A stretch of DNA of 64,000 nt from Natronospira bacteriovora (GTDB lineage Bacteria > Pseudomonadota > Gammaproteobacteria > Natronospirales > Natronospiraceae), in NCBI RefSeq assembly GCF_030848495.1, contig NZ_JAVDDT010000006.1:62001-126000 (forward strand), given 5' to 3'. Positions 1 to 64,000 of the stretch are shown here, piece by piece. Each line of letters starts with the position of its first letter. Within the stretch, counting starts at the first letter, position 1. The notes beneath the pieces were generated by a model. The model was not told where the DNA came from and did not search any database. It saw only the letters and a list, made by a program, of their open reading frames with translations. The position numbers and the translations under genes are program-made.

Positions 1-5
1 TTTTC

Positions 6-26
6 CTCACGCCTTACGCCTTACTC
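6..26. repeat. short CTCACGCCTTACGCC-type repeat
   Basis: The window opens with copies of the decamer-like word ACGCCTTACGCC. The same word occurs in both orientations in the intergenic space after ubiA (about 37991-38117). It lies upstream of ftsY, between that gene and whatever precedes the window. It is short and its function is unknown; it may be one arm of a palindrome that is cut by the window edge. Confidence 0.45.
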
Positions 27-139
27 GGCCCATCACAGCGGTTGCCGGAGGGTGGGCGGGCGTCACGCCTTGCTTCTGCCTTTTTGATACGATGATGCTT
101 TGCCTTTCCAGCCATCGAAATGAGATTGTCCCCGCCCCC

Positions 140-1078
140 ATGAGCGAGAAAAAAGGTTTCTTCCAGCGCCTGCGCGAACGCCTGAACAAGGGCGACTCCA
201 TTCTTACCCGCGATATCACCGAACTGCTGCCCTCCAGTGGCAAGCCGGATGAAGGCACTCTGGAAGAACTGGAAACGCGGCTGCTGATGGCGGATGTGGG
301 TGTGGATGCCACCCGGAAGATCATGGATGGTCTGTACGAGCGGCTTGACCGCAAGGCCCTGGCGGATGGCGCCCAGCTTATGGCCGGCCTGGAAGCCGAG
401 ATCGAATCGCTGCTGGGGCCGGTGGAGGTGCCGCTGGTGCCGGAGCATTCGGGCGAGGGGCCTTTCGTGATTCTGGTGGTGGGCGTGAACGGCGCCGGCA
501 AGACCACGACCATCGGCAAGCTGGCACGACGCTTTCGGGACGAGGGCCGCTCGGTGATGCTGGCGGCCGGGGACACCTTTCGGGCGGCGGCGGTGGAACA
601 GCTGCAGGCTTGGGGTGAACGCAATGAGGTGCCGGTGATTGCCCATGCCACGGGGGCGGATTCGGCGGCGGTGGCCCATGATGCGGTGCAGTCCGCCCTG
701 GCCCGGGGCACGGATGTGCTCATGATCGATACCGCCGGCCGCCTGCACACCCAGGCCGGGCTGATGGATGAGCTGCGCAAGGTGAAGCGGGTGATCCAGA
801 AGGCCATGCCGTCGGCGCCCCATGAAACCCTGCTGGTGCTGGACGGCAGCACCGGCCAGAACGCCATTGCCCAGGCGCGGGAGTTTAATTCAGCGGTGGA
901 CCTCAGCGGCCTGGTGGTAACCAAGCTGGACGGCTCGGCCCGTGGCGGGGTGATCCTGGCCGTGGCCCGGGAGCTGGGCGTGCCGGTGCGATTCATCGGG
1001 ATAGGTGAAGGTGCCGAGGACCTGGATGTGTTCCGGGCGAAGGATTTTACTCGGGCACTGGTGGAAAAATCCGGGTGA
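140..1078 (+). CDS. ftsY: signal recognition particle receptor FtsY
   Basis: FtsY is the SRP receptor GTPase. It binds Ffh-ribosome complexes and delivers nascent membrane proteins to SecYEG at the inner membrane. The 312-residue product has the NG-domain signatures in order: P-loop GVNGAGKTT at about residues 115-123, DTAGR at about 197-201 and TKLDG at about 261-265. The acidic A domain is almost absent, as in short FtsY forms. I chose the ATG at 140 because MSEKKGFFQRL is the usual FtsY beginning; an in-frame ATG at 92 would add 16 unlike residues. It precedes ftsE-ftsX-rpoH as in many gammaproteobacteria, but a 280-bp palindromic element now separates it from ftsE, starting directly at its stop codon. 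The identification is firm; only the start is open. Confidence 0.96.
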   Translation: MSEKKGFFQRLRERLNKGDSILTRDITELLPSSGKPDEGTLEELETRLLMADVGVDATRKIMDGLYERLDRKALADGAQLMAGLEAEIESLLGPVEVPLVPEHSGEGPFVILVVGVNGAGKTTTIGKLARRFRDEGRSVMLAAGDTFRAAAVEQLQAWGERNEVPVIAHATGADSAAVAHDAVQSALARGTDVLMIDTAGRLHTQAGLMDELRKVKRVIQKAMPSAPHETLLVLDGSTGQNAIAQAREFNSAVDLSGLVVTKLDGSARGGVILAVARELGVPVRFIGIGEGAEDLDVFRAKDFTRALVEKSG

Positions 1079-1357
1079 AAACATTTGGCCGCGAAATGCA
1101 CGCGAGATGGACGCTAGATTTGGGCCGTGCCGGGTGAGGTGCCGTGCTGCTTCGGAGGGGCCGTGCTTTGGGATGGCGCGCCATCTCTACCAGCACCGTA
1201 GGCGCGGATTTATCCGCGATTGCAACCCATGAATTGTGATCGCGGATAATGGAACCTCCGAAGCAGCACGGCGGCGCACCAGGCACGACCCCACATTCGC
1301 GTCCATTTAGCGTGCATTTCGCGGCTAAAAAGGTTTTAAGGTTTTATCTCGTGGTCC
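1079..1357. repeat. nested palindromic intergenic element 1 (ftsY-ftsE)
   Basis: This element fills the ftsY-ftsE gap. The left arm (about 1084-1165) reads AAACATTTGGCCGCG, then 11-nt units ending ATGGACGCTAGAT, then GGGCCGTGC and CTTCGGAGGGGCCGTGC. The right arm (about 1253-1330) is its imperfect reverse complement. The centre carries a degenerate REP-like core, GTAGGCGCGGATTTATCCGCG, with an inverted partner GATCGCGGATAA near 1238. A tail of the outer module (GGTTTTATCTCGTGGTCC) follows the right arm. No gene is supported here. The element begins at the base after the ftsY stop codon and ends 26 bp before ftsE. Confidence 0.85.
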
Positions 1358-1383
1358 AGTCTCCCATTCAGCGGGGTTGAGCG

Positions 1384-2097
1384 ATGATCCGTTTTGATCG
1401 TGTCAGCAAGAGTTATCCCGGCGGCAATCAGGCGCTGAGCGATGTGAGCTTTGAGCTGGGGGGCGGTGAGTTTGCCTATCTGACCGGGCATTCCGGCGCG
1501 GGCAAGAGCACACTGCTGAAGCTGATTGCCATGCTCGAGCGCCCCACCCGCGGGCAGGTGCTGTTCGACGGGCGCAATCTGGCCAAGGTGGGCAAGTGGG
1601 GCATTCCCTATCATCGCCGCAAGGTGGGGCTGATCTTCCAGGACCACAAGCTGCTGCAGGATCGCACGGTCTTTGACAATGTGGCGCTGCCGCTGGTGAT
1701 CACCGGCATGGGGCATCGGGAGATGCGCCGGCGGGTGCAGGCGGCGCTGGATCAGGTGGATCTGCTGCACAAGGAGCACGCTCTGCCCATCACCCTCTCC
1801 GGGGGTGAACAGCAGCGGGTGGGCATTGCCCGCGCCGTGGTGGGTCGGCCGCCCATGCTGGTGGCGGATGAGCCCACCGGTAATCTGGACCCGGCGCTGT
1901 CGCGGGAGATCATGCGCCTGTTCGAGCGTTTTCAGCAGGTGGGGGTGACGGTGATGGTGGCCAGCCATGATCATGAGCTGATCCGGGCCTCCGGGCGGCG
2001 GGTGCTGACCCTTCAGGGCGGACAGATGGTGGAGGCACGGCTGGATGCTCCCCATTCGTCGGCGGATCATCACCCCGATCAGGGAGGGGCGTACTGA
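1384..2097 (+). CDS. ftsE: cell division ATP-binding protein FtsE
   Basis: FtsE is the ATPase of the FtsEX complex, which sits at the divisome and activates septal peptidoglycan hydrolases through FtsX. The 237-residue product has Walker A GHSGAGKST (residues 35-43), Q-loop region IFQDHKLL, signature LSGGEQQR, Walker B MLVADEP and a switch histidine in ASHDHE. The length is slightly above the usual 220-230 because of a polar C-terminal tail. Its TGA overlaps the ftsX ATG by one base, so the two are translationally coupled. The 5' flank is the tail of repeat element 1, so any local promoter would have to lie in or just after that element. Confidence 0.97.
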   Translation: MIRFDRVSKSYPGGNQALSDVSFELGGGEFAYLTGHSGAGKSTLLKLIAMLERPTRGQVLFDGRNLAKVGKWGIPYHRRKVGLIFQDHKLLQDRTVFDNVALPLVITGMGHREMRRRVQAALDQVDLLHKEHALPITLSGGEQQRVGIARAVVGRPPMLVADEPTGNLDPALSREIMRLFERFQQVGVTVMVASHDHELIRASGRRVLTLQGGQMVEARLDAPHSSADHHPDQGGAY

Positions 2098-3125
2098 TGG
2101 CTTCCCGTCGACCCCGCCCTGCCCGTCCCCGTCATTCCACCCACCGGGAAGCGGCCGCCCCCCGTGAGCGGCACGGCGCCCAGCGTTCCCGCGGTGGTGT
2201 CATCGGCTTTCTGCGGGCCTGGCTGATCCGCCATGCCCAGACCCTGTTCTTTACCCTGGGACGGCTCTGCCGCCGGCCCGGCTCCAGCCTGATGACCGCC
2301 TCTGTCATTGGTGTGGCCCTGGCCCTGCCGGCGGCCATGTACGTGCTGGTGCAGAACACCAGCGGCCTGGCCGGCAGCTGGGAAGGGGTGTCGCGGATTT
2401 CCGTGTTCATGGAGCCGGGCAGCGCGGAAGACGCCGCCCGACGGCTGGGCCGGGAACTGGAAACCCGGGAGACCGTGCAGCGAGTGGATTACATCAGTGC
2501 CGAAGAGGCCATGCGCGAGTTTCAGGACCGCTCGGGTTTCGGAGATGCTCTGGCGGTGCTGGACGATAACCCCTTGCCACCCGTACTGGTGGTTCACCCC
2601 ACGGAGGCAGCGGGTGGGGCCGATTCCCTGCGCGTTCTGGTGAATGAGTTCGAGAACCTGGAGGGTGTCGATCTGGTGCAGGTGGATACCGAGTGGATCG
2701 AGCGTTTCCACGCCATGCTGGAGATAGCCGAACGCGGCATTGCCGTGGTGGCCGCCCTGCTCGCCTTTGCGGTGCTGATCGTGGTGGGCAATACCATTCG
2801 ACTGGAGATTCAGAACCGGCGCGAGGAGATCGAGGTGACCAAGCTGGTGGGGGCAACCGATGCCTTCATTCGCCGCCCCTTCCTCTATACCGGCCTGTGG
2901 TACGGCATTGGCGGCGGGCTGGTGGCGCTGTTGCTGGTGGGCGGGGCGGTGATCGTGCTGCACGATCCGGTGCGTTCACTGGCCGGGCTGTATGGCAGCG
3001 GCTTTCGGCTCTCGGGCCTGGGCTTTGTGGAAAGCCTGCAGGTGATCGGCGCCGGTGCCCTGCTCGGCTGGGCCGGCAGCTGGCTGGCGGTGGCCAGGCA
3101 TTTGAGTGCCATTGAGCCGGCTTGA
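2097..3125 (+). CDS. ftsX: cell division membrane protein FtsX
   Basis: FtsX is the membrane partner of FtsE in the divisome. The 342-residue product has a basic, proline-rich cytoplasmic N-terminus of about 55 residues. A first membrane helix follows (SVIGVALALPAAMYVLV), then a periplasmic domain of about 130 residues, then three C-terminal helices, the first being IAVVAALLAFAVLIVVGN. This is the FtsX/permease topology. It overlaps ftsE by one base (TGATG). The stop codon is immediately followed by repeat element 2, which shares the words GAAACATTTAGCCGCG with other copies of the family. Downstream rpoH is convergent. Confidence 0.95.
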   Translation: MASRRPRPARPRHSTHREAAAPRERHGAQRSRGGVIGFLRAWLIRHAQTLFFTLGRLCRRPGSSLMTASVIGVALALPAAMYVLVQNTSGLAGSWEGVSRISVFMEPGSAEDAARRLGRELETRETVQRVDYISAEEAMREFQDRSGFGDALAVLDDNPLPPVLVVHPTEAAGGADSLRVLVNEFENLEGVDLVQVDTEWIERFHAMLEIAERGIAVVAALLAFAVLIVVGNTIRLEIQNRREEIEVTKLVGATDAFIRRPFLYTGLWYGIGGGLVALLLVGGAVIVLHDPVRSLAGLYGSGFRLSGLGFVESLQVIGAGALLGWAGSWLAVARHLSAIEPA

Positions 3126-3350
3126 AACATTTAGCCGCGAGATGGACGCTAAATGGACACGAGATAAAGGCGAAAACCTTTAAAAAATTTGGCCGCGAGA
3201 TGGACGCTAAATGGACGCTAGATTTGGGTCGTGCTGGACGGGCCGCCGTGCTGCTTCGGAGGGGTCGTGGGTGCGGCATTCCTGCCGCGATGGCAATTCA
3301 GCGGTTGGCACGCTGTTCTCTATGGCCTCGCTGTAGGCGCGGATGAGGGA
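3124..3350. repeat. nested palindromic element 2, half copy (ftsX-rpoH)
   Basis: This copy lies between the convergent ends of ftsX and rpoH. It contains two successive left arms, at about 3124-3170 and 3188-3270, each starting with the AACATTTAGCCGCG / ATTTGGCCGCGAG type words. The block GGGTCGTGC..CTTCGGAGGGGTCGTG follows, then a truncated REP-like core CTGTAGGCGCGGATGAGG near 3330-3347. There is no matching right arm, so this is a partial copy. It abuts the ftsX stop codon. Confidence 0.8.
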
Positions 3351-3368
3351 GCCTCCACCAGAACGAAG

Positions 3369-3392
3369 AAACCCGGCCATGGGCCGGGTTTC
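3369..3392 (-). terminator. bidirectional intrinsic terminator (rpoH/ftsX)
   Basis: A 9-bp stem, AAACCCGGC..GCCGGGTTT, with a short loop lies 24 bp past the rpoH stop codon. On the minus strand the stem is followed by TTCTTCG, which is moderately T-rich. It can serve rpoH and possibly ftsX from the other side. Confidence 0.7.
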
Positions 3393-3415
3393 GGGGGCGA
3401 TTGAGGGCGCCGCCG

Positions 3416-4297
3416 TCAGGCGGTCATGTAACCCCGCAGTTTCTTGATGGCGCCGTTTTCGATCTGGCGGATGCGTTCGGCGGAGACGCCGTAGGTGTCA
3501 GCCAGTTCCTGCAGGGTGGCCTTGTTGTCGTCGTCCATCCAGCGGGCCTGCAGGATGGCGCGGGAGCGGTCGTCCAGCTGCGACAGGGCCTGGTTGAGGC
3601 GGCGGCTGCCGGATTCGCTCCAGTCGCTGGCCTCGACGGCGTTGGCCGGGTCGCTGTCGTGGTCGGGCAGGTACTGGGCCGGGGCGTAGACGTCCTCGTC
3701 GGACTCGCCCGCGCCGGGATGCGGATCGAAGGCCATGTCCTGGCTGGACAGGCGGCCTTCCATTTCCAGCACCTGCTCACTGCTCACGCCCAGGTCACGG
3801 GCCACGTTGTCCACTTCGTCCTTGCTGAACCAGCCCAGACGATGCTTGGCCTTGCGCAGGTTGAAGAAGAGCTTGCGCTGGGCCTTGGTGGTGGCGACTT
3901 TCACGATGCGCCAGTTGCGAATGACATATTCGTGGATCTCGGCGCGGATCCAGTGCACGGCGAAGGAGATCAGGCGGACGCCCACATTGGGGTCGAAGCG
4001 CTTGACGGCCTTCATCAGACCCACATTGCCTTCCTGGATCAGGTCGGCCAGGGGCAGGCCGTAACCCTGATAGCCCCGGGCCACGTGCACCACGAAGCGC
4101 AGGTTGGAGATGACCAGGCTGCGGGCGGCATCCAGATCGCCGTCATCGTGATAGCGATGCGCGAGATCCTGCTCTTCCTGTTCGGAAAGGACGGGAATGG
4201 CTCCGACGGCGGAAAGATAGCTCTCCAGGCTGCCGCTGGGGCCAGCCAGAGCGACGGCGGTGTTGTCGCGGATTGCCAAAGCCTTGCTGTCGGCCAT
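3416..4297 (-). CDS. rpoH: RNA polymerase sigma-32 factor RpoH
   Basis: RpoH is the heat-shock sigma factor that directs RNA polymerase to chaperone and protease promoters. The 293-residue product has sigma-70 region 2 ([19 protein letters not shown] and the following tryptophan-rich stretch), the RpoH-specific box [12 protein letters not shown] that binds core polymerase, and a C-terminal region 4 helix-turn-helix ([19 protein letters not shown]). The start ATG at 4297 has a GGGAGAGA ribosome site. A perfect CIRCE palindrome lies 35 bp upstream and overlaps a plausible promoter (TTAGCA-18 bp-TAAGAT), so HrcA control of rpoH transcription is likely. It is convergent with ftsX, the usual ftsYEX-rpoH neighbourhood with rpoH inverted. 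Confidence 0.97.
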
Positions 4298-4331
4298 GAT
4301 GTCTCTCTCCCGGTAAGTTCTGCTTCCTATC

Positions 4332-4358
4332 TTAGCACTCTGCGGGTTGGAGTGCTAA
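4332..4358 (-). promoter_or_regulatory. perfect CIRCE operator (HrcA site) upstream of rpoH
   Basis: The sequence TTAGCACTC-N9-GAGTGCTAA matches the CIRCE consensus exactly, with a 9-bp spacer. It ends 35 bp upstream of the rpoH start codon. It contains the stop codon (TAG, 4355-4357) of the preceding minus-strand gene. On the minus strand, TTAGCA and TAAGAT at an 18-bp spacing could form the -35 and -10 of the rpoH promoter, so bound HrcA would block polymerase. CIRCE is the operator of the repressor HrcA, usually found at groESL or dnaK; hrcA itself is not in this window. Confidence 0.92.
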
Positions 4359-5488
4359 CCGTTCCGGGAGTTCCCTCGGAAGCCTGCAAGCCCCTGGCGG
4401 CGTTGACGAAACAGGGCAGCAGCGGCGGTCAGCAGCAACAGGGGCAGCAAGGGGTCGAAACGGGCATCGGGGCCGCCCAGGGAGCACCTGCCGGCGAGGC
4501 TGGGATCATCACCCGGGCAGCGACCGGTATAAAACTCGAATTCCACCCACTCCGAGCTCATGCCCAGGTCATTGGTGAGCTGCACACGGCCAAACATGTT
4601 GGTGTCGCAATCCAGGCGTCGGGGCAACATGTAATTGATGGTGACGAAATCGCCCTCGCCGGCGGGAAAGTCTTGTTCCGCGACGGCATGATCGGTGAAG
4701 TCGGGATCCTCGCTGTAATGCAGTTCGGCGCTGCCGCCACGGTCATCGGGATTGGCCCGGACAAAGATGTAGACGATGGGCGGATCCAGCAGGCTGATCG
4801 CTTGCTCCACCTCGATCACCTGGGGCGGCTGAACATCCACGTCGAACGCCACATCGGTGTAGCGGCTGCCGCCCTCATGCAGGTAGATGGCGGGTTCGGG
4901 CTGGTAATCCGCGACCGGATTGCCGCGGGCAGCCAGGCGTACATTGGTATAGACCTGGTGACGCTGGGCGGGCAGCCGAAAGACCGCGACACCCTGATCG
5001 TCCGCATCCACAAGGAAGGGGCCTTCGCTTTCACCGCCGGCGCTGTCCAGGTACAGGCTGGCGGTGGCGCCGCCGGAGAGGCCGTGCACCGCCCCCTCGA
5101 TCCAGGCGTCGGCCGGACGCAGGTAAATGTCGCCGTGGTGAGTGGCCGTGCCGTCGCTGTCGAGGGGAAGCCAGCTGGAGTGAAATCCCTCGGCGCTCAC
5201 GGTCAGCGGGCCCGCCTCCGGCGTCGCCTCGATGAACAGGGAGAAATGCCCGTGCTCGTCGCTGACGACGGTGGCGCCGCCAGGCTCGCGAATCAGGACC
5301 TCGGCCATGGCCTGGCCCTGCGAATCCAGGATGCGCCCCTGCTGCAGCCCGTGGGCTGTGAATGCCGGGTCAGTGATTGCCGGGGCGGAGACTCGGCTTT
5401 CGCTGATCCCCTGGCCACTGGCCAGGAGTGCAAAGAGCAGGAGAGAAAGCAGGAAGACAGAGAGCGTTTGCTTGCTCGGCTTGTACAT
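4355..5488 (-). CDS. secreted carboxypeptidase-regulatory-like protein with C-terminal sorting tail
   Basis: This is a predicted exported protein of 377 residues and unknown specific function. The start at 5488 is chosen because AAGGAG lies 7 nt upstream and a signal peptide (LSVFLLSLLLFALLASG) follows; a longer in-frame extension to 5602 has no such support. Residues about 50-110 resemble a carboxypeptidase-regulatory/CNA-B-like beta fold (GRILDSQGQAMAEVLIREPGG..VVSDEHGHF). The rest is acidic and beta-rich. The tail is tripartite: CSLGGPDARFDPLLP, a hydrophobic segment, then an RQRR cluster. It resembles GlyGly-CTERM or JDVT-CTERM type surface-sorting signals and is shared with the neighbouring S8 protease. 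The two may be co-exported or act together. The stop codon lies inside the CIRCE site of rpoH. Confidence 0.75.
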   Translation of the reverse strand: MYKPSKQTLSVFLLSLLLFALLASGQGISESRVSAPAITDPAFTAHGLQQGRILDSQGQAMAEVLIREPGGATVVSDEHGHFSLFIEATPEAGPLTVSAEGFHSSWLPLDSDGTATHHGDIYLRPADAWIEGAVHGLSGGATASLYLDSAGGESEGPFLVDADDQGVAVFRLPAQRHQVYTNVRLAARGNPVADYQPEPAIYLHEGGSRYTDVAFDVDVQPPQVIEVEQAISLLDPPIVYIFVRANPDDRGGSAELHYSEDPDFTDHAVAEQDFPAGEGDFVTINYMLPRRLDCDTNMFGRVQLTNDLGMSSEWVEFEFYTGRCPGDDPSLAGRCSLGGPDARFDPLLPLLLLTAAAALFRQRRQGLAGFRGNSRNG

Positions 5489-5676
5489 GGAATGACTCCT
5501 TGGTGCGCCTGATTTTGCGCCGACCGGTGCTGCCCGCTGACCACCAGCCCATCCTATTACGATAAGTTTCGTAATCTTATAGCCCTGCCGGGGGAATTCC
5601 AAGCCCTTCGAAGGAAGCTCTGATTGATTCCCTCGCGCCCGGCACCGGGAAGCTTTTACGAACCATAAAACGAAAA

Positions 5677-5705
5677 TCGCCCCCCCGGTTTCCCGGAGGG
5701 GCGAC
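5677..5705 (-). terminator. intrinsic terminator of the S8 protease gene
   Basis: The stem TCGCCCC..GGGGCGA is followed on the minus strand by ATTTTCGTTTT. It lies about 30 bp past the protease stop codon. The region 5489-5676 between it and the next gene holds no other recognisable feature apart from a short AT-rich stretch near 5565-5580 that may contain a promoter. Confidence 0.75.
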
Positions 5706-5734
5706 GATCGAGCTTGTGCTCGCTACCGCGGAAT

Positions 5735-8700
5735 TCAGACCCGGCGGCGTGCGAGCAGGCCAAGCATGGCCATGAGGGCAATCAAGGGCAACAGCGGGTC
5801 CACCGGCCCACGACCGTCACCCAGGCTGCAGCTTCCGCCGCTGCCACCGCCTGAACTGGCGCACTGGACCACGAAGTTGTCGGGATCCGTGGCCACAGTG
5901 TGCCCGCGGTCATTGGCGACGGAAATCTCGTAGAAGACTTCCTGATCGCACTCCAGACCACTGATCTCGAATTCCAGATCCACGAGGCCGTCCTCGGCGG
6001 ACAGGGTCACCTCCTCAAGGCTGGAATCAAGATCATCGGCACTGCTGCCGTAGTTCAGCGTGATCACCGAGGCACGTTCATTGCTGTCAATGCTGGCGGC
6101 AATGGTGGCGCTGGCGTTCATAGCCGTTACCACGGTGGCACTTTCGATCACCGGCGTCGTGGGCATCAGTGCCAGGTCACCGGCATCAACGGCATCGCCC
6201 ATGCCGGCGAAGCTGAAGCCATCGCCGCCCTGGTCGTCGCTGAAGTCCTCATAGCCGAAGCCGCGCACACGGATTTCGGCATAGGTGGCCTGGTAGTTGG
6301 CGTCCAGCTGGAAGGCGTCCTCGCCCTCGCCGCTGCCATTGATGACCACCGGACCCAGTTCCAGTTCGTCGGCACCACCCTGATAAACCAGGTAGAGGTT
6401 GACCGACTCGCCGTCTTCCAGACCGATTACCGAACCATTGATCTCGGCACTGGCACTCTGCAGAACCACGTCGCACTGCGGGGTGTCACCGACGCAGTCT
6501 GCGCCATCGACCACCTCGGAGACGTAGCCCGGCAGGGTGAAGGACAGGGCGTGGCTGTCCTCGCCTTCCGGCGCGGGGGCCGTCAGGGTAAAGACGCCGT
6601 CGCCGTCACTGAAGGCCATGTACTGACGCTCGGCCGGCCCAATGGCTTCCGGCGTGGCGACCTGCACGTCTGCGAGCTCGTGGCCCAGCTCATTGTGGAT
6701 CCAGCCGGCGTAGGTTTCGCCGACATCCACGGTCAGGCCATCAAGTACCACTTCGCCGTATGTGCCATCACTGGGCACGGCACGGATCTGGAAGGCAGTG
6801 GCTTCACTCACCCCGGCGCTGACCACATGGGAACGGGCCGCGTTGGCCGAGCCATGATCGTCATCCGCCGAGACATCCGCCGGATCCATGCTGGCAATGG
6901 CGGAGCCGTCCTGACCGTCGGCGTCTTCAACCAGCAGGCTGAAGCCGTAACCGGCGGTGGCACCGCGCACACGCACTTCCGTGCTGTCGCCATTGGCGAC
7001 CAGGTAATCATGGCGACTGTCGATGCCAAGATCCACGGACACCGTGAAGCTGACACTGGCGCCGGTTTCATCGTCCACCAGTTCGATGGTGTAGTCACCG
7101 GCGAAGGCACCCTGGGCAGGCACTTCGAACTCGTAGAAGGCGCCGTGGAAATCCACCACATTGGCGGATTCACCCGTGGTGACGTTCAGGGCCGAGGCGC
7201 TGAAGTCACCGGAACCACCACTGGGGTAGAAACGAACACGGTCGCCGGCGGCCAGGTTCATGTCCTCGATGGCATCACCGTTCTCGTCTTCGATGCTCAC
7301 TTCGTCATAGAAGTGATAGGTGGCGGCGACAACGATGGAGATGTCGTCCGGGCTGCCATCCGGATCAAAGGCCACCGCCTTGAGTGTGGTGGTCTCGCTG
7401 ATCTCGATGGATTCGCCACTGGCGATTTCCGTACCACTGGCCTGATCCGGCTCGGAGCCATCGGTGGTGTAATGGATGGTCATGTCCGTGTCGGCCACGG
7501 TGATGGTGACGTCCACCGAATCACCGGCCATCCAGGTACCGCCTTCGGGATCCAGGCTCGGGGCCGGAACGGCTTGATCAATATTGAGCTGGATGAAGGA
7601 ATCATCGGTCAATGTGCCGTGCGGCTGAACGGCATAGGTGCCCCAGAGGCGAACCGTCCACACACCGCTGTCGACCTGGCCGTCGAAGTCATCGATGCTG
7701 CGACTGTCACTGGAGGAACCACCAGAGGAAGGCCAGCCGAAATCGTAATCAAGCACTTCTCCGGGCGGTGCGTCCCAGGCATCGGCGGCACCGCCGGCCA
7801 GGATCCGCTCACCATCGGGGTCGATGATTTCCATGCGGAACTCATCACGCCATGCGCCGGAGGCGGTGCTGTAATTCAGCTCCCAGTCGATACCGGCCAG
7901 TTCCCCGCGGGGGGCGACCAGTTCGATTTCCAGCGCATTGCCCTGCCCGCCTGGAACGCTCACGCCATCCAGGTCGAAGCGGTCGCCGGTGTCGGGACCG
8001 GCCTCTTCACCATCAAAGGTCACGGCAACAGGCAGATGCGCACGGCTGCTGGCGCTGCTGTCTTCTTCGATCAGCACACCACCGAAGTGCCAGTCGCTGC
8101 CGCTACCGCCGGAAACGGTGACGGTGATTTCCTGGCTTTCACCCTCGACCAGGCTGAAGTTGGCGGGCGAAACCTGAATGTCGCCACCACTGAGACCGGC
8201 AATGACCGTCCAGCTGCCGTCGTGGGTGGCCGTGAGGGTGCGGGTCCAGCTGCAGCCTGCCACGTCACAGGCGAGACGTGTCAGGAAGGGGACGTTGAGT
8301 TCGTGCAGTTCCAGGGAACCGCCGTTGGGGTCGGCATCGACAAAGTTGTCGTAGGTCTCGTCCATCAGCAAGCCGGTGCGTGCCGCATTGGCCACGTTCA
8401 CCCGGCCGGAGCCCTGGTCGAAGATGTCCGCCGGGGTGCTGCCGTCTTCCTTCTTGAGCACACCGATGTCGGCGGTGAGCATCAGTGCCGACTGCAGTTC
8501 GGTGGGCGTCCAGTCGGGCTTGAGGGCACGCAGCAGGGCACCGGCACCGGCCGCGTGGGGCGAGGCCATGGACGTACCGCCAATGGCGACGTACTCGTCA
8601 TCGTCACCCACGTAGGCGGCCAGGACATTGTGGCCGGGGGCGACCACATCGGGGCCGGGCAGCATGCCGTAGGGGGCGTTGCCGGGGCCACGGGAGCTGA

Positions 8701-10360
8701 AACCGGACATCACGTCCGCGCCCTGCTGAACCATCTCGGTGGCATGCAGGCGGCCGCTGGCGTCGTCTTCGTCATTGACCCAGGCGATGAGATCCAGGGA
8801 GACCGGATAGTCCACCCAGACAGCCGGAATGGGGAAGTCGCCACCCATGGCCGGAATGCCGTGGTCACCGTAGTCGTCACCACTGTAGTAGATGGCGGCC
8901 ACCGCGCCCGCATCGGCCATGTTCACGGCCTTGTCGGCGAAGGGGCAGCCACCCACTTCAGCGACACCGATCATGCCGAGCATGCTGTCTTCGGGCAGGG
9001 CATTGCAGGCCTGGTAGTTGCCGGAGTCAACGGCATCCGCATCAACCAGCTCGGCATCAATCGCTTCAGGCAGGAAAAGGCCGGAGGACGGGATGGTGGC
9101 CATGTCTTCAAGATCCGCCGGCACCGGTTCGGGACCGGTGACGCTGGCCGGGGTAATGAAGCTGCCACCGTGATGGCTGCTGCCCACCGTGACGTTCCAC
9201 GGACCGAAGTTGGAGATGGTCTCCGCGCCCGGGCCGGAGTTGCCGCCCGCGGCGAATGTGGTCACGCCGGCTTCATTCAGGGACAGGAAGGCTGCGGCGG
9301 ATGACTCCCAGTAGGGGTCGCCGCCCCCCGAGACCGGACCGATGGAATAGTTGATGACATCCACCAGGCCACGTTCGAGGATATCCTCGGCCACGTCCGG
9401 CATGCCGGTGCAGCCACCGGCACAGATGCGGTAGTTGACGATGTTGGCCCGCGGCGCCACGCCGGACAGGGGAATCCCGCCGGGGGTGGTTACCGGGTTG
9501 CCGGCGGCGGTACCGGCCACGTGGGTGCCGTGACCGTTTTCGTCATGGGCATCCTCGGCACTGCCAAAGAAGAAGGAGCCGATGAGCTTGTCGTTACAGG
9601 CGTAACTGTCATCAAAGTCATCGTGTTCGGGATCACAGACACCGATGTAATTACCCGCACCCAGGGGGTTGACGTGCTCGTAGCCGTCGGAGGCCACGGC
9701 GGCAAAGGATTCGTGGGTGGACTGAATCCCGGAATCGACGATGCCGATCACCACGCCTTCACCACGGGTTTCGAGTTCGGCACCCAGTTCACCGCTCCAG
9801 ATGGGGGTGGCATTGATGTATTCGGGCCCGATGAAGGTCAGCGGCTGGTAAACGATCTCGCGCTTGATGTGGGCCACTTCGGGCATGGCCGCAATCTGGC
9901 GGGCGGTGCGCAGGTCGATTTCCACGGCAAAGGCGTTCAGGGCCAGCTGCCACTGACGCTCCGGCTGCAGGAAAACACCCGTCTCGGCGGCGATGCCGGC
10001 GATGACTTCCTGCTGACGCGTCTGCAGGTAGTCACGATAGGCCCGTACTTCAGCCCGGCTGGCGTCGAAACGCTCGGCGCCGGTCACCCGGTTGGAAGTC
10101 GCCTTAAGGCCGGGGATGCCGCCGCGATAGCGGGCAGCCGGTGGCTCATGCAGGCGAATGATGTAGGTGGCGCGCTCGTCAGGGTCTTCACCCCGCAGCT
10201 TGATGTGTGACGCCTGTTCCGGCGCGGCCGTGCGGGATAGCGCCTGATCGAGTGACTCGAATGCCTGGCCTGGCTGGCCGGCAAACAACGTCGCACTGCT
10301 CATGCCGAGCAGCAGGCTGGCCGCCAGTGTGGGCAGGCCCTTCTTTGCTGAGGTCATCAT
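5735..10360 (-). CDS. large secreted S8 subtilisin-like serine protease
   Basis: This is an extracellular subtilase of 1541 residues. Order of parts: signal peptide (1-27); inhibitor-I9-like propeptide (about 65-170, ATYIIRLHEPP); S8 domain with Asp209 (GIVDSG), His277 (GHGTHVAG), oxyanion Asn374 and Ser597 (GGTSMASPHAAG). A PA domain is inserted at about 405-545. Beta-sandwich modules follow, one with YTTDGSEPDQASGTEI, typical of chitobiase/hexosaminidase C-terminal domains. The C-terminus has Gly/Ser, CSLGDGRGPVDPLLP, a hydrophobic helix and RRR, a sorting signal like that of the next gene. All catalytic residues are present. The first ATG has AGGAGG just upstream. The sequence is strongly acidic, fitting a halophilic or alkaline habitat (inference). 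The 280-bp upstream region to 10641 shows only a small CCGAC..GTCGG inverted repeat near 10387-10402. Confidence 0.93.
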   Translation of the reverse strand: MMTSAKKGLPTLAASLLLGMSSATLFAGQPGQAFESLDQALSRTAAPEQASHIKLRGEDPDERATYIIRLHEPPAARYRGGIPGLKATSNRVTGAERFDASRAEVRAYRDYLQTRQQEVIAGIAAETGVFLQPERQWQLALNAFAVEIDLRTARQIAAMPEVAHIKREIVYQPLTFIGPEYINATPIWSGELGAELETRGEGVVIGIVDSGIQSTHESFAAVASDGYEHVNPLGAGNYIGVCDPEHDDFDDSYACNDKLIGSFFFGSAEDAHDENGHGTHVAGTAAGNPVTTPGGIPLSGVAPRANIVNYRICAGGCTGMPDVAEDILERGLVDVINYSIGPVSGGGDPYWESSAAAFLSLNEAGVTTFAAGGNSGPGAETISNFGPWNVTVGSSHHGGSFITPASVTGPEPVPADLEDMATIPSSGLFLPEAIDAELVDADAVDSGNYQACNALPEDSMLGMIGVAEVGGCPFADKAVNMADAGAVAAIYYSGDDYGDHGIPAMGGDFPIPAVWVDYPVSLDLIAWVNDEDDASGRLHATEMVQQGADVMSGFSSRGPGNAPYGMLPGPDVVAPGHNVLAAYVGDDDEYVAIGGTSMASPHAAGAGALLRALKPDWTPTELQSALMLTADIGVLKKEDGSTPADIFDQGSGRVNVANAARTGLLMDETYDNFVDADPNGGSLELHELNVPFLTRLACDVAGCSWTRTLTATHDGSWTVIAGLSGGDIQVSPANFSLVEGESQEITVTVSGGSGSDWHFGGVLIEEDSSASSRAHLPVAVTFDGEEAGPDTGDRFDLDGVSVPGGQGNALEIELVAPRGELAGIDWELNYSTASGAWRDEFRMEIIDPDGERILAGGAADAWDAPPGEVLDYDFGWPSSGGSSSDSRSIDDFDGQVDSGVWTVRLWGTYAVQPHGTLTDDSFIQLNIDQAVPAPSLDPEGGTWMAGDSVDVTITVADTDMTIHYTTDGSEPDQASGTEIASGESIEISETTTLKAVAFDPDGSPDDISIVVAATYHFYDEVSIEDENGDAIEDMNLAAGDRVRFYPSGGSGDFSASALNVTTGESANVVDFHGAFYEFEVPAQGAFAGDYTIELVDDETGASVSFTVSVDLGIDSRHDYLVANGDSTEVRVRGATAGYGFSLLVEDADGQDGSAIASMDPADVSADDDHGSANAARSHVVSAGVSEATAFQIRAVPSDGTYGEVVLDGLTVDVGETYAGWIHNELGHELADVQVATPEAIGPAERQYMAFSDGDGVFTLTAPAPEGEDSHALSFTLPGYVSEVVDGADCVGDTPQCDVVLQSASAEINGSVIGLEDGESVNLYLVYQGGADELELGPVVINGSGEGEDAFQLDANYQATYAEIRVRGFGYEDFSDDQGGDGFSFAGMGDAVDAGDLALMPTTPVIESATVVTAMNASATIAASIDSNERASVITLNYGSSADDLDSSLEEVTLSAEDGLVDLEFEISGLECDQEVFYEISVANDRGHTVATDPDNFVVQCASSGGGSGGSCSLGDGRGPVDPLLPLIALMAMLGLLARRRV

Positions 10361-10641
10361 GCACCCCTCCTGGATTCGATAATTTGCCGACTACTGGGTC
10401 GGTCCCATTTTCGGAGCCCAAAAAAAGCAGCGCTGTGGGTCCGGGGCCAGACGATTGGCCCGTGCCCGCAAGGGCTGCTTGTCCTTGCGCCATGCGTAAT
10501 CGCCCCCCCCCTTGGGAACGATGCACGGCCAGTTTCGCGGCATCGGCAGGGAGCAACAAGGAACTGGTTCACAGTTTTGGGTATTCGTGATCCGGCCTCA
10601 GGCGGGAAAAAAGGGCACGGGAGACCAAATGAAAGGGCTTG

Positions 10642-11541
10642 TCAGGCGGCCAGCCAGACGGCCAGGTAATGATCCACCATCAGGGCGGCAAAGAGGAGGA
10701 TGAGGTAGGTGATGGAAAAACCGAAGGTTTTCATGGGCCAGCGGCTGTCCGGGTCGCGCTTGAGGGCGATGGTGTAGGCCAGAAAGGCGACACCCAGAAT
10801 CACGGCGCTGGCCAGGTAGAGCAGACCGGACATGCCGGTGAGCCAGGGCAGCAGGGTCACCAGGATCAGCAGCACGGTGTAGAAGATGATGTGCCAGCCG
10901 GTGAAGTGGACACCGTGGGTGACCGGCAGCATGGGCATGTCCACCTTGGCGTATTCCTCGCGGCGGTGGATGGCCAGTGCCCAGAAATGGGGTGGTGTCC
11001 AGGTGAAGATGATCAGGAACAGCAGCAGGGCATGGGGATGCACCTCGCCGGTGATGGCGGCCCAGCCCAGGACGGGCGGGGCCGCGCCCGCCGCGCCCCC
11101 GATGACGATGTTCTGGGGCGTCGCGCGCTTGAGAAAGACCGTGTAGATGATGGCGTAACCCACCAGGGAGGCCAGGGTGAGGACGGCGGTGAGCGGGTTC
11201 ACCAGGAACCACAGCAGGGCCATGGCCAGCGCGCCCAGCACACTGGCGAAGGTGAGAACCTGCCAGCCCTTGAGATGGCCGGTGGGCAGGGGACGATTAC
11301 GGGTGCGGGCCATCTCGGCGTCGATGCGCCGGTCGATGAAATGATTGATGGCGGCGGCCGAGGCGGCCGCCAGCCCAATCCCGATGGTGCCGAAGACGAA
11401 GAGATCCAGGGGCACGGCGCCAGGGACGGCCAGCAGCATGCCCACAATGGCGGTGAACACGATCAGCGCCACCACCTTGGGCTTGCACAGGTCCAGGTAA
11501 TCGGCGGCCAGGGCCGTGAATCCGGGCTTGCTCTTCGACAT
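10642..11541 (-). CDS. ctaB: protoheme IX farnesyltransferase (heme O synthase)
   Basis: This enzyme transfers a farnesyl group to heme b to give heme O, the precursor of heme A for the aa3 oxidase encoded nearby. The 299-residue product is a polytopic UbiA-superfamily prenyltransferase. The aspartate-rich motif is [21 protein letters not shown], and multiple membrane helices follow. The ATG at 11541 (MSKSKPGF) is preferred to a TTG three codons upstream. It follows ctaA by 38 bp and is the last gene of the minus-strand oxidase assembly block. It could equally be named cyoE; the aa3 context supports ctaB. Confidence 0.95.
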
Positions 11542-11579
11542 CGATCTCAACTCTGGGCTGTTGGGCTCAATCCGCCGGC

Positions 11580-12623
11580 TCAGGCGGACGGGCGCCTACC
11601 ATACAGCAGCCACAGGGCGGTGACCATTGCCAGCAGGAGTAGCGCCGCACCCGCGTTGTGGGCCGTTGCCAGCCACAGGGGCAGGCCGAGAACCACCACG
11701 AAGACACCAATGGCGAGCTGGATGGCCAGCAGGCCGCCCACGGCCACCGACGCCCTTCGCAGCACCAGGCTGCCCTGCGTCCACAGCATCCAGGCGAAGG
11801 CCCCGATCACGGCCAGGGCGACGATGGCGCCGAGGCGATGGGTGTAGTGAATGGCGGTACGGGCCTGGTTGTCCAGGACACCGTATTCGTAGTTCTTGCC
11901 CAGTTCCCGCCACAGGGTGAAGCCGTCGCCGAAGTCCATGTCGGGCCAGTACTGACCATGGCAGGTGGGGAAATCCGGACAGGCCAGGGCGGCGTAATTG
12001 GTGCTCACCCAGCCGCCGAGACCGATCTGGGCCACCAATACGAACAGGACCGCCAGACCGGTCTTCTGCAGGCCAGAGCGGGTCTTCGGTGGCAGGCTGG
12101 CGGTATCCGCCGGGACGCCGTCGTCACGGGTGCGCAAATACTGCAGCCAGAGCACGGAAAGGGTGGCGAGCCCGCCGAACAGGTGCGCCAGCACAATGGC
12201 GGGCTTGACCAGCAGGGTTACCGTCCACATCCCGAGCAGGGACTGGAAGATCACCAGCCCCACCAGCAACCAGGGCAGCTTCACCGGCTGGCGTTTTTCA
12301 CGCCGATTGACGGTGGCCAGAATGGCCAGGCCCAGAATCATCAGACCCAGCAGCCCGGCAACGTAGCGGTGGGCCATCTCCTTCCAGGCCTTGGCCAGCC
12401 AGCGCTCGTCACCCCGCGCCAGGGGGGTGTCGTCCCAGCCCTCCAGGGCCGACTGAATCTGGTACTCCGTCTGGGGCACGGTGAGCACGCCGTAGCAGCC
12501 CGGCCAGTCGGGGCAGCCAAGACCGGCGTCGTTGAGACGCACAAAGGCACCGAGCACGACCACCACCAGGGTGAGGATGGTTGCGGCCAGGGAACCGCGA
12601 TTGAAAATCTGCAAACGGGTCAT
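11580..12623 (-). CDS. ctaA: heme A synthase CtaA (COX15 family)
   Basis: CtaA oxidises the C8 methyl of heme O to a formyl group, producing heme A for cytochrome c oxidase. The 347-residue product has about eight membrane helices and the conserved histidines of COX15/CtaA proteins (for example in [19 protein letters not shown] and HYTHRLGA). Two cysteines in the extracytoplasmic loops ([20 protein letters not shown]) match the CtaA cysteine-pair loops. It lies between the SURF1 block and ctaB. Its start codon is 24 bp downstream of a palindromic element that separates it from the preceding assembly gene. Confidence 0.95.
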
Positions 12624-12647
12624 GTCATTTCACCGTAGTTAAAGGCT

Positions 12648-12830
12648 TGAAACATTTGGCCGCGAAATGCACGCGAAATGGACGCTAGATGTTGGCCGTG
12701 CTGCGATTAGGCGATGCAGGGTTTTCGAGGCGGCGTGCCAATCGTGCAATTGCAATCGCGGATAAACCCGCTCCTGCCCTGCCAACGCTCACCGCCTATT
12801 TTGCGTTCATTTTGCGTTCATTTCGCGGCG
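12648..12830. repeat. nested palindromic element 3, short copy (upstream of ctaA)
   Basis: This short copy begins AAACATTTGGCCGCG with 11-nt ATGCACGCG/ATGGACGCT units, then a GGCCGTGC word. It contains a single degenerate REP-like half (AATCGCGGATAAACCCGC near 12752-12770) and ends with the mirrored outer module (GCGTTCATTTCGCGGCG). The GGGGCCGTGCC blocks are largely lost. It fills the space between ctaA and the upstream assembly gene and ends 9 bp before that gene's stop codon. Confidence 0.78.
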
Positions 12831-12839
12831 CATTTCCCG

Positions 12840-13463
12840 TCATCCAATCTGGGAAACGCGCAGGAGGCGTTTCATGTCGTCCATGAAGTCGTCCGGGTCG
12901 AAGCCGGCGGGGAAGTACATCATCAGGTTGCCCAGGGGGTCGATGATGTAGAGGCGGCCGGCGTCGCGGGGCTGGGCGCCGTCTTCCAGGTTCAATTGCT
13001 CCAGCAGATCGGCGGCCTCGCCCTGGTGCAGATCAAGCACGGTCAGGTCTTCGTGTTCGCTGCGGAACCAGTCACGGTCGGCGCCCTCGGCGGGGACCAG
13101 CAGGACGCGGTGGACGCGGCCCATGTCACGGCCCAGGGAGAGGCGGATCTGGCGGGTGGCCCACATGACTTCCCGGCAATCCGCGCCGCAACCTTCGGCG
13201 GCGATGTACAGCACGGTCCAGCGCCGCTCCACCGGCAGCTGGCGCTCGGCCTCGTCACCACGGGCGGCGATCACGGGCAGGGTGACAGGCTCCATGGGCC
13301 GGGCCGGGTACACGAGATCTCCGGCATTGGTGGTGGTGCCCAGTTCCGGTGCGCCCTGGAAGGCATACCACAGCCAGGCCAGAATGAAGGGGCCGGCACA
13401 GACCAGGAACACCAGAATCAGGGTGATGCGAAAGCGGCGGGTACGGGGATCAATCTCGCTCAT
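12840..13463 (-). CDS. membrane-anchored thioredoxin-like cytochrome oxidase assembly protein
   Basis: This 207-residue protein has one N-terminal membrane helix (ITLILVFLVCAGPFILAWLWY) and a periplasmic thioredoxin-like domain. WTVLYIAAEGCGADC holds a CxxxC pair in the position of the SCO1 copper-binding cysteines, and IIDPLGNLMMYFP is typical of SCO-like folds. No conserved distal SCO histidine could be placed with confidence. It overlaps the SURF1 gene by 14 bp and precedes ctaA, matching the hypothetical gene found in this place in Pseudomonas oxidase clusters. A role in CuA or CuB assembly is inference from context. Confidence 0.8.
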   Translation of the reverse strand: MSEIDPRTRRFRITLILVFLVCAGPFILAWLWYAFQGAPELGTTTNAGDLVYPARPMEPVTLPVIAARGDEAERQLPVERRWTVLYIAAEGCGADCREVMWATRQIRLSLGRDMGRVHRVLLVPAEGADRDWFRSEHEDLTVLDLHQGEAADLLEQLNLEDGAQPRDAGRLYIIDPLGNLMMYFPAGFDPDDFMDDMKRLLRVSQIG

Positions 13464-14166
13464 TGCGGTTCACTCGTTTCAGGTTGACCACCAGGAAGAC
13501 AATCAGCACGGCCAGGGCCAGCGCGGCCCACTGAAAGGCGTAGCCCAGATGACGCTCCGGTGGCATGTTGATCGGGGCCCAATCCCTACGATAGCCGGGC
13601 TGGTCGGCATCCGGGGCCAGCAGCAGCCGGCCGTCATGGACGGGGGCACCCAGCTGCGCCTCCAGATCTCCGACCTCGGGGAAATAGATGCGCCTTGGCC
13701 ACTCGCCCTCGGGGGCGGGAGCCGTCAGGCGAAAACCCGGACGGGGCAGGCTCGCCAGCCGTCCGTGGACGGCCTGGCGGCCAGCGGGGGTCTCGCCGGC
13801 GGTCTCCTCGGCAACCCAGCCGCGATCGACGATGATCAGGCCACCGTCGTCCGCCAGGGCCAGCGGCGTCCAGACATGAAAACCGCTCTGCCCGTCCCGC
13901 ATCATGTTTTCCAGCAGGAACTGGCGATCGTCCAGGAGCTCGCCGTGCAGGGTGACCGGGGCATAGAGTGGCAAGCCCTCCAGCTCATCCAGGGAGCGCA
14001 CATCACGCCGCTCGGCATCGGAGGCAAACAATTCCAGCAGCACTTCCTTTTCACCGGCACGCTGCCATTGCCAGTGAGAAAGGGAGGAAAAAGCCAGTAC
14101 CGTGAACAGGGTCAGCAGCCAGGCCCACAGGGGCGGCTTGAACTGCCAGTCGGTCTGGTGTCTCAT
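13450..14166 (-). CDS. SURF1 family cytochrome oxidase biogenesis protein
   Basis: SURF1 proteins assist heme A insertion into subunit I of cytochrome c oxidase. The 238-residue product starts at MRHQTDWQFKPP (ATG 14166, preceded by a G-rich ribosome site) and has membrane helices near both ends (PLWAWLLTLFTVLAFSSL and FQWAALALAVLIVFLVVNL). A SURF1 core contains HVWTPLALADDGGLIIVDRGW. A longer in-frame form to 14247 would overlap the divergent DUF2909 gene and is unlikely. It overlaps the thioredoxin-like gene downstream and is divergent from the small twin-helix gene 46 bp away. Confidence 0.93.
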   Translation of the reverse strand: MRHQTDWQFKPPLWAWLLTLFTVLAFSSLSHWQWQRAGEKEVLLELFASDAERRDVRSLDELEGLPLYAPVTLHGELLDDRQFLLENMMRDGQSGFHVWTPLALADDGGLIIVDRGWVAEETAGETPAGRQAVHGRLASLPRPGFRLTAPAPEGEWPRRIYFPEVGDLEAQLGAPVHDGRLLLAPDADQPGYRRDWAPINMPPERHLGYAFQWAALALAVLIVFLVVNLKRVNRNERD

Positions 14167-14212
14167 AAGGCCCCCGCCCGATCGGGCTGAGTCTAAAACT
14201 TCCGGAGTAACA

Positions 14213-14419
14213 ATGGGCCTGGTAATTCTGATCCTGATTCTGGCCATCCTGGCCAGCCTGGCGTCCGCCCTGTTCTATCTCTTGAAAGACCCGGGTGAAT
14301 CCAAGCGAACGGTCTGGGCCCTCACCTTCCGGGTCGGCCTGTCCATCAGCCTGTTCGTCTTCCTGCTGATCCTCTTCGCCCTCGGCCTCATCGAACCCAA
14401 GGGTCCGCCAGTCGGCTAA
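14213..14419 (+). CDS. DUF2909-type twin-transmembrane protein
   Basis: This is a small membrane protein of 68 residues with two helices (VILILILAILASLASALFY and LSISLFVFLLILFALGL) joined by a short polar loop. CCGGAG lies 6 nt upstream of the ATG at 14213. Proteins of this type (DUF2909) are found between coxC and SURF1 genes in many gammaproteobacterial oxidase clusters; their function is unknown. It runs divergently from SURF1 and towards coxC, with a repeat-rich spacer after it. Confidence 0.85.
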   Translation: MGLVILILILAILASLASALFYLLKDPGESKRTVWALTFRVGLSISLFVFLLILFALGLIEPKGPPVG

Positions 14420-14784
14420 AGCCAGCTGTGGGCTGAAGCCAGCTACAAGCCTCAAGCTACAAGCTGCAAGCTAAAACCCACCTCGGCAAACTGTGGTTGC
14501 CGGAACCCTCGGTGGGTGGGCGGTGACGATCAGCGCCCCACTCTTCTCTCAATCCAGGAACCTCAGTCGGTTCCGGCGCTGGCCGTGGTTAGCGCCGAGA
14601 GCCGTTCCAGTCTGTCACTGGGTTGCTCGGTGGGTGGGCGGTGGCGATCAGCGCGAAGCCCGCAGCGAGCCCCGACGCCGGGCTGGAGCGAAGGGCATAG
14701 CAGCGCTATGGCCTGAGTGAAGCCCAAGTCGCGGCCGCGAGGGCGAAGCGGTGATCGTCACCGCCCGCCCACCGAGCAGCCCCA
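14420..14784. repeat. repeat-rich spacer with inverted G-rich repeats
   Basis: This 365-bp spacer has no supported gene. After DUF2909 there are short near-tandem words (CAAGCTACAAGCTGCAAGCT, 14452-14471). A unit CTCGGTGGGTGGGCGGTGA followed by CGATCAGCG occurs at about 14508-14534 and again (one base different) at about 14626-14652. Its reverse complement occurs at about 14752-14776, next to the coxC stop codon. The G-rich strand could form a hairpin between distant copies or a two-tier G-quadruplex. This family is unrelated to the nested palindromes elsewhere. Confidence 0.7.
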
Positions 14785-15651
14785 TTACAGCCAGTAGACG
14801 AATACGAAGAGGACCAGCCAGACCACGTCCACGAAGTGCCAGTACCAGGCGGCGGCTTCGAAGGCGAAGTGGTTGTCGGCGGTGAAGTGGCCCTTGAGGC
14901 ATCGGAAATAGACCACCGTCAGCATCAGTGCACCGAGGAACACGTGCAGGCCGTGGAAGCCGGTGAGCATGAAGAAGGTGGAACCGTAGATGCCGGAATC
15001 CAGACGCAGGTTCAGATCCACATAGGCGTGGACGTACTCGTACATCTGGATGCTGAGGAAGAGCAGACCCAGGGCGATGGTGGCGAACAGGCCCCAGTTG
15101 AGCACCTTGCGGTTGTTTTCCTTGATGGCGTGGTGAGCAATGGTCAGCGTCACGCCGGAGGTCAGCAGGATGGCGGTGTTGATGGCCGGCAGGCCCCAGG
15201 CGCCCATGATATCGAACTCGCCGCCACGCGGGGCGGGGCCATCGCTGGGCCAGGCGGCTTCAAAGCCATCCCAGAGCAGCAGGTTGGTGAAGAAGTTCGC
15301 GCCTTCACCGCCCAGCCAGGGCAGGGAATACACGCGGGCGTAGAACAGGGCCCCGAAGAAGGCGGCAAAGAAGGCGACTTCCGACAGGATGAACCAGGCC
15401 ATGCCCTGGCGGAAGCTGCGGTCTTCCTGGGAGCCGTAGACACCCTGGACGCTTTCGTTGATGACGTCGCGGAACCAGCCCCAGACCATGTAGAGAATGA
15501 TCGCGCCACCGATGAACATGACCGGTGTGCCGAAACGGACACCGTTGAGCAGGGCCGCGGCACCGATTACGGCAATGAACATGCCGATGGTGCCCACCAC
15601 GGGCCAGTGGCTTTCATGGGGAACGTAGTAACTACCCTTTTCCTGCGCCAT
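14785..15651 (-). CDS. ctaE: cytochrome c oxidase subunit III
   Basis: Subunit III is the seven-helix membrane subunit of the aa3-type oxidase that stabilises subunit I. The 288-residue product starts at MAQEKGSYYVPHESHWP (ATG 15651, GAGGAAG upstream; an earlier TTG is less likely). Typical signatures include SEVAFFAAFFGALFYAR and FFMLTGFHGLHVFLGALML, and the C-terminus ends AAAWYWHFVDVVWLVLFVFVYWL. It follows ctaG on the same strand. Its stop codon is next to the last copy of the G-rich inverted repeat. Confidence 0.97.
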   Translation of the reverse strand: MAQEKGSYYVPHESHWPVVGTIGMFIAVIGAAALLNGVRFGTPVMFIGGAIILYMVWGWFRDVINESVQGVYGSQEDRSFRQGMAWFILSEVAFFAAFFGALFYARVYSLPWLGGEGANFFTNLLLWDGFEAAWPSDGPAPRGGEFDIMGAWGLPAINTAILLTSGVTLTIAHHAIKENNRKVLNWGLFATIALGLLFLSIQMYEYVHAYVDLNLRLDSGIYGSTFFMLTGFHGLHVFLGALMLTVVYFRCLKGHFTADNHFAFEAAAWYWHFVDVVWLVLFVFVYWL

Positions 15652-15707
15652 TGCTTTCTTCCTCAATGCAGAAACTCTGTCCCTGCCCGGAACGGACAGC
15701 CGCGATC

Positions 15708-16253
15708 TTATTGTTCACTCAGCTTTTGCTGAGCAAAGAAGGAATACGCCAGGGTGACAGTACCAATGTTGCTCGGCAGGGCCGGATCAACATAGAACAG
15801 CACCGGCATGCGCTTGCTTTCTTCACCGGCAAAGCGCTGCTCGTCAAAGCAGAAACACTCTACCTTCTGTACGTAACGGGTGGCCCCGGCCGGCGCCACA
15901 CTGGGCACGGCGTGGCCGATCTGTTCCTCACTGGCCAGATTGGTGGCCAGATAATGGGTGGTATAGAGCTTGCCGGGATGCACCTGCATGCGAGTCTCTT
16001 CCGGCCGGAAGGACCAGAGATCCCGCTGGTTGTTGCTGGAGGCAAACTCCACCGTCACGGTGCGGTCGTAATCGGTTTCCAGTGCCACCGGCTCCGCCGC
16101 CACCCGCGTGCTGGAACTGCTGATGCCCGTGACCTCACAGAAGACGTCATACAGGGGCACCATGGCGAAGCCGAAGCCGAACATCAGCAGGGAGGCGGTT
16201 GCCAGTTTCAGCACCAGGCTGCCGTTGCTCTCCTTTTTCTTCTGCTCTGCCAT
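15708..16253 (-). CDS. ctaG: cytochrome c oxidase assembly protein CtaG (Cox11)
   Basis: CtaG/Cox11 delivers copper to the CuB site of subunit I. The 181-residue product has a single N-terminal membrane helix (LATASLLMFGFGFAMVPLYDVFC) and a periplasmic domain with the copper-binding motif ECFCFDEQ. PVLFYVDP near the C-terminus is also typical of the family. It lies between the mini-gene after ctaD and ctaE, the standard position. The start ATG at 16253 follows the mini-gene stop by 17 bp. Confidence 0.96.
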   Translation of the reverse strand: MAEQKKKESNGSLVLKLATASLLMFGFGFAMVPLYDVFCEVTGISSSSTRVAAEPVALETDYDRTVTVEFASSNNQRDLWSFRPEETRMQVHPGKLYTTHYLATNLASEEQIGHAVPSVAPAGATRYVQKVECFCFDEQRFAGEESKRMPVLFYVDPALPSNIGTVTLAYSFFAQQKLSEQ

Positions 16254-16270
16254 TCTCTCCAGCCCTCGCG

Positions 16271-16393
16271 TCAGTAACGCGTGTGAATCAGAAAGAAGAT
16301 GCCGAGATAGAAGACCACGGCAACAGCACCGATCACCAGGGCCCAGTTACGGGCCCGGCGTCGGTTTTGCTTGGTGCGTTCCTGCTCGTCCAC
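16271..16393 (-). CDS. cytochrome oxidase small membrane protein (40 aa)
   Basis: This is a very short gene between ctaD and ctaG, read by direct translation of the minus strand. It starts with GTG, preceded by AGGAG 7 nt upstream, and encodes 40 residues. A charged N-terminus (DEQERTKQNRRARNW) is followed by one membrane helix (ALVIGAVAVVFYLGIFFLI) and the ending HTRY. Small single-helix proteins are common in exactly this position in proteobacterial oxidase operons and are thought to help assembly. The size, ribosome site, tight spacing and position support it as real, although homology could not be tested here. Confidence 0.78.
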   Translation of the reverse strand: MDEQERTKQNRRRARNWALVIGAVAVVFYLGIFFLIHTRY

Positions 16394-16412
16394 GGTCAGA
16401 CTCCTGCCCGGC

Positions 16413-17993
16413 TCACTTCACTTCCGGGGCGGTCTCGAAGGTGTGGTAGGGGGCCGGTGACGGCACCGTCCACTCCAGACCGTGGGAGCCTTCCCAGACC
16501 CGATCGGTGGCGCGACCCACGCCACCACGGATGCAGTGGATGATCACGTAGACGAAGATCAGCTGGGAAACACCGAAGACAAAGGCCCCGATACTGGAAA
16601 TGAAATTGAAGTCCGTGAACTGCACCGCATAGTCCGGGATACGGCGCGGCATGCCGGCCAGCCCCAGGAAGTGCTGCGGGAAGAAGGTCACGTTGATGGA
16701 AATGGTGGACAGCCAGAAATGGGTCTTGCCCCAGAACTCGCTGTACATGTTGCCCGTCCACTTGGGCAGCCAGAAATAGGTGGCGGCCATGATGGCAAAG
16801 ACCGCACCCGGTACCAGCACGTAGTGGAAGTGGGCCACCACGAAGTAGGAGTCATGGTACTGGAAATCCGCCGGCACGATGGCAAGCATCAGGCCGGAGA
16901 AGCCACCGATGGTGAACAGGAAGAGGAAGGCCAGGGCAAACAGCATCGGGGTTTCGAAGGTCATGGCCCCGCGCCACATGGTGGCCACCCAGTTGAAGAC
17001 CTTCACGCCCGTGGGCACGGCAATCAACATGGTGGTGAACATGAAGAACAGCAGACCCGCCACCGGCATGCCCACGGTGAACATGTGGTGAGCCCAGACG
17101 ATGAAGCTCAGGAAGGCGATGGCGGCAATGGCATAGACCATGGCGCTGTAGCCGAAGAGCTTCTTGCGTGCGAAGGTCGGGATGATCTCCGAGATGATGC
17201 CGAAGGCCGGCAGGATCATGATGTACACCTCGGGGTGCCCGAAGAACCAGAAGAGGTGCTGGAACAGGACCGGGTCACCGCCGCCGGCGGCATCAAAGAA
17301 GGTGGTACCGAAGTACTTGTCGGTGAGCAGCATGGTCACCGCACCGGCGAGCACCGGCATCACGGCGATCAGCAGGTAGGCGGTAATCAGCCAGCCCCAC
17401 ACGAAGATGGGCATCTTCAGCAGGCCCATGCCGGGTGCCCGCATGTTCATGATGGTCACGATGATGTTGATCGCGCCCATGATGGAGGAAATACCCAGCA
17501 CGTGGATGCCGAAGACCAGGAAGGGGAAGGCATCACCCGTCTGCAGGGAAAGCGGCGGGTAGATGGTCCAGCCCGCGGCCGGTGCACCGCCCGGCACGAA
17601 GAAGGTCATCAGCAGGAGCGTGAAACCAATGGGAAGGATCCAGAAGCTCCAGTTGTTCATGCGTGGCAGGGCCATGTCCGGCGCCCCCACCATCATGGGG
17701 ATCATCCAGTTGGCCAGGCCCACGAAGGCCGGCATGACGGCGCCGAAGATCATGATCAGCGCGTGCATGGTGACCATCTGGTTGTAGAACATGGGGTCAA
17801 CCAGATTCATGCCGGGCTGAATCAGCTCGGCACGGATGACCATGGCCATGGCGCCACCGACGAAGAACATGATCAGGCTGAACCAGAGGTACAGCGTGCC
17901 GATGTCCTTGTGGTTGGTGGTAAAGAGCCAGCGACGCAGCCCCTTGGCCGGGCCGTGATGTTCGTCGTGATGGGTATCGGTAGCAGTGCTCAT
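16413..17993 (-). CDS. ctaD: cytochrome c oxidase subunit I (aa3 type)
   Basis: This is the catalytic subunit of the proton-pumping aa3 oxidase and holds heme a, heme a3 and CuB. The 526-residue product has twelve membrane helices. [17 protein letters not shown] carries the CuB histidine cross-linked to tyrosine, AHHMFTVGM the two other CuB histidines, and [14 protein letters not shown] the heme a3 and heme a ligands. GGAGG lies upstream of the ATG. It follows ctaC on the same strand and precedes the 40-residue mini-gene. Confidence 0.98.
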
Positions 17994-18020
17994 TTTTTTA
18001 CTCGACCTCCGGCTCAGTCT

Positions 18021-18890
18021 TTACCGGGCCACTTCAATGGCGGAAAGCTGCAGGTTATCGTCGCCCTTGGCCTGGCGTTCACGCATTTCTTCCAGCCAGG
18101 CCTCGTATTCTTCCTGTTCCACGGCTTCCACCACGATGGGCATGAAACCATGGTCGCGGCCGCACAGCTCGGCGCACTGACCACGATAGACACCGGGCTC
18201 GGTGATTTCGAACCAGAGCTCGTTCACGAAACCGGGGATGGCGTCCTTCTTGCCGCCCAGTTCCGGCACCCACCAGGCGTGGATCACGTCATTGGCGGTG
18301 AGCAGCAGCAGAACCTTCTGGTTGATGGGCACCACCACGCGGTTGTCCACTTCCAGCAGGTAGTTGTCCACGTCACGAGGATCAATGTCGCGGTGGGCAC
18401 GCAGCTGACGGGCACGGTTGCTGTCGCGATCGAGACGGCTGTAGAAATCCACATTCTCGCCACGGTATTCGTAGTGCCAGAACCACTGGTAGCCAGTGAC
18501 CTGGATACTCATGTCGTAATCCCGGTAATCCTCGAGATCGATGAGCGCCCGGGCCGAGGGAATGGCCATGCCGATCAGGATCATGAAGGGGATGACGGTC
18601 CAGACCACTTCCACGGCGGTGTTGTGGTGCCACTTGGCCGGCTCCACGCCGCGGGATTTGCGGTGCAGGAAGATGGAAATGATCATGGCGCCGAAGACCA
18701 GAACCGCAATCACCACGCAGATCCAGAAGATCAGCATGTGAAGGTTGTAGATCTCGTCACTCATGGTGGTCACGCCACGGGGCAGGTTGATGCCCTCGCG
18801 GAAGGCCAGCGCCGAGCCCGGGAATGCCAGCAGCAGCATCCCGAGCAAGAAGGTGTGGCGAATCGCGCCTGAAAGCTTCGTTTTGAACAT
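18021..18890 (-). CDS. ctaC: cytochrome c oxidase subunit II
   Basis: Subunit II carries the dinuclear CuA centre that takes electrons from cytochrome c. The 289-residue product starts at MFKTKLSGAIRH (ATG 18890, AGGAGAAG upstream), with a signal sequence (FLLGMLLLAFPGSALA) and two membrane helices. The CuA domain contains VIHAWWVPELGG and CRGQCAELCGRDHGFMP, supplying the His, two Cys and Met ligands. There is no C-terminal cytochrome c domain. It is the first gene of the oxidase operon after the DUF2244 gene. Confidence 0.97.
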   Translation of the reverse strand: MFKTKLSGAIRHTFLLGMLLLAFPGSALAFREGINLPRGVTTMSDEIYNLHMLIFWICVVIAVLVFGAMIISIFLHRKSRGVEPAKWHHNTAVEVVWTVIPFMILIGMAIPSARALIDLEDYRDYDMSIQVTGYQWFWHYEYRGENVDFYSRLDRDSNRARQLRAHRDIDPRDVDNYLLEVDNRVVVPINQKVLLLLTANDVIHAWWVPELGGKKDAIPGFVNELWFEITEPGVYRGQCAELCGRDHGFMPIVVEAVEQEEYEAWLEEMRERQAKGDDNLQLSAIEVAR

Positions 18891-18970
18891 GCTTTCGCTT
18901 CTCCTGCGTGGTTCAGCAGAAGGCCCGGGGTGGCCCCGGTTCCCCTGCCCCGCCCGACGCCGGACGGGTA

Positions 18971-19450
18971 TCAGTCTTGTTTGGCCAGAAGCCCCTTCAG
19001 CCGCTTGCCGAGGGAACGTCGTTCGTCCTCGGGGAGGCAGCGTCCAACCTCCTGTTCCCGATTGCCTTCCCGAAGGAAAAGGCGAACCGGGTAATTTAGA
19101 TGCGTCGCTTCGTCCAGCTCCACCCGCACCCAGGCCCGATTGAAGCGGTGGGTTTCCTGTGGCCGTCCCATCCCTCGCTGCAAAACGACCTGATCGGCCT
19201 CGAGGGTAATTACTTCCCGGAATCGTTGCCGACGCTGCACCAGATAAAGGCACAGGCCCAGCAACAGCAGTTCCGCGCCCGCGAAGGGCAGGATCGGCCA
19301 CATCCCCCTGGCTGCCCAGCTGAAGGCAATGGCCAGGGCCGGAGCGGACACCACCAGAAAAAAGACCACCGCGCCCCGATTGTTCAGGGAGAGGTTGGGG
19401 GTGACCACGATGCGATGCGACTCATCGCCTGATTCCTTGTCCTGGATCAT
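18971..19450 (-). CDS. DUF2244 domain membrane protein
   Basis: This 159-residue protein has two adjacent membrane helices (VVFFLVVSAPALAIAFSWAA and AELLLLGLCLYLVQ) and a cytoplasmic domain with ITLEADQVVLQRGMGRPQETHRFNRAWVRVEL, matching the DUF2244 pattern. Members are often found upstream of coxB and are thought to belong to oxidase clusters; the molecular role is unknown. The ribosome site is weak. It lies 80 bp upstream of ctaC on the same strand and may lead the operon. Confidence 0.85.
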   Translation of the reverse strand: MIQDKESGDESHRIVVTPNLSLNNRGAVVFFLVVSAPALAIAFSWAARGMWPILPFAGAELLLLGLCLYLVQRRQRFREVITLEADQVVLQRGMGRPQETHRFNRAWVRVELDEATHLNYPVRLFLREGNREQEVGRCLPEDERRSLGKRLKGLLAKQD

Positions 19451-19551
19451 GGATTCGGACCAGGTCGCATGGAAGGCGGAATGTTACTTCAAGGCCTCCC
19501 GAGGCGCAATGGCGGCCTCCACCCCCCCCTCACCCCAAATTGCCCCGGCTC

Positions 19552-19663
19552 TCGTTGTCGTAATCGTAGTCGTAATCGGCATTTTCGGTTCTTCGGTATT
19601 TCCCGACTTCCTAAGAAAGGCCCGAAAGGCCGATTACGATTACGATTACGACTACGATTACGA
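19552..19663. repeat. hexamer-repeat hairpin 1 (3' of bioD)
   Basis: Two inverted arms are made of TCGTNN hexamers: left 19552-19580 (TCGTTG/TCGTAA/TCGTAG) and right 19629-19663 (TACGAT/TACGAC units). The loop is about 48 bp, and its core also pairs partly (GGC..GCC next to the arms). It ends 6 bp before the bioD stop codon, so on the bioD transcript it would form a long 3' hairpin. Two more members lie near 25136-25220 and 51649-51743. Confidence 0.85.
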
Positions 19664-19669
19664 GTGGGG

Positions 19670-20362
19670 TCAGGGCCGTGCTGGCTGGGAGGCCGTGCTT
19701 AGGGGGGAAAGATCCAGCAGCCCCGCCATCCTTTTGGGGTCCGGACTCTCCGCCCAGGGCAGGCGGCCGAGGCAGGGGGCGGGCAGCCATTGCTGCAGGG
19801 TGGCGAAATTTTCGTCACGGCGGCTCTGGCACGGGTCGGGTTCGGTGGCGATCCAGCCGGCCAGGGGCAGGCCGACCTGGCGGATGCGGTCGGCGGTGAG
19901 CATGGCGTGATTGAGACAACCCAGGCGCAGGGCGACCACCAGCACCACCGGATAGGCAAGCGCCAGGGCCAGGTCTTCCATGGTTTCACGACCCGAGAGG
20001 GGGACCCGCCAGCCGCCCACGCCTTCCACCAGCCGCCAGTCCGCGCTCGGCCCGGGCGTGATGCCGGCCAGCAGGCGTTCCACGGTGAGATCGACCTCAA
20101 CCTCCTCGGCCGCGATGTGCGGGGCGATGGCCGGCTCCAGCACCAGGGGGTTGATCTGATCGTAATGAAAACCCGGCGAGGAGGCGGCCAGCAGGGCCAG
20201 GCCGTCCTCGTTGCGAAGCCCCTCCGCCGTGCGCTCCGCCCCCGAGGCCACTGGCTTGAGCCCCACGGCCGTCTCGCCCCGGGCGCGGATGGCGTGCAAC
20301 AGGCTGGCGGTGACCAGAGTCTTGCCGACTTCGGTGTCAGTGCCGGTGATGAAGAGGTTCAT
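19670..20362 (-). CDS. bioD: dethiobiotin synthetase
   Basis: BioD forms the ureido ring of dethiobiotin from 7,8-diaminopelargonic acid, CO2 and ATP. The 230-residue product has the P-loop GTDTEVGKT at residues 7-15 and downstream LKPVASGAE and EGVGGWRVPLS, typical of BioD. It is the last gene of the bio cluster but is separated from bioC by a 370-bp palindromic element. The element ends 12 bp before its start codon, so the AAGG ribosome site sits on the boundary of the repeat. A hexamer-repeat hairpin follows the stop codon. No bioA is present in this window. Confidence 0.95.
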   Translation of the reverse strand: MNLFITGTDTEVGKTLVTASLLHAIRARGETAVGLKPVASGAERTAEGLRNEDGLALLAASSPGFHYDQINPLVLEPAIAPHIAAEEVEVDLTVERLLAGITPGPSADWRLVEGVGGWRVPLSGRETMEDLALALAYPVVLVVALRLGCLNHAMLTADRIRQVGLPLAGWIATEPDPCQSRRDENFATLQQWLPAPCLGRLPWAESPDPKRMAGLLDLSPLSTASQPARP

Positions 20363-20374
20363 GTTTTTTACCTT

Positions 20375-20747
20375 ATAAAACCTTTAAAACATTTGGCCGC
20401 GAAATGGACGCTAAATGAACGCTAGATGTTTTGGCCGTGCTGGCGGTGAGGCCGTGCGGCTTCGGAGGGGCCGTGCCAGTTGGTGGCCTTGTGGTGCGGC
20501 ATTAGGGCTGTGGGAGCGGCGTCCGCCGCGATGGGGGTCGGTCAAACCCTGTTCGCGGCGGACGCCGCTCCCACAGCTGATCAGCACCCGCAGTGCCAAA
20601 CCCTATTTCGTGTTCATCTCGTGTCCATTTCGTGGTCAATATCCCCTGCCACCTCCAGGCACGGCCCCTCCGAAGCAGCACGGCAGCCCACCCGGCACGG
20701 CCCAACATCTAGTGTCCATTTCGCGTCCATCTCGCGGCTAAATGTTT
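20375..20747. repeat. nested palindromic element 4, full copy (bioC-bioD)
   Basis: This is one of the most complete copies. Left of centre: AAACATTTGGCCGCG plus 11-nt units, TTGGCCGTGC, then CTTCGGAGGGGCCGTGCC. The centre is a pair of inverted REP-like cores (GTGGGAGCGGCGTCCGCCG near 20510-20530 and its mirror near 20553-20576). Then come the mirrored CACGAAATGG-type module, GGCACGGCCCCTCCGAAG and the mirrored outer module. The last bases code for the final two residues and stop codon of bioC. The element fills the whole bioC-bioD gap. Confidence 0.9.
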
Positions 20748-21607
20748 CTCGCCCGGGGTGCCCAGACGGTGCCGTAGACGACTTCGTAGGTGGCGGGGAG
20801 GCGGTCTTCCTGGCGGAACTGTTCATAGGCTTCGCGGAAGCGCGCCATCTTTTTGGGCCCGGTGAGGCCGCGGGGGCGGTCGGCGGTGACGTTGTGGGCG
20901 CCGATGCGCTTGATGTCGCGCATGAGTTCGTCGGCGGTTTCATAGGTCAGGGTGAAGTGCTCGACTTCCATCACCGGTTCGGCCAGACCGGCGCGCACCA
21001 GGCCGTCGCCGATGTCGTGCATGTCGGCGAAGACATTGACGTGGCTGCGCTCGTCCACCGCCTGCCAGGCGGCGCGCAGTTCCTTGAGGGTGTCCGGGCC
21101 GAAGGTGGTGAACAGGAACAGGCCCTGGGGCTTGAGCACGCGACGGATCTCGCGAAAGCAGCGATCAAGATCGTCCACCCATTGCAGGCCGAGGCTGGAG
21201 AAGACCAGGTCGACGCTGTCATCGGCGATGGGCAGGTGGGTGACGTCGGCGCAGATGGCGGGCAGTTTCTTCCACCACCCCCCCTGACGGCGGGCCCGTT
21301 GCAGCATCTGCTCGGAGAGATCCACGGGGAAGACGCGGGCCTTGCGATACTTGCGGTTCAGGGCGCCCGAGGCCTGCCCGGTGCCGGCGGCCAGGTCGAG
21401 GATGACCCGGGGCTCGATGGTGGTGAGATCCAGCCGCTCCAACAGGCGATTGCAGACTTCACGCTGCAGCACGGCGTGTTCGTCGTAGCTGTCCGCGGCC
21501 TGATCAAAGGATCGGCGCACGGCGGCGCGTTCCGGCAGCGAGGGATGGGTCTCGGGGCCGGTCTCCAGGCGCGGCAGATTGGGATCAACCCGCTTGGGCG
21601 AAGTCAT
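20738..21607 (-). CDS. bioC: malonyl-ACP O-methyltransferase BioC
   Basis: BioC methylates malonyl-ACP so that the fatty acid elongation system can build pimeloyl-ACP methyl ester. The 289-residue product has the class I SAM-binding motif VILDLAAGTGQASG, an acidic residue ending strand 2 (VFPVDLS), and DSVDLVFSSLGLQWVDD in the position of motif II. It overlaps bioH by 23 bp, so the two are coupled. The C-terminal Asn-Ile and the TAG stop fall in the AACATTTAG word of the adjacent repeat element. The original terminus was probably replaced when the element arrived. Confidence 0.94.
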   Translation of the reverse strand: MTSPKRVDPNLPRLETGPETHPSLPERAAVRRSFDQAADSYDEHAVLQREVCNRLLERLDLTTIEPRVILDLAAGTGQASGALNRKYRKARVFPVDLSEQMLQRARRQGGWWKKLPAICADVTHLPIADDSVDLVFSSLGLQWVDDLDRCFREIRRVLKPQGLFLFTTFGPDTLKELRAAWQAVDERSHVNVFADMHDIGDGLVRAGLAEPVMEVEHFTLTYETADELMRDIKRIGAHNVTADRPRGLTGPKKMARFREAYEQFRQEDRLPATYEVVYGTVWAPRARNI

Positions 21608-22355
21608 GGGTCAGCTCCAGAAAATGCTCGGGGTCGGAAAGAAAGGGCGCATGGGCGGTGCGCGGCAGACAATGATAATCCCCCCGCGGCAGGGCGTCAG
21701 CCAGGGCGCGGCCGGCCTCCGGATGGGTCAGGCGATCCAGGCGCCCGCTGATCACCCGTACCGGTTGGCCCAGACGGCTCAGTTCCTCGCGCAGGTCCAC
21801 CTTGCCAAGAATGGACAGGCCGTTCTCCAGCACCTCGTGGTGGGGCTCGCCGTGACGGAAGACGGCCTCACGCAGAGTTCGCAGCAGGGGCCGAGCCTGC
21901 GGGTCGCCCCGCAGCTGGAGGGTCAGAAACTGCTGCACCGTGGCGCGGAAATCGTTTCGCAATTCGCCCGCAAAGCGGGCCAGGGTGTCCGGGGCCATGG
22001 CGTGGGGCCAGTCGGCATCGGTGACAAAGCGCGGGGTGGTAGCCACCGCCAGCAGGCGATCCACCCGCTCGGGGGCGTCCAGGGCGGCACGCATGGCCAC
22101 CATGCCGCCCAGGGACCAGCCCAGCCAGATGGCCCGCGCCGGCGCCACCGCCAGTACTTCGTCCGCCCACTCCGACAGGCCCTCCCCCACCGGCACCTCG
22201 CGACTGCGACCATGCCCGGGAAGATCCACCCGCGTCACGCGAAAGCGCTGCTGCAGATCCGCCAGCACCGGCTCCCAGACATCACCGTGCAGGCCCCAGC
22301 CGTGCACCAGAACCAGATCGTGGCCATCGCCTTTTGTTTCATGCCAGAGGGTCAT
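21585..22355 (-). CDS. bioH: pimeloyl-ACP methyl ester carboxylesterase BioH
   Basis: BioH cleaves the methyl ester of pimeloyl-ACP, ending the BioC-dependent chain and releasing pimeloyl-ACP for BioF. The 256-residue product is an alpha/beta hydrolase with VLVHGWG (oxyanion region), nucleophile elbow GWSLGG, an acid in GRLDRLT and a catalytic His in RTAHAPF. It overlaps bioC at its 3' end. The start codon is 19 bp from a 450-bp palindromic element that separates it from bioF, so transcription must pass through that structure or begin in the short gap. Confidence 0.95.
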   Translation of the reverse strand: MTLWHETKGDGHDLVLVHGWGLHGDVWEPVLADLQQRFRVTRVDLPGHGRSREVPVGEGLSEWADEVLAVAPARAIWLGWSLGGMVAMRAALDAPERVDRLLAVATTPRFVTDADWPHAMAPDTLARFAGELRNDFRATVQQFLTLQLRGDPQARPLLRTLREAVFRHGEPHHEVLENGLSILGKVDLREELSRLGQPVRVISGRLDRLTHPEAGRALADALPRGDYHCLPRTAHAPFLSDPEHFLELTHDFAQAG

Positions 22356-22374
22356 TTAATTACCTGTTTAATTG

Positions 22375-22822
22375 GGACCACGAAATGGACACGAAATGCA
22401 CACGAGATAAAACCAAAAATAATGAAAAACATTTTTAGCCACAGATGGACACGGATGAACGCAGATGTGGCCCGTGCTTGGTGTGGGGCCGTGCGGCTTC
22501 GGTAAGGCCGTGCCGGGTGGTGGCTTGGTGGTGCGAATGGCTTGTGGGAGCGGCTTTAGCCGCGATGGCTGCCATCAGTTGGCAAGGATCGCGGCTAAAG
22601 CCGCTCCCACAGGGGGCAATCAACACCCCCGATAGCCGACCCTATTTCGTGTCCATTTAGTGTCCATTTCGTGGTCCAAATCTCCTGCCATCCCCAGGCA
22701 CGGCCTCTCCGAAGCAGCACGGCGGCCCACCCGGCACGGCCCAACATCTGTGTTTATCTGTGTCCATCTGTGGCCAAGATTTTTTATCTTTTGGTTTTAT
22801 CTCGTGTCCATTTCGTGGTCCA
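22375..22822. repeat. nested palindromic element 5, full copy (bioF-bioH)
   Basis: This is the clearest multi-layer copy. Outermost: GGACCACGAAATGGACACG / its mirror at 22801-22822. Second: TTAGCCACAGATGGACACGG and mirrored CATCTGTG words near 22745-22780. Third: GTGCGGCTTCGGTAAGGCCG and mirrored GGCACGGCCTCTCCGAAGC. Fourth: a single mirrored CCTATTTCGTGTCC module. Centre: REP-like GTGGGAGCGGCTTTAGCCG near 22546-22566 with its inverted partner near 22590-22611. Its right edge encodes the last seven residues and the stop codon of bioF. Confidence 0.92.
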
Positions 22823-24011
22823 TGTTTTCCGCCAAAGCCGTGACCAGGCCGCGGACGTCGTCGAGGCTGTGCGCGGCGGTGAGGGTGATCCGCAAGCGGG
22901 CGGTGCCGTCGGGGACGGTGGGCGGGCGGATGGCCTGGACCAGATAGCCCTGTGCTTCCAGGGCGCGGGAGAGTGCCACGGCACGGTCCGCTTCGCCAAG
23001 CATCAGGGGCTGAATGGGGGTGTCGGAGGCCATCAGCGGCAGGCGGTGGGCCTCGGCGGCGGCGCGGAAGGCCTGGATCAGTTCGGCCAGTTTGTCCCGC
23101 CGCCAGTCTTCTTCGCGGCTGATGGCCAGGGCGCGCAGGGCGCTGGCGGCCAGCGGCGCGGGCGTGGCGGTGGTGTAGACGTAGCTGCGGGCATGCTGGA
23201 TGAGGTGCTCGATCAGGGTCTCGCTGCCGGCGACGAAGGCGCCGAAGCTGCCGAAGGCCTTGCCCAGGGTGCCCATGAGAATCGGTACCTCGTCCGGCCC
23301 GAGGCCGGCGGCGGTCACCGCACCACGCCCCTGCGGGCCGCAGACGCCAAGGCCATGGGCCTCGTCCACCATCAGGCAGGCACCCTGCGCCCGGCAGCGG
23401 GTGGCGAGTTCGGCCAGGGGGGCGATGTCACCGTCCATGCTGAAGACGCTGTCGCTCATGACCAGGCCGCGGGCGTCGGGCTGTTTTTCACGAAAGGCGG
23501 CCAGGCGGCGATCCAGGTCGTCGGCGTCGGCGTGCTGGTAGCGGATGAGCTTTGCCCGGCTGGCCAGGGCGCCGTCCAGCAGGGAGGCGTGATTGAGGCG
23601 ATCTTCCAGCACCGCGTCCTTGCGCCCGACCAGGGCCTGGGCGATGCCGATATTGGCCATGTAGCCGGTGGAAAACAGCAAAGCGCGGGGCCGGCCGGTG
23701 AAGGCCGCCAGGGCCTGTTCCAGTTCATGATGCAGGGCGCTGTGGCCGGTGATCAGATGGGCCGCGCCACTGCCCGCCCCGTGCTCGGTCAGGCCCTCAC
23801 GCAGGCCATCGGCCAGGCGCGGGTCACAGGCCAGGCCCAGATAATCATTGCTGGAGAAATTGACGTACTCGCGGCCGCCGACCCGGGCACGGGCGCCCGG
23901 GCGCGGCTGCACGATTCGGCGCCGCCGATACAGGCCGCGGGCCTCGCGCTCGGCCAGGTCCGCCGCCAGTTCGGCATCCAGCGCGGTGGACGGATCAGGC
24001 GCTTGCGGCAT
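22797..24011 (-). CDS. bioF: 8-amino-7-oxononanoate synthase
   Basis: BioF condenses pimeloyl-ACP with L-alanine, using PLP, to make 8-amino-7-oxononanoate (KAPA). The 404-residue product is an alpha-oxoamine synthase with [12 protein letters not shown] near the N-terminus, [13 protein letters not shown] and the PLP lysine region [16 protein letters not shown]. The ATG at 24011 (MPQAPDPS) is chosen because it overlaps bioB by 17 bp as coupled genes do; an ATG at 24050 is possible. The C-terminal residues MDHEMDTR and the TAA are read from the repeat element next to it, an unusual repeat-derived tail. Confidence 0.95.
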
Positions 24012-25089
24012 GATCCGTTTCGTTGCCGGCCGTCTCCGTGGCGCAGCCACAGCCGCTGCCGCAGTCGCGACGTTCCTCGACCCGCTCCACCGCTTCCGGG
24101 CGGATGCCCAGGCGGGCGAACAGGGCGCGGTCGCGGTCGGCTTCCGGGTTATCGGTGGTCAGGAGCTTCTCGCCGTAGAAGATGGAGTTGGCACCCGCGA
24201 GGAAGCACAGGGCCTGGGTCTCTTCACTCATGTCCGTGCGGCCGGCGGACAGGCGCACATGGGAAGCCGGCATCATCAGGCGGGCCACCGCAATGGTGCG
24301 CACGAACTCGACGGGGTGCACCGGCTCCTCGCCATCCAGCGGCGTGCCCTTGACCTGCACCAGCTGGTTGATGGGCACGCTTTCGGGGTGGGTATCGAGA
24401 TTGGCCAGGCTGCGCAGCATGTCGGCCCGGTGGCCGGTCTCCTCGCCCATGCCGATGATGCCGCCACAGCAGACATTGAGGCCGGCCTGGCGAACATTGT
24501 CCAGGGTCTCGAGACGGTCCTGGAAGCTGCGGGTGGTGATGATGTCGCCGTAGAATTCTTCCGAGGTGTCGATATTGTGGTTGTAGTAATCCAGCCCGGC
24601 CTCGGCCATGCGCTCGGCCTGCTCCTGGGTGACCATGCCGAGAGTGGCGCAGGTTTCCATGCCGAGACCGCGCACGCCACGGATCATTTCGATGATGCGG
24701 TCCAGGTGCTTGTCGGTGGGGCTGCGGTAGGCCGCGCCCATGCAGAAACGGGTGGCGCCCTTCTCCTTCGCGGCGCGGGCCTGGGCCAGCACCAGATCCA
24801 CGTCCATGAGCTTTTCCTTCTCCAGGCCGGTGTCGTAGCGCGCGCTCTGCGGGCAGTAGGCGCAGTCTTCCGGACAGGCCCCGGTCTTGATGGACAGCAG
24901 GGTGCTGACCTGCACTTCATTGGCATCGAAGTGCTTGCGATGGACGGTCTGGGCAGCAAAGATCAGGTCATTGAATGGCACTTCGAACAGGGCACGGGCC
25001 TGCTCCGGCGTCCAGTCGTGGCGGGGCTGGCCGTCGCGGGCCTGGGCGAGGACCTGCATGGGGTCCTGGGTGCTGTGGAGGTTGCTCAT
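23995..25089 (-). CDS. bioB: biotin synthase BioB
   Basis: BioB is the radical SAM enzyme that inserts sulfur into dethiobiotin to form biotin. The 364-residue product has the cluster-binding CPEDCAYC (Cys 72, 76, 79) and [15 protein letters not shown], plus [13 protein letters not shown] and GGIIGMGE typical of BioB. The ATG at 25089 ([10 protein letters not shown]) has AAGGTG upstream; the longer open frame to 25506 crosses a repeat hairpin and the divergent comF gene and is rejected. The C-terminus has an extra cysteine-rich tail (CGSGCGC). A hexamer-repeat hairpin lies in its upstream region. Confidence 0.96.
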
Positions 25090-25135
25090 GCCGGGCGTCA
25101 CCTTAAATAGTTTGCGGACAAGGAAGGCCGTACCC

Positions 25136-25220
25136 TCGTAGTCGTAATCGTAATCGGCTTTTCGAAAGCAGCTACGAGCTACGAGCAAAACCCAAAAGCC
25201 GATTACGACTACGATTACGA
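25136..25220. repeat. hexamer-repeat hairpin 2 (upstream of bioB and comF)
   Basis: The left arm 25136-25162 and right arm 25194-25220 are inverted copies of 27 bp with two mismatches, built from TCGTAA/TCGTAG hexamers and ending GGCTTTT / AAAAGCC. The loop contains two short CTACGAG words. It lies between the divergent genes bioB and comF, 46 bp upstream of the bioB ATG, and would form a strong leader hairpin if bioB transcription starts to its right. Confidence 0.87.
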
Positions 25221-25269
25221 AGGTGGGGGACAGTCTAATCGAGCGACTGTAAACCGAAAAGGGGAAATC

Positions 25270-25980
25270 ATGGTTAACCGATGGTTGCGGCGGCTGGAGG
25301 CGCTGCTGCTGCCGCATCAATGCCTGGTCTGCGGGGCCGGGGGCGAGGATGGCCTGGATCTGTGCCGGGGCTGCGGGGAGGATCTGCCCTGGAACCGCCG
25401 GCCCTGTATCCGCTGCGCCAATCTGCTGCCACCGGGCAGCCCGGTGAACAGCGAGTGCGGAAAATGCCAATCCGGGGAGACGCCGGCCGGCTTCGACCGC
25501 ATCCACGCGCCCCTGCTCTACGACTTTCCGGTGGATCGCCTGATCCAGTCACTCAAGTTCGACGGCCGCCTGCCGCCCGGGCGCATGCTGGGTGAGCTGT
25601 GTGCTCATACCTTGCTGCAGGAAGATCGACCGCGGCCGGATGCTCTGCTGCCGGTGCCCCTGCATCCCACCCGCTGGCGCGAGCGCGGCTTCAATCAGGC
25701 CCGGGAACTGGCCCGCCCCCTGTCGCGGGCGCTCAACGCCCCCATCCTCGACGGCCTCGCCCACCGCACCAAGACCGGCCCGGCCCAGGCCGAACTGCCG
25801 CTGGAAAAGCGCCGCGGCAATGTCCGTGGCCTGTTCGAGATCAGGGGGAAGGCACCGGCCCATGTAGCCATCGTCGACGACGTGGTGACCTCGGCCAGCA
25901 CCGTGGCCGAACTGGCCCGCTGCCTGAAACGGGCCGGCGCGGAACGGGTGGAGGTAATTGCCATTGCGCGGACGCCTTGA
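25270..25980 (+). CDS. comF: ComF family phosphoribosyltransferase-like protein
   Basis: ComF-family proteins (GntX in E. coli) support DNA uptake in competent bacteria or use of external DNA. The 236-residue product has an N-terminal zinc ribbon (CLVCGAG, CRGCG, CIRCA, CGKC) and a C-terminal phosphoribosyltransferase fold with the PRPP-binding motif [20 protein letters not shown] lies just upstream of the ATG. It is divergent from bioB, the standard arrangement in gammaproteobacteria. A palindromic element starts 2 bp after its stop codon. The presence of pili genes elsewhere in the window would fit competence, but that is inference. Confidence 0.92.
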
Positions 25981-25982
25981 AT

Positions 25983-26428
25983 GGGACCACGAAATGGACA
26001 CGAGATAAAACCAAAAAAGAAAAAACATTTTTTAGCCACAGATGAACACGGATAAACACAGATGTTTGGCCGTGCTTGTTGTGGGGCCGTGCGGCTTCGG
26101 TGGGGCCGTGCCGGGTGGTGGACCCGCCGGCGCGGCATTAGGGATGTGGGAGCGGCGTCCGCCGCGATGGGGGTCGGCTAAACCCTGTTCGCGGCGGACG
26201 CCGCTCCCACACCTGATCAGCACCCGCAGTGCCAAACCCTATTTCGTGTCCATTTAGTGTTCATTTTCGTGGTCCAAATTTCCTGCCATCCCCACGCACG
26301 GCCCCACCGAATCAGCACGGCATCACCCCAAGCACGGCCCAAATCTAGCGTGCATTTCGCGTCCATCTCGCGGCCAAATGTTTTAAAGGTTTTATCTCGT
26401 GTGCATTTCGTGTCCATTTCGTGGTCCC
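25983..26428. repeat. nested palindromic element 6, full copy (comF-lysA)
   Basis: This copy lies between convergent comF and lysC-lysA and touches both ends. The outer GGGACCACGAAATGGACACG is mirrored at 26395-26428. The second layer is mismatched: the left side carries TTAGCCACAGATGAACACGG, while the right side carries the mirrored CGCGAGATGG / AACATTTGGCC type. The third layer is GTGCGGCTTCGGTGGGGCCG with mirrored GGCACGGCCCC at about 26295-26340. The centre is an inverted pair of REP-like GTGGGAGCGGCGTCCGCCG cores near 26148-26168 and 26190-26212. The module swap shows that the layers can change independently. Confidence 0.9.
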
Positions 26429-26435
26429 AAGCCCA

Positions 26436-29024
26436 TCACTCAATGACAATCTCAGCGGCCGGGTCGCGGAGGTTGTATTGGGAGCTCATGACGCGGCCGT
26501 AGGCGCCGGCGTTGGCGATGGCGATGACGTCGCCTTCGTGGCATTCGGGCAGCAGGCGGTCGTTGCCGAGTACGTCGCCGGTCTCGCAGATGGGGCCGAC
26601 CACGGTAGCCGGGGTGCCGGCGGGTTCGTCGGGGCGGGAGAGGTTGGCGATGTCGTGCCAGGCGCCGTAGAGGGCCGGGCGGATCAGGGAGTTCATGCCG
26701 GTCTCGATGCCCACGTAGCGGGCCTCACCCTTGCCCTTGGTCTGGGTGACGCGGGCAATCAGCACGCCAGCGCGAGCCACCAGGTAGCGGCCCGGTTCCA
26801 GCCACAGGCGCTTGCCCGGGAAGGCACGCGCCACGTCGGCTAGGGAGGCGTCCATGGCGGCGGTGTCCAGGGGGTCGTCACCGGTTTTTTCCACCACGCC
26901 AAGGCCGCCGCCCAGATCGAGGATTTCCACCTCGGGGAAGTGCTCGGCCGCTTCGCCCAGCACCCGGGCGACCTCGCGCCAGTTCTCGGCCGTGCGGATG
27001 CCGCTGCCGCTGTGGGCGTGCAGGCCGACCACGCGGGCGCCGGCCGCCGCCACCCGCTCGGCGGCTTCTTCCAGCTCGAACAGGGGAATGCCGAACTTGG
27101 ACTGGCTGCCGGCGGTGCGCACGTGCTTGTGGTGACCACGGCCCTGGCCGGGGTCGAGGCGCAGGAAGATATCCCGGCCACGGAACAGTTCCGGCCAGTG
27201 CTTCAGGGGGTGGAGGTTGTCCAGGGTCACCCGTACGCCGGCTTCCAGACCGAAGACGTATTCCTCGCGCGGGGCGAAGTTGGGGGTGAACAGGATGCGC
27301 TCGGGGTCGATGCCCGGGCGGTGCTCGAGGACCTGGCGCACCTCGCCGGGGGAGACGCATTCGAAGCCGAAACCGGCGGCGTCCACCTGCTCGAGAATGC
27401 GCGGATGGGGGTTGGCCTTGACCGCATACAGCACCCGGTCCACCGCCTTGAGCCCGGCCAGTTCATCGATGGCCAACTGCACCGAGGGCAGGTGATAGAC
27501 AAAGGCCGGGCCGGATTCGGTGGCCAGGGCCAGCAGGCGTTCCCGATCCTGCCACCACCAGTGGGCGCTGCGCGGAATGATCGCCGGCCGGGGCTCACGA
27601 TCAAACAGCTGCTGCCAGGTGGGGCCGAGTACCGGGTCATCGGGCACGGTGTGGATCAGGCTGCGATGCAGTTGCTCGACCAGGCGCGGGGCCTCGCCGG
27701 CCTCGATCACGGCGGTGAAGTTGAGGTCATTGGCGGCCTGGCTGAGGAGGTGGATGCGACGCTCCTCGAACATCTCCAGGGCCGGGCCAAGCTGGTGCAG
27801 GATGGAGCGGATGCGCCGCCCCACCAGGCTCACCGTGGCGCAGTTCTCGATCAGGCGGGCGCGGCAGAAGGTGGACAGCTCCTCCAGCAGGGCATTGAGG
27901 GCATCGGCGCCGAGATCATTGGCACCGGCATCCAGGGAGACGGTGACGTTGGTCTCGGAGGTGGAGACCAGATCCACCGAGACCCCGTGCTGGCGGAAGC
28001 ATTCAAAGGCCCGGGCCAGGAAGCCGACCTCCTGCCACATGCCCAGGGTTTCCATGGACACCAGCACCACGCCGTCGCGGCTGGAAATGGCCTTGACCCG
28101 GGCCTCGGTGTCGCCGCTGCCGGGGCCGATCTCGGTGCCGGCCATGGCTGGGTCCGGGGTGTAGCGCACCTGCAGGGGAATGCCGTGGCGGCGCACCGGG
28201 GCGATGCAGCGCGGGTGCAGGATCTTGGCTCCGGTGGTGGCGATCTCCTGGGCCTCGTCGTAGTCCAGGCGCTTGAGCAGACGGGCCGTGGGCAGGGCGC
28301 GCGGATTGGCACTGAACAGGCCGGGCACATCGGTCCAGATTTCCAAGCGGCTGGCACCCAGACGGGCGGCGAGATAGGCGGCCGAGGTGTCCGATCCGCC
28401 CCGGCCCAGCAGGGCCGGACCGCCCTCGGGATGGCGGGCGAAGAAGCCCTGGGTGAGGATGAGGTTGCCCCGCCCGGCCAGCCAGGCGCGGCCAGCCTCG
28501 TCCGGGCCGTCATCGCAGACCGCCGAAAGCCAGTCGGCCGCCGGCATGTTGCGCGGACGGATGGCCAGCAGCTCGGTGGGATCCACAGCCTCCGGCGCCA
28601 GGCCCGCGTCGGCGAGCCGGGCACGGGCAATCACCCCGGCCAGGCGCTCACCCACCACCATGGCGCGGGCACGCACCCGCGGGGTGACCTCGCCGATCAG
28701 GCGCGCCCCTTCCAGCAAGCGGGACAACTCATCCAGCTGGGCGTCGAGAGCCTCGCCCACGTCACCCAGGCCCATCTCGGCGGCCAGGGCCCGGTGACGC
28801 TGACGCAGGCTATCCACCACCTCGGCCGGCACCACGCTGGCGATGTCATCCAGGGCGCCGGCAATGGTGTCGGAGACCCCGGCCAGGGCCGAGTGCACCA
28901 GCAGAACCCGTTCACCGTCCCGTTTTCGCTGGCCCACCACGGACTCGATCTTTTTCCAGTTGTCACTGGACGAGACGCTGGTACCACCGAACTTGAGAAC
29001 GACGAGGGGACTGCTTGGATCCAT
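26436..29024 (-). CDS. lysC-lysA: bifunctional aspartate kinase / diaminopimelate decarboxylase
   Basis: This fusion enzyme holds the first and last steps of lysine synthesis: phosphorylation of aspartate and decarboxylation of meso-diaminopimelate. The 862-residue product has an aspartokinase half (KFGGTSV at residues 11-17, GRGGSDTSAAYLAA) with ACT-like regulatory repeats (VSMETLGMWQEVGFLARAF, TNVTVSLDA). The PLP-dependent decarboxylase half has the PLP lysine in AVKANPHPR (Lys536), the HAHSGSGI region and CETGDVLG. Such fusions are known in Xanthomonadales and relatives. The ATG at 29024 has AAGGAG 9 nt upstream; an open extension to 29120 crosses a terminator. Upstream lies a lysine-rich mini-ORF and an intrinsic terminator, suggesting attenuation. 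Confidence 0.96.
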   Translation of the reverse strand: MDPSSPLVVLKFGGTSVSSSDNWKKIESVVGQRKRDGERVLLVHSALAGVSDTIAGALDDIASVVPAEVVDSLRQRHRALAAEMGLGDVGEALDAQLDELSRLLEGARLIGEVTPRVRARAMVVGERLAGVIARARLADAGLAPEAVDPTELLAIRPRNMPAADWLSAVCDDGPDEAGRAWLAGRGNLILTQGFFARHPEGGPALLGRGGSDTSAAYLAARLGASRLEIWTDVPGLFSANPRALPTARLLKRLDYDEAQEIATTGAKILHPRCIAPVRRHGIPLQVRYTPDPAMAGTEIGPGSGDTEARVKAISSRDGVVLVSMETLGMWQEVGFLARAFECFRQHGVSVDLVSTSETNVTVSLDAGANDLGADALNALLEELSTFCRARLIENCATVSLVGRRIRSILHQLGPALEMFEERRIHLLSQAANDLNFTAVIEAGEAPRLVEQLHRSLIHTVPDDPVLGPTWQQLFDREPRPAIIPRSAHWWWQDRERLLALATESGPAFVYHLPSVQLAIDELAGLKAVDRVLYAVKANPHPRILEQVDAAGFGFECVSPGEVRQVLEHRPGIDPERILFTPNFAPREEYVFGLEAGVRVTLDNLHPLKHWPELFRGRDIFLRLDPGQGRGHHKHVRTAGSQSKFGIPLFELEEAAERVAAAGARVVGLHAHSGSGIRTAENWREVARVLGEAAEHFPEVEILDLGGGLGVVEKTGDDPLDTAAMDASLADVARAFPGKRLWLEPGRYLVARAGVLIARVTQTKGKGEARYVGIETGMNSLIRPALYGAWHDIANLSRPDEPAGTPATVVGPICETGDVLGNDRLLPECHEGDVIAIANAGAYGRVMSSQYNLRDPAAEIVIE

Positions 29025-29083
29025 CTTCCTGCTCCTTGCGTAAATGACGCCTTCGAAGAAGGCTCGATCGTTTTTCAGGCAAT

Positions 29084-29111
29084 AAAAAAAGCCGGCGCAG
29101 AGGCCGGCTTT
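29084..29111 (-). terminator. intrinsic terminator in the lysC-lysA leader
   Basis: The 9-bp stem AAAGCCGGC-6 nt-GCCGGCTTT is followed on the minus strand by a run of seven T in total, a strong rho-independent terminator. It lies 60 bp upstream of the lysC-lysA start codon and 30 bp downstream of the mini-ORF stop. A terminator inside the leader of a biosynthetic gene is the usual sign of attenuation. Its left arm could alternatively pair over 5 bp with GCCGG at 29130-29134, a weak antiterminator. Confidence 0.85.
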
Positions 29112-29141
29112 CTCATGCAATTCGCGTTTCCGGCGTGCGCA

Positions 29142-29213
29142 CTAGCGGGCAGAGCCCAGCTTTTTGCTGACCTCTTTCTTCTCCACTTTGCGTTTGGCGC
29201 ACATGCCGATCAT
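29142..29213 (-). CDS. putative lysine-rich leader peptide (23 aa)
   Basis: This is a 23-residue open frame with six lysines, four of them in two KK pairs (KRKVEKKEVSKK). Its stop codon is 30 bp upstream of the intrinsic terminator that precedes lysC-lysA on the same strand. Ribosome stalling at lysine codons could then control read-through, as in his, thr or trp attenuators. A weakness is that no good ribosome site is visible before the ATG, and the possible antiterminator pairing is short. It could instead be an unrelated small basic protein. I found no lysine riboswitch in the short leader. Confidence 0.42.
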   Translation of the reverse strand: MIGMCAKRKVEKKEVSKKLGSAR

Positions 29214-29290
29214 GGTCTGGTTTCGGGTCTTTGTGGTTTCCGAGGGGGCGTAATGTAACCGGATTTTGGGGCCGGGGGAAGGGATTAAGG

Positions 29291-29907
29291 TTTTTTTAGC
29301 CACAGATGAACACAGATGGACTCAGATGTGGGCCATGCCTGGAGGGCCGCCGTGCTGATTCGGAGGGGCCGTGCCTGGGGGTGGCAGGGGATTTGGACCA
29401 CGAGATGGACACTAAATGGACACGAAATAAGGGCTGGCACCGTGGGTGCTGACTGCCCGCTGTGGGAGCGGCTTTCAGCCGCGATTCCAATTGCCCGGTT
29501 GGCACGCCGACTGTTTTCTGAAAAATCGGTACTGAAGCCGGGCCGGTGTTGTTTACACAAAGATCACAGAGATCACGGAGGACACGGAGCGGGAGGTTGC
29601 TGGGGGCTTCGACGAATGCCGCGTGTCGCTGATGGTGAATTGGCCTTAGAAGGCTTGATCGCGGCTGAAAGCCGCTCCCACAACGTGTAGAGAACGGCCT
29701 GCCAACTTAGGGATTGTTATCGCGGCTAAAGCCGCTCCCACAGCGGGCAGTCAGCACCCGCCGTGCCATCCTCTGGCACGGCCCCTCCGAAGGAGCACGG
29801 CATCACCGAAAGCACGGCCCACATCCGTGTTTATCTGTGTTCATCCGTGGCCAATATTTTTTTGGGTTTTATCTCGTGTCCATTTCGTGTCCATTTCGTG
29901 GTCAAGG
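29291..29907. repeat. nested palindromic element 7, long copy (LPP20 gene-lysC leader)
   Basis: This is the longest copy, about 617 bp, holding no supported gene. It starts TTTTTTTAGCCACAGATGAA, then GGGCCGCCGTGC / GATTCGGAGGGGCCGTGCC, then a left GGACCACGAGATGGACAC module, then a REP-like core near 29460-29482. An irregular centre (about 29485-29657) includes a different 11-13 nt periodic stretch (CACAAAGATCACAGAGATCA near 29553-29572) and no clear coding. Two inverted REP-like cores follow near 29659-29681 and 29718-29740, then mirrored GGCACGGCCCCTCCGAAG and outer modules ending 11 bp from the next stop codon. Confidence 0.85.
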
Positions 29908-29917
29908 TTTTCGCCGT

Positions 29918-30496
29918 TCATTCCCCACCGCGGCGGCGTTCCAGGGCGCGGTCCATTTCTTCGCGGGCCATGCTGTGGCGGAACTGTTCCCAGAGCACGG
30001 CTTCGTCCTGGGCGGCCACGGGGCGTTCGCTGGCGGCGAGGATGTCGTCGAAGAGCTGGCGCATGGTGGATTCGCCCATCACCAGCATGGTGCACAGCTG
30101 GCGGCGCTCGTTGATGGTTTCGTAGCCGGTGCGGGCCACGCGCAGGCCGCTCAGGGTCTGGTCGGTAAGCTGGCGGGAGACGCTCTGGAAGGTGGAGCCG
30201 GAAACGGCCTCGCCGTCGGCGGTGCGGGTCTGCTGCTGGTAGGTCTCGTCCATGGACTCCACCGAGACTTCGATCTGGGCGGCCATGGCCTGGCGGGTCA
30301 GGGCCACCGCTTCATTGCGGTCGATGGAGAACTGCTCGGAGGCCGGCACGCACTGGGTGGCGGCCAGGCCGTCACTGACCTGGCTCTGGGGGTCGGCGAC
30401 CCAGTCCGGGATATGGTCTTCCGGGCGTTCCTCGGGGCCAGCACAGGCGGCCAGGGCCATGGCAATGCCGCTGATGATGATGACGTTTCGGATCAT
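29918..30496 (-). CDS. LPP20-like lipoprotein (192 aa)
   Basis: This is a predicted outer-membrane lipoprotein with signal sequence and lipobox (MALAACAG). The mature part begins PEERPEDHIPDWVADPQSQ and has an alpha/beta region with EAVALTRQAMAAQIEVSVESMDETY, as in the LPP20 family. Start ATG 30496 has AGGAG 9 nt upstream. It is the last of four minus-strand lipoprotein genes (COG3014-like, LpoB-like, two LPP20-like). LPP20 proteins are linked in some bacteria to flagellar or outer-membrane assembly; its exact role here is unknown. A palindromic element begins 11 bp after the stop codon. Confidence 0.8.
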   Translation of the reverse strand: MIRNVIIISGIAMALAACAGPEERPEDHIPDWVADPQSQVSDGLAATQCVPASEQFSIDRNEAVALTRQAMAAQIEVSVESMDETYQQQTRTADGEAVSGSTFQSVSRQLTDQTLSGLRVARTGYETINERRQLCTMLVMGESTMRQLFDDILAASERPVAAQDEAVLWEQFRHSMAREEMDRALERRRGGE

Positions 30497-30507
30497 GACG
30501 GTTCTCC

Positions 30508-31527
30508 TCACAGAAAGTGGATGAGCTGTTCACCCAGGGCCTGACCCAGGCTCTGCCCCAGGCGGGCCAGCACCCGGTCTTCGGCCAGTCCGGGATCGGT
30601 GGAACCTTCCCGGACGCGGTGTTCGAACTGCCCCAGCAGACGGCCTTCGGCATTGCGCACCTCAACCCGGCCTTCGGCAAAGGCGAAGTGATCGGGGCCG
30701 CGCTGGACAAGACGCAGGTCCAGGGAGCCGCCAATCACCAGGTCGGGCTCGCCCGTGCCGCCCACGCGCAGGCCCTGTTCCAGCAGGCCACGGCGCAGCC
30801 CGCCCAGCACCCGCTCGGACATGCCGCTGCCGTCCAGCTCGATGTGCAGGCTGTCCAGGGCATCACTCAGGCGACGCAGTATGTCGGCGTGAGAGTCGGC
30901 CAGTGGTGGACGATTCAGGGGCTGGGTGGAGACCAATCGCAACTGGTCCTCGATCTCGCCGCCCCGGGCAATCAGCTCCAGCGCCGGCCGCAGACGGCGG
31001 ATGGTGTCGAGACGGCCCTCGCCCGCCGCGTCGCGGCGATAGTCGTCCAGGCGGTTGCGCAGCTGATTGAGTTCACCGGACAGGCGCAGGGTGGCCATGG
31101 GCCGGTCCAGCCGGACCAGGGCGTAGAGGGTGTCCTGGTTCGGATCGATGGCGATGTCCGCCACGCTCATTTCATCCAGGGTGGTGGGCGGAATACGGGT
31201 GCGCACTTCCTGGAAGAAGCCACGGGTCACCGGCCCGTCATCCTCCTGGCGCACCCGCTCGATCCAGCTGCGGGTTTCGCCGCTGACCTCCACCCGCAGG
31301 CTCTGGATCAGGTCGCTGCGGGCCCGTTCGGTGGCCACCCGGCGGGCCTCGGCGCGATCGCCGCGCAGGGGGGCGGAACCCACGCCATAGGCGTAGCGCA
31401 TGTCGTGGGGCGTGGCCAGCACCCAGTCCGGCACTGTCGGCCCGCTTTCCTCCGGCGTGGCGGCACAGGCCAGCAGGGCCGTGAGCAAAGGCAGCAGGAG
31501 AAGGGGGTGGAAACGGGAACGCTTCAT
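30508..31527 (-). CDS. LPP20 family lipoprotein (339 aa)
   Basis: This is a lipoprotein with signal peptide and lipobox LLACAA. After TVPDWVLATPHDMRYAYGVG comes an LPP20-type domain (residues about 30-135) with the RAEARRVATERARSDLIQSL helix. A second part (residues about 200-330) resembles the first domain of LpoB/CsgG-like proteins (PDLVIGGSLDLRLV). It ends 11 bp before the shorter LPP20 gene and follows the LpoB-like gene by 14 bp, so all are probably one operon. The function is likely envelope biogenesis (inference). Confidence 0.82.
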   Translation of the reverse strand: MKRSRFHPLLLLPLLTALLACAATPEESGPTVPDWVLATPHDMRYAYGVGSAPLRGDRAEARRVATERARSDLIQSLRVEVSGETRSWIERVRQEDDGPVTRGFFQEVRTRIPPTTLDEMSVADIAIDPNQDTLYALVRLDRPMATLRLSGELNQLRNRLDDYRRDAAGEGRLDTIRRLRPALELIARGGEIEDQLRLVSTQPLNRPPLADSHADILRRLSDALDSLHIELDGSGMSERVLGGLRRGLLEQGLRVGGTGEPDLVIGGSLDLRLVQRGPDHFAFAEGRVEVRNAEGRLLGQFEHRVREGSTDPGLAEDRVLARLGQSLGQALGEQLIHFL

Positions 31528-31541
31528 GGCTCAGCCCCCGC

Positions 31542-32192
31542 TCAGAAACCGCGCCGGGCGCGGTGCATGACCTTCTGGATCTGCTTCTGGCCGTTCCAGA
31601 CTTCGATATTGCTTTCCAGGTCCACCAGCTTGAGGTCCACCTGATAGAAGGTCACGCGGGTGCCGTCCAGGCGGTCCTGGAAGGAATTGATGGTGCCGGT
31701 CAGGGCATAGTCCGCCCCCAGCTCGCGCCCCATGCGGGCACGGGTTTCCTCGTCGGCGTAGAACTCCTGGTCGCGCCGCTCTTCGCGCAGATCCTCGCGC
31801 TCGGCACCGCCGGCGACGAAATCCACCCGCCCGGCCCGGATCAGCTCCCGGCGCAAATCGTTGATGAAGGTATCCACCGGAATGTGCTCATGGGAGCGGT
31901 TGCGGACCGACTGGATGATCACCCGGGGACGGTCACGGTCCGGGTTGTCGGCACGGAAGCGATCCACCCAGGGGAAGGTGAGCATGTCCTCGATCATGGC
32001 CTCGGAGACCAGTCGGGAATCGGTGGCATTCCAGCGATCGGTGAGATCGATCTGCTCATCGGCATCAACGCGGGTGACCTGGGTGCCCCCGCCACAGGCG
32101 GCGAGCAGCATCGCCGCAATCAGCAGCGACGCCACCAGGCCCAGCGGCCGGAAACGGGTGGTGGATACGGACATGGTTCCTGCTCCCATCAT
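31542..32192 (-). CDS. LpoB-like penicillin-binding protein activator lipoprotein
   Basis: LpoB-type lipoproteins reach from the outer membrane to activate a peptidoglycan synthase in E. coli. This product of about 216 residues has a lipobox (MLLAACGG) and then VIIQSVRNRSHEHIPVDTFI, RELIRAGRVDFVAGG and ADYALTGTINSF, which match the LpoB/COG3417 pattern. The start could be ATG 32192 (GAGGGGAAG upstream) or ATG 32174 (GGGAG upstream). It lies between the COG3014-like gene and the LPP20 genes, the same combination seen in other gammaproteobacteria. Whether it acts on a PBP here is inference; mrcA in this window is distant and LpoA-type in E. coli. Confidence 0.84.
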   Translation of the reverse strand: MMGAGTMSVSTTRFRPLGLVASLLIAAMLLAACGGGTQVTRVDADEQIDLTDRWNATDSRLVSEAMIEDMLTFPWVDRFRADNPDRDRPRVIIQSVRNRSHEHIPVDTFINDLRRELIRAGRVDFVAGGAEREDLREERRDQEFYADEETRARMGRELGADYALTGTINSFQDRLDGTRVTFYQVDLKLVDLESNIEVWNGQKQIQKVMHRARRGF

Positions 32193-32249
32193 GACTTCCC
32201 CTCTCGTTCTGACCCCCGTGGGGTCAATGCTATCCACGAATCATAATCC

Positions 32250-33932
32250 CTAATCGACCCGCCGGGTGCGCAGCAGCCGAATTTCACCCGGTGCCAGGGC
32301 CAGGGTTCGCTCGCGCCCGCTTTCAGGCCCCAGCCATTCGCCCCGCTCCAGGCGCAGCTCATGCTCGCCGGGAGGCAGGCGCAGACGCAGCACCCGGACC
32401 TCCGCTGGCAGGGTCTGCCAGGCGCGGGTATCGGCACGCGCGCTGGCCGAGGTGCCGATGCGCGCGGCCGCGCCCAGCAGGGCCCCGGCCAGTCCACCCT
32501 GCTCTTCCAGCTCGCGGGCGGCGGCAGCGGCAATGGTGTGACGCAGCACTTCCCGGGCCGCTGCCCGGCGCAGTTCCTCGCCGGCATTGAGCAGCAGGTC
32601 CTGGTGGCTCATGCGGGCAATGTCGTCGGCGGTATGCAGGCGGTGGGACTGGCCGTTGACCGTGAGGCGGCTGACGGAAGCCGGCCGCGGTGGCGGCCCC
32701 GGATAGGGAACGGTCACGCGCACCCCGCCCCGCATGGGGTCCAGCACCCCGAGGCCATCCAGGTCCGACCACAGGCCGCCGAGATAGAAGCTTTTCTCGA
32801 AATGCCCCAGCACCAGGCCGTCAAAGCCGCCCTGGCGGTAATGGGCCAGCAGGGCCAGGGGGCCGGTGTCGGCATACAGGGTGCGAAACCACAAATTCTG
32901 GGCGATCTGTTCTTCATGGGTGCCGGTGTGCACCGGACGCAGGGTGACGGAACGGCGAAAGCCATCCGCATACATCATGAGATTGAGTTCCCCCCGTGCC
33001 GGCAGCCGCCCCACCTGCTGGAGGATCACCACCTGGGCATCATCAATGCCGCTGGCCATGATGCGGGCCACGCCTTCCTCGCCGAAGCGGTTCAGGGCGG
33101 CCTGCTCCACCTCGTCCCAGAGGCCGGTCAGCCAGGACAGGCGCCAGGCATCCTCCCAGGCCTGGTCGACCATGCCCTGGTCCAGATCGAACTGCTCGGC
33201 ATAACCGATCTCGTACAGCTCGGCGGCGCGATGGTAGGCAATGCGGGCGTCGTCCAGATCACCGGCCATCTCGTAGAGAAGACCGGAGAGATAACGCAGC
33301 CAGGCGGCCTCGCGAAAACGCAGGCTGTCACGATCCGCCAGTTCGGCGCTGAAACCGTGGAAGGCCCGCAGCAGAAAGGACATGGACCGCTGCTGGCCAT
33401 TGTTGGACTCCTCGTACTCACCTTCCAGACGGGACAGCTCGAACAGGCGGGCATCCAGCTTGCGTACCTCCACCAGGGCCGCGTCCAGCCATTCCCGACG
33501 CTGGATGCGGTCCTCGCTCTGCTGGGCCAGGGCGGTGAAGTTCAGGGCCTGATAGTAGTGGATGTAGGCCAGCTCATAGGCCGTGCCCCGGTAGGGGGCA
33601 TTGCGGGGATGGGTCAGTGCCGAACGCAGGCCATCCCGGAAATAGCGGGTGTAGAGGTCCTCGCCGATCTGTTCGGCCTGGCTGAGCAGACGGATGCTGG
33701 CCTGGTAGTCACCCTGCAGATGGGCCAGGGCACCCTTTTCCAGGTGAAACAGCAGGCGATCGTCGCCGTCCGGATCCAGCACCGTGGCCAGGGTCTGGCG
33801 GGCGGCCTCGTAATCACCGGCATCAGCCAGGGACATGGCCTCGCCCAGCTGGTCACCATAGGTGGCGCAGCCGACCGACAGCACGCCAATCAGCGCTGTA
33901 AGCAGAGCCAGAATCCCCCGCCGTGCCTGCAT
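32250..33932 (-). CDS. COG3014-like TPR-containing lipoprotein
   Basis: This 560-residue protein begins with a lipoprotein signal (LIGVLSVGCAT). The N-terminal half has tetratricopeptide-like helical repeats (EAMSLADAGDYEAARQTLA, LAHLQGDYQASIRLLSQAE, GDLDDARIAYHRAAELYE). The C-terminal half is beta-rich with a helical stretch (ARELEEQGGLAGALLGAAAR). This architecture matches COG3014, which is found upstream of LpoB and LPP20 genes in several gammaproteobacteria. Its function is unknown and most likely lies in the outer envelope. It starts the four-gene operon, with a divergent MFS gene beyond a palindromic element. Confidence 0.83.
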   Translation of the reverse strand: MQARRGILALLTALIGVLSVGCATYGDQLGEAMSLADAGDYEAARQTLATVLDPDGDDRLLFHLEKGALAHLQGDYQASIRLLSQAEQIGEDLYTRYFRDGLRSALTHPRNAPYRGTAYELAYIHYYQALNFTALAQQSEDRIQRREWLDAALVEVRKLDARLFELSRLEGEYEESNNGQQRSMSFLLRAFHGFSAELADRDSLRFREAAWLRYLSGLLYEMAGDLDDARIAYHRAAELYEIGYAEQFDLDQGMVDQAWEDAWRLSWLTGLWDEVEQAALNRFGEEGVARIMASGIDDAQVVILQQVGRLPARGELNLMMYADGFRRSVTLRPVHTGTHEEQIAQNLWFRTLYADTGPLALLAHYRQGGFDGLVLGHFEKSFYLGGLWSDLDGLGVLDPMRGGVRVTVPYPGPPPRPASVSRLTVNGQSHRLHTADDIARMSHQDLLLNAGEELRRAAAREVLRHTIAAAAARELEEQGGLAGALLGAAARIGTSASARADTRAWQTLPAEVRVLRLRLPPGEHELRLERGEWLGPESGRERTLALAPGEIRLLRTRRVD

Positions 33933-33995
33933 GGATGAGAACGCCTCAATCGCCAGCTATCGAAAGGCAAGGATATCAAGAGCGGGCGGGGGACG

Positions 33996-34537
33996 GGGCC
34001 ACGAAATGCACACGAGATAAAGGCGAAACATTTAGCCGCGAGATGGACGCTAAATGGACACAAAATGAAAGACAAAAAGATTATTGACCACAGATGGACA
34101 CGGATGAACGCGGATGTGGGCCGTGCTTTCGGTGATGCCGTGCCGCTTCGGAGGGGCCGTGCCAGAGGATGGCAGGGCGGGTGCTGACTGCCCGCTGTAG
34201 GCGCGGATTCATCCGCGCCTGCAGGGGGGTCACCAAACGGGCGTGCCAACCAATAAATTGAAATCGCGGATGAATCCGCTCCCACGGTGCCTATAACCGA
34301 CCCAGGCGTATCTTCCAGCACGGCCCCTCCGCAGTCGCACGGCATCCCACCCCGCACGGCCCACATCCGCGTCCATCCGTGTTCATCTGTGGCCAATAAA
34401 CATCAAGCCATCCCCCAGCACGGCCCCTCCGAATCAGCACGGCATCCCACCCCGCACGGCCCAAATCTCGCGTCCATTTCGCGTCCATCTCGCGGCTAAA
34501 TGTTTTCGCCTTTATCTCGTGTCCATTTCGTGGTCCC
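33996..34537. repeat. nested palindromic element 8 (divergent lipoprotein-MFS region)
   Basis: This is the only copy located between two divergent start codons. It carries three successive left modules: CCACGAAATGCACACGAG, AACATTTAGCCGCGAG and TTGACCACAGATGGACACGG. Then GGGCCGTGC / CTTCGGAGGGGCCGTGCC follow, with a REP-like GTAGGCGCGGATTCATCCGCG near 34197-34217 and a partner near 34264-34284. Two tandem copies of the GGCACGGCC / CACGGCATCC right arm follow (about 34317-34375 and 34417-34462), and then mirrored outer modules. Promoters for the flanking genes must lie in or beside the element; none could be assigned. Confidence 0.87.
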
Positions 34538-34614
34538 AATCCCCGCGCATTTCCCTTTCGCCGCCACGGCCCGGCATACTGTTGACAGCTCAGTCGGCTT
34601 GAAAGGAGAACACC

Positions 34615-35952
34615 TTGGTCAGTCGCAAACGGGCACCGGGACGGGAGATCTTTGGTTGGGCGATGTTCGACTTCGCCAACCAGGCCTATACCCTGCTGAT
34701 CATTACCGTAGTCTTCGGTGATCTCTTCACCCGGGTGATCGTGGGTGACGGGCCGGATTACCGTCTAGGCAATCTGCTCTGGAGCATTGCCCTGGCGGTG
34801 AGCTACTTCATGGTGGTGGCGGTGGGACCGGTGTGCGGTGCACTGACGGATTATTCCCGCTCTCGCAAACGTTTTCTCTTTGCCAGTTACCTGCTCACCA
34901 TCACCGCCACGGCCCTGCTCTATTTCGTGGAGCCAGGCTGGATTACCTACGCGGTCATCCTGATCATCGTTTCCAACTTCGCCTATGCCATTGGCGAGAA
35001 CTTCATCGCCAGCTTTCTGCCCGACCTGGGGCCGAAGAAGGATCTGGGCTGGATCTCGGGCCTGGGCTGGAGCCTGGGCTACATCGGCGGCCTGGTGGCC
35101 ACCGCCTTCACCCTGCTGGTGCTGGGCGAGGTGAGTGCGGAGAACTATGATCGCATTCGCTGGGTGGGGCCCTTCGCGGCGGGCTTCTTTCTGCTGGCGG
35201 CCATACCCACCTTTGTCTGGCTGAAGGAGCGGGGCCGGCGGCGAGTCAGGCCGGCGGGCCAGGGTTACCTCTCACTTGGTTTTTCACGCCTGGGGCATAC
35301 CCTGCGCAATCTTGCCGCCTTCCGCGATCTCAGCATCCTGCTGATCTCCATCTTCTTCGCCATGGCGGGCATCTACATCATCATCAGCTTCTCCTTCATC
35401 TACGGCTCCCAGGTGATCGGCTGGGAGGAACATGTGCGCGCCATCATGTTCGTCACCGTACAGATCACCGCCGCAATCGGTGCACTGGGCTTCGGTTTCA
35501 TCCAGAGCCGGCTCGGCGCCAAGCGCACCTATGCCATCACCCTCTGCCTGTGGATCGCCGCCATTCTCGCCATCTGGCAGACGCCGGCCCTGACGGCACT
35601 GGCGCGCCATCTGTTCGATGTGGAATGGGAAGCGCAGTACGTCTTTCTTTTTGCCGGCAGCCTCGCCGGGCTCAGCCTGGGTTCCAGTCAGTCGGCCGGC
35701 CGCGCCCTGGTGGGAGTACTCACACCCCGCGGCAAGGCCGCCGAGTTCTTCGGTTTCTGGGGCCTGGCCGGCAAGGCGGCGGCCATCTTCGGTATCCTCG
35801 GCCTGGGCATCATCCAGACCTGGGCGGGTCTGGCCGACGCCATTCTCTTCTGCATTGCCCTCTTCGCCCTGGCGCTGATCAGCCTGATACCGGTAAACGA
35901 AGCCCGCGGCAATACCATGGCCGAGGAATGGCGCGATCCACACCGGGATTGA
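34615..35952 (+). CDS. MFS transporter, UMF1/Atg22-like
   Basis: This is a 445-residue, twelve-helix major facilitator. The N-terminal REIFGWAMFDFANQAYTLLI, followed by a long first half and IISFSFIYGSQVIGWEEHV, match the UMF1/Atg22-like branch. It is annotated as an uncharacterised transporter; Atg22 in yeast exports amino acids from the vacuole, but the bacterial substrate is unknown. Translation begins at TTG 34615, with AAAGGAG 7 nt upstream. An upstream TTGACA near 34582 has no good partner. The stop codon is 31 bp before the next palindromic element. Confidence 0.87.
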   Translation: MVSRKRAPGREIFGWAMFDFANQAYTLLIITVVFGDLFTRVIVGDGPDYRLGNLLWSIALAVSYFMVVAVGPVCGALTDYSRSRKRFLFASYLLTITATALLYFVEPGWITYAVILIIVSNFAYAIGENFIASFLPDLGPKKDLGWISGLGWSLGYIGGLVATAFTLLVLGEVSAENYDRIRWVGPFAAGFFLLAAIPTFVWLKERGRRRVRPAGQGYLSLGFSRLGHTLRNLAAFRDLSILLISIFFAMAGIYIIISFSFIYGSQVIGWEEHVRAIMFVTVQITAAIGALGFGFIQSRLGAKRTYAITLCLWIAAILAIWQTPALTALARHLFDVEWEAQYVFLFAGSLAGLSLGSSQSAGRALVGVLTPRGKAAEFFGFWGLAGKAAAIFGILGLGIIQTWAGLADAILFCIALFALALISLIPVNEARGNTMAEEWRDPHRD

Positions 35953-35982
35953 TTGGTCATGACATGGACGCCGAAAACCGTG

Positions 35983-36456
35983 AAAACATTTAGCCGCGAG
36001 ATGCACGCGAAATGGACGCTAGATTTGGGCCGTGCGGGGTGGGATGCTGTGCCGCTTCGGCGAGGCCGTGCCTGGGGATGGCTTGAAAGATACTGACCAC
36101 GAAATGAACACAATATGGACACGAAATAAGGCATGGCACTGCGGGTGCTGACTGCCCGCTGTTGGAGCGGCTTTCAGCCGCGATGACAATCCCTCGGTTG
36201 GCACGCCGCTATACCGGAACCCCTGTAGGCGAAGTTATAGAGAATGGCGTGCCAACCGAGGGATTGTTATCGCGGATAAATCCGCTCCTACGTTGCCAGT
36301 CGAAGGGCCGTGCCATCCTCTGGCACGGCCCCGCCGAAGCGGCACGGCGGCTCCCCAGGCAGGGCCCAAATCTAGCGTCCATTTCGCGTGCATCTCGCGG
36401 CCAAATGTTTTCAAAGGTTTTATCTCGTGTGCATTTCGTGTGCATTTCGTGGTCAA
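35983..36456. repeat. nested palindromic element 9 (MFS-ubiC)
   Basis: The left side has AAAACATTTAGCCGCGAG and 11-nt units, GGGCCGTGC, CTTCGGCGAGGCCGTGCC, then GACCACGAAATGAACAC. The centre has a REP-like TTGGAGCGGCTTTCAGCCGCG near 36163-36183 and a partner near 36269-36290. Between them is an inner mirrored pair, CCTCGGTTGGCACGCC (36191-36206) and GGCGTGCCAACCGAGG (36246-36261). The right side has GGCACGGCCCCGCCGAAGC and mirrored outer modules. It fills the gap before ubiC; no gene is supported. Confidence 0.88.
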
Positions 36457-36518
36457 GGTTTTCGCGCCATTCCCCGGCACGACCCCGCCGGCGCCGTTTG
36501 GCGGCTGCATCGTTTACA

Positions 36519-37052
36519 ATGGCCCGCAACATGGACAGCACCGTTTCACAACCCGAGACCCGTACCCGGGCCGACTGGCTGGCGCCTGAGCGTGTGCCGG
36601 ATGGGGAGCGGCCGGCCCACTGGGATCTGCTCACCGAAGCGGCTTCCCTGACCGGACGACTGGAAGCGCGTCTGGGCGCGCCCGTGGAGGTCGAGCGGCT
36701 GAGTGAACACCATGACGGCGATGGCGCCCTGCGCCGGGAAGTGCGTCTGTATGCGGCGGGACGGCCGCTGGTTTATGCCGTGAGCCATATCCCGTCCTCG
36801 CTGCTGCAGCGCCTGGGTTGGGTCGCTTCCCTGGGCGACCAGCCTCTGGGTTCCCGGCTGTTTGCCAGCGGCGAGGCGGTGCGCGAGGGCCTGACCATTG
36901 CCCGTCTGGCGGTGGATGACCCGCTGGTGCAGCGCGCCTGGCAGGGTCTGGATCGCAATCCGGCACCGCTATGGGCGCGGCGTTCGCGCCTGCGTGTCGG
37001 CGGGCAGGCGATGGTGATCGTGGAATGTTTTCTGTACGGGGAGCAGGGATGA
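36519..37052 (+). CDS. ubiC: chorismate pyruvate-lyase UbiC
   Basis: UbiC cleaves chorismate to 4-hydroxybenzoate and pyruvate, the first committed step of ubiquinone synthesis. The 177-residue product has [19 protein letters not shown] and PLGSRLF, then [20 protein letters not shown] at the C-terminus, as in UbiC. The start is uncertain: ATG 36519 or ATG 36531; no clear ribosome site is seen. It overlaps ubiA by 4 bp (ATGA), forming a two-gene operon. The longer open frame to the left runs through the repeat element and is not real. Confidence 0.93.
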
Positions 37053-37993
37053 GACAGCGCCTCGGCGACCGCATTGCCCGTCAGCTCAAGCGCGCCCGTC
37101 GCCACTGGCTGGTGGCCGAGATCCTGCCGAAGGTGATCCAGCGCCTCGGCCATTACGTTCGCCTGATGCGGGTCGACCGGCCCATCGGGACCTTCCTGCT
37201 GCTCTGGCCCACCCTCTGGGCCCTGTGGCTGGCCGGCGAAGGCCATCCCGATGCGAAGGTCTTTACTGTCTTCGTGATCGGCGTGTTCGTCATGCGCGCG
37301 GCCGGTTGCGTGATCAATGACTTCGCCGACCGCAACATCGATGGCCATGTGAAGCGCACCCGGGAGCGCCCCCTGGCCACCGGCGCCATCCGGCCCTGGG
37401 AAGCCCTGCTGCTGTTCGCCCTGCTCGGCCTGACGGCCTTCGGTCTGGTGCTTACCATGAACACCCTGACCATCAAGCTGGCCTTCGTGGGCATCTTCCT
37501 GGCCGCCAGCTATCCCTTCATGAAGCGTTATACCTATCTGCCCCAGGCCTATCTGGGCATCGCCTTCGGCTGGGCGGCACCCATGGTGTGGGCCGCGCAG
37601 ACCGGCGGCCTGAGTGAGCTGGCCTGGCTGGTCTTCATCGCCGTCATTCTCTGGGCCCTGGCCTACGACACCATCTACGGCATGGTGGACCGGGATGACG
37701 ATCTCAAGATCGGCGTGAAATCGGCCGCCATTCTCTTCGGTGAGCTGGACCGTTTGATCATTGGCCTGATCCAGCTCGCCCTGCTGCTCACCCTGTACCT
37801 GATCGGGCAGCAGGCGGAACTGGGTGGCACCTATCTCTGGGGCATGGCCTTCGGTGCCGCCAATATCCTGTGGCAGCAGGTGCTGATCTTCCGCCGCCGT
37901 CGCGACGACTGTTTCCGCGCCTTTCTGTCCAACAACTGGTTCGGCTTTTTCATCTTTGCGGGCATCCTGCTGGATTACACCTTTCGGGGGTGA
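37049..37993 (+). CDS. ubiA: 4-hydroxybenzoate polyprenyltransferase UbiA
   Basis: UbiA attaches the polyprenyl tail to 4-hydroxybenzoate in the inner membrane. The 314-residue product is a polytopic prenyltransferase with the aspartate motif [20 protein letters not shown] and the second motif [16 protein letters not shown]. It starts at the ATG that overlaps the ubiC stop and has GAGCAGGG upstream. An open frame upstream in ubiC is not used. It is convergent with recG; a small repeat-rich spacer follows. Confidence 0.96.
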
Positions 37994-38117
37994 GGCGTTA
38001 GGCGTAAAACCGAAGCCTTCGGCTTCCGCGCTGCGCGCGAGAAGGCTGGCCGAAGGCCTGCCGCTGGGCGCCGCAGGCGCCCGTCCTTACGCCTCACGCC
38101 TTACGCCTTACGCCTCA
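37991..38117. repeat. palindromic spacer with ACGCCTTACGCC repeats
   Basis: Starting at the ubiA stop codon, TGAGGCGTTAGGCGTAA (37991-38007) is mirrored by TTACGCCTCACGCCTTACGC and further copies up to 38117. Between the arms are two smaller palindromes, CCGAAGCCTTCGG near 38011-38023 and GGCGCCGCAGGCGCC near 38068-38082. The same word begins the window. The structure could act as a convergent terminator for ubiA, but no T-run is present. Confidence 0.7.
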
Positions 38118-38190
38118 CCTTCGAAGCCGCAACACCCCCAACCACCTCGACACCCGCTACCGCCCCCACCGATGCACGTTTCACTCGCGT

Positions 38191-40302
38191 TCATACGCTG
38201 ACATAGCGGGAAGATTCCCCGACCCACCGCCGCATCAGTGCCTCGGCCGCCTCGGGGTATTTCTGCAGCATGGCCTCGGCCGCCTTGGCCACTTCCGGCA
38301 GGAGGTCGTTGTCGCGCATGAGGTCGGCGATGCGGAGGTCGGCCGCGCCGGTCTGGCGGGTGCCGAGGACTTCGCCGGGGCCGCGCAGCTCCAGGTCGCG
38401 GCGGGCGATCTGGAAGCCGTCATTGGTCTCGCGCATGATCTGCAGGCGGGCCCTGGCAATCTCATTGAGGGGGCCGCGATAGAGCAGTACGCAGCTGCTG
38501 GCGGTGCTGCCACGACCCACGCGGCCGCGCAGCTGATGCAGCTGGGACAGGCCGAGGCGTTCGGCGTTCTCGATGATCATGAGACTGGCGTTGGGTACGT
38601 TCACGCCCACTTCGATGACGGTGGTGGCCACCAGCAGCTGGATTTCCCCGGCCTTGAAGCGGGCCATCACCGATTCCTTGTCTTCCGCTTTCATGCGCCC
38701 GTGGATCAGGCCGACGCTGATGTCGGGCAGGGCTTCGGCGAGCACCCGGGCGCTGTCCTCGGCGGCCTGGCATTGCAGCACATCGGATTCTTCCACCAGG
38801 GGACAGACCCAGTAGACCTGACGGCCGGCGCCGCAGGCCTCGGCGACACGGGCCACCACTTCACTGCGGCGGGTCTCGGACAGGGCCACGGTCTTGACCG
38901 GTTCACGGCCGGGCGGCAGTTCATCGATCACCGAGACATCCAGATCGGCGTAGGCGGTCATGGCCAGGGTGCGGGGAATGGGGGTAGCGGTCATGATCAG
39001 CTGGTGCGGTCGGCGGCCCTCGCCTTCCCCCTTTTCCCGCAGGGCCAGGCGCTGATGCACGCCGAAACGGTGCTGCTCGTCCACCACCGCCAGTGCCAGG
39101 TCGCGGAAACGCACCTGTTCCTGGAACAGGGCATGGGTGCCCACCACCACCGGCAGCTCGCCATGGGCGATGGCCTTCAAGGTCCAGCGGCGATCGGCAC
39201 TGGCCTGCTTGCCGGACAGCCAGCCCACCCGGATGCCCAGGGGCTTGAGCCATTCGGTGAAGTTGCCGAGGTGCTGTTCGGCGAGGATTTCCGTGGGGGC
39301 CATCACCGCCACCTGGCCACCGGCCTCCACGGCCCGCAGGGCCGCGAGCACGGCAATGACGGTCTTGCCCGAACCCACGTCCCCCTGCACCAGGCGCAGC
39401 ATGGGTGCTTCCCCTTCCAGATCGCGGAAGACTTCCTCCCGCACCCGCTGCTGGGCGCCGGTCAGGCTGAAGGCCAGGCTTTCCAGGAAGGGACGCACGA
39501 GACGATCGTCGCCGGGGAGCGGGCGCGCCAGATCTTCACGGAAACGGGCACGGGCCAGACGCAGGCTGAGACGGTGGGCCAGCAGCTCCTCGAAGGCCAG
39601 GCGGCGACGGGCGGGATGGCTCCCCTCCATCAGGGCCTCCATGGCGACCGAGGGCGGGGGCCGGTGCAGGGTATCCAGGGCGCCGAATAGATCCATGCGA
39701 AGGGCTTCGGGCAGGGTGGCCGGTGGCAGATAGTCCGCCAGCAGGGCGGCATCTTTCTGAATGCGATCCAGGGCCTGGTTGATGAGATCGCGCAGGCGCG
39801 CCTGCTGCAGGCCTTCGGTGGCGGGGTAGACCGGGGTCAGGGTTTCCTCGACGGGCATGTCGTCGCTGACCCGCCGATATTCCGGATGCACAAGTTCCAG
39901 GCCAACGCGGCCGCGTCGGGCCTCGCCATAGCAGCGCAGCTTGACGCCCCGCTTGAGGTTCTCCTGCTGGGCCCGGGAGAAGTGAAAGAAGCGCAGGGTG
40001 ACGGCGCCACTGCCATCGGAGAGGGAGACCAGCAGGCTGCGCCGGCGACGGAAGACCGTCTCGGCATGCTGGATGGTGCCTTCCACCACCGCGCGGTCGC
40101 CCGGTCGCAGGCTGCCCATGGGCACCACCCGGGTGCGGTCTTCCCAGCGCATGGGCAGATGAAAGAGCAGATCCTGCAGTCGCTCGATGCCGAGCTTCTG
40201 CAGGCGTTCGGCCAGCTTGGGGCCCACGCCCTTGAGTTCGGTGAGACGGCCACCCTCTTCCATCTCGGCTGCCACCGTGTTCACGGCGCGCTCGTCAGCC
40301 AT
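38191..40302 (-). CDS. recG: ATP-dependent DNA helicase RecG
   Basis: RecG remodels stalled replication forks and Holliday junctions. The 703-residue product has an N-terminal wedge/OB domain ([17 protein letters not shown] and [18 protein letters not shown]), Walker [13 protein letters not shown] box ([10 protein letters not shown]), [10 protein letters not shown] and the C-terminal helicase motif QLRGRVGRG. The length is usual for RecG. It overlaps ridA by 8 bp and is at the end of the gmk-rpoZ-spoT-ridA-recG block, convergent with ubiCA. Confidence 0.97.
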
Positions 40303-40681
40303 CCACCACCATCACGCCATCCATTTCCACTTCCGCGCCCTTGGGCAACTGGGCCACACCCAGGGCAGCGCGCGCCGGATAGGGCGACTGAAAATACGCC
40401 TGCATGATCTGGTTGACGGTGGCGAAGTGGGACAGGTCGGTCAGATAGATCTGCAGCTTGACGATATGGGCCAGGCTGCCACCGGCCGCTTCGCAGACGG
40501 CGGTGAGGTTGTCGAAGACACGGCGAACCTGGGTGTCGATGTCCCCGGTGACCAGCTCGCCACTGGCCGGATCCAGGGGAATCTGCCCGGAAAGATAGAC
40601 GGTGTTGCCCACGCGAATGGCCTGGGAGTACGGCCCAATGGCCTCCGGTGCATCTTTGCTGTGAATCACTTCGCGGCTCAT
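40295..40681 (-). CDS. ridA: RidA family reactive enamine/imine deaminase
   Basis: RidA hydrolyses reactive 2-aminoacrylate and other enamine/imine intermediates from PLP enzymes. The 128-residue product is full length, with [20 protein letters not shown], the arginine in [13 protein letters not shown] and the C-terminal VEMDGVMV. The ATG at 40681 ([12 protein letters not shown]) is preferred to an upstream frame that runs into repeat DNA. It lies between spoT and recG, as in pseudomonads, but element 10 separates it from spoT. Confidence 0.95.
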
Positions 40682-40739
40682 GGCTGGGTCCTTGTGCGGG
40701 TACTTGCGGGATGAACGACAGGTTAAACCAAAAGCGGGG

Positions 40740-41306
40740 GAACCACGAAATGGACACGAGATAAAGCCGGGAAAACAGTTGGCCGCGAGATGCACGCGAA
40801 ATGGACGCTAGATTTGGGCCGTGCCAAGCGGGCCGCCGTGCTACTTCGGAGGGGCCTTGCTTGGCGATGGCACTGCGTATGCTGACTGCCCGCTGTGGGA
40901 GCGGCTTTAGCCGCGATTTCAATCTCCCGGTTGGCACGCCATCCTCTATTGCCTCGCTGTAGGCGCGGATTCATCCGCGCAATGGCTGGAATTCGTCGGT
41001 CGATTGTATTTTTGAACTGCGCTGGAAACCCGGCACGGCGGGCAAAAAACCAATGGCGGTATTTCCCTGTTAGAGAATCAAACGGCGGATTCAGGCCATT
41101 GCGCGGATGAATCCGCGCCTACAGGGGGCATGGATCATTTGGCGTGCCAACCTAGGGATTGGCATCGCGGATAAAGCCGCTCCCACGGTGCCAGTCGAAG
41201 GGCCGTGCCATCCTCTTGCACGGCCCCGCCGCAGCAGCACGGCATCCCCCAGGCACGGCCCAAATCTAGCGTCCATTTCGCGTCCATCTCGCGGCTAAAT
41301 GTTTTA
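40740..41306. repeat. nested palindromic element 10 (spoT-ridA)
   Basis: The left side has CCACGAAATGGACACGAG, ACAGTTGGCCGCGAGATG with 11-nt units, GGGCCGTGC and CTTCGGAGGGGCC. A REP-like core GTGGGAGCGGCTTTAGCCG lies near 40895-40915 with an inverted partner near 41166-41187. The right side has GGCACGGCCC blocks and the mirrored CTCGCGGCTAAATGTTTT ending 12 bp from the spoT stop codon. The centre is interrupted by a separate REP-bounded segment (40957-41124). No gene is supported. Confidence 0.88.
40957..41124. repeat. REP-bounded insert with 30-bp perfect inverted ends
   Basis: The 30 bp at 40957-40986 (beginning CTGTAGGCGCGGATTCATCC) are an exact reverse complement of 41095-41124. They enclose 108 bp of non-repetitive sequence that is not found in the other elements and has no coding signal. 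This looks like a non-autonomous mobile unit or REP doublet inserted in the centre of element 10. No target-site duplication was seen next to the ends. Confidence 0.8.
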
Positions 41307-41318
41307 CCGCTTTCAGCG

Positions 41319-43505
41319 TCAGGAATGGGTGCGGACGATCTTGAGGACTTCGGGCATGGAGCGGATGGAGCGCATGATGTCGGCCAGATGGCGACGGTTC
41401 TGGACGTTGAAGACGAAATGGAGGGTGGTGTAGTCGCCGTCGCGTTCCTGGACGTTGACGTGTTCGATGTTGGAGCCTTCCTCGGACATGGTGGCGGCCA
41501 CCGAGGCCAGCACGCCGCGCTTGTTTTCCACGTCCACTTTCACGGCCACGGAGAAGTCGCGGGAAAGGTCCTTCTCCCACTGGATGTCGATCCACTTGTC
41601 CGGTTCGTCGCTGTACTCGTGCAGGTTGCTGCAGTCTTCCCGGTGCACGACGATGCCCCGGCCCTGGCTGAGATAGCCGACGATGGGATCGCCCGGAATG
41701 GGGTAACAGCAGCGGGCCAGATTCACCACCATGCCTTCGGTGCCGCTGATGGTCAGGGGCGTGCTGCTGCCGATGCCGCTTTCATCGCCTTCCAGCTCGG
41801 GGGCCAGACGACGGGCAACGATGGGTGCCATGCGCTTGCCGAGACCGATCTGTTCGAACAGGTCTTCGCGGCTGTCGAGCTGGAACTCCTCCAGCAGGGC
41901 ATCAATGCGCGCGGAGGGAATCTTGCGCAGTTTGAGCTCCATCTCCGCCAGGGAACGCTCCAGCAGGCGACGCCCCATTTCCACGGCGTCTTCCTGGTGC
42001 AGGTTCTTGAGGTAATGGCGAATGGCGGCGCGGGCCTTGGCGGTCACCACGAAATTGAGCCAGGCCGGGTTGGGCCGGGCATTGTCCGCGGTGATAATCT
42101 CCACGGTCTGGCCATTGACCAGACGGGTACGCAGGGGAGCCAGGCGCCGGTTGATCTTGGCCGCCACACAGGCGTTGCCGACCCCGGTATGCACGGCGTA
42201 GGCGAAGTCCACCGCGGTGGCGCCACGGGGCAGGCGGCGAATGTCACCGTCCGGAGTGAAGACATAGACCTCGTCCGGGAAGAGATCCACCTTCACGTTC
42301 TCGAGAAACTCCATGGAGCTGCCCGAGCCCTTCTGCATTTCCAGCACGCCCTTGAGCCACTCCCGGGCACGGATCTCTTCCGGGCCGGAGCCTTCACGCG
42401 CCGTCGACCCGCGTCCCTCTTTCTCGCTGTCCTTGTAGATCCAATGGGCGGCAATGCCGGACTCGGCAATCCGGTTCATGTCGTGGGTGCGGATCTGGAC
42501 TTCAATGGGCACCCCATGGGGCCCGAACAGGGTGGTGTGCAGGGACTGGTAACCATTGGCCTTGGGAATGGCCACGTAGTCCTTGAAGCGGCCGGGCACC
42601 GGTTTGTAGACGCCATGCACGATGCCGAGAACACGGTAACAGGTGTCCACCTTGTCCACGGTGATTCGGAAACCGTACACATCCAGCACGTCGGCCAGGG
42701 ACAGGCGCTTTTTCAGCATCTTGCGGTAGATGCTGTAGAGATGCTTTTCGCGGCTTTCCACCCGGGCGTCAATGCCTTCCTGTGACAAGGCCTCGCCGAA
42801 GGCCTGATTGATGTGACGGAAGATCTGGCGCTGGTTGCCGCGTACCTTGCGCAGGTGCCGGCTGATGACCCGGTAGCGGGTGGGGTGCATGGACTTGAAG
42901 CCCAGGTCTTCCAGCTCCAGGCGGATGCTGTTGATGCCCAGGCGCCCGGCAATGGGGGCGTAGATCTCCAGGGTTTCGCTGGCAATGCGACGACGCTTGG
43001 CCGGCGGCATGACCCCCAGGGTGCGCATGTTGTGCAGGCGGTCGGCCAGCTTGACCAGGATGACGCGGATGTCTTCCACCATGGCCAGCAGCATCTTGCG
43101 GAAGTTTTCCGCCTGGGCTTCGGCCTTGGAACGGAAGCGGATCTGGGTGAGCTTGCTGACCCCGTCCACCAGCTGGGCAACGTCCTCGCCGAAGCGGTCG
43201 GCGATATCGTCCTTGGCGGTGGGGGTGTCCTCGATCACGTCATGCAGGATGGCCGCGATCAGGGTCTTGTAGTCCATGCGCAGCTCGGCCAGGATGCCGG
43301 CCACGGCCACGGGATGGGAAATGTAGGGTTCGCCGGTCAGGCGCCGCTGCCCTTCATGGGCATGGGCGCCGAACTGGAAGGCATGATCGACCGCCTGCAC
43401 CTGCTCGTCGGGCAGATACTCGCGCAGCTGCGCCAGCAGACCGTCGATGCCCACCGCCCGCCGGGCCCGGCGGCTCCAGGAATACTTGGCGGCGGGCTCG
43501 TTCAT
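41319..43505 (-). CDS. spoT: bifunctional (p)ppGpp synthetase/hydrolase SpoT
   Basis: SpoT makes and degrades the alarmone (p)ppGpp. The 728-residue product has the hydrolase HD motif in AAILHDVIEDTPT (residues 85-95), a synthetase domain (VYGFRITVDKVDTCYRVLG, GRFKDYVAIPKANGYQSLH), a TGS domain (VFTPDGDIRRLPRGATAVDFA) and a C-terminal ACT domain. Both activities look intact. The ATG at 43505 (MNEPAAKYSW) has GAGG upstream. It follows rpoZ by 22 bp; element 10 comes right after the stop codon. Confidence 0.97.
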   Translation of the reverse strand: MNEPAAKYSWSRRARRAVGIDGLLAQLREYLPDEQVQAVDHAFQFGAHAHEGQRRLTGEPYISHPVAVAGILAELRMDYKTLIAAILHDVIEDTPTAKDDIADRFGEDVAQLVDGVSKLTQIRFRSKAEAQAENFRKMLLAMVEDIRVILVKLADRLHNMRTLGVMPPAKRRRIASETLEIYAPIAGRLGINSIRLELEDLGFKSMHPTRYRVISRHLRKVRGNQRQIFRHINQAFGEALSQEGIDARVESREKHLYSIYRKMLKKRLSLADVLDVYGFRITVDKVDTCYRVLGIVHGVYKPVPGRFKDYVAIPKANGYQSLHTTLFGPHGVPIEVQIRTHDMNRIAESGIAAHWIYKDSEKEGRGSTAREGSGPEEIRAREWLKGVLEMQKGSGSSMEFLENVKVDLFPDEVYVFTPDGDIRRLPRGATAVDFAYAVHTGVGNACVAAKINRRLAPLRTRLVNGQTVEIITADNARPNPAWLNFVVTAKARAAIRHYLKNLHQEDAVEMGRRLLERSLAEMELKLRKIPSARIDALLEEFQLDSREDLFEQIGLGKRMAPIVARRLAPELEGDESGIGSSTPLTISGTEGMVVNLARCCYPIPGDPIVGYLSQGRGIVVHREDCSNLHEYSDEPDKWIDIQWEKDLSRDFSVAVKVDVENKRGVLASVAATMSEEGSNIEHVNVQERDGDYTTLHFVFNVQNRRHLADIMRSIRSMPEVLKIVRTHS

Positions 43506-43527
43506 GACCTCGCTACTCCGCAGAGGA

Positions 43528-43830
43528 TCAGTGACTGGCGTCCACGTCCCCGCGCTGCTCACCGGCCTCACTGGCCTGTTCGGCCGCGGCGGCGGCTTCG
43601 GCGGCCATGGCTTCGCTGGCTTCCCGGGCTTCCTGCTCTTCCAGCATTTCCCGGTTCACCAGGCCATCGGCAATCTCGCGCAGGGCGAGCACGGTGGGTT
43701 TGTCGTTTTCCAGCGGCACCATGGCTTCGGCGCCCCGCTCAAGCTGACGCGCACGTTTGGTGGCGAGCAGCACCAGTTCGAACTGGTTGTGGCATTTCTC
43801 AATGCAGTCTTCAATCGTTACTCGAGCCAT
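43528..43830 (-). CDS. rpoZ: DNA-directed RNA polymerase omega subunit
   Basis: Omega helps RNA polymerase assembly by holding the beta-prime C-terminus, and forms part of a ppGpp site. The 100-residue product begins [20 protein letters not shown] with [10 protein letters not shown], the classic omega motif; its C-terminal tail is alanine/glutamate rich. The ATG at 43830 has GTGAGGAT upstream; a further in-frame Met at 43842 is less likely. It is followed by spoT in the same operon and preceded by gmk with a 150-bp gap that likely has the promoter. Confidence 0.96.
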
Positions 43831-43979
43831 AAGGCAATCCAATCCTCACAAGGTTTTTCAAAGACGCTGTCTATGTCACTAAGACATTGTCCGTTGGGGA
43901 AAAGTTTACTTCAGGGGCGAAGCCGCCGCCAGCCGGGGTGGCGAAAAACGCCCCGGGGAACCGGGTTTTCCCGGCCGCC

Positions 43980-44618
43980 CTATTCCGGGGTGTCGGCCAG
44001 CAGCTGCTCGGCCAGTTGTCGCACTTGTGGCCGGGTGGCCGACAGGGCCTCCCCGTCACCGTGGATGATCCGTTGCAGCTCGCCCAGGGCCTGGTCGAAA
44101 TCGTCATTGATCACGGCGTAATCAAAGCCGGACCACTGCAGCAGTTCCGCGTGAGCCTCACGCAGCCGGCGCTCGATCACCGCCTCGCTGTCCGTGCCGC
44201 GGCCCCGCAGGCGCCGTTCCAACTCTTCCCGCGAGGGCGGCAGGATGAAGATGCTGCGCCCCTCGGGCATCATCTCGCGCACCTGGGCCGCGCCCTGCCA
44301 GTCGATTTCCAGCAACACGTCATGACCGTCGGCCAGTTCCCGTTCCACCTGGCCACGGGCCGTGCCATAACGGTTGCCGAAGACCTGCGCGTGCTCGAGA
44401 AACTCGCCGGCCTCGATCATGGCGACAAAGCGGGCCTCATCCACGAACAGATAATCCTGACCATCCACTTCACCCTGGCGAGGCGGGCGCGTGGTGTAGG
44501 AAATGGAAAAGCGCAGGCGCGGCTCCCGGCGCATGAGTTCATGCACCAGGCTGGTCTTGCCCGCACCCGACGGTGCGCTGACCACCCACAGTCTGCCTCT
44601 GTTCATGGCGTCACTCAT
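43980..44618 (-). CDS. gmk: guanylate kinase
   Basis: Gmk converts GMP to GDP using ATP. The 212-residue product has the P-loop VVSAPSGAGKTSLVHEL, the GMP-binding SISYTTRPPRQGEVDGQDY and a lid region with IERRLREAHAEL. The start ATG at 44618 overlaps the yicC stop codon (ATGA), so the genes are coupled. The usual gmk-rpoZ-spoT order is kept. No convincing terminator lies in the 150 bp to rpoZ, which include a small ATGTC..GACAT repeat at 43873-43887. Confidence 0.96.
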   Translation of the reverse strand: MSDAMNRGRLWVVSAPSGAGKTSLVHELMRREPRLRFSISYTTRPPRQGEVDGQDYLFVDEARFVAMIEAGEFLEHAQVFGNRYGTARGQVERELADGHDVLLEIDWQGAAQVREMMPEGRSIFILPPSREELERRLRGRGTDSEAVIERRLREAHAELLQWSGFDYAVINDDFDQALGELQRIIHGDGEALSATRPQVRQLAEQLLADTPE

Positions 44619-45481
44619 TCCACGTTCTGGATCTGTTCACGCATCTGTTCGATGGCCACCTTGAGCTCCACGGAAATGGCAGTGGTCTCACTGTCCTGGC
44701 TCTTGGAACCCAGGGTATTGGCCTCGCGGTTGAACTCCTGCATCAGGAAATCCAGGCGCCGGCCCACCGGCTCCTCGCGCCCGAGGGCGTCGCGCATTTC
44801 AGCCACATGGCTTTCCAGGCGATCCAGTTCCTCGTCCACGTCCAGCTTCTGGGCCACCAGGGCCAGTTCCTGCTCAAGGCGGCTTTCGTCGGCCTGGATG
44901 TCCAGTTCCGCCAGGCGACTGCGATAGCGTTCGCGCAGGCTGGCCAGCACCTGCGGCACACGCACACGGGCCCGGGCCACCAGTTCCTCCACGCTCCGGC
45001 AGCGCTCCTCCAGCATGACCTGGGTGCGCTCACCTTCACGCTGGCGATATTCCCGCAGTTCGGTCAGGGCGGCCTCCAGGCCACGACGGGCCGAGGCCTG
45101 CAGGGCCTCCGGATCCGGGGCCGGGCGACGCAGCAGGCCGGGCCACTGCATCAGCTCGCCAAGACTGGGCGGACGGGCCTCGGGCAGACGGGCGGCCAGA
45201 TCACCCACCGCCCGCGCCAGGGCATCCGCCATGTCCGGGTCCAGCGCCAGGGCCGGGCCCTGACCGTCCGCGGATTCCAGGCGCAGGGTGGCATCCAGCT
45301 TGCCGCGACCGACGACCGCTTCCACCTGCTTGCGCAGGGCGGGTTCAATGGCACGCACCACTTCCGGCAGCCGCAGATTCACTTCCAGGTAACGGTGATT
45401 GACGGAGCGCAGCTCCCACACCAGCAGGCCGGCATCGGTCTGGGTCTCGCTGCGGGCAAAGCCGGTCATGCTCTTGATCAT
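44615..45481 (-). CDS. yicC: YicC family endoribonuclease
   Basis: YicC/YloC proteins are endoribonucleases; in E. coli YicC promotes turnover of the small RNA RyhB. The 288-residue product begins MIKSMTGFARSET, the family's defining N-terminus, includes SVNHRYLEVNLRLPE, and ends with LDFLMQEFNREANTLGSK. The ATG at 45481 is chosen for the MTGF motif; the longer open frame to 45697 overlaps the divergent PP2C gene. It is coupled to gmk. Confidence 0.94.
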   Translation of the reverse strand: MIKSMTGFARSETQTDAGLLVWELRSVNHRYLEVNLRLPEVVRAIEPALRKQVEAVVGRGKLDATLRLESADGQGPALALDPDMADALARAVGDLAARLPEARPPSLGELMQWPGLLRRPAPDPEALQASARRGLEAALTELREYRQREGERTQVMLEERCRSVEELVARARVRVPQVLASLRERYRSRLAELDIQADESRLEQELALVAQKLDVDEELDRLESHVAEMRDALGREEPVGRRLDFLMQEFNREANTLGSKSQDSETTAISVELKVAIEQMREQIQNVE

Positions 45482-45611
45482 GTGGAATCCCCGGGGTGCG
45501 GGACAGGGGGGCAGCGGGCAGGAAAGCCGTCGTGGCTGTCCATGCCTGTTAAAATGTCTGCCACTGAACGCGGAAAACCGCGCATTATACGCAAGACAGG
45601 GGCACGGCTCC

Positions 45612-46388
45612 ATGCAGGACGGCCCCAGCCATCGGGAGACCAGCGGCTTGGAAATCGAAACCGCCGATGTGAGCCGAACCGGCCATCGCCAGAGCAATCA
45701 GGATCGTCTGGTGCTGATGGTGGGTGACGAGGCCGTCATGCTGGGCGTGGCCGACGGCATGGGCGGGCACGCGGACGGTGCCCTGGCCGCCGAGACCGCG
45801 GTGCTGTCCTGGACCGCCTCCTTCAAGTCCTCCGGCAAGCTGGTGCGGGCACCGGTGAAGTTTCTTGAAAACGCCATGCACCGCGCCCACCGCAAGGTGG
45901 CTGAACTGGCGGAGGGCACCACCATCGACAAGGCCCCCCGCACCACCGGGGTGCTGGCCCTGATCAGCTCGGGCAATGTGCGCTGGATTCACGCCGGCGA
46001 CAGCCGCGCCTATCTGATCCGCGACGGGCAGATCCGGCGGCGCAGCCGGGATCACAGCGTGGTGGACGAATTGCTGACCCGGGGCCAGATCGATGACCAG
46101 GAGGCACTGGCCCATCCCATGCGGCATCTGGTGGATTCCTGCCTCGGGGGGCCGGAGGGCGAGCCGGCACTTCGACTGCGCCGGCGTCTGACGCTCCGTC
46201 CCGGCGATGTTGTTCTGTTGTGCAGCGACGGCTTCTGGGGGGCGCTGGACATGGACTCGGCCGCCAGCCGCCTGGGTGCGGCGGCGGATCTGGATGCCTG
46301 CCTGGAAGCGCTGGCCGAGGAGGCCGAGCGGAATGCCGCCCCCGAAAGCGACAACATCACCGCCGTGGCCATGCGCTGGCAGGGCTGA
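45612..46388 (+). CDS. PP2C family serine/threonine phosphatase
   Basis: This metal-dependent protein phosphatase of 258 residues has the PP2C motifs: QSNQDRL (Asp31), ADGMGGHADG (Asp48), GDSRAYLIRDG and a late SDNITAVAM. It probably removes phosphate from Ser/Thr proteins; no cognate kinase is in the window. The ATG at 45612 has CAGGGG upstream with slightly long spacing. It is divergent from yicC, with an AT-rich 130-bp gap that includes GTTAAAATG and CATTATACG words and probably two promoters. The next genes are rph, rdgB and hemW. Confidence 0.92.
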   Translation: MQDGPSHRETSGLEIETADVSRTGHRQSNQDRLVLMVGDEAVMLGVADGMGGHADGALAAETAVLSWTASFKSSGKLVRAPVKFLENAMHRAHRKVAELAEGTTIDKAPRTTGVLALISSGNVRWIHAGDSRAYLIRDGQIRRRSRDHSVVDELLTRGQIDDQEALAHPMRHLVDSCLGGPEGEPALRLRRRLTLRPGDVVLLCSDGFWGALDMDSAASRLGAAADLDACLEALAEEAERNAAPESDNITAVAMRWQG

Positions 46389-46478
46389 CCCGGCAAGCGC
46401 CGCTTCCAGCGGACGAGATCCATCCACTTTCCTTTTTTCATCGCCGAGCCCGGCGAATTCACAAGCAGGAGTACTGAA

Positions 46479-47207
46479 ATGCGACATGACGGCCGTGCCG
46501 AAGACCAATTGCGCCCCATCCGGATGACCCGGGGTTTCACCATGCATGCCGAAGGCTCGGTGCTGGTGGAGTTCGGGCAGACGCGGGTGCTGTGTACGGC
46601 CAGCGTCAGTGAACGTGTTCCGGGCTTTTTGCGGGGCAGTGGCCGTGGCTGGGTCACGGCTGAGTACGGCATGCTGCCGCGGGCCACCGGCAGCCGTAAT
46701 GATCGCGAGGCGGCACGGGGCAAGCAGGGTGGCCGCACGGTGGAGATTCAGCGCCTGATCGGCCGCTCCCTGCGGGCCGTCATGGACATGGAGGCCCTGG
46801 GCGAGCGGGCCATCATCCTGGACTGCGATGTGCTGCAGGCCGACGGCGGTACGCGCACGGCTTCCATCACCGGTGCCTGGGTGGCGCTGCGCGATGCCAT
46901 CCTGACCCTGCTCAAGGACGGCGCCCTGAAGAAGGACCCCATGCACGGGCAGGTGGCGGCCATATCCACCGGCATCGTGGACGGTCGACCGGTGCTGGAT
47001 CTGGATTATCCGGAGGATTCCACGGCCGAGACCGACCTCAATGTTGTCATGAACGATGCCGGTGCCTTCATCGAAGTGCAGGGAACGGCGGAAGGCCACG
47101 CCTTCCGCCGCGAGGAACTGGACCGCATGCTGGCCCTGGCGGAAAAGGGCATCGCTGAACTGCACGCGGCCCAGCGCGCCGCCCTGGAAAACGGGAAGGC
47201 ATCATGA
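46479..47207 (+). CDS. rph: ribonuclease PH
   Basis: RNase PH trims the 3' ends of tRNA precursors by phosphorolysis. The 242-residue product is complete, with [14 protein letters not shown] at the start, the RNA-binding [20 protein letters not shown] and the phosphate-binding [11 protein letters not shown] region, ending with [19 protein letters not shown]. It overlaps rdgB by 4 bp and follows the PP2C gene by 90 bp. Confidence 0.97.
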
Positions 47208-47794
47208 AGGGCCAGCGCCTCGTGCTCGCTTCCAACAATCCCGGCAAGGCGCGGGAGCTGTCCCGCATGCTGGGGGAAAGGGGCTTCGAGATCCTGCCCC
47301 AGAGCGAATTCAATACGCGGGAGGCGGAGGAAACGGCCGGGACTTTCGTGGAGAACGCCCTGATCAAGGCCCGCAATGCGGCCGCCACCAGCGGCCTGCC
47401 CACCCTGGCGGACGATTCCGGCCTGTGCGTGGATGCCCTGGAAGGTGCCCCCGGCGTTCGCTCGGCCCGCTACGCCGGAGCCGGTGCCAGCGACCGGGAC
47501 AATGTGGACAAGCTGCTCAAGGCCCTGGAGGGCCTGCCCGAAGAGGAACGCAGCGCCCGCTTCGTCTGTCTCATGGTGCTGCTGCGACACCCCCTGGATC
47601 CCCTGCCCCTGATTGCCCAGGGGGAATGGCATGGTCGCATTGCCCTGGCACCGTCCGGTGAGGATGGCTTTGGCTACGACCCGGTCTTTCTGCCCGACGG
47701 CATGGATCGCAGCGCGGCGGAACTGGATCCGGCCGAAAAGAACCGGCTGAGCCATCGCGGCAAGGCACTGCGGCAACTGATCGAGGCATTGTGA
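47204..47794 (+). CDS. rdgB: XTP/dITP diphosphatase RdgB
   Basis: RdgB hydrolyses non-canonical purine NTPs such as dITP, XTP and ITP, preventing their insertion into DNA and RNA. The 196-residue product begins [20 protein letters not shown], with [19 protein letters not shown] and [15 protein letters not shown], the Ham1-family hallmarks. It overlaps rph at its start and hemW at its end by 4 bp each. Confidence 0.97.
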
Positions 47795-48990
47795 GCACGA
47801 CTCCACTCAAGGCACCACCCCTGGCGCTCTACATCCACCTGCCCTGGTGCGAGCGCAAGTGCCCCTATTGCGATTTCAATTCCCACACCCTGGCGGGCCG
47901 GCTGCCGGAGGACGATTACGTGGCCGCCCTGCTGGCGGATCTGTCGACCGAGGCCGATCGGGCCGGGGGCCGACGCATTGAAACCGTCTTCATCGGCGGC
48001 GGTACGCCGAGCCTGTTTTCCGGGACGGCCATCGGCCGGGTACTGGAGGCCGCCGACCGCCGCATCGGCCTGGCCGGGGATGTGGAGATCACGCTTGAGT
48101 CCAATCCGGGCAGCGCGGAAGCCGCTCGCTTCCGGGATTATCGCCTGGCGGGCGTCAATCGCCTGTCCATCGGCGTACAGAGCCTGAATGATCAGCGCCT
48201 GACCGCCCTCGGGCGTATCCACGACGGCCACGAGGCACTGGCGGCACTGGACAGGGCGAAGGCCGCCGGCTTCGAACGCATCAACGCCGACATCATGTTC
48301 GGCCTTCCCGGGCAGACACTGGACGAGGCGGTCGCGGACGTGAGGGGGGTACTGGCGCGGGGAGTGGATCATGTCTCCCATTACGAGCTGACCCTGGAAC
48401 CCAATACGGTCTTCTACAGCAAGCCTCCCGAGCGGCCGGACGAGGAGAGCCGCTGGGACATGCAGGCGGCCTGCTTCGAGGCACTGAGCCAGGCGGGCCT
48501 GGAGCGTTACGAGATTTCCGCCTGGTCGCGGCCCGGCGAGGCCTGCCGGCACAATCTCAACTACTGGCAGTTCGGCGATTATCTGGCCATCGGCGCCGGC
48601 GCCCACGGCAAGTTCACCCGGCCCGCCGAGGGCATCTTCCGGCATCGCAAGCACCGGGTGCCGGAACGCTACATGCAGCTGGCCGCGGCCGGCGAGGCCA
48701 CGGTGGACTGTCATGCCCTGGACGCGGAACAGCGTATCTTCGAGTACATGCTCAATGCCCTGCGACTGACGGCGGGCTTTCGCGAGACGGATTTTGAGGC
48801 GCGTTGCGGCCTGCCCTCCAGCCGTCTGCACGATGCCCTGGACACACTGCGCGAACAGGGTTTGATGGAGAGCATTGCGGCCATCCCGGGCGACGCGCAG
48901 TGGCGCCCAACACCGCGCGGCATGGATTTCCTCAATGAACTGCAGGCTCGATTTCTGCCGGATCGTGAGGCGGAAAAGGCGGGCCCGTGA
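47791..48990 (+). CDS. hemW: radical SAM heme chaperone HemW
   Basis: HemW is a heme chaperone of the HemN-like radical SAM family, long annotated as oxygen-independent coproporphyrinogen oxidase. The 399-residue product has the cluster motif in CERKCPYCDFNS, then FIGGGTPSLF and GVQSLNDQRLTALGRIH. The final coproporphyrinogen-oxidase-specific N-terminal extension is absent, supporting HemW. Translation starts at GTG (overlapping rdgB as GTGA). The oxidase heme genes elsewhere in the window give it a plausible client set. Confidence 0.95.
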   Translation: MSTTPLKAPPLALYIHLPWCERKCPYCDFNSHTLAGRLPEDDYVAALLADLSTEADRAGGRRIETVFIGGGTPSLFSGTAIGRVLEAADRRIGLAGDVEITLESNPGSAEAARFRDYRLAGVNRLSIGVQSLNDQRLTALGRIHDGHEALAALDRAKAAGFERINADIMFGLPGQTLDEAVADVRGVLARGVDHVSHYELTLEPNTVFYSKPPERPDEESRWDMQAACFEALSQAGLERYEISAWSRPGEACRHNLNYWQFGDYLAIGAGAHGKFTRPAEGIFRHRKHRVPERYMQLAAAGEATVDCHALDAEQRIFEYMLNALRLTAGFRETDFEARCGLPSSRLHDALDTLREQGLMESIAAIPGDAQWRPTPRGMDFLNELQARFLPDREAEKAGP

Positions 48991-49178
48991 TGGAGGGCCT
49001 GAACGTCCATGAAGTGACCTGCCCCTGGTGTTTCGAGGCCGTGGAGCTGTACGTGGAGGACGACGCCGAGGCCGGCGAGTGGGTGGAGGACTGCCCGGTC
49101 TGCTGCCACCCCATGGCCCTGATCGCCAGCGTGGACGAGCAGGGAGGCCACCGTTTGTCGGTCGAACGCAGCCATTGA
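48990..49178 (+). CDS. CPXCG motif cysteine-rich protein
   Basis: This is a 62-residue protein with two CPxC-type pairs (CPWC and CPVCC), probably a zinc ribbon, of the CPXCG family (PF14255-like). The ATG overlaps the hemW stop (TGATG); a GTG at 48987 is an alternative. It is acidic in the middle (VEDDAEAGEWVED). Its function is unknown. It ends the rph-rdgB-hemW operon. Confidence 0.85.
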   Translation: MEGLNVHEVTCPWCFEAVELYVEDDAEAGEWVEDCPVCCHPMALIASVDEQGGHRLSVERSH

Positions 49179-49406
49179 TCGTGGAATGAAAGGCGTGTCA
49201 AGACCCGTCACGCATTTTATTCACATGCCGCCGATTCCTGCCTGCCCGCGGCCCGTGCCGGCAGATTTCAGGTGGAAGACAGACAGGCAAAACTATAAGT
49301 CATTGTTTTTTATCGATTAGATCAAGATGGCGACATATTGCCCGATCCGGAAAGACCGCCATCATGACAATGCCTTGCGGCGGTTTGCCCCAAGTCGTCC
49401 ACACAG

Positions 49407-49429
49407 TTATCCACAGGAACTGTGGATAA
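49407..49429. promoter_or_regulatory. inverted pair of consensus DnaA boxes
   Basis: TTATCCACA at 49407-49415 and its exact reverse complement TGTGGATAA at 49421-49429 are separated by 5 bp. Both match the strongest E. coli DnaA box. A weaker CGTCCACAC lies just upstream. They lie about 90 bp before the rpmE promoter. They may bind DnaA for gene control or titration. Confidence 0.75.
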
Positions 49430-49520
49430 TGGAAAAATCCCTGTGAAGACCGCAGCTTAATGCCGCTCACCGGATCCGGCGGGGGCGCGGGCCGGTGGCT
49501 TTCGGACATTGCCACAAGAC

Positions 49521-49549
49521 TTGCCCCGCGTGGCATAGGGCGTTAGAAT
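49521..49549 (+). promoter_or_regulatory. candidate sigma-70 promoter of rpmE
   Basis: TTGCCC (49521-49526) and TAGAAT (49544-49549) are separated by 17 bp, matching the consensus at four and five of six positions. Transcription would start near 49556, giving a leader of about 64 nt with one strong hairpin. Confidence 0.6.
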
Positions 49550-49571
49550 CCCCCGTTTCCAGTTTTCCGGA

Positions 49572-49590
49572 GCCGGCCTGCGAGGCCGGC
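49572..49590 (+). promoter_or_regulatory. 5' leader hairpin of rpmE
   Basis: GCCGGCC-TGCGA-GGCCGGC forms a perfect 7-bp GC stem in the rpmE leader, 29 bp before the start codon. No T-run follows, so it is not a terminator. It may be an autoregulatory ribosomal protein leader or the binding site of L31 itself. Confidence 0.55.
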
Positions 49591-49619
49591 CCAATGCGAC
49601 GAGCCAGGATGACAAGGTC

Positions 49620-49829
49620 ATGAAAGCGGATATCCATCCCGAATACAAAGACATCACGGTGACCTGCAGCTGCGGCAACACCTTTGCGACCCGATCCACC
49701 ATTGGCAAGGATCTGCAGGTCGAGGTGTGCTCTGCCTGCCACCCCTTCTACACCGGCAAGCAGAAGATCATGGACACCGCCGGCCGCGTGGACAAGTTCC
49801 GCCGCAAGTACGGTCGCAAGAGCGCCTGA
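49620..49829 (+). CDS. rpmE: 50S ribosomal protein L31
   Basis: L31 is a late large-subunit protein that bridges the 30S subunit. The 69-residue product begins [20 protein letters not shown] and keeps the four zinc-binding cysteines (TCSCGN and [11 protein letters not shown]), so it is the zinc-requiring C+ form. The C-terminal basic tail ends RRKYGRKSA. It is monocistronic with its own promoter; a 28-bp GC-rich inverted repeat without T-run follows the stop codon at about 49831-49858. Confidence 0.96.
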
Positions 49830-50256
49830 TCACCGGCATTTCGGCCGGCGCCCGGTGGCGCCAGCCAATCCCCTCCCCGCCGCCTGTCATTCCAGCCGCT
49901 TCTGCCCTATAATCGGTCGCCCGGTTCCGGGACCGTTTGCTTTGCGACACCGTACGCGCCACGGTCTCAGGCACCCGCCACCCGGGAACCCCCCGGGAAC
50001 GGTGGTGGTGAGCGGAACCAGCATCCAGGTTTTCCGCCTGATGGCGGGAACAGCAATCAAGTCGTCATCCCTGTCTGCCAGACTCCACTGCGGTCGATCT
50101 GGCACGACATAAGACTGGCGATGACCGTCTGCCCGGATCCGTCCGTCGGGGCCGACACCCAAGGGGCAGTATCTGACCGGGGGGCTCCGGTCTGCAACGA
50201 TCTGTCGAGCGATCTGTCCCGATCAATACGGCCCCTGGATTTCATAGGAGCGAGCG
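49830..50256. other. 427-bp spacer/leader upstream of gltA
   Basis: No gene is supported. A CACCGG..CCGGTG stem-loop follows rpmE. TATAAT at 49908-49913, with CTGTCA 18 bp upstream, is a candidate promoter. If used, the gltA mRNA would have an unusually long leader of about 340 nt with several GC-rich stem candidates (for example ACCGGGGGGCTCCGGT near 50177-50192). Confidence 0.5.
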
Positions 50257-51561
50257 TTGACCATGAGCGAGCAGAAGCACAGCAAGCTGGAGATGCCCGG
50301 AAAAGGTTCCGCCACGGAACTGCCGATTCGTGAAGGCAGCCTGGGCCCGTCCACCGTGGACATTGGAAGCCTGTACAAGCAGGAAGGCATCTTCACCTTC
50401 GACCCCGGTTTCACCTCCACCGCCAGCTGCAAGAGTGCCATCACCTACATTGATGGCGAGAACGGTGTCCTGCTGTACCGGGGTTATCCCATTGAGCAGC
50501 TGGCCGAGCAATCCAGCTTCCTGGAAGTGTCCTACCTGCTCATGTATGGCGAGCTGCCCAGCCGGGAGACGATGGAGAGCTTCAAGAATTCCATTCTTTA
50601 TCACACCATGATCAATGAATCGCTGCTGCGGTTCTTCAACGGTTTCCATTACGACGCCCACCCCATGGCCATGATGACCGGTGTGGTGGGTTCTCTCTCG
50701 GCCTTCTATCACGATCAGAACGCCATGCGGGATCCGAACCAGCGGGATGTGTTCGCCCACCGCATCATTGCCAAGATGCCGACCATTGCGGCGGCGGCCT
50801 ACAAGCATTCCATCGGCCAGCCCTTCATGTATCCGCAGAATCACCTGGGCTACTGTTCCAATCTGCTGCACATGTTCTTCTCGGTGCCGGCGGAAGCCTA
50901 TTCCCCGGATCCGGTGGCGGCCGAGGCGCTGGACCTGCTGTTCATCCTGCACGCGGATCACGAGCAGAATGCCTCCACCTCCACCGTTCGCCTGGCCGGC
51001 AGCACCGGCACCAACCCCTACGCCGCCATCGCCTCGGGTATCACTGCCCTCTGGGGCCCGGCCCATGGCGGTGCCAATGAAGCCGTGCTGGACATGCTGC
51101 ACGAAATCGGTGATGTGAAGAACATTCCGAAGTACATCGAGAAGGCCAAGGACAAGAACGACCCCTTCCGCCTGATGGGCTTCGGCCACCGGGTCTACAA
51201 GAACTACGACCCGCGCGCCAAGATCATCCGCGAAATGTGCCACAAGGTGCTCAAGCGCCTGGGCAAGGAGAACGATCCCCTGCTGGAACTGGCCATGGAA
51301 CTGGAGCATATTGCCCTTAATGATGATTATTTCGTGGAGAAGAAGCTCTACCCCAACGTGGACTTCTACTCCGGCATCATCTACAAGGCTCTGGGTATTC
51401 CGGTGAGCATGTTCACGGTGATGTTCGCCATCGCCCGCACCGTGGGCTGGACTGCTCACTGGCTGGAAATGGTCGGCGATCCGGCCATGCGTATCGGCCG
51501 TCCGCGGCAGTTGTATGTGGGTGAAGGCCAGCGGGATTATGTGCCGGTGGACCGGCGCTAA
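50257..51561 (+). CDS. gltA: citrate synthase (type II)
   Basis: GltA condenses acetyl-CoA and oxaloacetate to citrate, the entry step of the TCA cycle. The 434-residue product has the active-site histidines in [25 protein letters not shown] and [14 protein letters not shown], plus the N-terminal domain of NADH-regulated type II enzymes. Translation may start at TTG 50257 (TAGGAG 6 nt upstream) or ATG 50263. A strong terminator follows. The long upstream gap suggests leader-level control. Confidence 0.97.
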
Positions 51562-51584
51562 GGGCTGACGCTGTCGAGAAAACG

Positions 51585-51620
51585 AAGCCCCCGGTGGTGT
51601 TAACCGCCGGGGGCTTTTTT
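51585..51620 (+). terminator. intrinsic terminator of gltA
   Basis: AAGCCCCCGG..CCGGGGGCTT with a 12-nt loop is followed by T6. It lies 24 bp after the gltA stop codon. Confidence 0.93.
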
Positions 51621-51648
51621 ATGCCCCAAAAACCCCGAAGAATGCCGC

Positions 51649-51743
51649 TCGTTGTCGTTGTCGTTGTCGTTGTCGTAATCGTCTTTTTTTAGCCCCCCAA
51701 AAAAATTCAAAAGGCCGAGTACGACAACGACAACGACAACGAC
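51649..51743. repeat. hexamer-repeat hairpin 3 (gltA-hemE)
   Basis: The left arm 51649-51681 consists of TCGTTG hexamers ending TCGTAATCG. The right arm 51716-51743 is the inverted CGAGTACGACAACGACAACG type. The loop is 34 bp with a run of seven T and a run of seven A. It lies between the gltA terminator and the hemE stop codon (10 bp away), so it can form a hairpin at the 3' end of the hemE transcript. Confidence 0.87.
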
Positions 51744-51753
51744 ATTTTCCGCC

Positions 51754-52827
51754 TCAACCGCCGTGATGATATTGCGGGCTCAATTTCACCACCGCATCAA
51801 TCATGGCGCCGGCGTGTTCGGGCGGGATTTTGGGGGTGATGCCGTGGCCGAGGTTGAAGACATGGCCTTCGCCGTGGCCATAGCTGGCGAGGATCTCGGA
51901 AACGGCTTCGCGGATGCGGGCGGGTGAGGCGTTCAGGGCGGCGGGGTCTAGGTTGCCCTGGAGGGCGACCTTGTGACCGACGCGTCGACGTGCCTCGCCA
52001 ATGTCGATGGTCCAGTCCAGGCCGAGGGCGTCACAGCCGGTCTCGGCCATGGCCTCCAGCCATTGACCGCCACCCTTGGTGAACAGGATGACCGGAACCC
52101 GGCGGCCTTCGTGCTCGCGGATCAGGTTTTCCACGATGCGGGCCATGGGATGGAGTGAGAATCGACGATAATGGGCGGGACTCAGGGCGCCGCCCCAGGT
52201 GTCGAAGATCTGGACGGCCTGGGCGCCGGCCCGGATCTGGGCGTTGAGGTAATCGGTGACCGAATCCACCAGCTTGTCCAGGAGGCGATCGAGCACCTCC
52301 GGCGCGTCCCAGGCCATGCCCTTGATGGTGGCGAAATCCTTGCTGGAGCCGCCCTCCACCATGTAGGTGGCCAGGGTCCAGGGGCTGCCGCTGAATCCGA
52401 TCAGGGGGACGCGGCCATTCAGTGCCCGGCGGATGGTGCGCACGGCATCGGTGACATAGCCCAGATCATCCTCGATATCCGGGCGTGGCAAGGCATCCAC
52501 CTGGGCGGCGCTGCGCACGGTGCGCTCGAATTTCGGCCCTTCACCCTGCACGAAATACAGCCCGCAGCCCATGGCATCCGGAATGGTGAGGATGTCGGAG
52601 AAGAGGATGGCGGCATCCAGGGGGAAGCGCTCCAGTGGCTGGAGGGTGACTTCACAGGCCATGTCCGGGTTCTTCATCAGCTTGACGAAGCTGCCGGCCT
52701 TTTCCCGGGTGGCCCGGTACTCCGGCAGATAACGGCCGGCCTGGCGCATCATCCAGACCGGGGTACGATCCACGGGCTCACGCAACAGGGCTCGCAGCAG
52801 ACGATCGTTCTGAAGTTCCGCGCTCAT
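51754..52827 (-). CDS. hemE: uroporphyrinogen decarboxylase
   Basis: HemE removes four carboxyl groups from uroporphyrinogen III to form coproporphyrinogen III in heme synthesis. The 357-residue product begins with [19 protein letters not shown], has [19 protein letters not shown] and ends GILPEI-type [20 protein letters not shown]. The length is typical. It overlaps pyrF by 4 bp. A hexamer hairpin is just after its stop codon. Confidence 0.97.
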
Positions 52828-53543
52828 TGCTCGAACACCTCACGGATAGTGGACTGAATGGCTTCGGCCGCGGCCTTCGGGTTCTCCGCCTTGCGGATGG
52901 GGCGGCCGACAACGATGTAGTCCGCGCCGTTGTGGAAAGCCTCTTCCACGGTCACCACGCGCTTCTGGTCGTCGTCGCCACGATTCTCCACCGGGCGAAT
53001 GCCGGGCGTGATGACCAGCAGGCGGTTATCCACGGCCTCGCGCATCTTCTGTACTTCCATGCCGGAGGCAACCACGCCATCGCAGCCGGCCTCCAGGGCG
53101 CGCCGGGCACGGGAAAGCACCAGGGCTTCCACGTCACACTGGAAGCCCAGGTCGTCCAGATCGCCGCGATCCAGACTGGTCAGGGCGGTGACGGCCAGCA
53201 CCTTGAGATGACCGGAGCGGGCTTGCGCGGCGGCCTCCATGATGCTCTGGTTGCCGTGGATGGTGCAGAAGTGGGCGCCCCGCCTGGACAGCTGGCGGAC
53301 GGCGGCGGCCACGGTGGCCGGCACGTCGAAGAACTTCAGATCCACGAAGACCCTGGCATCCCGGGCAAGCAGCCAGTCGAGAAAGTCGAAGAAGCCATCG
53401 GCCATGAACAGCTCAAGGCCGATCTTGTAGAAACGGACGCTGTCGCCCAGCTGCTCTACCAGCTCACGGGCACTGTCGGTGTCGGCAACATCCAGGGCAA
53501 AGATCAGGCGCTCTTCGGCGGGAATGGACTTGTGTTGGTACAC
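52824..53543 (-). CDS. pyrF: orotidine 5'-phosphate decarboxylase
   Basis: PyrF decarboxylates OMP to UMP, the last step of pyrimidine synthesis. The 239-residue product has [10 protein letters not shown] at the start of the barrel, the catalytic [11 protein letters not shown], and VITPGIRP and YIVVGRPI near the phosphate site. It starts at ATG 53543 and overlaps hemE. The 42-bp gap to aroB suggests one operon with the aro genes. Confidence 0.97.
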
Positions 53544-53585
53544 GGCGCTCTCCTTGGAATCAGTGGCGCTATTGTACCCGAGGGA

Positions 53586-54671
53586 TCAGTCTTCTGCGGC
53601 GGGCCGCCAGGCAATGGTGGCGAGCAGATCGGCCTCACTCACATCGCCGCGCACGCTGGCGTGGCCCAGACGATCCAGAACGATCAGTCGCAGGCCGCTG
53701 GCGGTGGCTTTCTTGTCCCGCGCCATCCAGTCCAGCCAGGTCTGATGATCCAGTGCCGGTGCATTCACGGGCAGCTGCAGGTCGCGCATCAGCGCAATTC
53801 CCCGGTCCCGCCCTTCCTCGTTGATGTTGCCGAGGCGGCGGGACAGCTCCAGGGCGAGCGCCATGCCGGCGGCCACGGCTTCCCCATGCAGCCATTCTCC
53901 GTAGCCGCAGGCTCCCTCGATGACATGAGCGAAGGTATGACCAAAGTTCAGGATGGCGCGTCGCCCCTGCTCGGTTTCATCCTCGGCCACCACGGCCGCC
54001 TTGATGCGACAGCAGCGAATCACGCACTCGGCGACCGTCTCTGGATCACGGTCATTCAGCTCGCGTACGCGCGACTCCAGCCAGACCAGCAGCTCCAGAT
54101 CGGCGATCAGGGCGTGTTTGATCACCTCGGCCAGACCGGCCCGGAACTCGCGATCCGGCAGGGTACTGAGGGTCGCCGTGTCGGCAATGACGCTCCGGGG
54201 CTGGTGAAAGGCTCCGATCAGGTTCTTTCCGCTGGGGTGGTTGACGGCGGTCTTGCCGCCCACCGAGGCATCCACCTGGGCCAAGAGCGTGGTGGGAATC
54301 TGGTGAAAAGCCGTGCCACGCTGCCAACAGGCCGCGGCGAAACCCGTCAGATCGCCAACCACACCGCCACCGAGAGCCAGCAGCGCGCCGTCCCGGCCGA
54401 TGCGATGCCGGGCCAGTTCATCGAACAGGCGCTCCAGGGTGACGAGGTTTTTCTGGGCCTCGCCGGCGGGCAAGACCACGGCATGCACCAGGCGCTCACC
54501 GAGGGCCCGCTGCAGGGGCGCCAGCCAATGGGGGGCCACGTTCTCGTCCGTGACCAATAACAGGCGGGGCTGCTGCAGAGTCTGGTGCAGGAAATCAGAA
54601 TCGTTCAGTAGGCCACGATCCGCATGGATGGGGTAGCTACGATCTGCGAGCTCAACGATCAAACGGGGCAT
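53586..54671 (-). CDS. aroB: 3-dehydroquinate synthase
   Basis: AroB converts DAHP to 3-dehydroquinate in the shikimate pathway, with NAD and zinc. The 361-residue product has ALGGGVVGDLTGFAAACWQRG, the substrate-binding DASVGGKTAVNHPSGKNLIG and zinc histidines in FGHTFAHVIE. It follows aroK by 13 bp. Confidence 0.97.
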   Translation of the reverse strand: MPRLIVELADRSYPIHADRGLLNDSDFLHQTLQQPRLLLVTDENVAPHWLAPLQRALGERLVHAVVLPAGEAQKNLVTLERLFDELARHRIGRDGALLALGGGVVGDLTGFAAACWQRGTAFHQIPTTLLAQVDASVGGKTAVNHPSGKNLIGAFHQPRSVIADTATLSTLPDREFRAGLAEVIKHALIADLELLVWLESRVRELNDRDPETVAECVIRCCRIKAAVVAEDETEQGRRAILNFGHTFAHVIEGACGYGEWLHGEAVAAGMALALELSRRLGNINEEGRDRGIALMRDLQLPVNAPALDHQTWLDWMARDKKATASGLRLIVLDRLGHASVRGDVSEADLLATIAWRPAAED

Positions 54672-54684
54672 GGGCAGGACTCGC

Positions 54685-55209
54685 TCAATCGGCGCCGTGA
54701 ATTTCCAGTGCCAGTTTTCGCATCACCTGCTTGACCGACTGACCATCGGTGTCCACGGTCATGTCGGCCAGCTCCCGGTAGAGGGGGTCACGCTGTTCGG
54801 CCAGTTCCCGCAGTTTTCTCTCGGGATCCTCGGTTTCCAGGAGCGGTCGATCGTGACGGGACTGGCGGGTGCGGGCGAGTTGATATTCCAGGCTGGTGCG
54901 CAGGTAGACCACGAATCCGCGCTCGGCCAGCAGGCGACGATTCTCATCCAGGATCACCGTGCCACCGCCGGTGGCCAGGACAATGGGTTCCTGGCGGCTC
55001 AGTTCGGCGAGGGCATCATGTTCCCGCTTGCGAAAGCCGGCTTCACCCTCGAAATCGAAGATGGTGGCAATGTCCACGCCGGTGCGTTCCCGCAGGTAAT
55101 CATCGGTGTCATGGAATGGATAACCCAGCCGCCGGGCCAGTTCGCGCCCGATGGAAGACTTGCCGGCCCCCATGGGACCGACAAGAAAGATTCTGGTCGG
55201 TGTCTCCAT
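54685..55209 (-). CDS. aroK: shikimate kinase
   Basis: AroK phosphorylates shikimate. The 174-residue product has the P-loop VGPMGAGKSSIGRELA, FHDTDDYL and ATGGGTVILDENRR, as in AroK. The ATG at 55209 (METPTRIFLVG) has GAGGG upstream; a longer frame to 55266 is unlikely. It precedes aroB. In most relatives aroK directly follows pilQ; here a large lipoprotein gene and a terminator intervene. Confidence 0.96.
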   Translation of the reverse strand: METPTRIFLVGPMGAGKSSIGRELARRLGYPFHDTDDYLRERTGVDIATIFDFEGEAGFRKREHDALAELSRQEPIVLATGGGTVILDENRRLLAERGFVVYLRTSLEYQLARTRQSRHDRPLLETEDPERKLRELAEQRDPLYRELADMTVDTDGQSVKQVMRKLALEIHGAD

Positions 55210-55293
55210 GCCATGCCCTCGGAAGGAGAAAGAGATTGGCCGCCCGGGTTCGGGCCTCTGCGCCAATCGATGGGTAAATAGTGCCGAAAAACA

Positions 55294-55321
55294 AAGGGCC
55301 TGCCCAGTGGGGCAGGCCCTT
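55294..55321 (-). terminator. intrinsic terminator after the pil-locus lipoprotein
   Basis: AAGGGCCTGCCC..GGGCAGGCCCTT is an 11-12 bp stem. On the minus strand it is followed by TGTTTTT. It lies 16 bp after the lipoprotein stop codon and separates the pil operon from aroK-aroB. Confidence 0.9.
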
Positions 55322-55337
55322 CATCAGCTGCCCTGTA

Positions 55338-57146
55338 TCAAGAGGTACTGCCGCAAATCTCGATTTCCCGCTGCACAATGACTCCGGCCCCACCACAGAG
55401 GTCGGCCGGCGTGGTGACCGTGATCACACCGATCTCACAGATGCTGGTGTCTTCCTCGCCGGACTCGGAGATGATGAATTCGACGACGTTGGGGCCATCA
55501 AAATTGGTGTTGCCAATTGTCACGGTATCCTGACCAAGCACTTCACCGTAATCAGTTTCCAGCGCAATGGTGGACCCCAAGGGCAAGGTCTGATCCATTG
55601 GCCCGCTGACGGTGAACGTCAAGGGGGCGCCACCCACGGTATAACTCGCTGGCGCATCAATACTGACGTTCAGGTTATCGGCCAAGACCATCACCGTCTG
55701 CCGCCCAATGGGTGCCTGGGGAAGCCCGCAGTTCTGTTCCTGGAACTGCTCACGAGTGGCTTCATCCTCAATGCCGTAACCACAGAGTGCGCCGTCATAG
55801 AGACTGTTGGGGCCGGTCCACTCCCCGGTTCCATGATAATCCCAAAAGAAACCATCAATGCCGGGCTCGAAGCTGCCGCTCTCATTGTCATCCCGAAAAG
55901 GCTCGCCGGTGTCGATCCAGCCAATACTTTCGTCTTCATCAGGATCATCCCAGTCATAGCTGCCCTGATGGGGGCCAAAACTGGCTTCTTCCGTACCGAA
56001 AAGCCCGTCACCGGTACGATCCTTGAAACTCTCTTCCCCTTCCATGTACGCGAGGATGGTGGAACGCATCGGCATTGGATCCTGACTGACCCATTCCACT
56101 TCACACTCGCCGTCTTCCGTCATGCAACTGGATTGGATACGGCCACCCTCGGTAGAGAAATGCACCACGGTGCCATCGACCACCGGATTGGAGAAACGGT
56201 CGCGAGCGTGCACCCGTATCGGGATACGAGCGCCCAGGCAACGCTGCACGGGCGGGTTGTAAATATCCAGCCCCAGTGAAATGCCGGCTTCTTCCGCGAT
56301 CCCGGTACTGATGGATAGCTGACTGGACTGTGAAGTCACGTTGGTGTCCACCACGCGGGCATTGACGCGTACTGAGGTGGCCACGGTTCCGGAGATCACC
56401 TGGGTGGTAACCAGGCCCTGGCTGTTGCTGGTGCTCAGTTCGGTGGAGAGGGCGATACCGCCCACGGAGGTACTGAGGCTGAACTGCACGTTGCGACCCG
56501 GCGTGGGATTGCCCTGGGTGTCCTGAACCTGGAAGGTGACGGTGGAGGTCTCGCTGATTCCGGCCACGCCCATGCCCCGCAGGCCGATGAGCTGCGGGTC
56601 GGCATCAACAAAGACGAGTGAGCCCAGAGTCGCTTCTTCGACCTCAACAGTGGCCGAGGCGACCAGGGTAACCGAGTCACCGCCGTCGCCCACATTGACC
56701 GTCGCCGTGATGGTGTCCTCACCGGCACAGCCCTGGGCCGTGTAGGTGGACTGGAATTCCCCGCCAATGGCGGTCACCGGGCTGAGAATATTGGCAATGC
56801 CTTCCTCGACGCAGGTGGAGGTCAGGTTGACCTGATAATCCTGGGACGGCGGGTTGCCGTCTTCATCCACAAGGCGCCCCATGACGCCCGTGGAGCCGCC
56901 GGAGGCGATGGTGCTCATGCCCAGCTCCAGCACTCCCGCCTGAAAGTCCTCACCCTCACCGCTGCCAAGGATCAGGCCGGCGCCGGTGGCACCTTCGCCG
57001 GGATCGGTATCATCATCGTCGTCATCGTCATCATCCGGGGCATCCGTACCCGTACCCGGCTGAACCATGGTACCGGTATCGCTTTCACAGCCCGCCAGGG
57101 CAATGAAGCTCATGAAAATCAGGGCTAGAAGAAAGCGCATATTCAT
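55338..57146 (-). CDS. large lipoprotein with Ig-like repeats and polyaspartate stretch
   Basis: This is a predicted outer-membrane lipoprotein of 602 residues: signal peptide and lipobox LAGCES, then an Asp-rich linker with nine consecutive aspartates. Several bacterial Ig-like (Big_1-type) domains follow, with repeats such as VTFQVQDTQGNPTPGRNVQF and IPIRVHARDRFSNPVVDGTV. A region near residues 380-440 is rich in DxDxDG-like acidic loops, possibly calcium-binding. It lies directly after pilQ and before the operon terminator, so a role in pilus function, secretin stability or adhesion is plausible but unproven. The start ATG 57146 has GGGGAGAT upstream. Confidence 0.82.
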   Translation of the reverse strand: MNMRFLLALIFMSFIALAGCESDTGTMVQPGTGTDAPDDDDDDDDDTDPGEGATGAGLILGSGEGEDFQAGVLELGMSTIASGGSTGVMGRLVDEDGNPPSQDYQVNLTSTCVEEGIANILSPVTAIGGEFQSTYTAQGCAGEDTITATVNVGDGGDSVTLVASATVEVEEATLGSLVFVDADPQLIGLRGMGVAGISETSTVTFQVQDTQGNPTPGRNVQFSLSTSVGGIALSTELSTSNSQGLVTTQVISGTVATSVRVNARVVDTNVTSQSSQLSISTGIAEEAGISLGLDIYNPPVQRCLGARIPIRVHARDRFSNPVVDGTVVHFSTEGGRIQSSCMTEDGECEVEWVSQDPMPMRSTILAYMEGEESFKDRTGDGLFGTEEASFGPHQGSYDWDDPDEDESIGWIDTGEPFRDDNESGSFEPGIDGFFWDYHGTGEWTGPNSLYDGALCGYGIEDEATREQFQEQNCGLPQAPIGRQTVMVLADNLNVSIDAPASYTVGGAPLTFTVSGPMDQTLPLGSTIALETDYGEVLGQDTVTIGNTNFDGPNVVEFIISESGEEDTSICEIGVITVTTPADLCGGAGVIVQREIEICGSTS

Positions 57147-57302
57147 TGATCAGATCTCCCCGAGTGTCGCCAACCCGGCGGGTTGGTCTCCCCTCGTCTT
57201 GTCATCATTCTGGCAACACTGCCCGGCAAGGCCGGGCAGTGCATACCTTGCTTGATTGTAGATCAGACACCGTGTCTCCCGTCGGTACTCTGATGCCGTA
57301 TG

Positions 57303-59471
57303 TCAGTTGATCCGGGCATCGTCCTTGAGCAATTTCGGTGTAACGAACACCAACAGCTCTGCTTTGCTGGCGCTGCGGGTCGTGGAACGGAACAGCATGC
57401 CGAGACCCGGAATATCACCCAGAATCGGCACACGGGACTCACCTTCCTGGCGCTGGGTCTCGTAGATGCCGCCAAGCACCACGGTTTCACCATTGTTGAC
57501 GGCGGCCTGGGTACGTACCACGCGGGTGTCGATACTGGGCACGAAACCACCGGTGGCGCTGGGCACTTCCTCACCAATGGTGTCATTGGAGACCTCAAGA
57601 TCCATGATGATGCGTTCATCCGGTGTGATCTGAGGCGTCACGGTGAGTGAGAGTACGGCTTCCTTGAATTCCGTGGTAACCGAACCGGCACCACCACCCG
57701 CCTGAACCGTTTGGTAGGGGATTTCGACACCCTGGGAGATGGAAGCTTCCTTCTGATCCGCCGTGATCACACGGGGACTGGAAATCACTTCACCCCGGCC
57801 CTGGGACTGCAGGGCGGAAAGCTCCAGATCCACCAGGTAATCGGAATCCAGGATGGCCATGGAGAAGCGACCGGCCGGGGAGGCCACCGGCAGATTCACG
57901 TTGAGACGATCGTTCAGGCTGGGTGTCGTCACCGGGAAGGGCTGGCCGGTGTTCTGGATGTTGTTGAGACCGGAACGAATCATCACATCGCTGCCCGCGG
58001 CGCCGCCGGTGACGGCGATGACGCCGTTGTCACCTCGCTCACGGGCATGGGTCACGCCGAAGCGGGCACCCAGCTCCCGGTTGAAGTCACTGGTGGCAAC
58101 CACGATGCGGGACTCGATCAACACCTGACGCACGGGTATGTCGAGACGATTGACCATGCGCCGCACATCACCCAGGCGATCGTCCGTGTCCTGGATCAGC
58201 AGGGTATTGGTACGCTCATCAACGGCCACATTGCCGCGCTCCGACAGCATGCGGGACTCCTCGGAACGGATCAGGCGAGCCAGGTCGCCGGCACGGGCGT
58301 AGTTGATCTGAATGAATTCGGAGCGCAGGGGAACCAATTCCTCACGGGCCTGCCGGGCCTGCAGCTCCTGCTGTTCACGCTGTGCAATCTCCTGAGCCGG
58401 GGCCACCAGAATGACGTTGCCAGTCTGGCGGGTATCCAGGCCCCGTGTCTTCAGGATGATGTCCAGCGCCTGGTCCCAGGGCACATTCTGGAGCCGCAGG
58501 GTCACGTTGCCGGTCACGGTGTCACTGACCACGATGTTGAGATCGGTGAAATCCGCAATCAGCTGCAGAACGGCACGGGTCTCGATGTCCTGGAAGTTCA
58601 GGGTAAGACGCTCGCCGGTGAATTCACGTTCCTGACGCTCTTCCACTTCCCGTTCGGTGAGTGGCCGGAATTCGAGCGCAAAGAGGTTTTCCGACTGATA
58701 GGCCACCTGCTCATATTCACCGGTCACCCGCACGTCCACTTCCACCCCTTCCGGACCACGGCGGGTATCGATGGTGCGAACCGGCGTGGCGAAGTCCAGC
58801 ACGTCCAGGCGCCGCTCGAACTCTCTTGCCACATTGGCGTTCTGAAAGGTCACGAGGATACGTTCGGACGTTTCGTCAATGTCGATGGGGACACGGTCAT
58901 CGCTCAGCTCGACCAGCACCCGGCCTTCGCCCTGATCACCCCGGCGGAAATCGATCTTCTCGATACGGGATTCACGAACAGCCCGGCGGTCTTCCGTGTC
59001 CGGCTGTTCAAAGGGGGCGACGCTGGGCCGATCCGGGGTACGAAGCTGGTCACGCTGGCCGGCGTCACCCACGGTGATGTAGATGTCATTGCCTTCGGTA
59101 TGAACGTCATAAGGCTGCGTACTGGCCAGGCTGATGACCACACGGGTCCGGTTCTGTGCTTCGGCAAGCATCAGGTTGCGCACGGCGCCGACACTGATGT
59201 CATGGCGACGGTCACGCAGACCCAGACGCGTATCCGCCAGATCCAGTACCAGACGGGCCGGCTCATCAATGGTGAAGCTCTGTGGCGCGGCGGCGGGCCC
59301 ACTCAGGCGCAGGCGGATTTCCACCCGATCGCCCGGCAGGGTAGAGACATTCACGTCTTCCAGGCGATGCTGGCCGGATGACTGGGCCACGGCCTGGGTG
59401 GTGAACAGCATCAGCAGCAGGCCGGTGGCGGCCAGCAGGTGATGCTTGCTGTAAATGGTCTTGATCCCCAT
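57303..59471 (-). CDS. pilQ: type IV pilus secretin PilQ
   Basis: PilQ forms the outer-membrane pore through which type IV pili pass. The 722-residue product has a signal peptide, two N-terminal AMIN domains (about 30-260, binding peptidoglycan), an STN/secretin N0 region (LNFQDIETRAVLQLIADFT), an N1 domain and a C-terminal secretin domain (VQAGGGAGSVTTEFKEAVLS, VVLGGIYET). The start ATG 59471 has GGAGAG upstream; the open frame to 59534 overlaps pilP. It is the fifth gene of pilMNOPQ. Confidence 0.96.
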   Translation of the reverse strand: MGIKTIYSKHHLLAATGLLLMLFTTQAVAQSSGQHRLEDVNVSTLPGDRVEIRLRLSGPAAAPQSFTIDEPARLVLDLADTRLGLRDRRHDISVGAVRNLMLAEAQNRTRVVISLASTQPYDVHTEGNDIYITVGDAGQRDQLRTPDRPSVAPFEQPDTEDRRAVRESRIEKIDFRRGDQGEGRVLVELSDDRVPIDIDETSERILVTFQNANVAREFERRLDVLDFATPVRTIDTRRGPEGVEVDVRVTGEYEQVAYQSENLFALEFRPLTEREVEERQEREFTGERLTLNFQDIETRAVLQLIADFTDLNIVVSDTVTGNVTLRLQNVPWDQALDIILKTRGLDTRQTGNVILVAPAQEIAQREQQELQARQAREELVPLRSEFIQINYARAGDLARLIRSEESRMLSERGNVAVDERTNTLLIQDTDDRLGDVRRMVNRLDIPVRQVLIESRIVVATSDFNRELGARFGVTHARERGDNGVIAVTGGAAGSDVMIRSGLNNIQNTGQPFPVTTPSLNDRLNVNLPVASPAGRFSMAILDSDYLVDLELSALQSQGRGEVISSPRVITADQKEASISQGVEIPYQTVQAGGGAGSVTTEFKEAVLSLTVTPQITPDERIIMDLEVSNDTIGEEVPSATGGFVPSIDTRVVRTQAAVNNGETVVLGGIYETQRQEGESRVPILGDIPGLGMLFRSTTRSASKAELLVFVTPKLLKDDARIN

Positions 59472-59490
59472 GTCTGTCTCTCCTGTCCCT

Positions 59491-60033
59491 TCAGTCCCTG
59501 AGGCTGAGACGCCGTTCACGCGCGTTCCAGCCACCGGTACCGTCGGGAACCAGCTCCGTCAAAGTGATATGGCTTTCGGTAATGGCGATGACCTCGCCGT
59601 GGTTCTGACCCAGGTAATTGCCGATGGTGACCCGGTGAACGGTGCCATCGGGGTCTCGCACGATGGCGAACAGGCGCCCGCCCATCTCCAGGACGCCCTG
59701 CATGCGAAGACCATCCAGCGGGAAACGTTCCAGGTATTCCTGACGCCGATCCATGTCCGGGCGTGGGCCTTCCCCCGTGGTGTCCACGGCATCAGGGCGA
59801 AGTCGATCATCCGGCTCGAAGGGGGAACGTTCACCCTGAACCGAATAGGTAAAACCCTCGTAGGGCTCGATTTGCGGGATCGGCTCAATCTGACCACCCG
59901 GTCGTTGATTGACTTCGGCAATGTAACGATCCAGGTCACTCATGTCCTGCTCACAGGCAGCCATGCCGAGGCCGAGAAGAACAACGGCAATGGCCAGGAT
60001 TCGACGATCGGTGGATGGCATTGTTGTTTTCAT
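59491..60033 (-). CDS. pilP: type IV pilus lipoprotein PilP
   Basis: PilP is an inner-membrane lipoprotein that links PilNO to PilQ. The 180-residue product has a signal and lipobox (LGLGMAACEQ), a disordered linker with Pro-rich RPGGQIEPIPQIEP and a C-terminal beta-domain (PLDGLRMQGVLEMGGRLFAIV, HRVTIGNYLGQNHGEVIAI). ATG 60033 has GGAGG 9 nt upstream; an overlapping GTG at 60039 is possible. It is between pilO and pilQ. Confidence 0.94.
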   Translation of the reverse strand: MKTTMPSTDRRILAIAVVLLGLGMAACEQDMSDLDRYIAEVNQRPGGQIEPIPQIEPYEGFTYSVQGERSPFEPDDRLRPDAVDTTGEGPRPDMDRRQEYLERFPLDGLRMQGVLEMGGRLFAIVRDPDGTVHRVTIGNYLGQNHGEVIAITESHITLTELVPDGTGGWNARERRLSLRD

Positions 60034-60035
60034 GC

Positions 60036-60650
60036 TCACAGGCCTCCGTCGTCTTCACCAAGGTAGCGGTAGGTCTTGGCGATCATCTCCACCTCAAGCT
60101 CACCGCCGTCACGCGGACGGATACGGATATCATGCAGAGTGACAATACGGGGCAGCTTGGCCACATCATTGGCGAATTGTCCGAACTCGTGATACGTGCC
60201 GCGCAGCCGCAGGCGATAGGGCAACTCGGCATAGAAGTCCCGCTCCACCGGGGGGCGCGGTTCAAAGAGATCCGATTCCAGTCCGGATGCCGCGGCGGTT
60301 TCGGAAATATCAATCAGCAATGCCGGCACTTCTGCCTCACCCGGAAGCTGACGCAGCATGGTGCCGAAGGAGGCACGCATTTCGTCTAGCTGGTTCTTGT
60401 AGTCATCCAGGTTGGCGGCGCGCTCCTGACGTGATTCGAACTGGGTGCGCAGTTCTCTTTCCTGTCTTTCAAGGCGCTCCAGTCGCTCAAGCTGGTCCTG
60501 GATGTGGAAAAAATAACCACCGGCAACAACGCCGGCGACAATGATGGCGACCATGACCATGCGGCCCGCCACCGGCCACTCGGCCATGTCCGAGAAATCA
60601 ATGTTGCGGAGATCGTTGATGTCGATCTCATTGAGTTTCCTGAGATCCAT
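60036..60650 (-). CDS. pilO: type IV pilus inner-membrane protein PilO
   Basis: PilO pairs with PilN to align the pilus machine in the inner membrane. The 204-residue product has one N-terminal membrane helix (AGRMVMVAIIVAGVVAGGYF), a coiled coil (QLERLERLERQERELRTQFE) and a ferredoxin-like domain (YRLRLRGTYHEFGQFANDVA). The ATG at 60650 is used; a longer frame overlaps pilN. The usual N-O-P order is kept. Confidence 0.95.
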   Translation of the reverse strand: MDLRKLNEIDINDLRNIDFSDMAEWPVAGRMVMVAIIVAGVVAGGYFFHIQDQLERLERLERQERELRTQFESRQERAANLDDYKNQLDEMRASFGTMLRQLPGEAEVPALLIDISETAAASGLESDLFEPRPPVERDFYAELPYRLRLRGTYHEFGQFANDVAKLPRIVTLHDIRIRPRDGGELEVEMIAKTYRYLGEDDGGL

Positions 60651-60651
60651 G

Positions 60652-61215
60652 TCAGCTGCTCTCCCCGCCTGGTGTGACCTGTCGTGCCCGAATGGTGAAT
60701 TCGCGAATACGGGCCTGCCCGCCACGTTCCGCCCGGGATTCAATGCCCTGAAGATCCGGATCACCCAGCCAGGCGGCTCCATCGATGGCTCGCATGTAGG
60801 CCGCCACACGCGCCTGGGACTCGGCCACGCCGCGAATGGTCAGATTGGCGCCGCTCTGCGTGACTTCCCGCAGATAGACACCGGAGGGGAGGGTCTGCAC
60901 CAGGTCATCGAAGAGACGCACGCCATTGGGGCGGCTCTTCTGCAACTCCTCGATGATGCGCATGCGCGCCAGCAGCCGCTCCTTGGTGTCCTGCAGGTCT
61001 TCAATCTCGGCGATCTTCTCTTCCAGCTGGCGGATTTCCGCCTGCAGACGGTTATTGCGCTGCTGCTGATGATCGATCCAGCCGCTGACCGTTGTATGGG
61101 CGTAGAAAAGCATCAGTCCGCCGAGGATGGCGGCGCCGGCCATCTGCACCCCGAATTCTTTTTGCCGCTGCTTGCGAGCTTCTTCGCGCCACGGCAGGAG
61201 GTTGATTCTTGGCAT
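60652..61215 (-). CDS. pilN: type IV pilus assembly protein PilN
   Basis: PilN joins cytoplasmic PilM to PilO. The 187-residue product begins MPRINLLPWREEARKQR with INLLPWRE, the conserved PilM-binding motif, followed by a membrane helix (AGAAILGGLMLFYAHTTV), a coiled coil (RLQAEIRQLEEKIAEIEDLQ) and a periplasmic domain. It overlaps pilM by 1 bp. Confidence 0.95.
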   Translation of the reverse strand: MPRINLLPWREEARKQRQKEFGVQMAGAAILGGLMLFYAHTTVSGWIDHQQQRNNRLQAEIRQLEEKIAEIEDLQDTKERLLARMRIIEELQKSRPNGVRLFDDLVQTLPSGVYLREVTQSGANLTIRGVAESQARVAAYMRAIDGAAWLGDPDLQGIESRAERGGQARIREFTIRARQVTPGGESS

Positions 61216-62276
61216 CAGTCAAAACTCCTGAGCGCCAGCCCGCAGGCAATCATCAAAGCAGGCGCATCCTTTTCCACGTTCTGGGCCCTGGCCCGGGATG
61301 ACAACTTCATCTCGCCGAAGGGGTTGCCGATCACCGTGGGCACATCCAGGCGTTCCTGAATCATCTGATCCACGCCGGGAATGGCGGCACAGCCCCCGCA
61401 GACGATGACCTGATCCAGTTGCCCGCTGCCACTGCCCGAGGACAGGTAGAACTGCAGGGAACGATTGATCTGCTGGGCCATGTCATCCACGAAGGGCTCG
61501 AGAATCTCACTCTCGTAGTTACCGGGCAGCCCGCCCTCCTTCTTGGCCTTGCCGGCTTCCTCGAAGGACAGACCGTAGGCGCGCATGATCTCCTCGGTGA
61601 GCTGGCGGCCACCAAAGGCCTGATCACGGGTATAGGCCACCTTGCGATCGAACAGGATGCTGAAGGTGGTGGTGGTGGCGCCGAAGTCGACCACGGCAAT
61701 GCTCTTGTCCAGGCCATTGTCCGGCATCTGATGGGTGAGCAGGCCGCAGGCGTTCTCCAGGGCATCGGATTCGATATCCACGACCTTGGCCTGGAGACCG
61801 GCCGCTTCCAGCACCGCCTGACGGTGTTCCACGTTCTCGCTGCGGGTGGCCGCGATCAGCACGTCCACCATCTCGGGATCGGATTCCGACGGGCCCTGCA
61901 CCTCGAAGTCGTAGGAGACCTCTTCCAGGGGGAAGGGAATGTACTGATCCGCCTGCAGCTCCACCTGCTCCTCCAGCTCCTTGCCGCTGAGGCCGGCCGG
62001 GAGCGCGATCACCTTGGTGATCACCGAGGCGCCGCCAATGGCCACTGCCGCCAGCTTGGTGCGGGTGCCGGAGCGCTTCACCGCTGCCCGCACCGCGTCC
62101 CCGGTGGCGTCAATGTCCACGATCACCTTGTCGGAGATCGCGTTCTGAGGCATGGGCTCGGCCGCGTAGTGATCCACGCGGTATCCCGCCTTGGTCTGGC
62201 TCAGCTCGATCACCTTCACCGAGGAGGTGGAGATGTCGAGGCCGAGCATCGGCTTTGATCGTCGCTTCGAGAACAC
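61215..62276 (-). CDS. pilM: type IV pilus assembly protein PilM
   Basis: PilM is an actin-like cytoplasmic ATP-binding protein that binds PilN. The 353-residue product has the FtsA/PilM fold with LGLDISTSSVKVIELSQTK, AVVDFGATTTTFSILFDRK and the late VIVCGGCAAIPGVDQMIQE. It starts at GTG 62276 with AAAGGA upstream. It leads the pilMNOPQ operon and is divergent from mrcA, the common arrangement in gammaproteobacteria. Confidence 0.95.
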   Translation of the reverse strand: MFSKRRSKPMLGLDISTSSVKVIELSQTKAGYRVDHYAAEPMPQNAISDKVIVDIDATGDAVRAAVKRSGTRTKLAAVAIGGASVITKVIALPAGLSGKELEEQVELQADQYIPFPLEEVSYDFEVQGPSESDPEMVDVLIAATRSENVEHRQAVLEAAGLQAKVVDIESDALENACGLLTHQMPDNGLDKSIAVVDFGATTTTFSILFDRKVAYTRDQAFGGRQLTEEIMRAYGLSFEEAGKAKKEGGLPGNYESEILEPFVDDMAQQINRSLQFYLSSGSGSGQLDQVIVCGGCAAIPGVDQMIQERLDVPTVIGNPFGEMKLSSRARAQNVEKDAPALMIACGLALRSFD

Positions 62277-62593
62277 AGCGTTTTTCCTTTCTCAGACGGC
62301 AACTTGGCGGCAGAATATGGCCCAAAACATTAAGACATGCATTGAACTATATATCATCATGCCGTCAAATCAAATGCGGCTTATTAGCGGGCGCAAGGGG
62401 CGGGCGCGGCAACCACACCGCCCCGCGGGGAAGGACTTGCGAATGAGGGCCAGGGATATTGGGATTAATTTCATTAATTCTCAGTGACTTAGCCCGCGAA
62501 ATGGGCACTTTTCGCCGGTCGGCGCTGTGCCCGAAGCCGCGACACACCTTATAATTGGACGATTGACGATTGGATAATCCCCCGGGGAATGGA
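62277..62593. other. 317-bp divergent promoter region pilM/mrcA
   Basis: No gene is supported. An AT-rich stretch at about 62325-62390 (ACTATATATCATC) could hold the pilM promoter on the minus strand; TTGATT-16 bp-TATAGT is a weak candidate. Nearer mrcA is a GC-rich block then TTTCATTAATTCTCAGTG. No strong sigma-54 or repeat signal was found. Confidence 0.45.
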
Positions 62594-64000
62594 ATGCAGC
62601 GTTTTCTGAGAGTGCTCGGTTTCCTTCTGGCCACCGGCTTCACCCTGTTCGTGGTGGCGGTGGTCGTTGTGGTGGCGGCCTACCTTTACGTGGCGCCGGA
62701 TCATCCGGACGTGGAGGTGCTGCGCGAAGTGGAGATGAAGGTGCCGATGCGGGTCTACAGCCGCGACGGTCGCCTGATGGCGGAGTTCGGTGAAGAGCGT
62801 CGCCGCCCCCTGGCCTACGAGGAATTTCCCGAACGCCTGCGTGAAGCCTTCATCGCGGCAGAGGATGACCGTTTCTATCAGCACCCCGGGGTGGATTATC
62901 AGGGCCTGATACGGGCCACGATCAACCTGATACGGACCCGGGAACGCACCCAGGGCGGTTCCACCATCACCATGCAGGTGGCACGCAATTTCTTCCTGAC
63001 CCGGGACCGGACCTACATCCGCAAGATCAGCGAAATCTTCCTGGCGCTCAAGATCGAGCGGGAGTTGAGCAAGGAAGAAATCCTCAGCCTCTATCTCAAC
63101 AAGATATTCCTGGGCCACCGTGCCTTCGGCGTGGCCGCGGCGGCCGAGGTCTATTACGGCAAGACGGTGGACGAGCTCAGCCTGGCGGAGATGGCCATGA
63201 TCGCCGGCCTGCCCCAGGCACCGTCCCGCGCCAATCCCCTGAGTAACCCGGAACGGGCCGTGCAACGCCGGGGTTATGTGCTCGGTCGCATGCTGGAACG
63301 GGGCATCATCAGCCAGGAAGAATATGCCGAGGCCGTCATGGCACCGGTGACGGCCAGCCACCATGGCGCCGTTGTCGAGGCCTCCGCGCCATTTGTCAGC
63401 GAAATGGTGCGCCAGCACATGCTGGATGCCTACGGTGAAGACGCCTATACCGAAGGCTTTCGCGTCTACACCACCATCGACCCTGAGCGGCAGGATGCCG
63501 CGACGGCCGCCCTGCGACGGGGCCTGATGGCCTACGATCGCCGTCACGGCTGGCGTGGGGCCGTGGGTCAGGTGGCCATGCCGGAAAACCCCGACGACGA
63601 TCGAGCCTGGGCATCCACGCTGGCCAGTTACTACCGCATCGGCGGCCTGGAACCCGTGGTGGTTGCGGCGGTGGACGAGGCCCATTTCGAGGCCGTCAAC
63701 CGCATGGGTGAACGCCTGACGGTGGACTTCGACACCATGGAATGGGCACGGCCCTTCATCAATCGGGCCCGGGTCGGTGATCCGCCGGAGAAGCCTGCCG
63801 ATGTGGTGATGATGGGCGATGTGGTGTTCCTCCAGAACCAGGGCGATCGCTGGGGCCTGGCCCAGGTGCCGGAAGTGGAGGGCACCGTGGTGGCACTGGA
63901 CCCGCAGGATGGCGCCATCATTGCCCTGGCCGGCGGCTTCGATTTCCGCCACAGCCAGTTCAACCGCGCGGTGCAGGCCCTGCGGCAACCGGGCTCGGCC
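62594..64000 (+). CDS. mrcA: penicillin-binding protein 1A (5' part, runs off window)
   Basis: This is the class A peptidoglycan synthase with glycosyltransferase and transpeptidase activities. The window holds the first 469 residues: a cytoplasmic/membrane anchor (VVAVVVVVAAYLYVAP), the GT51 domain with EDDRFYQHPGVDYQG and QGGSTITMQVARN, then the linker/OB-like region. Sequence ends at RQPGSA, just before the expected SxxK of the transpeptidase. A ribosome site GGGGAATGGA precedes ATG 62594. It is divergent from pilM, as in many relatives. It could be named ponA. Confidence 0.95.
   Translation, partial: MQRFLRVLGFLLATGFTLFVVAVVVVVAAYLYVAPDHPDVEVLREVEMKVPMRVYSRDGRLMAEFGEERRRPLAYEEFPERLREAFIAAEDDRFYQHPGVDYQGLIRATINLIRTRERTQGGSTITMQVARNFFLTRDRTYIRKISEIFLALKIERELSKEEILSLYLNKIFLGHRAFGVAAAAEVYYGKTVDELSLAEMAMIAGLPQAPSRANPLSNPERAVQRRGYVLGRMLERGIISQEEYAEAVMAPVTASHHGAVVEASAPFVSEMVRQHMLDAYGEDAYTEGFRVYTTIDPERQDAATAALRRGLMAYDRRHGWRGAVGQVAMPENPDDDRAWASTLASYYRIGGLEPVVVAAVDEAHFEAVNRMGERLTVDFDTMEWARPFINRARVGDPPEKPADVVMMGDVVFLQNQGDRWGLAQVPEVEGTVVALDPQDGAIIALAGGFDFRHSQFNRAVQALRQPGSA

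Follow-up and report, generated by a model that had tools for sequence, protein, structure and literature searches.

The rpoH locus and the elements in front of it

The window, by which we mean the whole stretch of 64,000 nucleotides of Natronospira bacteriovora DNA that was analyzed, carries on its minus strand the gene for the heat-shock sigma factor sigma-32. A perfect CIRCE operator, TTAGCACTC-N9-GAGTGCTAA, lies before this gene and is overlaid by promoter-like elements. The features of this region are as follows.

3416..4297, minus strand: rpoH, encoding the 293-aa heat-shock sigma factor sigma-32 (TIGR02392 rpoH_proteo, 405.9 bits; model cutoff 323.1)
4329..4337, minus strand: possible extended -10 element of sigma-70 type, TGCTAAGAT, overlapping the right arm of CIRCE
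4332..4358: CIRCE operator (predicted HrcA site), an exact match that is kept before rpoH in relatives
4347..4351, minus strand: putative sigma-E (RpoE) -10, TCCAA, in which the TC that ends the left arm of CIRCE is joined by the three spacer bases after it; separated from the -35 by 16 bp
4368..4374, minus strand: putative sigma-E -35, GGAACTC
4355..5602, minus strand: gene for a JDVT-CTERM domain protein, upstream of rpoH (NF033191, 33.7 bits); the real start is perhaps the ATG at 5488

A scan of the window returns the operator with 0 mismatches and as the sole match at up to 3 mismatches, with 0 matches in 100 shuffles. The first-pass annotation had reported a perfect CIRCE 35 bp before rpoH; the exact match stands, and the distance to the ATG is 34 bp. 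Its further suggestion, that the site is under dual constraint from the upstream gene, holds only in part. The stop codon TAG (4357-4355) does lie inside CIRCE, and the last codons cover the putative -35, but the constraint is small because the open reading frame at 4355-5602 covers just 4 of the 18 arm bases.

The same annotation described a likely promoter over the operator. Promoter-like sequence is indeed found there, although it is more specific than was noted, consisting of a sigma-E-like element, which had been missed, together with the possible extended -10. The motif GGAACTC-N16-TCCAA differs from the sigma-E consensus GGAACTT-N15/16-TCNAA at one base of the -35, and a comparable motif arises in 4 of 20000 shuffles of the 300 bp upstream. 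Read as a sigma-70 promoter, the region has a poor -35.

The surrounding genes present some features of their own. The minus-strand genes at 4355-5602 and 5735-10360 both encode JDVT-CTERM sorting tails, the second scoring just under the model cutoff; the 1541-aa product of the latter matches subtilisin-like serine protease families. The product of 4355-5602 has a short extension beyond its tail, which reaches into the rpoH control region. In gammaproteobacteria the usual order along one strand is ftsX and then rpoH; here, ftsY-, ftsE-, and ftsX-like open reading frames on the plus strand (92-3125) run toward the minus-strand rpoH.

HrcA and its sites in the genome and in relatives

Both the repressor gene and further CIRCE sites, which the first-pass annotation had proposed to look for, are found in the genome, so that its refuting condition of a missing hrcA does not hold. 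Profile searches identify a full-length HrcA (PF01628, E 1.5e-69; TIGR00331, 339 bits), with grpE encoded after it. A second perfect CIRCE is found some 55 bp ahead of groES; with a limit of 2 mismatches, this site and the one at rpoH are all that the genome contains. The operator of hrcA itself was missed at up to 3 mismatches, and a looser direct scan recovered it with 4:

L004, 1104-1130: degenerate hrcA operator, CTGGCACTC-N9-GAGTGCCAG, a perfect palindrome whose departures from the consensus are symmetric

An initial reading in which hrcA lacks CIRCE was accordingly rejected. Symmetric weakening of this kind is seen repeatedly at the hrcA sites of relatives. A third match in the genome (C8:97168, 3 mismatches) was also discarded, as it falls in a repetitive stretch with no clear downstream gene.

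The association between CIRCE and rpoH extends well beyond this organism. Among 95 genomes (our own and 94 relatives), 87 have an rpoH match and 66 have hrcA. CIRCE lies 34-133 bp before the rpoH match in 55 of 61 hrcA-positive genomes, versus 4 of 26 hrcA-negative ones (Fisher 1.7e-11), and three of those four, having no detected hrcA, are only 62-90% complete. The association persists when one genome per family is counted, with the site present in 38/44 hrcA-positive and 3/25 hrcA-negative genomes (1e-9). No site within 2 mismatches precedes rpoH in six hrcA-positive genomes, although one of the six has a site with 3. Among 18 further genomes, taken from a different collection in which rpoH loci with and without the site had been scanned, hrcA is found in all 11 with CIRCE before rpoH and in 0 of the 7 without it, these seven being three Methylophaga, three Acinetobacter, and one Psychromonas. 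CIRCE before rpoH is thus common in hrcA-bearing gammaproteobacteria and not peculiar to N. bacteriovora. That its presence tracks that of hrcA in both genome sets strongly favors its identification as an HrcA operator, and HrcA control of rpoH through it is very likely. In one relative, a tandem pair of CIRCE sites, five bases apart, precedes rpoH (G028:C61:202567-202625).

Promoter elements conserved over the operator

To examine the flanks, 65 distinct rpoH sites, taken from explicit rpoH loci, were aligned on CIRCE and compared with 35 groES and 26 hrcA sites as controls. The sequence GGAACTT appears nine bases upstream of the operator, its GGAAC portion at 82-91%. The spacer of the aligned rpoH sites starts T-A-A, so that the combined sequence, GGAACTT-N16-TC-N-A-A, reproduces the RpoE motif. 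A GGAACTT-like -35 at the right gap (8-10 bases from CIRCE) occurs at 52/65 rpoH sites, 0/35 groES sites, and 2/26 hrcA sites, where the groES set, drawn by a regex classifier, includes a few mirror-orientation sites (likely L016, L048, and L209) and the hrcA set includes two rpoH sites (L006 and L137). With the same control sets, [AC]A is found in the spacer of 44/65, 5/35, and 6/26 sites, respectively; the corresponding counts for NAT behind the right arm are 54/65, 1/35, and 3/26. In the rpoH alignment AAT at this position yields TGCTAAAAT, which resembles an extended -10. The groES operators instead follow a TTGAC...TATTAT promoter. Across the class, 189 of 369 genomes contain the composite pattern when up to 3 mismatches are allowed. 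This is an upper figure, since at 3 mismatches ordinary CIRCE sites whose flanks fit by chance are also counted; the reversed pattern is absent among the matches listed.

The sigma-E element is separable from the operator, because GGAACTT-N16/17-TC is retained where CIRCE is absent at most of the Methylophaga rpoH genes examined, and the Acinetobacter rpoH loci examined have neither CIRCE nor the sigma-E element. A. baumannii is without RpoE, and the RpoE motif is approximately GGAACTT and TCAAA (PMC12153292).

These patterns bear on the first of three alternatives, namely that HrcA represses rpoH through a sigma-70 promoter only, with GGAACTT unused by sigma-E or otherwise employed. Such a reading fits the retention of the extended -10-like TGCTAANAT at 54 of the 65 sites. 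It also fits the genome-wide count of GGAACT-N16/17-TCNAA in N. bacteriovora, which at 10 matches, against 10 for the reversed control, shows no enrichment; the sigma-E assignment therefore rests on conservation before rpoH. Nor was a convincing sigma-E motif found when we looked before the organism's own rpoE. However, GGAACTT at a fixed gap to TC-N-A-A is a known RpoE motif (PMC12153292, PMC8103513), and its persistence without CIRCE in Methylophaga and its absence from Acinetobacter run counter to a sigma-70-only promoter. The genome moreover encodes RpoE (TIGR02939, 315.7 bits, above cutoff) next to a protein with an RseA_N domain (37.7 bits, below the RseA equivalog cutoff). We regard this alternative as unlikely.

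One match in the genome, an exact sigma-E-like motif at L252 (1501-1527), lies 59 bp before an open reading frame whose N-terminus resembles FtsH. In E. coli, the FtsH protease degrades sigma-32.

The second alternative holds that HrcA binds the site with little effect on rpoH, the level of sigma-32 being set mainly after transcription. This is the situation in E. coli, where sigma-32 is governed mainly by translation and degradation. It is difficult to reconcile with near-perfect conservation of the site before rpoH in many families: at loci picked by protein match rather than by site, the median is 0 mismatches for rpoH and 2.5 for hrcA. We consider a largely silent operator quite improbable. 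The same difference in site strength makes for a graded arrangement, which may reflect a higher HrcA affinity at rpoH than at its own gene.

Finally, the inverted repeat might act at the RNA level, forming a stem-loop in the leader of rpoH that affects its stability or translation, instead of serving as a DNA operator. RNA structure does control rpoH translation in E. coli, and the 61-nt leader containing the repeat folds at -13.1 kcal/mol (z -1.8). Yet transcripts from either proposed -10 would miss the left arm, and truncated leaders are no more stably folded than shuffled sequences. What is conserved in the arms is the exact CIRCE sequence and not pairing alone, and the site is largely absent where hrcA is absent. 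We consider a role in RNA very improbable.

We thus favor the explanation that CIRCE is an HrcA operator placed exactly on the rpoH promoter and acting in the circuit proposed below, to which, taken as a whole, we assign a probability of about 0.8.

Proposed circuit and relation to known systems

From the observed sites and genes, their co-occurrence, and the conserved promoter-like elements with their spacing, we infer HrcA binding, repression, and release on heat, as well as promoter activity and the sigma factor using each element. In the absence of stress, HrcA, its DNA binding aided by GroE, would occupy CIRCE before rpoH and block sigma-E polymerase at GGAACTC-N16-TCCAA, and probably also sigma-70 polymerase at the extended -10. 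Upon heat or titration of GroE, HrcA would leave, allowing sigma-E, which signals envelope stress, and sigma-70 to transcribe rpoH; sigma-32 would then raise chaperones and proteases. The release step is proposed because it has been shown for HrcA elsewhere, the C. jejuni protein being a thermosensor stimulated by GroE (PMC8533110). HrcA would also repress groESL directly through its perfect CIRCE, forming a coherent feed-forward arm, and its own hrcA-grpE operon through the weaker palindrome, giving negative feedback through hrcA and GroE. Hence, HrcA probably gates both envelope-stress and housekeeping transcription of rpoH.

The first-pass annotation had pictured the two heat-shock circuits as wired in series. 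The link from HrcA to rpoH is supported, as CIRCE tracks hrcA, but the wiring would not be simply serial, because HrcA sites also precede groES and hrcA, adding feed-forward and autoregulation, and because the rpoH CIRCE overlaps a sigma-E-type promoter.

The comparative data suggest that gammaproteobacteria which have kept HrcA show this overlapping arrangement as a rule. We hold it somewhat more probable than its converse that rpoH is a core HrcA target across hrcA-bearing members of the class, that one arm of the composite CIRCE provides a sigma-E -10 and the other arm an extended -10, that HrcA gates, according to temperature, the input of envelope stress into the cytoplasmic heat-shock response, and that the weaker hrcA operator lets the repressor gene be derepressed first. 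If so, heat-shock control by repression (HrcA) and by activation (sigma-32) would form one circuit in most hrcA-bearing gammaproteobacteria, and HrcA would also decide when sigma-E may feed it. The model is directly testable in culturable genera such as Alcanivorax.

The operator is identical to that of the HrcA/CIRCE systems controlling groESL and dnaK operons in Bacillus subtilis and many other bacteria, and N. bacteriovora likewise has hrcA and a perfect groES CIRCE. In contrast to those systems, the target here is the gene of a heat-shock sigma factor, and its operator overlaps promoter-like elements, whereas the groES operator follows a sigma-70 -10. The putative RpoE-type motif before rpoH has its counterpart in E. 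coli rpoH P3, long established as RpoE-dependent (PMC8103513). A control profile search of E. coli gave no HrcA match, and rpoH control as understood in E. coli omits HrcA because the organism is without hrcA. P3 is not known to be overlaid by a CIRCE.

The closest precedent is Geobacter sulfurreducens, for which a perfect CIRCE before rpoH (position -51) was predicted in 2004, along with sites for groESL and the hrcA operon (PMC545781). That case concerns a delta-proteobacterium and is a prediction only, and it is not known to include overlap with a sigma-E element. Our search of the open literature found no description of a composite sigma-E/CIRCE element in gammaproteobacteria. Within that literature, CIRCE before rpoH was thus anticipated in Geobacter, and the combination of sigma-E element and CIRCE, together with its reach across the class, appears to be new.
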